Assembly: GCA_031081585.1 (NCBI GenBank)
Contig: JAVHLY010000027.1
Coordinates: 1 to 39,432 of the forward strand
Source: Armatimonadota bacterium
GTDB lineage: Bacteria > Sysuimicrobiota > Sysuimicrobiia > Sysuimicrobiales > Humicultoraceae
Length of the DNA stretch: 39,432 bases
Direction of reading: 5' to 3'
In this document: positions 1 through 39,432 of the stretch, one piece after another
Position numbering within the stretch: position 1 is the stretch's first letter
Layout of the letters: each line of letters opens with the position of its first letter
Program-made: the position numbers and the translations under genes
The notes under the pieces: model-generated
Seen by the model: the letters and a program-made list of their open reading frames with translations, nothing else
Databases searched by the model: none
What the model was told of the DNA's origin: nothing

Positions 1-157
1 GCTGCCGGACGGGGTGGAGATGGTGATGCCGGGGGACAACGTGAACCTGGAGGTGGGGCTGATCACGCCGGTGGCGCTGGAGGAGGGGCTGCGGTTCGCG
101 ATCCGGGAGGGGGGGCGGACGGTGGGGGCCGGGGTGGTCACCCAGGTGCTGGAGTGA
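1..157 (+). CDS. tuf: Elongation factor Tu, C-terminal fragment (partial, 5' end outside window)
   Basis: The reading frame from base 2 to the TGA at 155-157 encodes the last 51 residues of EF-Tu domain III, with the family features [28 protein letters not shown] and the terminal [12 protein letters not shown]-Tu carries aminoacyl-tRNA to the ribosome as a GTP complex. Only the tRNA-binding barrel is visible; the GTPase domain lies upstream of the window. Its place directly before rpsJ is the classical end of the str operon (rpsL-rpsG-fusA-tuf), so the S10 operon follows without a break in strand. Confidence 0.95.
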
Positions 158-160
158 GGC

Positions 161-242
161 GGGGGCGGGTGGCGGGAACGGCCGCGTCGGCGGGCCGTCG
201 CGTCAGCGACCTGGAAGGCGGTTGGGGGCGGGTGGCGGGAAC
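161..242 (+). repeat. Two 19-bp perfect G-rich direct repeats before rpsJ
   Basis: GGGGGCGGGTGGCGGGAAC occurs at 161-179 and again, identically, at 224-242 in the tuf-rpsJ gap. Each copy has four G runs and could form a two-tier G-quadruplex. The second copy ends three bases before the rpsJ start codon, where the ribosome binding site should be. Function is inferred, not shown. Confidence 0.75.
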
Positions 243-245
243 AAG

Positions 246-551
246 ATGAAGCAGCGGATCCGCATCAAGCTCAAGGCCTTCGACCACCGCGTCCTCGACC
301 AGTCGGCGGAGAAGATCGTGGAGACCGTCCGCCGCACCGGGGCGCGGATCAGCGGGCCGGTGCCGCTGCCCACCGACCGGAGCGTCTACACCGTCATCCG
401 GGGGCCGCACATCGACAAGGAGTCGATGGAGCACTTCGAGCTGCGTACGCACAAGCGGCTCATCGACATCCTCGAACCCACCCAGAAGACGGTGGACGCC
501 CTGATGCACCTGGACCTGCCGGCGGGGGTGGACATCGAGATCAAGCTCTAG
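246..551 (+). CDS. rpsJ: 30S ribosomal protein S10
   Basis: This 101-residue protein begins [15 protein letters not shown] and contains the S10 signature around [16 protein letters not shown]; both are typical of the family, whose usual length is about 102. S10 sits in the 30S head and also serves as NusE in transcription antitermination. The ATG at 246 is chosen because it matches the family N-terminus; an upstream in-frame GTG at 222 would add eight Gly-rich residues. No clear Shine-Dalgarno sequence precedes it; instead a G-rich direct repeat ends just before the start. It opens the S10 operon after tuf. Confidence 0.95.
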
Positions 552-553
552 TC

Positions 554-582
554 CATACGCGTTCGCATGGTGAACGCGTGTG
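554..582 (+). promoter_or_regulatory. Intercistronic hairpin between rpsJ and rplC
   Basis: ACGCGTTC (557-564) and GAACGCGT (572-579) are perfectly complementary around a 7-nt loop. The stem extends outwards by T56-G80, A55-T81 and C54-G82, giving about 11 pairs including one wobble. No T-run follows, so it is not a classical terminator; it could stabilise or process the mRNA, or affect rplC translation. Confidence 0.5.
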
Positions 583-611
583 CGGGAGCACCAGGGGCGA
601 GGACGGAGGCT

Positions 612-1268
612 GTGACAGCGATCCTGGGACGGAAACTGGGCATGACCGAGCTCTTCGACGAGCGGGGTACGCGCATCCCCGTGACCCTGGTGGAGGCGGG
701 TCCGGCCGTCGTCGTCGACGTGAAGACCGTCGAGCGCGACGGCTACGAGGCGGTCCAGCTGGGCTTCGGCGCCGCGCGGGAACGCCGCCTCCCCCGGCCG
801 CTGCGCGGCGTCTTCGCCCGGGCGAAGGTGCCGCCGCAGCGCGTCCTCCGGGAGGTGCGGGGTCCGGCGGGGGAGGTTCGGCCGGGGCAGGTGGTGACCG
901 TGGAGGTCTTCACGCCCGGTCAGCGCGTGGACGTCACCGGGACGAGCCGCGGCCGCGGCTTCGCCGGGGCGATGAAGCGCCACGGCTTCGCCGGGCAGCG
1001 CGACTCCCACGGCGTCTCGCTCATGCACCGCGCCGTGGGGTCGATCGGCTCCTCCGACGTCGGCCGCGTCTGGCCCGGCAAGCGCATGCCGGGACGGTTC
1101 GGCGGGGAGCGCGTGACCGTGCGGGGCCTGCGCGTGGAGAAGGTGGACCCCGAGCGGCACCTCCTCTACCTGCGCGGCGCCGTGCCCGGGGTACGGGGGA
1201 GCCTCCTGGTGATCCGGGCGGCCGCGGAGCCCGGAGCGCGGGCGGCCCGCGGCCGGGAGCAGCGGTGA
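612..1268 (+). CDS. rplC: 50S ribosomal protein L3
   Basis: The 218-residue product contains the L3 hallmarks ILGRKLGMTELFDERG at the N-terminus and the extended loop GTSRGRGFAGAMKRHGF that reaches the peptidyl transferase centre. L3 initiates 50S assembly on 23S rRNA. The GTG at 612 is chosen because translation then begins MTAILGRKLGM, the family start; GAGGA at 599-603 lies eight bases upstream. In-frame starts at 567 and 570 would add 15 residues that L3 proteins lack. The stop codon overlaps the rplD start by one base. Confidence 0.93.
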   Translation: MTAILGRKLGMTELFDERGTRIPVTLVEAGPAVVVDVKTVERDGYEAVQLGFGAARERRLPRPLRGVFARAKVPPQRVLREVRGPAGEVRPGQVVTVEVFTPGQRVDVTGTSRGRGFAGAMKRHGFAGQRDSHGVSLMHRAVGSIGSSDVGRVWPGKRMPGRFGGERVTVRGLRVEKVDPERHLLYLRGAVPGVRGSLLVIRAAAEPGARAARGREQR

Positions 1269-1912
1269 TGGTCAGGGCAGCGCTCTACGACGCCACCGGG
1301 ACGCGGCAGGGCGAGGTGGAGCTCCCGGAGGCGGTCTTCGGCATCACCCCGAACGTGCCGGTGGTCCACGAGGTCCTCACCTGGCAGCTGGCCCGGCGGC
1401 GCCTGGGGACGCACAGCACCCGCACGCGCGGCGAGGTGCGTGGCGGCGGCCGCAAGCCCTGGCGGCAGAAGGGGACCGGGCGGGCGCGGCACGGCAGCCG
1501 CCGCTCGCCGCTGTGGGTGGGCGGCGGGATCACCTTCGGGCCGAAGCCGCGCGACTACGCCTACCCGCTGCCGCGGCGGGTGCGCCGGCTGGCGGTGCGG
1601 TCGGTCCTGGCCGACCGGGCGCGGGAGGGACGCCTGACCGTGGTGGACGGGCTCCCCCTGGCCGGGGGGCGGACGCGGGAGCTGGCCGGGTTCCTGGAGC
1701 GCCTGGGGCTGGCCGGCCGCAAGGTCCTGCTGGTGACCGAGCGCCACGACCCCATCGTGGTGCGGGCCGCGGCCAACCTCCCCGGGGTAACGGTGCTGAC
1801 GGCGCGCACGCTCAACGTGCACGACCTAGTGACGCACCCGGACGTGCTCCTCACCCGGGAGGCGCTGGGCGCCGTGGCGGCGCTGTGGGGAGGGGAGCCC
1901 GATGGCCGCTGA
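1268..1912 (+). CDS. rplD: 50S ribosomal protein L4
   Basis: The 214-residue protein has the L4 core GEVRGGGRKPWRQKGTGRAR, the positively charged loop that lines the peptide exit tunnel, and the C-terminal Rossmann-like half (VLLVTERHD, LNVHDLVTHPDVLLT). L4 binds 23S rRNA and, in some bacteria, represses its own operon. The ATG overlaps the rplC stop (TGATG), suggesting translational coupling. The 3' end overlaps rplW by 11 bases. Confidence 0.94.
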   Translation: MVRAALYDATGTRQGEVELPEAVFGITPNVPVVHEVLTWQLARRRLGTHSTRTRGEVRGGGRKPWRQKGTGRARHGSRRSPLWVGGGITFGPKPRDYAYPLPRRVRRLAVRSVLADRAREGRLTVVDGLPLAGGRTRELAGFLERLGLAGRKVLLVTERHDPIVVRAAANLPGVTVLTARTLNVHDLVTHPDVLLTREALGAVAALWGGEPDGR

Positions 1913-2192
1913 GGCGCGGGAGATCATCCGGCGGCCCATCCTGACGGAGAAGAGCCTGCGGGGCACCGAGCTCGGCAAGTACACCTTTGAGGTGGCCCCG
2001 GGGGCCGACAAGATCGCCATCCGGCAGGCGGTGGAGCGCCTCTTCAACGTGCGGGTCGTGCGAGTGAACGTGGTGAACCTGCCCGGGCGGCAGAAGCGCC
2101 GCGGGCAGCACGTCTACCGGGCGCCGGGGCGGCGGAAGGCGGTGGTCACGCTGGCGCCAGGGGAGAAGATCGACCTGGAGAGCCTGACCTGA
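1902..2192 (+). CDS. rplW: 50S ribosomal protein L23
   Basis: A 96-residue protein of normal L23 length with the family motifs [22 protein letters not shown] and the central [16 protein letters not shown] loop. L23 sits at the tunnel exit and is the docking site for trigger factor and SRP. It starts within the end of rplD (11-base overlap), so its translation probably depends on ribosomes finishing rplD. Confidence 0.95.
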
Positions 2193-2271
2193 GTCGCCGC
2201 CCCGACGAAGTCGGGGGTGGCAGGCCCTGCCGGGTGCGAGAGATTCGTCGGAGCACGCGAGGAGCGCGACG

Positions 2272-3108
2272 ATGGCCGTCAAGAAGTTCAAGCCGACGAC
2301 GCCGGGGCGGCGGTTCATGACCGTCTCGACGTTCGAGGAGATCACGAAGACCGAGCCCGAGCGGACGCTGGTGGAGCCGCTGCGGCAGCGGGCCGGGCGC
2401 AACACCCAGGGCAAGGTGACGGTGCGCCACCGCGGCGGGGGCCACAAGCGACTGTACCGCGTGATCGACTTCAAGCGGGACAAGGACGGCGTCCCCGCCC
2501 GCGTCGCCGCCATCGAGTACGACCCGAACCGCTCCGCGCGGATCGCCCTGCTCCACTACGCCGACGGGGAGAAGCGGTACATCCTCGCCCCGGTGGGGCT
2601 GCAGGTGGGGGACCAGGTCACGTCGGGGCCGGGGGCGGAGATCCGCCCCGGGAACGCCCTGCCGCTGCGGGAGATCCCCACGGGGACGGTGGTGCACAAC
2701 ATCGAGCTGGAGCCGGGCCGCGGCGGTCAGCTCGTGCGGGCTGCGGGGGGCGGGGCCCAGGTGATGGCCAAGGAGGGGGGCTACGCCCACCTGCGCCTCC
2801 CCTCGGGGGAGGTGCGGCTGGTCTCCCTGGAGTGCAAGGCCACGGTGGGCCAGGTGGGCAACGTCGAGCACGAGGCGATCAAGCTCGGCAAGGCCGGGCG
2901 CAAGCGCTGGCTGGGCTGGCGACCGGCGGTGCGTGGCGTGGCCATGGACCCGGCCAGCCACCCCCACGGGGGCGGCGAAGGGCGCTCCCCCATCGGGATG
3001 CCCGGGCCGGTCAGCCCCTGGGGGAAGCCGACGCTGGGGGCGAAGACCCGCCGGCGCAAGCCCAGCGACAAGTTCATCGTGAAGCGTCGGACGAAGCAAG
3101 GCGGCTAG
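2272..3108 (+). CDS. rplB: 50S ribosomal protein L2
   Basis: 278 residues, matching the usual 275 or so. It contains [20 protein letters not shown] near the N-terminus and the catalytic-core loop [18 protein letters not shown] near residue 225, which inserts by the peptidyl transferase centre. The C-terminus [16 protein letters not shown] is typical. An 80-base gap separates it from rplW, one of the longer gaps in the cluster; the start is preceded by GAGGAGCG-type purines. Confidence 0.96.
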
Positions 3109-3112
3109 CGTC

Positions 3113-3406
3113 ATGGGGCGGTCGAAGAAGAAGGGGCCGTTCGTGGACGCCCACCTCCTGGAGAAGGTGCGGGAGCTGAACCGCACCCGGGAGCGGCGGG
3201 TGATCAAGACCTGGTCCCGGCGCTCCACCATCCTGCCGGAGTTCGTGGGGCACACCATCGCCGTCTACGACGGGCGCAAGCACGTGCCCATCTACATCAC
3301 CGAGCAGATGGTGGGGCACAAGCTGGGGGAGTTCGCCCCCACCCGCACTTTCCGCGGCCACGGGGCCGGCGGCGGAGCGGAGCGGACCACGACGGTGAAG
3401 GGGTAG
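3113..3406 (+). CDS. rpsS: 30S ribosomal protein S19
   Basis: 97 residues beginning [19 protein letters not shown], with the conserved [33 protein letters not shown] core and [16 protein letters not shown] end. S19 forms a complex with S13 in the 30S head. It starts four bases after the rplB stop. Confidence 0.96.
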
Positions 3407-3411
3407 GGGCC

Positions 3412-3759
3412 ATGGGCGTTCGGGCCACGGCCAGGTACGTGCGCATCTCCCCGCGGAAGGTGCAGCGGGTGGCGGCGCTCATCCGGGGCCTGCCGGTGCG
3501 CGAGGCGGAGGCCCGGCTGCAGGTGCTGCCCCAGCGCGCCGCGCGGGTGCTGGCCAAAGTCCTGCGCTCGGCGGTGGCCAACGCCGAGCACAACGCCGAG
3601 CTGGCCCGCGACGACCTGGTGGTCACGCGGGCCTACGCCGACACCGGCCCCTCCCTGAAGCGGCTGATGCCGCGGGCGCGGGGGCGGGCGGACGTCATCG
3701 TCCGCCGCAGCAGCCATGTGACCGTGGAGGTCGACGAGCGGCGGGCGCCGGCCCGCTGA
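3412..3759 (+). CDS. rplV: 50S ribosomal protein L22
   Basis: 115 residues with the family start [20 protein letters not shown] and the beta-hairpin region [24 protein letters not shown], whose tip lines the exit tunnel and is a known site of macrolide-resistance changes. It starts five bases after rpsS. Confidence 0.95.
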
Positions 3760-3787
3760 GGGGCGCGGGCGCCCCGGAGGTGTGCGC

Positions 3788-4549
<762 letters not shown>

Positions 4550-4556
4550 GCCGGCC

Positions 4557-4976
4557 ATGTTGATGCCGAAGCGGACCAAGTACCGCAAGGCCCACCGGGG
4601 CACGCGCCGCGGGGTGGCCACGGCGGGGTCGAGCATCGCCTTCGGGGAGTACGCCCTGCAGGCGCTCGAGCCGGCCTGGCTGACCAGCGCCCAGATCGAG
4701 GCGGCCCGGCGGGCCATCACCCGCTTCATCAAGCGGGGCGGGAAGCTGTGGATCCGGGTCTTCCCGGACAAGCCGGTGACGAAGAAGCCGGCGGAGACCC
4801 GCATGGGCGGCGGTAAGGGCAACCCGGAGCTGTGGGTGGCGGTGGTGAAGCCCGGCCGGATCATCTTCGAGCTGGCGGGGGTGGAGGAGGCGGTGGCCCG
4901 GGAGGCCATGACACTGGCGGGGCACAAGCTGCCCATCAAGACGAAGTTCCTCACCCGCCCCGAGGTGATGGCGTGA
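4557..4976 (+). CDS. rplP: 50S ribosomal protein L16
   Basis: 139 residues with the L16 signature [15 protein letters not shown] at the start and [18 protein letters not shown] in the middle. L16 contacts both the A-site tRNA elbow and helix 38 of 23S rRNA. The ATG at 4557 matches the family start; GGGAGGAG lies about ten bases upstream. The stop overlaps the rpmC start (TGATG). Confidence 0.95.
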
Positions 4977-5167
4977 TGGCGCGCGCCGCGGAGCTGCGCG
5001 AGCTGACGGTGGAGGAGCTGCAGCGGCGCCTGGCGGATGCCCGCAAGGAGCTGTTCACGCTGCGCCTCAAGGTGGGGCCGCAGCGCAACACCGGCCGGAT
5101 CCGCGAGCTGCGACGGGACGTGGCCCGCATGCTGCAGGTGCTGGCCGAGAAGGGAGTGCGGGCGTAG
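4976..5167 (+). CDS. rpmC: 50S ribosomal protein L29
   Basis: A 63-residue, two-helix protein: [21 protein letters not shown] then [24 protein letters not shown], the standard L29 pattern. It sits near the tunnel exit beside L23. The ATG overlaps the rplP stop by one base and the stop codon directly abuts the rpsQ start. Confidence 0.93.
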
Positions 5168-5542
5168 ATGGCCGAGCGGGCGCACCGGCGCAAGGAGCTG
5201 ACCGGGGTCGTGGTCAGCGACCGCATGGACAAGACCCGAGTGGTCCAGGTGGAGGCGCTCCGGCGCCACCCGCTCTACGAGAAGGCGGTGCGCCACGTCC
5301 GGCGGTACAAAGCGCACGACGAGACGAACGCGACCCGGGTCGGCGACGTCGTCCTCATCGCCGAGACGCGGCCGCTCAGCAAGGAGAAGCGCTGGCGCAT
5401 CGTGCGGGTCCTGGAGCGGGCGCGCCTGGAGGCGGGGGAGGCGGGCGCCCTGGCCCTGGAGGAGCCGGTCCCGGCCGGCCGGGCGGCGCGGCGCCGGGCG
5501 GCCGGCTCGGGCGCCGAGGAGGGACGGAGGACGGAGCGATGA
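5168..5542 (+). CDS. rpsQ: 30S ribosomal protein S17 with extended C-terminus
   Basis: Residues 1-85 are a complete S17 OB-fold protein ([56 protein letters not shown]). S17 binds the 16S 5' domain. The 124-residue length exceeds the usual 80-90: a tail of about 38 residues rich in Ala, Arg and Glu follows, ending EEGRRTER. The tail has no recognisable fold and may be disordered. The 3' end overlaps rplN by four bases (ATGA). Confidence 0.94.
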
Positions 5543-5910
5543 TCCAGCAGCAGAGCCGCCTGAAGGTGGCGGACAACACGGGAGCCCGCGAGCTCCTGGT
5601 CATCCGGGTGCTCGGCGGGGGGCGGCGGCGCTACGCCACGGTGGGCGACGTCGTCGTGGGGAGCGTCAAGCAGGCCATCCCCAACAGCCCCGTCAAGAAG
5701 GGGGACGTGGTGAAGGCGGTGGTGGTGCGCACGACCAAGGAGGTGCGCCGGCCGGACGGCTCCTACATCCGGTTCGACGACAACGCCGCCGTCCTGCTCA
5801 CCCCCGACGGGCAGAACCCGCGCGGGACCCGGATCTTCGGTCCGGTGGCCCGGGAGCTGCGGGAGCGGCAGTTCACCAAGATCATCTCGCTGGCGCCGGA
5901 GGTGCTCTGA
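5539..5910 (+). CDS. rplN: 50S ribosomal protein L14
   Basis: 123 residues, essentially the universal L14 length. It begins [20 protein letters not shown] and shows [35 protein letters not shown] and [14 protein letters not shown]14 forms an intersubunit bridge with L19. Its start overlaps the rpsQ stop (ATGA), indicating coupled translation. Confidence 0.97.
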
Positions 5911-5914
5911 GGCC

Positions 5915-6253
5915 ATGGCGACGCCGGTGGCCCGCCGCCGCGTGCACGTACGCCGGGGCGACATGGTCGAGGTGGTGGGCGGCAGGTACCGGGGCAAGCG
6001 CGGGAAGGTCCTCAAGGTCTTCCCGGACGTCGGGCGGATCATCGTCGAGGGCGTGAACGTGGTCAAGCGCCACGCCAAGCCCTCCCCGAAGCATCCGCAG
6101 GGCGGCATCCTGGAGAAGGAGGCGCCGATCCCCAGCAGCAAGGTCATGCTCGTCTGCCCGCGCTGCGGGGAGGCGGTGCGCTTCGGCCACACCGTGACCG
6201 CCGAGGGTGTGAAGGTGCGGGTCTGCCGCCGCTGCGGCGAGCAGATCGGGTGA
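5915..6253 (+). CDS. rplX: 50S ribosomal protein L24, zinc-ribbon form
   Basis: 112 residues. The N-terminal KOW motif ([21 protein letters not shown]) is followed by the L24 segment [13 protein letters not shown] and a C-terminal zinc ribbon with paired cysteines C81-x2-C84 and C104-x2-C107, a form found in a subset of bacteria. L24 is an early 50S assembly protein near the tunnel exit. The start lies four bases after rplN. Confidence 0.95.
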
Positions 6254-6258
6254 GGGAC

Positions 6259-6822
6259 ATGGCGGCACGGTTGAAGCTCCGGTACCGGCAGGAGGTCGTC
6301 CCCCGGCTGCGCGAGCGCTTCGGCTACCGCAACGTCATGGAGGTGCCCCGCGTCGAGAAGGTCGTGGTGAACATGCGCGTCGGGGAGGCGGTGCAGGACC
6401 CGCGGCAGATCGACAAGGCGGTGGAGGAGCTGGCCACCATCACCGGGCAGCGCCCGCTGGTGACCCGCGCCCGGAAGTCCATCGCCGCCTTTAAGCTGCG
6501 GGCCGGGATGCCCATCGGGGCCAAGGTCACCCTGCGCGGGGACCGGATGTACGAGTTCCTGGACAAGCTCTTCAACGTGGCGCTGCCGCGGATCAAGGAC
6601 TTCAAGGGCGTCTCGGAGCGGGCCTTCGACGGCCGCGGGAACCTCAACCTGGGGGTGCGCGAGCAGCTCATCTTCCCGGAGATCGACTACGACAAGGTCG
6701 ACCGGATCCGGGGGATGGACATCACCATCGTCACGACGGCACGGACCGACGAGGAGGCGCGCGAGCTGCTGCGCCTGTTGGGCCTCCCGCTGCGGGAGGC
6801 GGCGCCGGCCGGGGCGGCGTAG
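6259..6822 (+). CDS. rplE: 50S ribosomal protein L5
   Basis: 187 residues with the L5 signatures [40 protein letters not shown] and [18 protein letters not shown]5 binds 5S rRNA in the central protuberance. The ATG at 6259 gives the family-like start [13 protein letters not shown]. An in-frame GTG at 6250, overlapping the rplX stop as GTGA, would add three residues and cannot be excluded. Confidence 0.93.
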
Positions 6823-6841
6823 GCGGAGGCGAGGAGGCGGG

Positions 6842-7027
6842 ATGGCCAAGAAGGCACTGCTGAACAAGTGGCGGCGCACGCCGAAGTTCCGGGTGCGGGC
6901 CTACTCGCGCTGCCTGCGCTGCGGGCGGCCCCGGGCGGTCTTCCGCCGCTTCGGCCTGTGCCGCATCTGCCTGCGCGAGCTGGCCCACCGGGGCGAGATC
7001 CCCGGCCTGGTGAAGGCGAGCTGGTGA
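6842..7027 (+). CDS. rpsZ: 30S ribosomal protein S14, zinc-binding type Z
   Basis: A 61-residue short S14 with the complete zinc site C24-x2-C27 and C40-x2-C43 ([25 protein letters not shown]). The short type Z form is typical of Bacillota, Actinomycetota, Thermus and relatives, in contrast to the 100-residue zinc-free form. S14 is in the 30S head. GAGGCGAGGAGG lies just upstream of the ATG. Confidence 0.96.
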
Positions 7028-7065
7028 GGAGGCGCGCAGGGCGTGGCGGACGAGGAGGCAGGGCC

Positions 7066-7470
7066 GTGGGCGGAGTGGTCACCGACACCATCGCAGACAT
7101 GCTGACCCGACTGCGCAACGCCAGCCGGGCCCGGCACGAGTTCGTGGACGTGCCGGCCAGCCGGCTGAAGCTGGAGATCGCCCGCATCCTCAAGCAGGAG
7201 GGGTTCATCGCCGACGTCCAGCAGATCGACCGCCGCCCGCAGCCGGTACTGCGGATCGTGCTGCGGTACGGCCCGCAGCGCGAGCCGGTGCTGACCGGCA
7301 TCCGACGGGTGAGCCGGCCGGGGCTGCGCATCTACCGGCGCCGCACCGAGATCCCCCGGGTGCGCGGCGGGCTGGGGGTGGCCATCCTCTCCACCTCCCG
7401 CGGGCTGATGACCGACCGCGAGGCCCGGCGGCAGGGCGTCGGGGGCGAGGTCCTGGCCTACGTCTGGTAG
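7066..7470 (+). CDS. rpsH: 30S ribosomal protein S8
   Basis: 134 residues with [18 protein letters not shown] at the start and the C-terminal RNA-binding block [36 protein letters not shown]8 nucleates the 16S central domain and in E. coli represses the spc operon. GTG at 7066 is chosen because GGAGG at 7054-7058 is seven bases upstream; a second in-frame GTG at 7075 would give the more usual MVTDTIADM start but sits 16 bases from that site. Confidence 0.92.
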
Positions 7471-7479
7471 GAGGTGGCG

Positions 7480-8031
7480 ATGTCACGCATCGGCAAGGCT
7501 CCGATTCCCCTGCCGCCCGGCGTCCAGGTCACGGTGACCGGCCAGCGGGTGGCGGTGCAGGGGCCGCGGGGTGCGCTGGAGCGGGTGGTGCACCCGGACC
7601 TGCAGGTGGAGGTGCAGGACGGGACGCTGCTCGTGCGCCGCCCGACCGACCAGCGCCACCACCGCGCCCTCCACGGCCTCACCCGGGCCTTGCTGGCCAA
7701 CATGGTGCGCGGGGTGACGGAGGGCTACCGCGTGGAGCTGGAGATCCACGGCGTCGGCTACCGCGCGGCGCGTCAGGGCGACCGGCTGGTCCTGCAGGTG
7801 GGGTTCTCCCACCCGGTGGAGATCGCGCCGCCGCCCGGGATCACCTTCGAGGTCCCCGCCCCCAACCGGGTGGTGGTGAGCGGCATCGACCGGGAGCTGG
7901 TGGGCCAGGTGGCCGCGCGGGTCCGCGCCGTCCGGCCCCCCGACGCCTACAAGGGCAAGGGGATCCGCTACCTGGGCGAGCGCGTCAAGCTGAAGCCGGG
8001 GAAGGCCGGGCGCGCGGCCGGCAAGGCGTAG
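7480..8031 (+). CDS. rplF: 50S ribosomal protein L6
   Basis: 183 residues beginning [15 protein letters not shown], with the central [27 protein letters not shown] and the C-terminal signature [21 protein letters not shown]6 lies near the factor-binding site. The ATG at 7480 has GGAGG at 7470-7474; a GTG at 7474 in frame is inside that ribosome binding site and is rejected. Confidence 0.96.
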
Positions 8032-8076
8032 GGGCACCGGCCCGGGGACGGGCGGTGCGGCAGGGAGTGGCAGAGG

Positions 8077-8445
8077 ATGATCAAGCGTCAGGATCGCAAC
8101 GTGCTGCGCCAGCGACGTCACCGGCGCGTGCGCCAGCGGGTGCACGGGACGCCGGAGCGCCCCCGGCTCTCGGTCTTCCGCAGCCTGGCGCACATCTACG
8201 CCCAGGTGGTGGACGACACCACCGGACGGACGCTCGCGGCGGCCTCGACCCTCGACCCCGAGATCCGGGGCGAGGTGCGGGGCAAGCGCAAGAGCGAGGC
8301 CAGCCGCCTGGTGGGCCTGCTGGTGGCGCGGCGGGCGCAGGCCAAGGGGATCCGCCGGGTCGTCTTCGACCGCGGCGGCTACCTCTACCACGGGCGGGTG
8401 CGGGCGCTCGCCGAAGGGGCCCGCGAGGGCGGGCTGGAGTTCTAG
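8077..8445 (+). CDS. rplR: 50S ribosomal protein L18
   Basis: 122 residues with the L18 core [38 protein letters not shown] and the C-terminal [29 protein letters not shown]18 binds 5S rRNA together with L5. The ATG follows a GGGAG/AGAGG purine stretch. Confidence 0.96.
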
Positions 8446-8473
8446 CGCTGGAGGTCCCGGCACAGGAGGCGGC

Positions 8474-9010
8474 ATGGCCAGAGGGCGGATCGACCCGGAG
8501 AGCGTTACCCTGACCACCGAGAAGACGGTGTGGATCAACCGCGTCGCCAAGGTCACCAAGGGGGCGAAGCGCTTCAACTTCAGCGCGCTGGTGGTCGTGG
8601 GGGACGAGCAGGGGCACGCCGGGGTGGGGCTGGGGAAGGCGGCCGAGGTCCCCGACGCCATCCGCAAGGCGGTCGAGGACGCCAAGAAGCACCTGTTCGA
8701 GGTCCCGCGCATGGGGACGACCATCCCCCACGAGGTCATCGGCCGGTACGGGGCGGCGCGGGTGCTGCTCAAGCCCGCCTCCGAGGGGACCGGGGTCATC
8801 GCCGGCGGACCGGTGCGCGCCGTCCTGGAGGCGGCCGGGATCAAGGACATCCTGACGAAGTCGCTCGGCTCGAGCAATCCCATCAACCAGGCCCGGGCCA
8901 CCGTGGCCGGGCTGCTGGAGCTGCGCCGCCCCGAGGAGGTCGCGGCCATCCGCGGCAAGCGCGTCGAGGAGCTGGTGCCGCGCCGGCGGCGCGAGGCCCT
9001 GGTACGGTAG
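8474..9010 (+). CDS. rpsE: 30S ribosomal protein S5
   Basis: 178 residues. The double-stranded RNA-binding S5 N-terminal domain ([49 protein letters not shown]) and the C-terminal domain ([28 protein letters not shown]) are complete. S5 affects accuracy and the mRNA entry helicase. The gene that normally follows, rpmD (L30), is absent: only 24 bases separate rpsE from rplO. Confidence 0.96.
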
Positions 9011-9034
9011 CGCGGGAGGACCAGCGAGGCGATC

Positions 9035-9526
9035 ATGGCGATCCGCAGCGACACGCTCACACCGGCGCCCGGGGCCCGGCGACGGCGGCGGCGCGTGGGC
9101 CGCGGCCTGGGCTCGGGCCGCGGGGTCTACGCCGGGCGCGGCCGCAAGGGGCAGCGCGCCCGCTCCGGGTCCGGTCCCCGGCCCGGGTTCGAGGGCGGCC
9201 AGACGCCCCTGGCCAAGCGCCTGCCCTTCCGCCGCGGGGTGCGCGCCGGCGGCAGCGTCATGACCGGCGGCCCACCGCGGCGGCGGCCGGCCGAAGTCCA
9301 GGTGCGCGCACTGGCGCGCTTCCCCGCCGGGAGTGAGGTCACCGAGGCCGCGCTCCGCGAGGCGGGGCTGGTGGACCGCGGGCCGGTGCGCGTCATCGGC
9401 CGCGGGCCGCTCCCCCACCCCTTGGTGGTGCGCGTGGCGGGGGTGACCCGAGGCGCGCGCGCCGCCATCGAGGCGGCGGGGGGTCGGGTGGAGGTAGCCG
9501 GCCGGCGGCGGGAGGGAGCGCGCTGA
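9035..9526 (+). CDS. rplO: 50S ribosomal protein L15
   Basis: 163 residues. The Gly/Arg-rich N-terminal part [21 protein letters not shown] and the signature [19 protein letters not shown] are typical of L15, followed by the globular C-terminal domain ([23 protein letters not shown]). L15 is a late 50S assembly protein. The stop overlaps the secY start (TGATG), as is common. Confidence 0.95.
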
Positions 9527-10806
9527 TGGCGGTCGCCCAGGTCCGCTCGCTGAGCAACCCGCTGCGCATCCCCGACCTGCGCCGACGGCTCCTCTTCACG
9601 GCGGTGATGCTGGTGCTCTACCGCCTGGGCGCCCACCTGCCCGTCCCCGGCGTGGACGTGCGGGCGCTGGAGCGCCTCTTCCGCCAGCAGGGCAGCCTCT
9701 TCTCCTTCTTCGACCTCTTCGTGGGCGGCGCCCTATCGAACTTCGCCCTCTTCGCCCTGGGGGTCTTCCCCTACATCACCGCCTCCATCATCATGAGCCT
9801 CCTCCAGGTGGTCTTCCCCCGCCTGAAGGAGCTGGCGCAGGAGGAGGGGGAGGCGGGGCGGCGCAAGCTGGGCTACTACACCCGCTACCTCACCGTCGTC
9901 CTGGCGGTGCTGCAGGGCATCGGCCAGCTCTTCCTCATCCGGAGCCAGGGCGCCGTCCCGGACGCCCGGCCGCTGACGCTGGGGACCATCGTCATCACGC
10001 TGGTGGCCGGGACGATGCTGCTCACCTGGATGGGGGAGATCATGACCGAGTACGGGGTGGGCAACGGGGTCTCCCTGATCATCTTCGGGGGGATCGTGGC
10101 CCGCCTGCCCGACCGCATCGGCCGCACCATCGCGCTGGTCCGCGTGGGGGAGATCCCCTGGTACGCCTTCCTCCTGGACATCGCCATCGTGGTGGTCTCC
10201 ATCGTGGCCGTGGTGGCCATCACCCAGGCGGTGCGCCGCATCCCCGTCCAGTACGCCAAGCGGGTGGTGGGGCGGCGCGTCTACGGCGGGCAGTCCACCC
10301 ACCTGCCCATGCGGCTCATCCAGGCCGGCGTGATCCCGATCATCTTCGCCATCTCCGTGCTGCAGTTCCCCCAGACCATCGCCCAGTTCACGCCCTACGA
10401 GTGGCTGCGCCGCTACGCCCAGATGATCCTCCCCGGCTTCTGGCTGGGCGACCTGCTCTACTTCGTGCTGATCATCGTCTTCACGTACTTCTACACGGCG
10501 GTCTCCTTCGACCCCAACGACATCGCCAACAACATCAAGAAGTACGGCGGGTTCATCCCGGGCATCCGCCCGGGGCGGCCCACCAGCGAGTACCTGGCGC
10601 GCGTCACCGAGCGCCTGACCTTCGTGGGGGCGCTCATCCTGGCCGTCATCGCCGTCCTCCCCATCTACCTCTCCCAAGGGCAGGGCGCCCTGACCTTCTA
10701 CCTGGCCGGGACCTCGCTCCTCATCGTCGTCGGCGTGGCCCTGGAGACGATGAAGCAGATCGAGGCCTACGTGCTCATGCGCCACTACGAAGGGTTCATG
10801 CGGTGA
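9526..10806 (+). CDS. secY: Preprotein translocase channel subunit SecY
   Basis: 426 residues with ten predicted membrane helices, the standard SecY topology. Visible family segments are the N-terminal LRRRLLFTAVMLVLYRLGAHLPVPGVD, the plug region SFFDLFVGGALSNFALFALGVFPYI, TWMGEIMTEYGVGNGVSLIIF, the cytosolic C5 loop RRIPVQYAKR and FNPNDIANNIKK-like sequence at 10510-10545. SecY forms the protein-conducting channel with SecE and SecG. It overlaps rplO by one base and precedes adk, so export capacity is co-transcribed with ribosomal proteins. Confidence 0.97.
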   Translation: MAVAQVRSLSNPLRIPDLRRRLLFTAVMLVLYRLGAHLPVPGVDVRALERLFRQQGSLFSFFDLFVGGALSNFALFALGVFPYITASIIMSLLQVVFPRLKELAQEEGEAGRRKLGYYTRYLTVVLAVLQGIGQLFLIRSQGAVPDARPLTLGTIVITLVAGTMLLTWMGEIMTEYGVGNGVSLIIFGGIVARLPDRIGRTIALVRVGEIPWYAFLLDIAIVVVSIVAVVAITQAVRRIPVQYAKRVVGRRVYGGQSTHLPMRLIQAGVIPIIFAISVLQFPQTIAQFTPYEWLRRYAQMILPGFWLGDLLYFVLIIVFTYFYTAVSFDPNDIANNIKKYGGFIPGIRPGRPTSEYLARVTERLTFVGALILAVIAVLPIYLSQGQGALTFYLAGTSLLIVVGVALETMKQIEAYVLMRHYEGFMR

Positions 10807-10840
10807 CGGCCCCGCCCGCGGTGCCCGCCGGGTCCCGCGC

Positions 10841-11521
10841 GTGAACGTCATCGTCATCGGCCCGCACGGCGCCGGCAAGGGGACCCAGGCGCGCCTCGTG
10901 GCGGCCCGCTGGGGGATCCCGCACATCGCCACGGGGGACATGCTGCGGGAGGCGGCGGCGGCGGGGACGCCGCTCGGCCTGGAGGCCCGCCGCTACATGG
11001 ACGCGGGCGAGCTGGTGCCCGACGAGGTGATGATCGGCATCGTCGAGGAGCGCCTGGCCCAGCCGGACGCGCGTGCGGGCTTTATCCTGGACGGCTTCCC
11101 CCGCACCATCCCGCAGGCGGAGGCGCTGGAGCGGGCGCTGGCCCGGCAGGGGCGGCGGATCGACCGGGTGGTGGAGTTCCTGGTGCGCGAGGAGACGCTG
11201 GTGGAGCGGGTGAGCGGGCGCCGGGTGTGCCGGGCGGCCGGCCACATCTACCACGTTGCGTTCCGGCCGCCGCGCGTCCCCGGCGTGTGCGACGTCGACG
11301 GGAGCCCGCTCTACCAGCGGGAGGACGACCGGCCCGAGGCGGTGCGACGGCGGGTGGAGGTCTACCGCCAGCAGACCACCCCGGTGGTGGACTTCTACCG
11401 GGCGCGCAGCGTCTATGCGGCCCTGGACGCCGAAGGCGAGGTGGAAGAGGTCTACGCCCGCCTGGAGCGGGTCCTGCGGGCGCCGTCCGACGCCGGCCTG
11501 CCGGCCGGGGGGCGGGAGTGA
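10841..11521 (+). CDS. adk: Adenylate kinase
   Basis: 226 residues; reversibly converts ATP + AMP to two ADP. The P-loop GPHGAGKGTQA is at residues 7-17, the AMP site TGDMLR at 31-36 and LDGFPRT at 83-89. The long LID domain carries C130 and C150 with D153, but the second cysteine of the usual CxxC pair is Ala133, so the structural zinc site is degenerate. The start is GTG at 10841, 34 bases after secY; no ATG alternative exists near it. Confidence 0.95.
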   Translation: MNVIVIGPHGAGKGTQARLVAARWGIPHIATGDMLREAAAAGTPLGLEARRYMDAGELVPDEVMIGIVEERLAQPDARAGFILDGFPRTIPQAEALERALARQGRRIDRVVEFLVREETLVERVSGRRVCRAAGHIYHVAFRPPRVPGVCDVDGSPLYQREDDRPEAVRRRVEVYRQQTTPVVDFYRARSVYAALDAEGEVEEVYARLERVLRAPSDAGLPAGGRE

Positions 11522-11534
11522 GACCGGCCGGGTC

Positions 11535-12305
11535 ATGGTGATCCTGAAGACGCCGGAGGAGATCGAGCGGATGCGCCGGGCCGGCCAGCTGGCGGCGGCC
11601 GCGCTGGACGAGGTGGCGCGGGCGGTCCGGCCGGGGATCACCGGGGAGGCCCTCGACCGCCTGGCCGAGACCTTCATCCGCGACCACGGCGGGGTCCCCT
11701 CCTTCAAGCACTACCGGGGGTTCCCGGCCTCCATCTGCCTCTCGGTCGACGACGAGGTGGTCCACGGGATCCCCGACCGCACCCCGCTGCGCGAGGGGTC
11801 GATCGTCTCCATCGACCTGGGGGTGCTGCTGGACGGGTTCCACGGCGACGTGGCCCGCACCGTGGCGGTGGGGGAGATCGACCGCCTCACCGCCCGGCTC
11901 CTGGCGGTGGCGGAGGAGGCGCTGTGGGCGGGCATCCGGGAGGCCCGGGAGGGGCGCACCCTGGGGGACCTGGGGTTCGCCATCCAGCAGGTGGTGGAAG
12001 CGGCCGGGTTCGCCGTGGTGCGGGACTTCGCCGGGCACGGGATCGGGCGCGCCCTCCACGAGGAGCCCCAGGTGCCCAACTACGGCACCCCGGGGACGGG
12101 GCTGCGGCTGCGCCGGGGGATGACGCTGGCCGTCGAGCCCATGGTGAACGCGGGGACGGCCGAGGTGCGGCTGGCCCGGGACGGGTGGACGGTGCGGACG
12201 CGGGACCGCCGCCGCTCCGCCCACTTCGAGCACACCGTGGCGGTGGGGGCGGACGGGCCCGACGTCCTCACCTGGACGCCCGTCGCGCAGGCGCGTATAC
12301 TATAA
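11535..12305 (+). CDS. map: Methionine aminopeptidase, type I
   Basis: 256 residues; removes the N-terminal methionine from new proteins. The two-metal site is intact: the Asp pair in SIDLGVLLDGFHGDVA, the His in GHGIGRALHEEP, and the Glu residues in AVEPMVNAG and FEHTVAV. The substrate-pocket segment SICLSVDDEVVHGIP is also present. The ATG at 11535 begins MVILKTPEEIERMRRAG, the family start. It lies 13 bases after adk. A promoter-like sequence overlaps its 3' end. Confidence 0.96.
   Translation: MVILKTPEEIERMRRAGQLAAAALDEVARAVRPGITGEALDRLAETFIRDHGGVPSFKHYRGFPASICLSVDDEVVHGIPDRTPLREGSIVSIDLGVLLDGFHGDVARTVAVGEIDRLTARLLAVAEEALWAGIREAREGRTLGDLGFAIQQVVEAAGFAVVRDFAGHGIGRALHEEPQVPNYGTPGTGLRLRRGMTLAVEPMVNAGTAEVRLARDGWTVRTRDRRRSAHFEHTVAVGADGPDVLTWTPVAQARIL
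12273..12301 (+). promoter_or_regulatory. Possible internal promoter at the end of map
   Basis: TGGACG (12273-12278; four of six matches to TTGACA), a 17-base spacer, and TATACT (12296-12301; five of six matches to TATAAT) form a sigma-70-type promoter just before the KOW gene and infA. The AT-rich TATACTATAAG stands out in a very GC-rich setting. Confidence 0.5.
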
Positions 12306-12317
12306 GTTCGTGTCGAG

Positions 12318-12644
12318 ATGGCGCAGGAGGAGCTACTGGGGCAGGTGGTAACCTCGCGGGCCGGCCGCGACCGGGGCCGGACCTACGTCGTCGTGGGCAC
12401 CGCGGGCGCCGACATGGTCCTGGTGGCGGACGGGCAGCGCCGGGGGATGGACCGGCCGAAGAAGAAGAACGTGCGTCACCTGATCCTGCACGGGCCGGCG
12501 CCGGACCTCGTCGAGAAGCTGCGGGCGGGGCAGCCGTTGCGGGACGAGGAGGTCCGGAGCGCGCTGGAACGGCTGGCGCCGCCCGCGCCCACCGGCGGGA
12601 CGCCGGGGCGGACGGCGCGGGGCGGGGAGGGGCCGCGGCCGTGA
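12318..12644 (+). CDS. KOW-domain RNA-binding protein (L14e-like)
   Basis: 108 residues. The first 60 form a KOW/SH3-like barrel: [20 protein letters not shown], then [22 protein letters not shown], the pattern seen in the small L14e/L6e-like KOW proteins encoded between map and infA in many Bacillota. The remaining 45 residues are charged and Pro/Gly-rich. RNA or ribosome binding is inferred from the fold and position; no specific target is known to me. It starts 12 bases after map. Confidence 0.8.
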
Positions 12645-12663
12645 GGGCCGCCGGGGAGGCCGG

Positions 12664-12882
12664 ATGGCCAAGAAGGATCTGATCGAGGTCGAGGGGACGG
12701 TCTCGGAGGTCCTGCCCAACGCGATGTTCCGGGTGGAGCTGCCCACGGGGCACAAGGTCCTGGCGCACATCTCCGGCAAGATGCGGATCAACTTCATCCG
12801 CATCCTGCCGGGGGACCGGGTGAAGGTGGAGCTCTCCCCCTACGACCCGTCGCGCGGGCGGATCACCTATCGCTATCGGTGA
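12664..12882 (+). CDS. infA: Translation initiation factor IF-1
   Basis: 72 residues, the normal IF-1 length, starting [20 protein letters not shown] and ending [12 protein letters not shown], with the OB-fold core [38 protein letters not shown] split across these motifs. IF-1 occupies the A site during initiation. GGGGAGG lies just before the ATG. Confidence 0.97.
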
Positions 12883-12983
12883 CGGCGGCCGCCGTCACCC
12901 CTGCCGGACGGACGGGGCCCGGGGAGGTCGGCGGGCGTGGCGGTGTGAGGGCATTCGGGCGGGGTCCGGGCGGAGGGAGCGAC

Positions 12984-13097
12984 ATGAAGGTGCGGGCATC
13001 GGTGCGGCGGATGTGCGAGAAGTGCAAGGTCGTCAGGCGCGGCCGGCGCGTTCTCGTCATCTGCGAGAACCCGAAGCACAAGCAGAAGCAGGGGTGA
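12984..13097 (+). CDS. rpmJ: 50S ribosomal protein L36, zinc form
   Basis: A 37-residue protein, too small for many gene finders. It begins [19 protein letters not shown] and keeps the zinc ligands C11, C14, C27 and H32. L36 binds 23S rRNA in the 50S base. GGAGGGAG at 12972-12979 lies a few bases before the ATG. It follows infA by 101 bases. Confidence 0.95.
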
Positions 13098-13188
13098 TCG
13101 CGCCGCCGGGACCGTCGGCACGGCGGGAGGAGCCGGGCCGGGGCGCCTGCGGCCCGGGAGGCCAGCGCGAGGAGGGAGCGGAGGAGCC

Positions 13189-13584
13189 ATGGCACGGATC
13201 GCGGGGGTGGACCTGCCGCGGGACAAGCGGGTGGAGGTGGCCCTGACGTACATCTACGGGATCGGGCTGAGCCGGGCCCGCCAGATCCTGGCGGCGACCG
13301 GGGTCAACCCGGACACCCGGGTGCGCAACCTGAGCGAGGACGAGGTCACGCGGCTGCGCGAGTACATCGACCGGCACTTCAAGGTCGAGGGGGACCTGCG
13401 CCGCGACGTGGCCATGGACATCCGCCGCCTGGTGGAGATCGGCTCCTACCGGGGCCTGCGCCACCGCCGCGGCCTCCCCGTGCGGGGGCAGCGGACGCGG
13501 ACCAACGCGCGCACGCGCAAGGGCCCCAAGAAGACGGTGGCCGGGCGGCGCAAGGCGGCCAGCCCCACCGGGCTGGGGCGCTGA
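13189..13584 (+). CDS. rpsM: 30S ribosomal protein S13
   Basis: 131 residues with the start [26 protein letters not shown], the helix-two-turn-helix region and the C-terminal signature [21 protein letters not shown] followed by a basic tail that reaches the tRNA. S13 forms intersubunit bridges with L5. GGAGCGGAGGAG precedes the ATG. Confidence 0.96.
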
Positions 13585-13602
13585 CGGCGCCGGCGCGGTG
13601 GC

Positions 13603-13684
13603 CCGCCCACGGGCGACCAGCGCGCGGTGTGGGCTGTCCAGGGCCGGGGAGCGTGAGGGGCCGCCCACGGGCGGGAGCGTGAGG
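13603..13684 (+). repeat. Duplicated short motifs in the rpsM-rpsK gap
   Basis: CCGCCCACGGGCG occurs at 13603-13615 and 13661-13673, and GGGAGCGTGAGG at 13647-13658 and 13673-13684. The first motif is itself a small inverted repeat (CGCCC-AC-GGGCG). The 113-base gap otherwise holds only the rpsK ribosome binding site (GAGGAGGAG). Confidence 0.6.
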
Positions 13685-13697
13685 TGAGGAGGAGCGG

Positions 13698-14084
13698 ATG
13701 ACGAAGAAGCCACGCGGTCGACGCAAGGAGCGCAAGCACGTCCCGGCGGGCGTCGCGCACATCCAGTCGACCTTCAACAACACCATCGTGACCATCACCG
13801 ACCCCCAGGGGCAGGTGCTGGCCTGGGCCAGCGCCGGGACCGCGGGGTTCAAGGGGTCCCGCAAGGGGACGCCCTTCGCCGCAGGGCTCGCCGCCGAGTC
13901 AGCGGCGCGCAAGGCCATGGAGCACGGGGTGCGGCAGGTGGAGGTCTACGTGCGCGGGCCGGGGGCCGGGCGCGAGGCGGCCATCCGCTCCCTCCAGGCC
14001 GCCGGGCTGGAGGTCAGCCTGATCAAGGACGTCACCCCCATCCCGCACGACGGCTGCCGGCCGCCCAAGCGCCGGCGGGTATAG
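13698..14084 (+). CDS. rpsK: 30S ribosomal protein S11
   Basis: 128 residues with the S11 core [35 protein letters not shown] and the C-terminal [24 protein letters not shown]11 lies on the 30S platform near the E site. GAGGAGGAG precedes the ATG. Confidence 0.97.
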
Positions 14085-14088
14085 CGCC

Positions 14089-14712
14089 ATGGGACGGTAC
14101 ACGGGCTCGGTCTGCCGCCTCTGCCGCCGGGAGGGGATGAAGCTCTACCTCAAGGGCGAGAAGTGCTACACGGAGAAGTGCCCGGTGCACAAGCGGCCCA
14201 CGCCGCCAGGAATGCACGGGCCCAGCCGGCGCAAGCCCAGCGAGTTCGGCATCCGGCTGCGGGAGAAGCAGAAGCTGCGCCGCATCTACGGCGTGCTGGA
14301 GACGCAGTTCAAGAACTACTTCCAGCAGGCGGCCCGGGCCAAGGGGGTTACGGGCACTCGGCTGCTCCAGCTGCTGGAGACGCGGCTGGACAACGTGGTC
14401 TACCGCCTGGGCGTGGCCGCCTCCCGCAAGGAGGCGCGCCAGCTGGTCGCCCACGGGCACATCGCCGTGAACGGCCGGAAGGTGACGATCCCCTCCTACC
14501 AGGTCCGCCCCGGCGAGGTGGTGGGGCTGACCCCCTCCGGGCGGGAGCACCCGCGCATCAAGGAGCTGACCGCCGCCCTCACCCGGCCGGTCCCCTCCTG
14601 GCTCGAGTGGCACCCGGAGCGGCTGGAGGGGCGCGTGCTGGCGCTGCCGGCGCGGGAAGAGATCGACGTGCCGGTCCAGGAGCAGCTGATCGTCGAGTAC
14701 TACTCGCGGTGA
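14089..14712 (+). CDS. rpsD: 30S ribosomal protein S4, zinc-binding form
   Basis: 207 residues. Four N-terminal cysteines (C9, C12, C26, C31) form the zinc site of the C+ class. The S4 RNA-binding domain [31 protein letters not shown] spans roughly residues 98-130. S4 starts 16S assembly and in many bacteria controls the alpha operon. It lies four bases after rpsK, the normal alpha-operon order before rpoA. Confidence 0.96.
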
Positions 14713-14761
14713 GCGGGGCGGGCGCCAGCCCCGGCCGCCGCACCGAGCGGGGGAGGCAGGC

Positions 14762-15718
14762 ATGAGCATCGCATCGATCTGGGACGTGCCGACCAAGCCG
14801 AAGGTGGAGTACGCCGAGCTCTCGGACACCTACGGCAAGTTCGTCGTGGAGCCGCTGGAGCGTGGCTTCGGCGTCACCCTGGGCAACGCCCTGCGCCGGG
14901 TGCTCCTCTCCTCCATCTCCGGCGCGGCCGTCACCTCGGTGAAGATCGAGGGCGTGCTGCACGAGTTCACCACGGTGCCGGGCGTCGTCGAGGACGTCAC
15001 GCAGATCATCCTCAACCTCAAGGAGCTGACGCTGCGGCTGCACACGGACAAGCCCAAGCTCCTCCGCCTGGAGGTGACGGGTAAGCGGGACGTGACCGCC
15101 GGGGACATCCAGGCCGACAGCGAGGTGGAGATCCTCAACCCGGACCTGCACCTGGCCACGCTGGACCGGCGGGACGCCCGCCTGGCCATGGAGATCATGG
15201 TCGAGCGCGGCAAGGGCTACGTCCCGGCGGAGCGCCACCGCAAGAGCGAGCACGTCATCGGCGTCATCCCGGTGGACTCCATCTTCTCCCCGGTGCAGAA
15301 GGTGAACTACGTCGTCGAGGACACCCGCGTCGGGCAGGCCACCGACTTCGACCGGCTGGTCCTGGAGGTCTGGACCGACGGCTCGGTCCGCCCGGAGGAG
15401 GCGGTGCAGCAGGCCGCCCGCATCCTGATCGACTTCTTCAAGCTCTTCGCCGGCCTGGCCGACGAGGAGGGCGGGGCCGGCGGCGACGCCGGCAGCGACA
15501 GCGAGCTGGCCCGCCTCTACAGCATGCCCATCGAGGAGCTCGACCTCTCCGTCCGTCCCTACAACTGCCTCAAGCGCGCCGGCATCAACACCGTGGGGGA
15601 CCTGGCCTCCCGCACCGAGGAGGAGGTCGTGAACGTCAAGAACTTCGGGCGGAAGTCGCTGGACGAGGTCAAGGAGAAGCTGGCGGCCATCGGGCTGTCG
15701 CTCCGGCAGCGGGAGTAG
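14762..15718 (+). CDS. rpoA: DNA-directed RNA polymerase subunit alpha
   Basis: 318 residues. The N-terminal dimerisation domain shows FVVEPLERGFGVTLGNALRRVLLSSISGAA; the C-terminal domain, from about residue 255, shows LDLSVRPYNCLKRAGINTVGDL and KNFGRKSLDEVKEKLAAIGLSL, which contacts UP elements and activators. The alpha dimer is the scaffold of RNA polymerase. A Gly/Asp-rich linker lies at about 238-250. GGGGGAGGCAGG precedes the ATG. Confidence 0.97.
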   Translation: MSIASIWDVPTKPKVEYAELSDTYGKFVVEPLERGFGVTLGNALRRVLLSSISGAAVTSVKIEGVLHEFTTVPGVVEDVTQIILNLKELTLRLHTDKPKLLRLEVTGKRDVTAGDIQADSEVEILNPDLHLATLDRRDARLAMEIMVERGKGYVPAERHRKSEHVIGVIPVDSIFSPVQKVNYVVEDTRVGQATDFDRLVLEVWTDGSVRPEEAVQQAARILIDFFKLFAGLADEEGGAGGDAGSDSELARLYSMPIEELDLSVRPYNCLKRAGINTVGDLASRTEEEVVNVKNFGRKSLDEVKEKLAAIGLSLRQRE

Positions 15719-15745
15719 CCGCACGGCGGCGTGGAGGTTGGGAGG

Positions 15746-16102
15746 ATGGGCTGGGGGGCCAAGGGACGGAAGCTGGGCCGGGACACGGGGGAGCGGGCGG
15801 CGCTCTTCCGCCAGCTCGTCGGCGCCCTGATCCTGCACGAGCGCGTCGAGACCACGGTGGCCAAGGCGAAGGAGACGAAGAAGATCGCCGACAGCCTCAT
15901 CGCCCTGGCCGCCCGGGGCGATCTCCACGCCCGGCGGCAGGCCCGCCGCATCCTCACCGACCCGCAGGCCCTGCGCCGCCTCTTCAGCGAGGTCGCCCCC
16001 CGCTATTCGGCCGCCCGGGGCGGGTACACGCGCGTGGTACGGACGCGCACCCGCCGCGGGGACAACGCCCCCCTGGCGGTGGTGGAGCTGGTCCCGAAGT
16101 AG
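15746..16102 (+). CDS. rplQ: 50S ribosomal protein L17
   Basis: 118 residues with KGRKLGRDTGERAALFRQLVGALILHERVETTVAKAKE and the end GGYTRVVRTRTRRGDNAPLAVVELV. L17 surrounds the tunnel exit. The ATG at 15746 is chosen because the protein then starts MGWGAKGRKLGRD, parallel to the usual MRHRKAGRKLGRD, and GGAGG at 15733-15737 is eight bases upstream. A GTG at 15731 in frame would add five residues. Confidence 0.95.
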   Translation: MGWGAKGRKLGRDTGERAALFRQLVGALILHERVETTVAKAKETKKIADSLIALAARGDLHARRQARRILTDPQALRRLFSEVAPRYSAARGGYTRVVRTRTRRGDNAPLAVVELVPK

Positions 16103-16129
16103 CCGCAGCGGGGGCCGGAGGCCCGCACC

Positions 16130-17002
16130 CTGAGCGCTGAGCCTCCCCTCATCGAGGTCGAGGACCTCGTCTACACCTACCATGCGGGCACGCCCGAGGC
16201 GCGTCCGGCCCTGGCCGGGGTCTCCCTCACGGTGCGGCGGGGGGAGTACCTCGCCGTGGTCGGGCCCAACGGCTCCGGCAAGTCCACCCTGGCCCGCTGC
16301 CTGAACGCGCTGCTGCGCCCCACCGCCGGGCGCGTGGTGGTAGATGGGCTCGACACGCGGGACCCGGAGACGGTGTGGGCCGTCCGGCAGCGCGTGGGGC
16401 TCGTCTTCCAGAATCCTGACAACCAGCTCGTGGCCACGGTCGTGGAGGAGGACGTGGCCTTCGGCCCCGAGAACCTCGGGCTCCCCCCGGCGGAGATCCG
16501 GCGGCGGGTCGACGAGGCCCTGCGCGTCGTGGAGATGCTCCCCTACCGGCGCCACGCGCCTCACCTCCTCTCCGGCGGCCAGAAGCAGCGCGTGGCCATC
16601 GCCGGGATTCTGGCTATGCGGCCCCAGTGCATCGTGCTGGATGAGGCCACCGCCATGCTCGACCCGCGGGGGCGGGCCGAGGTCCTGGCCACGGTGCGCC
16701 GCCTGCGGGAGGCGGCCGGGATCGCAGTCGTGCACATCACCCACCACATGGAGGAGGCGGTGCGGGCGGACCGGGTCGTGGTCCTGGACGGGGGGCGCAT
16801 CGCGCGCGCCGGTCCCCCGCGCGAGGTCTTCGCCGACCCCGAGGCGCTGCGGCGGCTGCGGCTGGTCCCCCCACCCGTCCTGGAGCTGGGCTGGGCGCTG
16901 CGCGCCGCGGGGGTGGCGCTGGACGGGCCGCCCCTTACCGTGGAGGAGCTGGTGGCCGCCCTGGCGGCGGCGGCGGAGCGGGCGGGGCGCGCGCCGGCGT
17001 GA
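16130..17002 (+). CDS. ecfA1: ECF transporter ATPase EcfA1, probable CTG start
   Basis: About 290 residues. ATP-binding subunit of an energy-coupling factor vitamin transporter. Motifs: Walker A GPNGSGKST, Q-loop FQNPDNQLVATVV (the ECF type), signature LSGGQKQRVAIAG, Walker B CIVLDEATAMLD and H-loop HITHHM. The N-terminal strand (LIEVEDLVYTYHAGT) lies upstream of the first GTG (16232), which would delete it. No ATG, GTG or TTG exists between the in-frame stop at 16100 and that strand. CTG at 16130 has GGAGG (16117-16121) eight bases upstream, so CTG is the probable start. The stop overlaps ecfA2. Confidence 0.92.
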   Translation: MSAEPPLIEVEDLVYTYHAGTPEARPALAGVSLTVRRGEYLAVVGPNGSGKSTLARCLNALLRPTAGRVVVDGLDTRDPETVWAVRQRVGLVFQNPDNQLVATVVEEDVAFGPENLGLPPAEIRRRVDEALRVVEMLPYRRHAPHLLSGGQKQRVAIAGILAMRPQCIVLDEATAMLDPRGRAEVLATVRRLREAAGIAVVHITHHMEEAVRADRVVVLDGGRIARAGPPREVFADPEALRRLRLVPPPVLELGWALRAAGVALDGPPLTVEELVAALAAAAERAGRAPA

Positions 17003-17874
17003 TCCGCGTCGTCGACGTCCACCACACCTACCTGGCCGGCACCCCCATGGCTACCGAGGCGTTGCGGGGGATCTCCCTGGAGATCCCCGACGGGCAGCGC
17101 CTGGGCCTCATCGGCCCTACCGGCTCGGGGAAGTCCACGCTCGTCCAGACCTTCAACGCCCTCATCCGCCCCACCCGGGGGCGCGTCGAGGTGGACGGCG
17201 TGGACATCTTTGCGCCGGAGGTGCAGCAGCGGCGCATCCGCCAGCGGGTGGCCCTGCTCTTCCAGTACCCGGAGTACCAGCTCTTCGAGGAGACGGTCCT
17301 GGAGGACGTGGCCTTCGGCCCGCGCAACCTGGGGCTCGCGCCCGATGAGGCCCGGGCGCGGGCCGCGGAGGCCCTGCGCCTCGTGGGCCTCGACCCGGCG
17401 GTCTTCGGTCCCCGCTCCCCCTTCGCCCTCTCCGGCGGGGAGATGCGCCGCGTGGCGCTGGCCGGGGTGCTGGCCATGGAGCCGCAGACGCTCATCCTGG
17501 ACGAGCCCACGGCCGGGCTCGACCCGCAGGGGAAGGCGGAGCTGCTCGACCTGGTGGAGGCCCTGCACCGGCGCCGCGGCCTCACCCTGGTCCTCATCAC
17601 CCACAACATGGACGAGGTGGCCCGCCTGACCGAGCGGGTGGTGGTGCTGGCGGCGGGGCAGGTGGTGATGGACGGCCCGACGCGGGAGGTCTTCGCCCGC
17701 GCGGACGAGCTGGTGGCTCTCGACCTGGACATCCCCCAGCCGGCGCAGGTCCTGCGGGGGTTGCGGCGGCGCGGGCTGGCCGTGCGCGTCGACGCCCTCA
17801 CCGTGGCCGAGGCGCGCGACGAGATCCTGCGGGTGCTGGGGACCCCGCCCGCGCCGGGGGAGGAGGAGCGCTAG
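16999..17874 (+). CDS. ecfA2: ECF transporter ATPase EcfA2
   Basis: 291 residues; the second ATPase of the heterodimer. Walker A GPTGSGKST, Q-loop FQYPEYQLFEETV, signature LSGGEMRRVALAG, Walker B TLILDEPTAGLD and H-loop LITHNMDEV are complete. The GTG at 16999 overlaps the ecfA1 stop as GTGA, so translation is probably coupled. The pair plus EcfT forms a shared energizing module that serves separate substrate-binding S components; no S component gene is in the window. Confidence 0.94.
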   Translation: MIRVVDVHHTYLAGTPMATEALRGISLEIPDGQRLGLIGPTGSGKSTLVQTFNALIRPTRGRVEVDGVDIFAPEVQQRRIRQRVALLFQYPEYQLFEETVLEDVAFGPRNLGLAPDEARARAAEALRLVGLDPAVFGPRSPFALSGGEMRRVALAGVLAMEPQTLILDEPTAGLDPQGKAELLDLVEALHRRRGLTLVLITHNMDEVARLTERVVVLAAGQVVMDGPTREVFARADELVALDLDIPQPAQVLRGLRRRGLAVRVDALTVAEARDEILRVLGTPPAPGEEER

Positions 17875-18692
17875 TGGCCCTGCGCGCCGTGCCCATCGGC
17901 CAGTACCTGCCGCGCGACAGCGCGGTGCACCGCCTCGACCCGCGCACGAAGATCCTGGCCACGACGGTGCTCACGGTGGCGGTCTTCCTGGTGGGGACCT
18001 TCCTCGGCCACGCCCTCTTCGCCGCGGTCGTGGCGGGGCTCATCCTGGTGAGCCGCATCCCGCCGCGCACCGTGCTGGCCGGCTTGCGCCCGGTGCTCTT
18101 CCTGCTCCTCCTCACCGTCTTGCTCAACCTGCTCTTCAGCGGGACGACGGGGAGCCGGGTGCTCCTGCGGATGGGGCCGGTGGTGCTCACCGTCGAGGCG
18201 GTCACGCGGGCCGTCTTCGTGGGGCTGCGCCTGCTCCTCCTGGTCGTCGTCACCTCGCTCTTCACCTACACGACCTCGCCCATGGAGCTGACCGACGGGA
18301 TGGAGCGGCTGCTGCGCCCCTTCCGCCGGGTGGGCGTGCCCGGCCACGAGCTGGCGATGATGATGTCCATCGCCCTGCGCTTCATCCCCACGCTCCTGGA
18401 GGAGGCGGAGCGCATCATGAAGGCGCAGATGGCCCGCGGGGCGGAGTTCGGGCGGGGCAACCTGGTCCAGCGGGCCCGGGCCCTCCTGCCGATCCTGGTG
18501 CCGCTCTTCGTCAGCGCCTTCCGCCGGGCCGACGAGCTGGCCCTGGCGATGGAGGCGCGGGGCTACCGCGGCGGGGAGGGGCGGACGCGGATGCGGGAGC
18601 TGCGCTTCGGCGCCCGCGACCTCGTGGCCGCGGTGGTCACCGTGATGGTGGTGCTGCTGGTGGCGCTCCCCGGGCGGGTGGCGTGGCGGTAG
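17874..18692 (+). CDS. ecfT: ECF transporter transmembrane scaffold EcfT
   Basis: 272 residues with hydrophobic segments near residues 25-65, 72-100, 105-130 and 240-265. The two cytoplasmic coupling helices show the family Ala-Arg-Gly motifs in AQMARGAEF and AMEARGYRG, which dock onto the ATPases. EcfT links EcfA1/EcfA2 to interchangeable S components. The GTG overlaps the ecfA2 stop by one base (TAGTG). The order rplQ-ecfA1-ecfA2-ecfT-truA is the Bacillota arrangement. Confidence 0.94.
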   Translation: MALRAVPIGQYLPRDSAVHRLDPRTKILATTVLTVAVFLVGTFLGHALFAAVVAGLILVSRIPPRTVLAGLRPVLFLLLLTVLLNLLFSGTTGSRVLLRMGPVVLTVEAVTRAVFVGLRLLLLVVVTSLFTYTTSPMELTDGMERLLRPFRRVGVPGHELAMMMSIALRFIPTLLEEAERIMKAQMARGAEFGRGNLVQRARALLPILVPLFVSAFRRADELALAMEARGYRGGEGRTRMRELRFGARDLVAAVVTVMVVLLVALPGRVAWR

Positions 18693-18720
18693 AGCCCTCC
18701 GGCGAAAGCGGGGGTCACCG

Positions 18721-19470
<750 letters not shown>

Positions 19471-19471
19471 A

Positions 19472-20014
19472 TCAGCGGGCGAAGGCCTGGACGACGATGA
19501 CGCCGTCCTCGCCGCCGTCGAGGACCCCGACGCCGATCACCCGCCAGACCGGCGAGAGGATGTTGCGGCGGTGCGCGGGGCTGGCCATGAGCGCCTGATG
19601 GGCCGCCAGCACGTCCGTGGCGTAGGCCAGGTTCTCCCCCACCAGCGTGACCCGCACTCCTGCGGCGGCCAGCCGGTCGCGGACCGACCGGCCGTCCAGG
19701 GAGTAGTGGGAGAGGTAGCCGAAGGTGAACATCTCGCGGCCGTGCGCCCGGGCGCTCTCCCGCAGCGCCGGATCGGGCAGGAGCGCGCGCACGCCGGCGA
19801 GGGTGCGCTCATGGTTCACCAGGTCGATCACCCGCTGCTCCAGGACGACATTGGCACGGGCGTCGGGCCGCCGGGCGGGCAGGGCGTAGCGGACCCGGGT
19901 GTCGGTGCCGAGGACGCCCGGGCCCCAAGACGAGGCCAGGGTGCCGGTCAGGAGGAGGACGAGGAGCAGGGCGCGGCGAAGGGCGGCCACCATCTCGCCC
20001 TGGGACATGCCCAC
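19472..20014 (-). CDS. Secreted or membrane-anchored CAP/SCP-domain protein
   Basis: 180 residues. An N-terminal hydrophobic stretch (RRALLLVLLLTGTLAS, after an Arg pair) is a signal peptide or anchor. The CAP domain follows from about residue 50: NHERTLAGVRALLPDPALRESARAH, LSHYSLDGRS, GENLAYATD and SPAHRRNILSPVWRVIGVGV. These are the standard SCP-like motifs, including the paired histidines and glutamate of the cleft. Bacterial CAP proteins are extracellular; their biochemical roles vary and I cannot specify this one. It converges with truA and is the first minus-strand gene. The start may instead be a downstream Met at 19993. Confidence 0.88.
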   Translation of the reverse strand: MGMSQGEMVAALRRALLLVLLLTGTLASSWGPGVLGTDTRVRYALPARRPDARANVVLEQRVIDLVNHERTLAGVRALLPDPALRESARAHGREMFTFGYLSHYSLDGRSVRDRLAAAGVRVTLVGENLAYATDVLAAHQALMASPAHRRNILSPVWRVIGVGVLDGGEDGVIVVQAFAR

Positions 20015-20069
20015 CCGACCCGGGCGGTAGTCTGCGCCAGGAGCGCACCCTGTTTCTCCGGAAGGGGGT

Positions 20070-20075
20070 TATAAT
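20070..20075 (+). promoter_or_regulatory. -10 element for the tRNA(CAU) gene
   Basis: A perfect TATAAT at 20070-20075 lies ten bases before the mature tRNA 5' end. No good -35 box is visible at 16-18 bases upstream. Confidence 0.6.
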
Positions 20076-20084
20076 GGGCCGCGA

Positions 20085-20159
20085 GGGCCCGTAGCTCAAG
20101 GGTAGAGCAGCGCCCTCATAAGGCGCCGGTTCCTGGTTCGACCCCAGGCGGGCCCACCA
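20085..20159 (+). tRNA. tRNA with anticodon CAU (Met, or Ile2 if lysidine-modified)
   Basis: 75 nt cloverleaf. Acceptor stem GGGCCCG (20085-20091) pairs with CGGGCCC (20149-20155), followed by A and encoded CCA. D stem GCTC/GAGC; anticodon stem GCGCC/GGCGC with loop CTCATAA, anticodon CAT at 20117-20119; T arm CCTGG-TTCGACC-CCAGG. The acceptor has a G-C first pair, so it is not the formyl-methionine initiator. Elongator Met and Ile(CAU) cannot be told apart with certainty by eye. Confidence 0.95.
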
Positions 20160-20240
20160 GGCTCCCCTCCCGACCAGCATGCGGTGGCGCCGGATGCTGT
20201 GGGGAGTGTGCTCTTCACCGGGGGAGGCCACCAAAGCGCC

Positions 20241-21098
20241 GTGCCTGAGCCACCGCCGCCCACTGAGCCCAGGCAGGGGTCCGGAGCGACCACCACCCCC
20301 GTCCATGCCGACGACGCTCAGCCCCCCGTGCCCCTGACCGGCCTGGCTGCAGGCCGCCGCCTGCTCCCGCCGCAGTCCCGGGTCGCCTACGTGCGGGTGA
20401 TGTTCAGCGCCATCGCCCCCCGGTACGACCTGACCAACACGGTGATCAGCGTCGGGCTGCACCGGCGGTGGAAGCGGGAGACGGTACGGCTCCTGGCCCC
20501 GCCCCCGGGCGCGCGCGTCGTGGACGTCTGCTGCGGCACCGGCGACCTGGCCCGGCTCCTGGCTGAGGCTGTGGGCACCCAGGGACAGGTGGTCGGCGTC
20601 GACTTTGCCGCCCCGATGGTCCGCCTGGCCAGGCGCCGGAGGCGGCAGGGGGACGGCGCCCGGCCCTCCCCGGGAGGAGGAACGGCGGCCTCTATCGCCT
20701 ACCTGGTGGGCGACGCCCTGACCCTGCCCTTCCCCGATGCCACCTTCGATGGGGTGACGGTCGGCTTCGGGCTGCGCAACCTGGCCGACCCGCTGGCCGG
20801 ACTGCGGGAGTTGCGGCGGGTCCTGCGTCCGGGCGGGCGCCTGGCCGTCCTGGAGTTTGCCCGCGTCCGTCGTCCACTGCTCCGGGCCCTCTACGACCTC
20901 TACTCCTTCACCCTGCTGGCCACGCTCGGCCGGCTCGTCTCCCGCCACCCCGACGCCTACCTGTACCTGCCGGTCTCGGTGCGCCACTGGCCCGACCAGG
21001 CCGGGGTGCTCAAGATGATGGGGGAGGCGGGGTTTCAGGATCCCCGGGCACGCGACCTGGCCGGCGGCATCGTGGCCGTCTACACGGCGCAGGCCTGA
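20241..21098 (+). CDS. menG: Demethylmenaquinone methyltransferase (UbiE/MenG family)
   Basis: About 285 residues. Family motifs include MFSAIAPRYDLTNTVISVGLHRRWK, the S-adenosylmethionine site VVDVCCGTGDLARLL and VGVDFAAPMV, the UbiE signature GFGLRNLADPLAGLREL and LRPGGRLAVLEF. The enzyme performs the last methylation of menaquinone (or ubiquinone) synthesis. The GTG at 20241 is chosen because GGGGGAGG (20220-20227) lies 13 bases upstream; in-frame GTGs at 20184 and 20208 lack a good site. Even so the first 40 or so residues are Pro-rich and unconserved, so a start at GTG 20328 is possible. Confidence 0.9.
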   Translation: MPEPPPPTEPRQGSGATTTPVHADDAQPPVPLTGLAAGRRLLPPQSRVAYVRVMFSAIAPRYDLTNTVISVGLHRRWKRETVRLLAPPPGARVVDVCCGTGDLARLLAEAVGTQGQVVGVDFAAPMVRLARRRRRQGDGARPSPGGGTAASIAYLVGDALTLPFPDATFDGVTVGFGLRNLADPLAGLRELRRVLRPGGRLAVLEFARVRRPLLRALYDLYSFTLLATLGRLVSRHPDAYLYLPVSVRHWPDQAGVLKMMGEAGFQDPRARDLAGGIVAVYTAQA

Positions 21099-21177
21099 GG
21101 CCCGCGCCCGGCCACGCATACCGGAAGGCCGGCCCAGCGGCACCGCTGGGGCCCGGATCCCCCCTCGACCGGAGGCG

Positions 21178-22032
21178 ATGCCGGAACTCCCCGACGTCGA
21201 GGTGGTCGCCCGCAGGCTGCGGCCGCGGCTGGTGGGCCGGCGGATCGAGGGGCTGGCCTACCTGGCCCCGCCGACCCCTGCCGGCCGGCTGGCGGTCCGC
21301 TCGCCCGACCGCGAGACCTTCGCCAGGCAGGTGCGCGGCCGGCGGGTGACCCGCGTCGGCCGCCGCGGCAAGTACCTCCTCCTGTCCCTCGAGGGCGGGG
21401 ACGTGCTGGCGGTGCACCTGCGCATGACCGGGGACCTGATCGTGGCCCCGCGCCGGGAGCCCCGGCCTCCGCACACGCGGCTGGCCCTGGCCCTCGATGG
21501 AGAGGAGGAGCTGCGCTTCGTGGACCAGCGGCGGTTCGGCCACGTCGACCTCCTGCCAGACGGCCGCGTGCAGGCCTCCCTGGGGCCGCTCGGGCTTGAG
21601 CCGCTCGGCCGGGCCCTCACGCCGGCGCGGCTGCGCGCGCTCCTGCGGGGCCGGCGCGGCACGCTCAAGCCCCTGCTGCTGCGCCAGGACCTGATCGCCG
21701 GCATCGGGAATATCTATGCTGACGAGATCCTCTTCCAGGCGCGGCTCCACCCAGCCCGACGGGTGGAGCAGCTGGGGCCTGCGGAGATCCGTCGACTCCA
21801 CCAGGCGATTCGCCGCGTCCTTGGCCGCGCGGTGCGGGCGGGGATGCGGGAGGGGGAGCCGGCGGGTGACCTCCTGCGGGTGCGGGATCGGGCGGGATCC
21901 TGCCCCCGGTGCCGGGGACGCCTCGCGGTCGTGCGGCTCGGCGGGCGAGGGACCGTCTTCTGTCCTCGCTGCCAGCCTCCGGCGGTCTCGGTCCCCAGGC
22001 ATCGGGGTATGGAATCGCGGGGGGGACGATGA
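21178..22032 (+). CDS. mutM: Formamidopyrimidine-DNA glycosylase (Fpg/MutM)
   Basis: 284 residues; removes 8-oxoguanine and formamidopyrimidines and nicks the strand. The N-terminus MPELPDVE supplies the catalytic Pro2 and Glu3; [10 protein letters not shown] carries the conserved Lys; HLRMTGDL and [16 protein letters not shown] form the helix-two-turn-helix; the C-terminal zinc finger has CPRC and CPRC pairs ([16 protein letters not shown]). The stop overlaps the next gene by four bases (ATGA). Confidence 0.95.
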
Positions 22033-22292
22033 CGGAGCAGGAGCGCACGGGCGTCTTCCGGCTGGGGGCGCCACCCCTGCGGGACGTCCGCGACGTCCTG
22101 GCCTACGTCTACGCGGCGCTCGCGGAAAAGGGGTACAACCCGGTGGACCAGATCGTCGGCTACCTCCTCTCGGGTGACCCCACCTACATCACCAGCCACC
22201 GCGACGCCCGCACCGTGATCCGCCAGGTCGACCGCCTGGCGCTGCTCGAGGAGCTGGTGCGCACCTACGTCCAGGAGCGCCTGCACCCCTGA
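22029..22292 (+). CDS. reoM: ReoM/IreB-family regulator (UPF0297)
   Basis: 87 residues, the normal length. [38 protein letters not shown] and [12 protein letters not shown] are near-identical to ReoM of Listeria and IreB of Enterococcus. In those species the protein is phosphorylated by a PASTA Ser/Thr kinase at an N-terminal Thr and, unphosphorylated, promotes ClpCP-dependent degradation of MurA. A Thr lies at position 7 here ([10 protein letters not shown]), matching Listeria Thr7. It overlaps mutM by four bases and lies 46 bases before murA, its known regulatory target elsewhere. Confidence 0.93.
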
Positions 22293-22338
22293 GGCGCTCG
22301 GGGGCCACGGCGGGGCCGGCCCCGCAGGGAGGTCCGCA

Positions 22339-23622
22339 GTGGAACGGATCGTCATCAACGGGGGCCACCCGCTGCGCGGCACCGTCCGGGTCTCCGGTGC
22401 CAAGAACTCCTCGCTGGCCGTCATGGTGGCGGCCTGTCTCGCCCCCGACGTCTCGGTGCTGGAGAACGTCCCCCACTGCCAGGACGTCCTCACCCTGAGC
22501 GAGATCCTGCAGGGCCTGGGCGTGCGCATCGACTTCGCCGGCGGGCGCATGGTCATCGACGCCCGCGAGCTGCGCGGCCACCGGCCGGCCTACGACTTGG
22601 TGCGTCGGATGCGGGCCTCCTTCTACACGGCCGGGCTGCTGCTCGGGCGCCTGGGCCGGGCCGAGGTGCCGCTGCCGGGCGGGTGCTCCATCGGCTCGCG
22701 CCCGGTGGACTTCCACATGCGCGGCTTCGCCGCGCTGGGCGCCGAGGTGACCACCGAGCACGGCTACATGAAGGCGACCCTCGGCCGGCGCACCCGGCTG
22801 CGGGCCACGCAGTTCTACGTCCCCCGCAGCAGCGTAGGCACGACCATCAACCTGATGATGGCCGCCAGCCTGGCCCGCGGCACCACCCGGCTGCAGAACG
22901 CCGCCCGCGAGCCCGAGGTGGTCGACACCGCCGTCTTCCTGAACCTCATGGGCGCCCGCGTGCGCGGCGCCGGCACGGATACCATCACCATCCAGGGGGT
23001 CCCGGCGCTGCACGGCGCCCAGTACGCGATCATCCCCGACCGCATCGAGGCCGGCACCTACCTGCTCTGCGGCGTCGCCACCGGGGGGGACGTCCAGGTG
23101 GCCGGGCTCATCCCCGAGCACCTGCAGGCGCTGCTGGCGAAGCTGGCGGAGGCGGGGGCGGAGATCCTGGTGGAACCGGACGGGGTGCGCGTGCGCGTCA
23201 CGGGTGAGCTGAGCGGCGTGGACGTGGACACCGCCCCCTACCCGGGCTTCGCCACCGACCTCCACCCGCCGCTCGTCGCCGCGCTGACCCGCGCCCGCGG
23301 CGTCTCCACCGTGCGCGAGACCATCTACGAGTCGCGCTTCGGGTACGTCGACGAGCTGCGTCGGCTCGGCGCCGACATCCGCCTCGACGGGGATACCGTG
23401 CACGTCCACGGTGTCCCGACCCTCACCGGGGCCCCCGTCGAGGCCCTCGACATCCGGGCCGGCGCGGCCGTCGTCATCGGCGGACTGGCGGCGACGGGGA
23501 CGACCGAGGTCAGCGGCATCGAGAACATCGACCGCGGCTACGAGGGGATGGTGGCGAAGCTGCGGGGGCTGGGGGCTCAGGTCTTCCGCGTCGGCGGCGA
23601 GGTCGCCCTGGAAGTCGTCTGA
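22339..23622 (+). CDS. murA: UDP-N-acetylglucosamine 1-carboxyvinyltransferase (MurA)
   Basis: 427 residues, standard MurA length. It transfers enolpyruvate from PEP to UDP-GlcNAc, the first committed step of peptidoglycan synthesis. K22-N23 in SGAKNSSLAV, the catalytic C116 in LPGGCSIGSRPVDFH, and the C-terminal ENIDRGYEGMVAKLRGLGA are present; having Cys rather than Asp at 116 predicts fosfomycin sensitivity. The GTG at 22339 follows GGGAGG at 22329-22334. It lies directly downstream of the reoM/ireB gene. Confidence 0.95.
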   Translation: MERIVINGGHPLRGTVRVSGAKNSSLAVMVAACLAPDVSVLENVPHCQDVLTLSEILQGLGVRIDFAGGRMVIDARELRGHRPAYDLVRRMRASFYTAGLLLGRLGRAEVPLPGGCSIGSRPVDFHMRGFAALGAEVTTEHGYMKATLGRRTRLRATQFYVPRSSVGTTINLMMAASLARGTTRLQNAAREPEVVDTAVFLNLMGARVRGAGTDTITIQGVPALHGAQYAIIPDRIEAGTYLLCGVATGGDVQVAGLIPEHLQALLAKLAEAGAEILVEPDGVRVRVTGELSGVDVDTAPYPGFATDLHPPLVAALTRARGVSTVRETIYESRFGYVDELRRLGADIRLDGDTVHVHGVPTLTGAPVEALDIRAGAAVVIGGLAATGTTEVSGIENIDRGYEGMVAKLRGLGAQVFRVGGEVALEVV

Positions 23623-23628
23623 CCGGCC

Positions 23629-24693
23629 ATGGCCGACCGGCCCCAGCCTGACCCGGACCCCCAGGCGTCCCTCCCGCAGATCGTGCAGAACGCCCTGCCC
23701 GGGCTCCTCGATGTGGCCCGCCGCCTGCTCCGCCCGCGCAACCTGCGCGAGGTCCTGGAGGAGATCCTCGACCAGATCGTCGGCCTCTTCGGCTACAGCA
23801 TCGCCGCCGTCCTGCTGGTCGACGAGCCCGCCCGCGAGCTCTACATCGAGGCGCACCGCAGCGTCGACCCCGCCTTCGCGGCCACGCGCCGCTTCCGCAT
23901 CGGCACGGAGGGGATCGTCGGGCACGTGGCTGCCACGGGCGAGGCCTTCTACGCCCCCGACGTCCGCCGGGAGCCCCGCTACGTCGAGGGGGCAGCCGGA
24001 GTGCAGTCGGAGCTGGCCCTGCCGCTGGTGGTGGACGGGCGGGTGATCGGCGTCCTGGACGTGGAGAGCACGGCGGAGGACGACTTCCCCCCGACGGTGC
24101 GCGCCGTCCTGGAGGCGTTCGCCACGCTGGCCGCGCTGGCCATCGTGCGGGCCCGCCGCGACGACGAGCTCACCGCCCAGGCCCTGCGCGACGGGCTCAC
24201 CGGGCTGGTGAACCACCGGGGCCTGTGGGAGGCGCTGCAGCGGGAACTGGCACGGATGGAGCGCACCGGTGAGGAAGTCGCGGTGGTGCTCTTCGAGGTG
24301 GACCGGTTCAAGCAGGTGAACGACCGCTACGGCCACCTGGCCGGCGACGCCGTGCTGCGGGCGGTGGCGGACGTCCTGCGCACCAGCAGCCGGGGGATGG
24401 ACCTGGCCGCCCGCTTCGGCGGGGACGAGTTCGTCACGGTGTTGCCGCGGGCCTCTTCGGCCGTGGCGGTCGAGGTGGCCGACCGCATCCGCCGGCGCAT
24501 CGCCGCCCTGGAGGTCCAGGGGATCCGCGTGACGGTGAGCGCCGGGGTGGCCGTGGCCCCCGAGCACGGCCGGAACCCCGACGACCTGCTGGAGGCGGCG
24601 GACCGGGCCATGTACGCGGCCAAGCGCGCGGGCGGCAACCTGGTGGGGACGCCCGGTCCGGCGATCGTCCTCGTCGGCGAGTCCACCCTGTGA
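23629..24693 (+). CDS. GAF-GGDEF protein, probable diguanylate cyclase
   Basis: 354 residues, no membrane segments. A GAF domain spans about residues 35-175 (FGYSIAAVLLVDEPAREL, GIVGHVAATGEAFYAPDV, LPLVVDGRVIGVLDVES) and a GGDEF domain about 182-345. The active loop GGDEF is at 264-268, with an allosteric I-site RGMD five residues before it (255-258), so product inhibition by c-di-GMP is expected. The metal-binding DxD motif reads E223-V-D225 (LFEVDRFKQVND), Glu replacing the usual first Asp. It lies six bases after murA. Confidence 0.9.
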   Translation: MADRPQPDPDPQASLPQIVQNALPGLLDVARRLLRPRNLREVLEEILDQIVGLFGYSIAAVLLVDEPARELYIEAHRSVDPAFAATRRFRIGTEGIVGHVAATGEAFYAPDVRREPRYVEGAAGVQSELALPLVVDGRVIGVLDVESTAEDDFPPTVRAVLEAFATLAALAIVRARRDDELTAQALRDGLTGLVNHRGLWEALQRELARMERTGEEVAVVLFEVDRFKQVNDRYGHLAGDAVLRAVADVLRTSSRGMDLAARFGGDEFVTVLPRASSAVAVEVADRIRRRIAALEVQGIRVTVSAGVAVAPEHGRNPDDLLEAADRAMYAAKRAGGNLVGTPGPAIVLVGESTL

Positions 24694-24694
24694 G

Positions 24695-25387
24695 ATGGCG
24701 GAGGCCCGCCCCGCCCTGGAGCCCGCGCTGCTCTTCGACCTGGACGGCACGCTGGTGGACAGCGTCTACCAGCACGTCCTGGCCTGGCGGGAAGCGCTCG
24801 AGGCGGTGGGCATCGAGCTGGCGGTGTGGCGCATCCACCGCCGCATCGGCATGAGCGGCGGGCTCTTCATCAACGCGCTCCTGCGGGAGATCGGCCGGTC
24901 CGTGACCGCGGAGGAGGTGGCGCGCATCCAGCGGCTGCACCAGGAGGCGTATGGCCGCCTGGTGTCACAGGTGCGCCCGCTGCCGGGGGCCCGGGCGCTG
25001 CTGGCCCACCTCACCCGCATGGGCGTCCCCTGGGCCGTGGCGACGAGCGGCCGCCGGGAGAGTGCCGCTCCGGCGCTTCAGCTGCTGGAGATCCCCCCGG
25101 GCGTCCCGGTGATCACCCGCGACCTGGTCACGCGCGCGAAGCCCGACCCCGACCTCTTTCTCGCCGCGGCGGAGCGCCTGGGGGTGCCGATCACCTCCTG
25201 CGTGGTGGTCGGCGACAGCGTCTGGGACCTGCTGGCGGCGCGCCGCGCCCGGGCGCTGGGCGTGGGACTCCTCTCGGGCGGCTATGGCGAGGACGAGCTC
25301 CACCGCGCCGGCGCGTACCGCGTCTACGAGGACCCGGCCGACCTGCGCCGGCACCTGGACGAGGTCGGCATCCGCCCCGTGGACTGA
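24695..25387 (+). CDS. HAD-superfamily hydrolase (phosphatase/phosphoglucomutase-like)
   Basis: 230 residues. All four HAD motifs are visible: LFDLDGTLVDS (I), VATSGRRES (II), TRAKPDPDLF (III Lys) and CVVVGDSVWDL (IV). A helical cap between residues 18 and 95 makes it subfamily IA, as in phosphoglycolate phosphatase, beta-phosphoglucomutase and phosphonatase. The substrate cannot be assigned. The ATG begins one base after the GGDEF gene stop, so the two are likely co-translated. Confidence 0.88.
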   Translation: MAEARPALEPALLFDLDGTLVDSVYQHVLAWREALEAVGIELAVWRIHRRIGMSGGLFINALLREIGRSVTAEEVARIQRLHQEAYGRLVSQVRPLPGARALLAHLTRMGVPWAVATSGRRESAAPALQLLEIPPGVPVITRDLVTRAKPDPDLFLAAAERLGVPITSCVVVGDSVWDLLAARRARALGVGLLSGGYGEDELHRAGAYRVYEDPADLRRHLDEVGIRPVD

Positions 25388-25420
25388 CCCCGCTCTGGCC
25401 TGCTCACCCTCCCCGGTCTG

Positions 25421-26074
25421 CTACCGGCCCGTTGTGAAGGCCTGTCCGGCTTCCGGTGCGCAGTCCGTCGTCCGGTCGTCGCCGTTGCCGACGCGCAGGG
25501 CAACGCGCATCTGCCCGTCGTCGTTCCCCAGGGTGCTGAGGGGCACGCGGATACGGATGATCGTGTGGTGCACCTCGTCCCGGGTCACGGACGCCTCCCC
25601 GACCATCTGGCCGCTCGTCCCGTTCCACGGTTCACCCTGCACCTCGTAGGCGCCGGAGTCCAGGCGCCGGTCGAACCCGTTCACCAGGAACTCGTTCCCC
25701 GCGAAGGTGCACCCCGGGTCGGTGATCGGGCCAGTCGCCCCGTCCTGGTCGGTGTCGAGGTAGAGGCGGAACCCCAGGCGGGCCCCGCCGCCCGCGCGCG
25801 TTCCGGGATCCGGAAGCCGCACCGACTGCGCCAAGACGATCTCCACCTCCATCGTGTCGTAGGCACCGAACGGGGCCGTGTCCAGCCGACGGGTCACCAC
25901 CTGGGTGACATCGTAGGCAGTTCCCGTGTCTGCCTGCGCATCGCCGCTGGCGTCCGTGTACGTCCGTTCGACCGTCGGCAGCGGTCCTGCCGTCGGGGGA
26001 GGGGGAAGGACGCCCGCCGCCCCACCACACCCGACGAGCCAAGCACTCGTGGCGATCACCACCACCCGGAGCAT
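25421..26074 (-). CDS. Putative lipoprotein of unknown function
   Basis: 217 residues from the ATG at 26074. A hydrophobic signal ends in the lipobox L-V-G-C16, so the mature protein should be lipid-anchored. It is followed by a Pro-rich linker and an all-beta-looking domain with a LYLDTDQDGATG segment resembling a calcium-binding Asp loop, and two Cys (PGCTF and TTDCAP) that may form a disulphide. No family is recognised. A GTG at 26104 in frame would add ten residues before the signal; AGGTGG-like purines precede the ATG. It converges with the HAD gene. Confidence 0.7.
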   Translation of the reverse strand: MLRVVVIATSAWLVGCGGAAGVLPPPPTAGPLPTVERTYTDASGDAQADTGTAYDVTQVVTRRLDTAPFGAYDTMEVEIVLAQSVRLPDPGTRAGGGARLGFRLYLDTDQDGATGPITDPGCTFAGNEFLVNGFDRRLDSGAYEVQGEPWNGTSGQMVGEASVTRDEVHHTIIRIRVPLSTLGNDDGQMRVALRVGNGDDRTTDCAPEAGQAFTTGR

Positions 26075-26322
26075 CTGACGGTTCCCCACCTGCCTCACCT
26101 CCACCGGGCCCGCCGGTCAGGGTCACCGTCAGCCGTACCGCTTCGCGTGAATCTTCCGAATGGCCCCGCCGAGGGAATCGGCCTCGCCCGGTCGGACCCC
26201 GGGAGCAGTGCGCCCTCGCGCGTGGGATCGGCCTCCGCCCTCGGGTGGGTAGGGGCGGAGGCGGCGAGACCCTACACTCCAGGGTCGGACGGCCAGGGCG
26301 TAGGCCTTCTAGGCAATGGAGG
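26075..26322. other. Upstream region of the lipoprotein gene; no gene seen
   Basis: GC-rich non-coding sequence between the lipoprotein start and the nested inverted repeats at 26323. I see no convincing promoter, tRNA or conserved protein here. Confidence 0.5.
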
Positions 26323-26480
26323 GAGTGGGCCGCGGGGCGGGAACTCGTTTCCGGGGCACGTCTCCGCAGACCTCGGGGGGAAAAGCGTCAGCGGCCGCAC
26401 GGCGGAAGTTAGGCCGGGCCGCTCCCGGAGGAGTGCCTCCTCCCATCTAGCCGCCAGCGCACCGCTGACGGTGCCCACTC
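26323..26480. ncRNA. Candidate structured RNA or large stem-loop of unknown class
   Basis: Perfectly nested complementary segments: GAGTGGGC (26323-26330) with GCCCACTC (26473-26480); CGTCAGCGG (26386-26394) with CCGCTGACG (26462-26470); GGCGG (26401-26405) with CCGCC (26451-26455); GGAGGAG (26427-26433) with CTCCTCC (26437-26443). A side hairpin CGGGAA-CTCG-TTTCCG sits at 26338-26353. It does not match the tmRNA, SRP, 6S or RNase P motifs I know. The strand is unknown, since inverted repeats fold either way. Confidence 0.4.
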
Positions 26481-26528
26481 TACGGCGAGGGCGGTGGGCG
26501 GTCAATCCGAAACTTCCGTTCGGCCGCT

Positions 26529-26555
26529 GTGGACGGCGTGGACAACGTGGACAAC
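26529..26555. repeat. Three tandem 9-mers resembling DnaA boxes
   Basis: GTGGACGGC, GTGGACAAC and GTGGACAAC lie head to tail at 26529-26537, 26538-26546 and 26547-26555. On the other strand two read TTGTCCACG, one base from the DnaA box TTGTCCACA of high-GC bacteria. Confidence 0.5.
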
Positions 26556-26756
26556 CGCCGGCGCCCACGACCTGGGTGGTCTGCAACCTCCTTAGGCCCG
26601 CGATGTCTACGCCCGGAGCTGCCTGGGCATAACGTTAGCGAGCCAGCCAGTTCAGCCACAACCTGACCGAGTCCAGCAGGCACCCCGGCGTCTGCGGTCC
26701 GTGTGCTTGGCATCGTCCTCTGTCGTACCGACGTGCGGGGGGAGGGGGAGCTGCTG

Positions 26757-27122
26757 ATGGTGAGCCCGGAAATCCTGGCGTGGGTGGGCGGCGTGCTGCG
26801 CGTCCTCTACGAGGCGACCTCCTGGCGGGCCCACGGCCTGTCGGTCGTGGAGATCAGCCGTCGGTGCGACCTGACCCTGGACCAGATCTACACCGCCTGC
26901 CGGTTCGCCGTGCAGGAGGGGTACCTGGAGGTCCTGCGGTCGAACGAGACCCGGCGGGCGGTGCGGTTCATCCTCACGCCCAAGGGCGAGCACCTCGTGC
27001 GGTCGGTCACCGAGGAACCCTCGCGACGCCCTCTGGACGAGGTGCGGACCGAGGGGGCGGACCCGCGCCGCATGACGCTGCGGGAGGTCTGGACGCGGCT
27101 GGGGTACTTGAAGCGAGGCTGA
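26757..27122 (+). CDS. Small winged-helix-like DNA-binding protein
   Basis: 121 residues from the ATG at 26757, preceded by GGGGGGAGGGGG. Residues about 25-65 (LSVVEISRRCDLTLDQIYTACRFAVQEGYLEV) look like a helix-turn-helix with its recognition helix, and RRAVRFILTPKGEHLV like the wing, as in MarR/PadR-type folds. The C-terminal 40 residues are charged and not recognised. Target genes are unknown. It stands alone between the candidate structured RNA and a tRNA gene. An upstream in-frame start at 26703 has no ribosome binding site. Confidence 0.65.
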   Translation: MVSPEILAWVGGVLRVLYEATSWRAHGLSVVEISRRCDLTLDQIYTACRFAVQEGYLEVLRSNETRRAVRFILTPKGEHLVRSVTEEPSRRPLDEVRTEGADPRRMTLREVWTRLGYLKRG

Positions 27123-27265
27123 CGTCGCCGCAGACCCCCGATCCTCCGGTCCTCGGGCGCGCCTGCGCCTCTCCTGGGCGCCCATGGAGGGTCGGGGGTC
27201 GGCCCGCGTCTTGGCCCGGGGGCCGGGGACACAAAGCTCCCCGTGGGGCCGGGGACACAGGGCAG

Positions 27266-27340
27266 TGGTGGGCGAGGAGGGTGTCGAACCCCCGGCCTCC
27301 TCCGTGTAAAGGAGGCGCTCTCCCGTTGAGCTACTCGCCC
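27266..27340 (-). tRNA. tRNA-Val (anticodon UAC)
   Basis: 75 nt on the minus strand. Acceptor GGGCGAG pairs with CTCGCCC, followed by A and encoded CCA; D arm GCTCAACGGGAGAGC; anticodon stem CCTCC/GGAGG with loop TTTACAC, anticodon TAC at 27308-27306; T arm GGGGG-TTCGACA-CCCTC with one imperfect pair. It decodes GUA and, by wobble, other valine codons. Confidence 0.95.
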
Positions 27341-27416
27341 GCCGCTCGCTCCACGGCGTACAACGCCGGGACTTGCCCCTGAGGGGACCACAGGCCCCCC
27401 CGGGGCCGTCTCGAGA

Positions 27417-27422
27417 AGTATA
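27417..27422 (-). promoter_or_regulatory. Extended -10 element upstream of tRNA-Val
   Basis: On the minus strand TATGCTATACT contains TGC directly before TATACT, an extended -10 promoter, about 77 bases before the tRNA 5' end. No strong -35 box is seen. Confidence 0.45.
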
Positions 27423-27457
27423 GCATAAACCCTCTTTTAGCCGCCCTTCGTCCCTGT

Positions 27458-27463
27458 TATAAT
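27458..27463 (+). promoter_or_regulatory. Extended -10 promoter, plus strand
   Basis: TGTTATAAT gives a perfect TATAAT at 27458-27463 with the TGn extension. TTTTAG at 27435-27440 would be a weak -35 at 17 bases. It lies in an unusually AT-rich patch and would transcribe the gene at 27698. Confidence 0.55.
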
Positions 27464-27697
27464 ATGTTTTGTGGGTGATATCCCCTCCCTCCGCCTGATC
27501 GACTCCTTGGCACCGCCAATGCCAAAAAGGCCAGGGAATATGCCCATGAATGCCGCCCTAACGGACAGTTTCGCCGCATTGAAAGGGATTCAGTCGTCAA
27601 GGGCGAATTTTGGGTGGAAGGGTGCGTTAGAGAGGCAGTGACGGCCCCGGGACGGACCGGGAATTGAGGGCCCCTGCGGCCACAGAGGTGACGCCGA
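27464..27697 (+). other. Long leader before the DUF4760-like gene
   Basis: About 230 bases between the promoter and the next gene. It contains a small perfect inverted repeat TTGGC-ACC-GCCAA (27507-27519) and a 40-codon open frame at 27519-27641 without a good ribosome binding site. No riboswitch class is recognised. Confidence 0.4.
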
Positions 27698-28438
27698 TTG
27701 AAGAGGCTCAAGCCGGCCGAGGTTGACGTTGCCCTCCGGCTGATCGCGCTGGCTGACACGCCCCAGAACCTGGAGGCGATGCAGTACATCGTCTTCCAGT
27801 TCGACTTCGCCGACTACGAGCAGTTCATCATCGAGGCCCCTCCGGGCAGCATCCGGTTCAACAACCTGATCCGTGTCGCCAACTTCTATGACAGCCTGGG
27901 CGTGCTGGTCGAGGGGGGGGCCATCGACCCTGAGGCGGTCTTCGAGCTTTTCCCGGTCCCCTGGGCCAAGGTTGAGCCGATCATCCAGGGGATGCGGCGC
28001 GAACTCGAGTGGCCGGACCTCTTCGACCACTTCGAGGCTCTGGGGGCGCGGTACCAGCGCTGGTGGGAGGAGAAGCGCAAGCGGCTGAAGATCGAGCCGC
28101 AGCCGGCACCACCGACGGCCCGCCCGCGTCCCGCTCCGACCATGCGGCCGCCCGCCCCCGCGCGGCCGGCTACCCCCGCTCGGCCGATGCCGCAGGCCGC
28201 ACAACGTCCCCCGGTCACCCGTCCGGTGGCACCGATCCGGCCGGGGATCCGCCCCGGCCAGCCCGCAGCCCCCCTGGCGGGGAGCCCGGTGGCCAAGCCG
28301 GCGCCCGCCCCGGCCAAGCCGGCGCAACCGCAGCGGCCGGCGGCTCGCCCTGCTCCGCGGAAGCCGGTGGCTGCCAAGGGCAAGAGCGCCAGGCCAGCCG
28401 CCAAGGGGAAGCCAAAGGCCGGAAAGAAGCGCCGGTAG
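27698..28438 (+). CDS. DUF4760-like protein with Pro/Ala-rich basic tail
   Basis: 246 residues from a TTG start; AGAGGTGA (27684-27691) lies six bases upstream and decides the start. Residues 1-130 are a helical domain (AMQYIVFQFDFADYEQFI, RVANFYDSLGVLVEGGAID, FELFPVPWAKVEPIIQGMRRE, HFEALGARYQRWW) that resembles the DUF4760 pattern. Residues 131-246 are low-complexity Pro/Ala with Arg and Lys, ending KAGKKRR, and are likely disordered; such basic tails often bind nucleic acid, but that is inference. No operon partner is obvious. Confidence 0.65.
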   Translation: MKRLKPAEVDVALRLIALADTPQNLEAMQYIVFQFDFADYEQFIIEAPPGSIRFNNLIRVANFYDSLGVLVEGGAIDPEAVFELFPVPWAKVEPIIQGMRRELEWPDLFDHFEALGARYQRWWEEKRKRLKIEPQPAPPTARPRPAPTMRPPAPARPATPARPMPQAAQRPPVTRPVAPIRPGIRPGQPAAPLAGSPVAKPAPAPAKPAQPQRPAARPAPRKPVAAKGKSARPAAKGKPKAGKKRR

Positions 28439-28458
28439 GAGCACCGCCCAAGCCCGGA

Positions 28459-28515
28459 GCCGCCCGGATAGGTTTACACAGGGGTTGCCCCCTGCTTCTT
28501 CCCCATCCGGGCGGC
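28459..28515 (+). other. Long stem-loop between the DUF4760-like and zinc-ribbon genes
   Basis: GCCGCCCGGAT (28459-28469) and ATCCGGGCGGC (28505-28515) form a perfect 11-bp stem. The 35-nt loop holds a second stem AGGGG/CCCCT (28480-28484 with 28489-28493). No T-run follows, so it could be a Rho-independent-like pause, a processing site or a leader element for the next gene. Confidence 0.5.
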
Positions 28516-28595
28516 CCTACCATGAATCTACCCGGTGCCATCCTGCCTGCCCAGCGACAGGAAGTCGCCTGTGCGGGCAGGAAGCAAGCACTCCC

Positions 28596-29360
28596 ATGGC
28601 CGAGGTCCCTGAGCCGCCGGCGACGACGCCCGACGTGGGTGCCGAGGTCGCACCACGCCTGCTCTACCGCCTGCAGCAACTCGACTCCCGCCTGGCCTGG
28701 GTCGCGGAGCGCCTGCGCGCGCTCGGCCCCGATGCCGAGGTGGAGGCGCGGGTGCGGGTTGCCGGAGAGGCCCTGCGGGCGGGAGAGGATGCGCTGGCGG
28801 CCACCCAGCGGGAGATCCGGACCCTCGAGCTGGCACTGCAGTCGACGGTGGCCAAACGGCTGCGGGTGGAGCAGGACCTCTACGCCGGTCGCATCCGGAA
28901 CCCGAAGGAACTGGCCGCCATGCAGGAGGAGGTGGAGGCGCTGAAGCGCCAGGCCCGTCGCCTGGAGGACGCCATCCTCGAGCAGATGGAGCGGGCCGAG
29001 GGCCTGCTGGGGGACCTGCGGGGCCTCACGGACGCGGCCGCCGCCGCCAGGCGGGAGTGGGAGGAGCGCGAGGCGGCGGCGACACGCGAGCGGGCGGCGC
29101 TGGAAGCGGAGCTGGCCCGGCTCACCGCGGCGCGCGACGCCCTCGCCGCTGCCATCGAGGAACCGCTGCGGCGACGCTACGAGCGGCTGCGGGAGCGCCT
29201 GGGCGGGGTGGCCGTCGCGGCTGCGCGGCGCGGGATCTGCGAGGGGTGCCACGTGGTGCTGCCGGAAGCGCGGGTGCGCCGGCTGGCGGAGGAGCCGGAG
29301 ACGCTCCTGACCTGTGAGCGGTGCGGGCGCATCCTGGTCCTGGCGGACGGCGGGGCATGA
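28596..29360 (+). CDS. Coiled-coil zinc-ribbon protein (CdsZ/DUF164 family)
   Basis: 254 residues from the ATG at 28596 (GGAAG 11 bases upstream). Residues about 20-205 form long heptad-rich helices (LYRLQQLDSRLAWVAERLR, LAAMQEEVEALKRQARRLED), a coiled-coil hairpin. The C-terminal C4 zinc ribbon has CEGC and CERC pairs (GICEGCHVVLPEARVRRLAE, LTCERCGRILVL). This matches the CdsZ family often encoded just before an RNase HI gene and rnpB, as here. Its molecular role is unsettled. It ends 13 bases before the next gene. Confidence 0.85.
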   Translation: MAEVPEPPATTPDVGAEVAPRLLYRLQQLDSRLAWVAERLRALGPDAEVEARVRVAGEALRAGEDALAATQREIRTLELALQSTVAKRLRVEQDLYAGRIRNPKELAAMQEEVEALKRQARRLEDAILEQMERAEGLLGDLRGLTDAAAAARREWEEREAAATRERAALEAELARLTAARDALAAAIEEPLRRRYERLRERLGGVAVAAARRGICEGCHVVLPEARVRRLAEEPETLLTCERCGRILVLADGGA

Positions 29361-29373
29361 CGCGGGCCCGGTG

Positions 29374-30039
29374 ATGAAGCGGGTCCTGTACGTCGACGGG
29401 GCCTCGCGTGGCAACCCGGGCCCGGCCGCCATCGGGGTGGTCATCCAGGACGAGCGGGGTCGCACGCTGGAGGAGCTGGGAGAGGCCATCGGCGAGGCCA
29501 CCAACAACGTGGCGGAGTACCGGGCGCTGCTCCGCGGGCTGGACGCGGTGCTGCGGATGGGGGCCGATGAGGTCGAGATCCGCTCCGACAGCCAGTTGCT
29601 GGTCCGGCAACTCACCGGTCGCTACCAGGTGAAGAGTCCCGGTCTGCGGCCGCTGTACGAGCAGGTCCGACTTCGGCTGGGACAATTCCGGCACCGGACC
29701 GTGACGTACGTGCCCCGCGAAGCCAACCGGCGCGCCGATGAGCTGGCAAACCGGGCCCTGGGCCCCGTTGCCCCGCGCGCACTCGACCTGACGGTCCTGC
29801 TGGAAGCGAGTCCCGAGGGCGTGCGGGCCACCGTCCCGGCATTGCCGGGCGTGGCCATCCTCGCGCGTACGCGGGAGGAGGCGCTCCAGCACATCCGAGC
29901 CCTGGCCGAGCAGGCCGTGCGGGACCTCCTGGGCCGGGGAGCGCCGCTCCCGCAGGAGGAACGCATCCGCGTCCTCCTCCCACCCATTGTCCGCCCTGCG
30001 ACGAGCGCGGGCGGGCCTTCGCCACCCGAATCCGGGTGA
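29374..30039 (+). CDS. RNase HI family protein fused to a HicB-like domain
   Basis: 221 residues from the ATG at 29374. Residues 1-130 are an RNase HI domain with the four catalytic acids D8 (YVDGASRGNPG), E48 (NNVAEYRALL), D72 (IRSDSQLLVRQL) and D122 (REANRRADELAN); it should cut RNA in RNA-DNA hybrids. Residues about 137-203 (LDLTVLLEASPEGVRATVPALPGVAILARTREEALQHI split over strand-strand-helix) match the HicB-like antitoxin fold, without a DNA-binding C-terminus or a HicA partner. The fusion is unusual. It sits between the CdsZ-like gene and rnpB. Confidence 0.85.
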   Translation: MKRVLYVDGASRGNPGPAAIGVVIQDERGRTLEELGEAIGEATNNVAEYRALLRGLDAVLRMGADEVEIRSDSQLLVRQLTGRYQVKSPGLRPLYEQVRLRLGQFRHRTVTYVPREANRRADELANRALGPVAPRALDLTVLLEASPEGVRATVPALPGVAILARTREEALQHIRALAEQAVRDLLGRGAPLPQEERIRVLLPPIVRPATSAGGPSPPESG

Positions 30040-30108
30040 AGGGACGACGCTCCCGCGACGGGCCCGTCTCCAGCGTGCCGCGTCCGGCGCCGGCCGCAGG
30101 TTCTCTGG

Positions 30109-30114
30109 TACAAT
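30109..30114 (+). promoter_or_regulatory. -10 element for rnpB
   Basis: TACAAT (five of six matches) ends seven bases before the first nucleotide of the RNase P RNA. No clear -35 is visible in the GC-rich sequence upstream. Confidence 0.55.
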
Positions 30115-30120
30115 GACGGT

Positions 30121-30498
30121 CGGGAGCAGGCCGGGCAGCCGCGGACCCAGTGGTCCGAGGAAAGTCCGGGCTCCGCAGGGCAGGGTGGTGGGTAACACCC
30201 ACCGGGGGCGACCCCAGGGAGAGTGCCACAGAAACATACCGCCCCGGCCATGAGGGGCGGCCGGTGTGGTCGCCAGGAGCCGGGGTAAGGGTGAAAAGGC
30301 CGGGTAAGAGCCGGCCGGCAGCCTGGTGACGGGCTGGCCAGGCAAACCCCACCCGGAGCAAGGCCAGGTAGGGGGAGATGACGTGGCCCGCCGATCCCCG
30401 GGTAGGCCGCTCGAGGCCGCAGGTGACTGGCGGCCCCAGAGAGATGGCTGCCCCCGGACTTCGGTCCGGGACAGAACCCGGCTTACAGGCCTGCTCCC
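30121..30498 (+). ncRNA. rnpB: RNase P RNA (bacterial type A)
   Basis: The catalytic RNA that matures tRNA 5' ends. The P1 helix pairs GGGAGCAGGCC (30122-30132) with GGCCTGCTCCC (30488-30498), an exact 11-bp match that fixes both ends. The universal core GAGGAAAGTCCGGGCTCC lies at 30157-30174, AGTGCCACAGAAACATACCGCC at about 30221-30242 (split motif), and ACAGAACCCGGCTTA near the 3' end. Length, about 378 nt, is normal. Confidence 0.95.
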
Positions 30499-30659
30499 CC
30501 TCGTCGTTCGCTCCATCCCGGTCCTTGACCGACCGCTCCCCGGGGCGCGTCCAGCCTGTGTCTCCGGACCGTAAGCATCGCTTCGCCCCACTACCCTCCG
30601 GGAATGTGGCCCCGGCTGCCCGCGGGTCGTTGGAACCCCTGCCGTGAGGAGGTGACCGC

Positions 30660-30974
30660 GTGTACGTCGTCCGCTTTGCGTACGATGTCCTCCCCGTCGA
30701 CCGAGACCAGGCCATCGCGCTGATCCGACGGGAAGTGGAGGCGGCCCGGCGACGCGGCCTGACCGCGCGCCTCCTCGTCCCGCTCACTCGCGGACGCGGG
30801 GAGCCAGCCCTGGAGTACGAGGTGGAACTCCCCACCCTCGACCAGCTCGACCAGTACCGCAGCGATCCGCTGGGCTCGGCCGACGCCACCCAGGCCTGGA
30901 TGCGGGAGTTCAGCGAGGTCCTGGTGCAGCCTCCGGGAGTCGAGGTCTTCCGCATCGACACCGGTACGCCATGA
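30660..30974 (+). CDS. Small conserved-looking protein, possible alpha-beta barrel
   Basis: 104 residues from a GTG start; GAGGAGGTGA at 30646-30655 is well placed. The predicted pattern strand-helix-strand-strand-helix-strand (YVVRFAYDVL, RDQAIALIRREVEAARRRG, ARLLVPLTRG, LEYEVELPTLDQLDQYR, VEVFRIDTG) suggests a ferredoxin-like, dimeric alpha-beta barrel protein. I recognise no specific family and assign no reaction. A large hairpin starts four bases after its stop. Confidence 0.65.
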   Translation: MYVVRFAYDVLPVDRDQAIALIRREVEAARRRGLTARLLVPLTRGRGEPALEYEVELPTLDQLDQYRSDPLGSADATQAWMREFSEVLVQPPGVEVFRIDTGTP

Positions 30975-30978
30975 GGCC

Positions 30979-31057
30979 GTCAGGACGTGCCTCCAGCAAG
31001 GACGTCGGGATGCTCTCCCCGGTCCGGCCGCGCGGAGCGCGCAGGAGGCGTCCTGAC
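30979..31057 (+). other. Large stem-loop before the small zinc-ribbon gene
   Basis: GTCAGGAC (30979-30986) and GCCTCC (30989-30994) pair with GGAGGC (31044-31049) and GTCCTGAC (31050-31057), a 14-bp stem with a two-base bulge. The apical region can fold further (GCGC/GCGC at about 31030-31042). No T-run follows. It could be a processing or attenuation element or an unassigned small RNA. Confidence 0.5.
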
Positions 31058-31123
31058 GCGCGGTGAACAAGGGAGGTGGAGGTAGAGGAGGGAGCCCAGC
31101 TCCCGAGACCGAGGTCCGACACC

Positions 31124-31393
31124 ATGACGCCACTCGAGTGCCCTCACTGTGGCAGCGACAAAGTCGTCGCCAACGTGACGATCCGATGGAACCAGACCCG
31201 CGAGGCCTTCGTCCCTGACCGAGCGAGCTACTGCACCTCATGCGGCAAGGGCTTCCACCGGCGCCCACCGGGCGAGTTCGGTTTCCGGACCGTCAGGGTC
31301 AAGGGGATGACCCGGGCCCTCTGGCGGCTGCAGCAGAGTGGAGACCTCATCGTCGTCCGGCATCGGAACGGCGTTACCGAAGTCCTCTTCTGA
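31124..31393 (+). CDS. Small zinc-ribbon protein of unknown function
   Basis: 89 residues from the ATG at 31124, with GAGGT at 31111-31115 eight bases upstream. An N-terminal zinc ribbon has paired cysteines CPHCGSDK and CTSCGKGF with 26 residues between the pairs. The rest (FGFRTVRVKGMTRALWRLQQSGDLIVVRHRNGVTEVLF, in two strands around a helix) is not recognised. An in-frame GTG at 31076 would add 16 residues and is less likely. Function is unknown; the ribbon may bind nucleic acid or protein. Confidence 0.65.
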   Translation: MTPLECPHCGSDKVVANVTIRWNQTREAFVPDRASYCTSCGKGFHRRPPGEFGFRTVRVKGMTRALWRLQQSGDLIVVRHRNGVTEVLF

Positions 31394-31574
31394 TCGCGGG
31401 CCTGGCTCCGGCTCTCTCCCGGGGGACGCCTCTCGCCCTGCCGGTGGTGAGTCCCCGGCCCGGTCTCGTGGAGGGGCTGCCTCCCCCTTGCCTGCAGTCT
31501 GCTCCCCTGGAGGAGCTGGCGTCCCCTATCCGGGAAGGTTGGGAAGGAAGCGGATAGAGCAGGGGACGCAATCA

Positions 31575-31668
31575 GGGTACCGTGACGGGCTCCCCCTCTG
31601 AGGCAGGTAGGGTATCGCGACGGGCTCTCCCTTCTGAGACGGGCAGGTCATCATGACGGGTTCCCCCA
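31575..31668 (+). repeat. Three degenerate 35-36-bp tandem repeats at the start of the MFS gene
   Basis: Units containing GACGGGCTCCCCCTCTGAG-like sequence recur with GACGGG at 31584, 31619 and 31655 (periods 35 and 36). The third copy contains the MFS start codon (31653) and its first codons. The 31394-31574 stretch before it has no gene; it holds an inverted repeat CTATCCG/CGGATAG near 31527-31557. Confidence 0.6.
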
Positions 31669-33296
31669 CCTCCGAGTCCCGGGCCTCCTCGACAGAGCGT
31701 CAGGGACCGGGAGCGGCGGCCGAGGCCTCTCCGACCGCCCTGCAGGTTTCCTCCCCGGGGTTTCGCGCGCTGATGCGCAACCGGGCCTACGCGCTCCTGT
31801 GGAGCAGCCAGGCCGTTTCCCAACTCGGTGACCGCTTCCATTGGGTGGCGATCTCGCTCTGGGTCTACACGCAGACTTCGTCGGCCCTCTCGGTGTCCTA
31901 TGCCCTGACGGCGCTGATGCTGGGTCCGGCCGTGCTGGGATTGCCCGCAGGAGCCCTGATCGACCGGTTGGACCGCAAGACGGTTCTGGTGGCTGCCGAC
32001 CTGGTACGCGCCCTGCTCGTCGCCCTGATCCCATGGCTCATGGGAATCGACATCCGCCTCGTCTACCTGGATCTCTTTCTGATTTCGTGTGCTACAACCT
32101 TCTTCCGCCCCGCTGTCTTTGCAGCTATTCCACAAATTACGTCAAGGAGAGAGTATCTTGCTGCAACATCGTTTCTCACCGCCAGCGACACAGGGACCGA
32201 GATAGTGGGTCCAGTAGTTGCCGGGATTATGGTTACTATCGCTGGTTATCATGCGGCACTCTACGTGGACGCAGCGTCCTATTTAATTTCGGCATTATTT
32301 CTAGCCTTTCTCCCTAGAATGCGTGTTGAAATAGCTGAACAGAAAGGGATACACACAATTTGGGTTGATGTTTGGGATGGCTTGAGGTTCATTTGGCACA
32401 AACGATCACAAATAGCCCTAGCGATCTTATTGTTTGGATGGGTACTTTCAGGATTCAACTCGCTTCAAACCCCCCTTGTTAAGGGCGAGCTCAAGCTGTC
32501 GGATACGGATTTCGGTGTCTTCGGCAGCATGATGGGGATAGGTTTTCTTGCAGGATCGCTTCTTAGTGGATGGTACGGGCCCAAATTCCCAAGGGAAGCT
32601 CTCGTGGTAGTTCCCTTTCTCCTTTGGATCGCTTCCACAGCTGCTGCCGGATTTTCCTTCAATGCGGGCATGCTCCACACTGCGTCATTCTGGTATGGCA
32701 TGTACAACATGGTAACTGTTCTCGGCATTGCACAGATTGTGATGGAAGAGACTCCGCAATATTTGCTTGGGAGGGTGTTGGCGTTTCGCCAAGTCATGCT
32801 TGCCGCAATTCGGTTTGTCTCGATGATCGGTCTGGGGTTCCTTGCTGATTACATGGGAGTTCGGTGGGCCATTTTGCTAATGTCACTCGCCGCACTTAGC
32901 TTCGTCGTATTCGCAGCTGTTGCATTCCCTGATGTGATATTAGGTGGATTAGGGTCTAGGTTTCTTTCTAAATTTAATTTGAAGTTTATGTCCTGGGTCG
33001 AGGAAGTCGTATTTGCTACAGATAAATCGTTTCTTCCTGCGTCGCAGCAGCACTTGAATTATGTCAGCCTCGGCTTGTTAGCTCTATGTGCTCTATTGGT
33101 CGTAGTTGGTTCGCCCAGCAGGGCGGGACTGTTTTCAGCGTTGCTATTGAGCTCCCTCGTCGCTTGGAAGGCGCTGAGAAGCGTGTGGTTTAAGCGAGGT
33201 AGCAAGATCTGGGGACGGATGGCCGGGCGGGTAGTCGGCAGGAAGCACGAGGTAGCTGAGAGAATTAGATATGCAACCGGACCGACATCCGATTGA
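31653..33296 (+). CDS. MFS transporter (MFS_3/EntS-like), compositionally mosaic
   Basis: 547 residues with about 12 predicted membrane helices. FRALMRNRAYALLWSSQAVSQLGDRFHWVAI and GALIDRLDRKTVLVAADLVRALLVALI (motif A loop) at the start, FFRPAVFAAIPQITSR and ATSFLTASDTGTEIVGPVVAG after, are typical of drug or siderophore exporters of the MFS_3 type. The substrate is unknown. Codons up to about 32080 are GC-rich like the host; after that the gene is AT-rich, yet the frame and the family features continue without a break. An extra basic C-terminal tail of about 60 residues follows the last helix. It starts within a tandem repeat. Confidence 0.88.
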   Translation: MTGSPTSESRASSTERQGPGAAAEASPTALQVSSPGFRALMRNRAYALLWSSQAVSQLGDRFHWVAISLWVYTQTSSALSVSYALTALMLGPAVLGLPAGALIDRLDRKTVLVAADLVRALLVALIPWLMGIDIRLVYLDLFLISCATTFFRPAVFAAIPQITSRREYLAATSFLTASDTGTEIVGPVVAGIMVTIAGYHAALYVDAASYLISALFLAFLPRMRVEIAEQKGIHTIWVDVWDGLRFIWHKRSQIALAILLFGWVLSGFNSLQTPLVKGELKLSDTDFGVFGSMMGIGFLAGSLLSGWYGPKFPREALVVVPFLLWIASTAAAGFSFNAGMLHTASFWYGMYNMVTVLGIAQIVMEETPQYLLGRVLAFRQVMLAAIRFVSMIGLGFLADYMGVRWAILLMSLAALSFVVFAAVAFPDVILGGLGSRFLSKFNLKFMSWVEEVVFATDKSFLPASQQHLNYVSLGLLALCALLVVVGSPSRAGLFSALLLSSLVAWKALRSVWFKRGSKIWGRMAGRVVGRKHEVAERIRYATGPTSD

Positions 33297-33490
33297 CAAC
33301 AGTCCACGTTTCCCGGCCGAATTCTGGGCGAGTTGCTCAAGCGGTAGCGGGTTCCCGAGCCTGTTCCTACTCGCAGGAGGAGATTACTAACAGGACGGGT
33401 GGCTCGCCTTGACCGTACGGGTCGTTCGCGGGATCTTCTTAGGCGGAGAAAGGGGCCTGTAGTGTCGGTCTGGTTCTTTTTTGGAAGGCG

Positions 33491-34750
33491 ATGAGATCCA
33501 TTTGCGATCGGCCAATTTCCGATAGGCTTCAACTTCTCGTACTGTCCACTATAGTTACCTGGGTGGCCGTTGTCATCGCTTCACTCCCTTCTCTCTCAGG
33601 GGTAGGGCTGGGAGAGGTTCTGATCGCAACTCTGGTAATTATTGCCTCATCGATTATAGTTGAAGATCCGTCCGGTGGTACGATCAGCTTCGCCTTGATT
33701 CTCCTTTTTGCCACCATGTACCTATTTCCTCCCGAAATAGGTCTATACATTGGGGGCTTGAGTTATGGCATCGGCAACGCACTGGGCAGAGGATGGGTGC
33801 CTTGGCGGTCAGCGTTTAACATCGGCCAGATGGGCATAAGTGTCGGGATCGGCAGTGCGGTTTTCCACTTAGTCTCCCAGGGCTTAGATCCCAACCAGCC
33901 CATACGCCTCATGGCGGGCGCTCTGACGGGTGCCTTCTCTTTTCACATTGTCAATAACTTTTATGTTGGTTTAGCTCTCAGCCTCATTGGCGGCCTTCCC
34001 TTTTTTAGGACGTGGGTGGCCTTCGGACGAGATCTCCTGGTCAGCAATTTGATGAGTGTTTTTACTGGTCTTCTCTTTGCCCTTTCTTATAGGTACGTTC
34101 ATGCTCTAAGTCTCTTGGCGTTTATCCCATTACTTCCTTTTCAGCGTTTAGCCATGCAACTCTATCTCAAGCGGCGGAGTGTGTATCTCCGTATCGTGGA
34201 GAGGGTAATGCTAGCAGGCGAGATGACTCAACCGAAGACGAGAGGACACGCTCGAAGAGTAGCCGATCTCTCTGTCGCGATTGGGCAACAGCTAGGCTTG
34301 GGCGGCAGAGAACTGGAAACTCTAGAGTATGCCGCTTTGTTGCATGATGTCGGTCTGATCGCATTCGAGGCTGAGCTTGCGAATCCGACAGCAGATTTAC
34401 CGGTAGATTGGATATCCGTTCACTCTAAATTGGGAGCTGACATCGCCCGAGAACTCGGGAATCCTGAAATCTGTTCGGCGATACTACACCACCACGTAGA
34501 CATGAGCTTAAGCGGTGGATTGAGGATACCCCTGATGGCTAAGATCCTTGCAGTCGCAGAGGAAGTGGATAGTGCACTAAACGGTCTTCATCCCTACTTG
34601 AAGCCAAATACCTTGGACGAGGTCGTCCAAAGGCTGACTAATAGCGAGCGTAGTCGCTTTGATTCTGAGGTTGTGGCTGCATTCCTAACTCTGGCTTCAA
34701 GCCTCTCCATGCAGTTGGCTCCAAAACCGAGCAATGCCACCTCTACGTGA
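33491..34750 (+). CDS. Membrane protein with divergent HD domain, GYP motif lost
   Basis: 419 residues. Residues 1-235 hold about six to seven hydrophobic helices of a MASE-like sensor (VTWVAVVIASLPSLSG, LATLVIIASSIIV, ISFALILLFATMYLF). A cytosolic HD domain follows: H253 in HARRVADLS, H285-D286 in ALLHDVGLI and HHHVD near 330. Where HD-GYP enzymes have HExxDGxGYP, this reads HHHVDMSLSGGLRIPL, so c-di-GMP cleavage is doubtful, although the metal-binding His and Asp residues partly remain. Its neighbour at 34854 has the same layout with an intact motif, which suggests an enzyme and regulator pair. The composition is AT-richer than in the first 31 kb. Confidence 0.8.
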   Translation: MRSICDRPISDRLQLLVLSTIVTWVAVVIASLPSLSGVGLGEVLIATLVIIASSIIVEDPSGGTISFALILLFATMYLFPPEIGLYIGGLSYGIGNALGRGWVPWRSAFNIGQMGISVGIGSAVFHLVSQGLDPNQPIRLMAGALTGAFSFHIVNNFYVGLALSLIGGLPFFRTWVAFGRDLLVSNLMSVFTGLLFALSYRYVHALSLLAFIPLLPFQRLAMQLYLKRRSVYLRIVERVMLAGEMTQPKTRGHARRVADLSVAIGQQLGLGGRELETLEYAALLHDVGLIAFEAELANPTADLPVDWISVHSKLGADIARELGNPEICSAILHHHVDMSLSGGLRIPLMAKILAVAEEVDSALNGLHPYLKPNTLDEVVQRLTNSERSRFDSEVVAAFLTLASSLSMQLAPKPSNATST

Positions 34751-34853
34751 AATGAGGTGGGAGGGAAGCGATCAATCTACGCTTTGTAAATCAGGCAGCT
34801 TTAAGAGAGTCTTGGCTCGGCGAGGCTGATCGTCGGAGTTCCTGGGTGATCCC

Positions 34854-35996
34854 TTGACTTTCTATCTACCTCTACTACTGCTCATCGGCATTGCGGGTAT
34901 CTTCTCTGGCTGGATTGAATTCCGATTCGAGGATTTCGGGTTGCTACCTCTATCGCTGGCTTCCGCTGTTGTGCTTGCGCTTCTAGTTATCATGGGAACA
35001 GGAATCGCATTAGCGACTGGAATCGTTGCCTCTGTTCTGGGACAGGCCCTCCTCGGAAATGCCATTAAAGCAAACTTGGCCGGAGAAGCCGCAAGATCTA
35101 TGCTGCTTCTTAGCATCCCTCTTGGGGTGACGACTCTTTTGCTGGACAGGGCTTCCCTGTCCGGTACTTCGTCTTACATCGTCCTGCTCACTTGCGGAAT
35201 TTTTCTCATCATTGATGCGGTGCTGCGCGTCTTTAGCCTAATCTCGAGCGAACGAATCGGACTCTCCAGGGCAGTGCCACTTGTATTTACGACACTCTAC
35301 CCCTACTATCTTCTTACCCCTCCCCTGGTTCTCCTGCTGGCCATAAGTCGCGAGGTGTTCGGGCTCCTGGGTCTTGTGGTTGGGATAGCGGTTGTGGCCG
35401 AGCTCTGCTATCCATGGAAACTTCTCAACGAGCAGAGTGTACTGCTATTTCGAAGCTTGAAGATGATCTCCCAGGCGGTAGATTTGAAAGATCCTTACAC
35501 TTCGAACCACTCAAGAAGGGTGGCTGATTTAGCTGTCAAGGTTGCAAGGAGAATGGGCTTGCCCGAGTCCGAGATTCCCACGATCCGTACAGCTGCGCTT
35601 ATGCATGATATCGGGAAAATTGGGATTCCTGTTGACATCATCAGGAAACCTCAGCGACTTACCTCACAGGAGATGACCGTCGTGCGGAGGCATCCTATTG
35701 CGGGGGCTGAGTTGATCCAGAGTCTTGATGAGAAGGCTGCTGAGATAGTAAAGCACAGCCATGAGCACTTTGACGGCACAGGGTATCCTGCGGGCCTTCG
35801 GGGAAGATCCATCCCGACAGGCTCGCGAATCATCCTCGTGGTCGATGCATTTGACGCACTGACGACCGATAGGCCTTATCGGCAAGGGAGATCACATTTT
35901 GAGGCCTTAGAGGTTATCAAACAGCATTCAGGAACTCAGTTCGACCCTGAGATCGTGGCTGCTCTTGAATCGCTAGTTGGACAGGAGGTGGTTTGA
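34854..35996 (+). CDS. Membrane HD-GYP protein, probable cyclic-di-GMP phosphodiesterase
   Basis: 380 residues from a probable TTG start; no ATG is available before the first membrane helix and the ribosome binding site is weak. Residues 1-200 hold about six hydrophobic helices. The HD-GYP domain is canonical: NHSRRVADLAVKVARRMG, H251-D252 in LMHDIGKIGIP, HEHFDGTGYP at 303-312 and VDAFDALTTDRPYR. Such enzymes hydrolyse c-di-GMP to GMP or pGpG. It follows the divergent HD gene by 103 bases and would counter the GGDEF protein at 23629. Confidence 0.87.
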   Translation: MTFYLPLLLLIGIAGIFSGWIEFRFEDFGLLPLSLASAVVLALLVIMGTGIALATGIVASVLGQALLGNAIKANLAGEAARSMLLLSIPLGVTTLLLDRASLSGTSSYIVLLTCGIFLIIDAVLRVFSLISSERIGLSRAVPLVFTTLYPYYLLTPPLVLLLAISREVFGLLGLVVGIAVVAELCYPWKLLNEQSVLLFRSLKMISQAVDLKDPYTSNHSRRVADLAVKVARRMGLPESEIPTIRTAALMHDIGKIGIPVDIIRKPQRLTSQEMTVVRRHPIAGAELIQSLDEKAAEIVKHSHEHFDGTGYPAGLRGRSIPTGSRIILVVDAFDALTTDRPYRQGRSHFEALEVIKQHSGTQFDPEIVAALESLVGQEVV

Positions 35997-36163
35997 AGGA
36001 AGCTTAACAGAAAGGGTCGGCGTCGCCCTACTTGCGCGAAGACCTTCACTAACTCCCACTGACTCGTTCCCCTGCGGCGGGCGCATAGAGAAAGGCCTGG
36101 TTCTAGTTTCCTGGAAGTGTAGTTGCATGGTTTAGGGTCAAAATTGGTTGGCGAGGTTAGGGC

Positions 36164-37981
36164 ATGACGGTCAATATCTATCTTCTCGGTGAGATGAGAA
36201 TTGAATTTTCAGGCCACCCACTGCGTCTTCCAACCAAGGGTGTTGAACTCGCGGCTTTCCTTGCACTCCAGCCGAACGCCAGATCATCGCGGAGAAGCGC
36301 TGCCTTGGCGCTTTGGCCTGATCGGGAAGGGGCGCGAGCGCTCTCCAACCTAAGCACGCTGCTCTGGCGAATAAAAGCGCTGATGGATACTATTGGGACT
36401 AAATTCCTGTCGTGGGATGCGAGCCATCTGTGGCTGGAAAGGAAGACTATCTGGGTGGATTGCTGGGAACTGGAAAGGATCAGCAAAACATTAGTCGAGG
36501 GTACAGATCCGACTCCACTTCTTGATAGGTTACTGAACTCGTATCAGGGTGAGCTAGGTGGACACGATATTCCTTTGGATTGGATCACTGAGTTCCGCGA
36601 ATACTTCCGTGTCCTCTATTTAGAGACCCTTGCTCGCGCTGGAAGAATTCTTCAGTTCGGGGGGAATATTGGAAGTTCCCGAAGAGTCTTTGAGAAGATC
36701 TTCCAGATCGATCCTGCTAACGAAGCAGCAGCGCAAGAACTAATGAAAATTTACGCTCGCGATGGAAACGGCGACCGGGTGAATTACGTATATTCCACTT
36801 TGATTTCCCACCTTCGACGTGACTTAGGAGTGGAGCCGACGCAGGAAACTGCGGGGCTATATCGGGAGATACGAGGTCGAATGAACACGCCACGACTAGT
36901 TGATACGGGAATTCTACGCTCCTTCCCATCGTGGTTTATGGTAAGAAGCGAATGTGATCCCTTGCGGTCAATTTTCTTAGTATCTCAAACAAATTTAACC
37001 CGTGCAATAGGCATCCGTGGCGATTGGGGCTTAGGTAAGACAACCCTGTTAAGGAGACTCCTTGTGGAGCGCGCCCGATGGGGATCGTCTCACTTGATAC
37101 GATTGCCTGAGCTGGCAGAAGAAGTTGAATCCTACCAGTGTCTTCACCGTCTTTCACTGAGCCTGGCTGACCGAAGTGGAGACGCACCGTTACCTGATCG
37201 TGATAGGGATTTGCTATCTATAGAGAGGAACATGATGAGCTGGCTTCGTTCGGTGATTCGTCGGGAGGCCACGAAGGGGACCTCCTTGATCATGTTCGAT
37301 AATATCCAATCCGCGGATATTTATAGTTTAAGGATCATCCGACAGCTGCGGAAGGAATTGGATGGCCATCCCATTATATTTGTTCTCACTTGGAGTGAAG
37401 AGGATTGCTCAAAGGATGTACTTACATTTCTTGGAGAACAAAAATTTTTCGACGAGATTATTTCCCTCCGACCTTTTAGTCCTCCTGAAGTGAGCGAGCT
37501 GTTGGGATCTTGGGGTTTAGAGCGAATGGGTTCGCACCTCGTTGGTAGATTAACTGAAATCACGGGTGGAAATCCTCGTTTGCTGGAAACTGCAACCCAA
37601 CAATTGAGTGGATTACGACTTGAACTGTTTAGGCGTACTTGGGAATCAGGACTAATAAGGGTATTGCAGGAGATACACGGGCGCTCCTACATCGACCGAA
37701 TTGCTAGGAGGCTTGCCCTCCTTTCTAGAGAAAGCATGCACTCTTCTAGAGGCGGCTTGCGTTCTCGGACACAGGGAGAGTCTTGGATTGCTTGTAGAAG
37801 TTTCCCGACTCCCCCGCCGATCCGTGCTGCGCTTACTCGACCAGTTGTCCCAACGTGGACTTATAGGGGTGGAAGGCACGGATTATTATTTTCCCAGCCT
37901 CTTCTTGCGACAGGCTATCTTGCGATGGATTCCGGCGGATTCAAGGGTCAACTGGCATCGGCGCACTATACCTTTGGTTAG
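36164..37981 (+). CDS. SARP-like (BTAD) AAA regulator, N-terminal part, frameshifted
   Basis: 605 residues as read. Residues 1-95 form a winged-helix DNA-binding domain (YLLGEMRIEFSGHPLRLPTKGVELAAFLAL, ALWPDREGARALSNLSTLLWRIK); 95-240 are a bacterial transcriptional activation domain (YQGELGGHDIPLDWITEFREYF, DLGVEPTQETAGLYREI); 265-520 are an ATPase with Walker A GDWGLGKT at 286-293 and Walker B LIMFD at 375-379. From about residue 525 the sequence no longer resembles the family, because the true frame continues in another phase. Such regulators are ATP-controlled activators. A one-base insertion near 37739 explains the break. Confidence 0.85.
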   Translation: MTVNIYLLGEMRIEFSGHPLRLPTKGVELAAFLALQPNARSSRRSAALALWPDREGARALSNLSTLLWRIKALMDTIGTKFLSWDASHLWLERKTIWVDCWELERISKTLVEGTDPTPLLDRLLNSYQGELGGHDIPLDWITEFREYFRVLYLETLARAGRILQFGGNIGSSRRVFEKIFQIDPANEAAAQELMKIYARDGNGDRVNYVYSTLISHLRRDLGVEPTQETAGLYREIRGRMNTPRLVDTGILRSFPSWFMVRSECDPLRSIFLVSQTNLTRAIGIRGDWGLGKTTLLRRLLVERARWGSSHLIRLPELAEEVESYQCLHRLSLSLADRSGDAPLPDRDRDLLSIERNMMSWLRSVIRREATKGTSLIMFDNIQSADIYSLRIIRQLRKELDGHPIIFVLTWSEEDCSKDVLTFLGEQKFFDEIISLRPFSPPEVSELLGSWGLERMGSHLVGRLTEITGGNPRLLETATQQLSGLRLELFRRTWESGLIRVLQEIHGRSYIDRIARRLALLSRESMHSSRGGLRSRTQGESWIACRSFPTPPPIRAALTRPVVPTWTYRGGRHGLLFSQPLLATGYLAMDSGGFKGQLASAHYTFG

Positions 37982-39432
37982 GGCTCGACCGGATGCTGCT
38001 GCGAAGGCCCTGGCTTGGCATCTTGAGGGAGCCGAGCTCCCAATGGAGGCAGGTACTCAATGGGAAGCTATCGGGGATCGGGCTGCCTCTGGTGGCCAGC
38101 AGCGAGAGGCAGAGGCGGCCTACACGAAGGCACTCGCCTTGGTAAGTACGGCCAAACCATCTCATCTCAGAGTGATTCGCTTGCTACGGAAGCGGGCGGC
38201 GGCTAGACAAGCGCTTGGGAGGCTTGAAGAGGCGGAGGCTGATTTGGACCGAGCGATTCTTTTATCTGGCGAGGTTCGAAATGCAAAGGAGAGATTTGAG
38301 GGCGAGCTGCAGCGGGCATGGGTCTATCTTTGGCAGGGTAAGTTTGCGGAGACTCGCAGATCAACTACTCGTCTCATGAGACTCACAGATGTGATGAGGG
38401 ATCAGCGGCAGCGCACAAGAATAGGAGAACTGACGTACTATCTCTTATACCGGAAGGGACAACTCTTTCAAGCGCGAAATGGTTTGCGAAGACTGGCGGA
38501 GGAGATTAACCCCAGATCCGACGTTGCCACCCTAGAGCGTCTCTGGACGAGCATAGGGCGTGTGGAGTTGGCGCTAGGACTTAACAAAGAAGCGCTGAGA
38601 AGCCTTGAGCGTGCTGAGAGATGGGACAGTGGGCAGGCTTATCAGCGCGGACTCCGTCACTTGATTAGAGGAGTCATACATTACGCTGAAGGATTTGCCC
38701 AAGAAGCCAAAATTCAACTTGGCTTGGCTACTCAAACATTTTGCCAGATGGGTAACCTTCCTGCCGAAGCTTTGGCAAGGGCCCTCTTGGCTAGCGCGTG
38801 CGCAATGGCTGGTGATTTACGAGAGGCCTTGAAGCAGGCTTGCAGGGGCCTTCCGTTTATGGCCGGCAAGGGAGATAAAAGATGGACTTTGGTGGTTACG
38901 ACTAATCTAGTCAGTACACTTCTATATGCCTTACCAAACTTCAGACTCGCTAGATCGATGTTGATGAAAGCCTTGGCTGTACCGGCTGCGGTGGAAGCGC
39001 ATGGGAACGTCTATTCTTTGTTAATCAGACTCGCACTTGAGCAAGGAAGAGTTGAGTTTGCTTTGCAACTAGCATCGGAAGATCATCTTACGGGTGCCTT
39101 GTACTCCCGAGACCCCACTCATAGGGCTTTTCGAATGCTCGCCCTTGGCAAGGTGTGCTTGGCTACTTCGGCGGAATCCCATGCGGTTGAGTACCTCAGG
39201 AAAGCGATTCGGTTGTTTAAGCGAACAGGCGACCATTATGGATATGTAGATGCTCTGACTTCCTTAGCCCTCGCCTTTAGATCAGAGGACCGGAGCAAAG
39301 CGCTTAAAGCCTCTAATGAGGCCATCGCTTTGTTAGAGGCGAAGGGCCTGGCTCATCCTCGTCCGCAGGAGGCGTACTGGAACCACTACCAGATCCTTGG
39401 CGACCCGCAGAACCCCGAGGCTCAGCACGCTC
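37740..39432 (+). CDS. C-terminal TPR part of the same SARP-like regulator, cut by the window end
   Basis: The frame +1 relative to the gene at 36164 is open from 37740 to the last base with no stop. It begins TLLEAACVLGHRESLGLLVE, exactly what should follow the ATPase in this family, then has helical TPR-like repeats (EAEAAYTKALALV, RLEEAEADLDRAILL, EALRSLERAERW, HAVEYLRKAIRLF, KALKASNEAIALLEAKG). TPRs usually bind a ligand or partner. With the piece before it the full protein would be over 1,080 residues. The last 70 bases return to about 65 % GC. Confidence 0.8.

Follow-up and report, generated by a model that had tools for sequence, protein, structure and literature searches.

The abrupt fall in GC content inside the transporter gene described here is, on balance, probably a homologous-recombination boundary at the edge of a 7.3-kb AT-rich segment, running from about 32,065 to 39,365 with both ends inside genes. 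This segment would be the exchanged allelic core of a conserved chromosomal cluster whose homogenised ends are GC-rich. The window, i.e. the whole stretch of DNA that was analysed, is the entire contig C27 (39,432 bp) of genome G000, a 2.88-Mb draft in 66 contigs that is 96% complete. Our comparison set for the phylum consisted of 43 Sysuimicrobiota genomes, all in one order; this phylum, equated with CSP1-3, comprises one class and one order (PMC11604079). A species tree built from five proteins served as the reference for kinship and species distance.

The GC fall within the transporter gene was confirmed as genuine. The first-pass annotation had reported a drop from 41/60 to 22/60 with the change near 32080, and the recomputed 60-bp values are 0.683 at 31921-31980 and 0.367 at 32281-32340. 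A one-change-point likelihood scan placed a GC3 step from 0.83 to 0.51 at codon 139 (support for codons 135-145, window 32058-32088), with a 2lnLR of 49.4 that was reached in 0 of 2000 codon shuffles (shuffle maximum 21.6). Over all bases, the step lies at 32025 (32012-32076), and among the host genes tested upstream in the window, none gave a GC3 step with a 2lnLR above 9. The AT-rich tract has a GC content of about 51%, and the host background, taken from 530 sampled 1-kb windows of G000, has a mean of 73.6% (SD 2.9%, two windows below 60%). Intergenic DNA is AT-rich as well (0.53-0.59 in the tract versus 0.69-0.73 upstream), so the step concerns the DNA itself, beyond codon choice alone. 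The frame had been described as intact, and all 547 codons of the gene (31653-33296) are indeed open. Its product is a predicted exporter of the major facilitator superfamily (MFS), with a Pfam MFS_1 match over residues 49-389 (E 2e-32) that scores 112.9 bits against a gathering cut-off of 33.4. TIGR00900 is the top NCBIfam subfamily, yet it stays under its own cut-off, and a solved-structure search with the MFS profile returned a weak match to GlcP and nothing else. Three imperfect direct repeats of 33 nt, spaced 35-36 nt apart (31565-31668), span the annotated MFS start.

Table 1. Features of the window around the AT-rich segment (positions in the window).
Feature	Position	Strand	Evidence
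rnh, RNase H-like, GC-rich upstream flank	29374..30039	+	RVT_3 E 3e-25; syntenic upstream of the cluster in relatives
rnpB, RNase P RNA class A, flank	30123..30501	+	Rfam RF00010, 268 bits
Small zinc-ribbon (Lar-like) gene, last before the cluster	31076..31393	+	GC3 0.82; weak Lar_restr_allev match, below cut-off
MFS gene, GC-rich N-terminal part (codons 1-138)	31653..32065	+	GC3 0.83, ordinary divergence
Upstream boundary of composition and divergence	32058..32088		GC3 change point, codons 135-145
MFS gene, AT-rich C-terminal part	32066..33296	+	GC3 ~0.5; divergence ratio 4.5 vs 2.9
HD1, membrane protein, degenerate HD domain	33491..34750	+	Pfam HD E 3e-14, MASE9 E 4e-6
HDGYP2, membrane protein, canonical HD-GYP domain	34854..35996	+	Pfam HD_5 E 1e-40; HD and HExFDGTGYPAGL motifs
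BTAD-AAA-TPR regulator, 5' half	36164..37750	+	BTAD E 1e-9; frame matches
BTAD-AAA-TPR regulator, 3' half, runs on into C33	37701..39432	+	Frame matches, C33 overlap
Exact 99-nt overlap with the start of C33, same genome	39334..39432		Sequence match; held in the bin by C27 and C33 only
Downstream composition boundary	39360..39375		Change point 39363, 2lnLR 79

The downstream end of the low tract is as sharp as its start. Its course to nearly the end of the window, already remarked upon in the first-pass annotation, is closed by a reverse GC3 step from 0.52 to 0.85 inside the BTAD/TPR regulator gene, which was read across the contig overlap (Table 1). The final 99 nt of the window recur at the start of contig C33 (72% GC), which keeps the regulator gene in frame and carries mraZ near its start, as is seen in other family members. 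An assembly join of two genomes into one chimeric contig, which had been proposed as one of three causes, is conceivable in a draft of 66 contigs, and other MAGs have contig breaks close to the same codon. We nevertheless consider it extremely unlikely. Contigs overlap by 99 nt at another place in this assembly, so that an erroneous join would require a long word shared across a junction of 68% and 50% GC; the far end of the segment moreover joins C33 with its mraZ gene. Comparable steps occur in independent assemblies. The neighbours of the step are likewise the same genes in independently assembled genomes, one of them in only four contigs, and the homology runs on unbroken across the junction. 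No contig of the G000 bin besides C27 and C33 holds the 99-nt end word, so alternative alleles of the G000 population are not seen there.

The genes of the segment suggest a role in regulated export. HDGYP2 is a predicted c-di-GMP phosphodiesterase, its translation containing both HDIGKIG and HEHFDGTGYPAGL, while HD1 has HHHVDMSLSGGLR at the expected HHExxDGxGYPxGL site and thus lacks the GYP motif. The regulator is a single protein of ~1190-1280 aa in those relatives that have the complete gene; in G000 it is split by a one-base frame change within 37576-37750, which could represent inactivation or relaxed selection, or else a sequence error. Judging from the domains, the cluster likely provides second-messenger-controlled export, in which the MFS transporter would be governed by a signalling module of c-di-GMP and BTAD/TPR proteins. 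On the upstream side, the zinc-ribbon gene adjoins the MFS gene also in G011, G014, G020, G035 and L156, and an ORF of 104 aa (30660-30974) between rnpB and the zinc-ribbon gene has no Pfam or NCBIfam match.

The arrangement MFS-HD-HDGYP-BTAD/TPR was found in relatives of several families, usually in this order and downstream of rnh. On the far side, the window's own family has mraZ, which lies nearby in G002, G004, G006 and G007. In each of the nine genomes compared, the cluster has a lower GC than its host (cluster/host in %: 52/74, 57/69, 57/72, 61/72, 64/67, 55/70, 54/69, 54/63 and 55/64), the host value being drawn in several of them from a few kilobases of flank. In G004, the module from HD to TPR is inverted relative to the MFS gene and AT-rich nonetheless, and low GC therefore travels with the genes. 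The same genome has another 4-kb tract (L176, 6000-10000) of 52-56% GC in a background of 72%, with an ORF resembling a DNA methyltransferase. The start of contig C7 of G000 (L187, 1-1700; ~57% GC) holds an open frame of 286 codons and is unrelated to the cluster according to tblastn with the regulator and mraZ. Contigs G001:C20, G007:C78, G029:C108, G035:C19 and G009:C327 stop within ~1.5 kb of the locus, beside rnh or mraZ; where the cluster seems absent from a MAG, a gap in assembly or binning may be the reason.

This phylum-wide distribution bears on the idea that an AT-rich genomic island was acquired recently from a distant donor and joined in frame with the MFS gene already present, a more specific form of another cause offered in the first-pass annotation. 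The composition of the segment is atypical, with GC and dinucleotide bias unlike those of the host (delta* 148 versus at most 93 in host fragments), as would be expected of an island. However, the cluster is orthologous and syntenic across the phylum, the gene order of relatives crosses the step, and the trees keep HD1 and the two MFS parts in the family of the window, the C-terminal MFS part and HD1 beside G007, so that phylogenetic incongruence is not seen. Neither an integrase nor a transposase was found among the ORFs of the segment, nor a tRNA within it, and the search for edge repeats found none at codon 139. We therefore regard an island as very unlikely, and a distant donor is not supported by the sequences. 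Scans of genome and viral contigs returned no AT-rich donor genome and no donor from another phylum. The single clear outsider (Acidobacteriaceae) was rejected as a candidate foreign donor, its identity being 24%. The MAG L156 (MGOM01000094.1), labelled as Chloroflexi, was likewise rejected, since it groups with G020 inside the Sysuimicrobiota family f2; it shows the order Lar-MFS-HD-HDGYP with a GC course of 68-54-70, and its label is probably wrong. The xenogeneic silencers Lsr2 and H-NS had no match in four genomes.

The kinship of the segment was followed gene by gene. In the species tree, the topology (G000,(G007,G001)) is fully supported. Separate phylogenies of the two parts of the MFS gene, as the first-pass annotation had proposed, place the N-terminal part within family f1 (84/91) and the C-terminal part within f1 (91/97), beside G007 (91/94). 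An early idea from raw identities, that the C-terminal part lies outside the family, was ruled out by this tree. HD1 pairs G000 with G007 (100/98); for HDGYP2 the same pair is weak (76/79), and the f1 clade is not rejected (p-AU 0.124). Since the branches of G000 are long, its placement in these trees carries some risk. The segment trees follow the species tree, and any exchange would therefore have been with close kin, or else the long branch reflects acceleration in place. It had also been suggested that a shared closest relative and a shared step would tell against a junction within the gene. Both halves do belong to the same family, but the steps of the relatives fall at other codons, and the assembly of the nearest relative, G007, is without the N-terminal part.

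Divergence changes together with composition, the excess beginning at the upstream GC edge. Per unit of species distance, the N-terminal MFS part has an ordinary divergence (2.0 for G000 versus 1.8 for other pairs), and the ratio is raised in the C-terminal MFS part (4.5 versus 2.9), HD1 (4.5 versus 2.5) and HDGYP2 (5.0 versus 3.0), an excess of 1.6-1.8 times. Past the second edge, the identity between G000 and G007 rises from ~30% to 49%, and to ~65% in the final 80 residues. G017 and G035 have a similarly low GC with divergence in the normal range, and AT-richness alone is thus not the cause of the excess.

Steps within genes were also found in relatives. In G006, GC3 changes at MFS codon 216 (2lnLR 50) and at regulator residue 921 (2lnLR 98); further steps lie at MFS codon 145 and HD1 209 of G014b, at HD1 244 of G015 and at regulator 1093 of G020. 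Two MFS alleles coexist in the MAG G014. Across codons 20-100 they match at 98-100%, but their identity is ~65% from codon 140, where third positions agree at ~35%; it returns to 85-95% from about codon 400 and to 90-95% beyond codon 420. Between these alleles, third-position identity correlates with GC3 (rho 0.81, although adjacent bins are not independent), and in congeneric genomes a link of identity and GC was present in one of three pairs. Allelic exchange implies conserved flanks with breakpoints near or inside the end genes, and this is what synteny and the in-gene steps show; differing core alleles with identical flanks, expected among strains of one species, were seen only in the MFS gene of one mixed MAG, G014. 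Some contigs also end near the edges: that of G011 stops at MFS codon 147, that of G007 opens at codon 143, and the window stops at the second edge. We infer that these ends would be points where the assembly graph branches on differing alleles.

Each edge is sharp, falls inside a gene whose homology continues across it and coincides with a change in divergence, and relatives keep their gene order across both; we interpret the two as likely boundaries of homologous recombination. At its conserved ends, the cluster may recombine with that of relatives and so be kept homogeneous and GC-rich, and the core between the edges would be swapped as one block of deeply diverged alleles, with little recombination inside it, and remain AT-rich. 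The partner in such an exchange would be an orthologous allele of the cluster from the same phylum. The lack of an AT-rich donor genome in the scans, the agreement of the segment trees with the species tree, the lack of a further contig with the 99-nt end word and the identity-GC link in only one of three congeneric pairs weigh against this reading. Among the three causes first proposed, homologous recombination inside the gene is thus the best supported; the distant AT-rich transporter named as the partner has given way to a same-phylum orthologous allele, and the event would take in several genes over 7.3 kb and have a second breakpoint.

The main rival is in-situ divergence, in which a vertically inherited, fast-evolving core drifted towards AT, through lack of recombination or through selection for AT, between ends that stayed GC-rich, so that the step marks the limit of a GC-raising process. 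We rate this as possible but rather doubtful. It agrees with gene trees that are congruent with the species tree and have long G000 branches, with the low cluster GC in every genome compared, the inverted G004 copy included, and with the split regulator gene, whose frame change, if due to relaxed selection, could count against exchange. Drift alone predicts a gradient, however, whereas the steps are resolved to ~10 codons at both ends; G017 and G035 are equally AT-rich without excess divergence, and the G014 allele pair is a direct mosaic.

The low GC is probably not a relic of a single ancient transfer, since it persists across family-level divergence, at which synonymous sites should be saturated; something would appear to renew or maintain it. 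A candidate is weaker recombination, and hence less GC-biased conversion, in the diverged core, for which the support outside G014 is mixed. A further reading that we hold to be unlikely is that the cluster was kept vertically throughout the phylum and escapes the GC-raising process of hosts with 63-74% GC, its core alleles having diverged too far for recombination; the in-gene steps would then be footprints where recombination and GC-raising conversion stop.

A 20-point GC step within a gene is usually taken as a foreign island or a misassembly, both of which are opposed here by synteny and trees. Edges of composition and divergence are paired at a scale of ~10 codons in several lineages, and the locus could serve as a test of whether GC-rich bacterial genomes are held at high GC by recombination. 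Composition-based binning may lose such clusters; a contig of G001 opens just upstream of mraZ, at the expected site of the cluster.

The segment resembles a horizontally acquired genomic island in its sharply bounded low GC and atypical dinucleotide bias, but differs in its phylum-wide orthology and synteny, its trees congruent with the species tree and its lack of mobility genes. Recombination is associated with higher GC in bacteria (PMC4450053), and the apparently recombining parts are likewise higher in GC3 here, within one gene (in G014, and by inference in G000). The published effect of GC-biased gene conversion is a gene-level average within species, whereas here 15-30 GC3 points separate the two sides of a sharp intragenic edge and its causal role is that of a candidate. 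The closest parallel may be the pneumococcal capsule (cps) locus (PMC5850285, PMC4380333). That locus encodes polysaccharide synthesis rather than an exporter with HD-GYP/BTAD signalling proteins, and the exchange posited here is drawn from species-level genomes and one mixed MAG instead of isolates. Common to both is a diverse block replaced via homologous recombination between conserved neighbours, with some breakpoints within the first genes and an elevated substitution rate.
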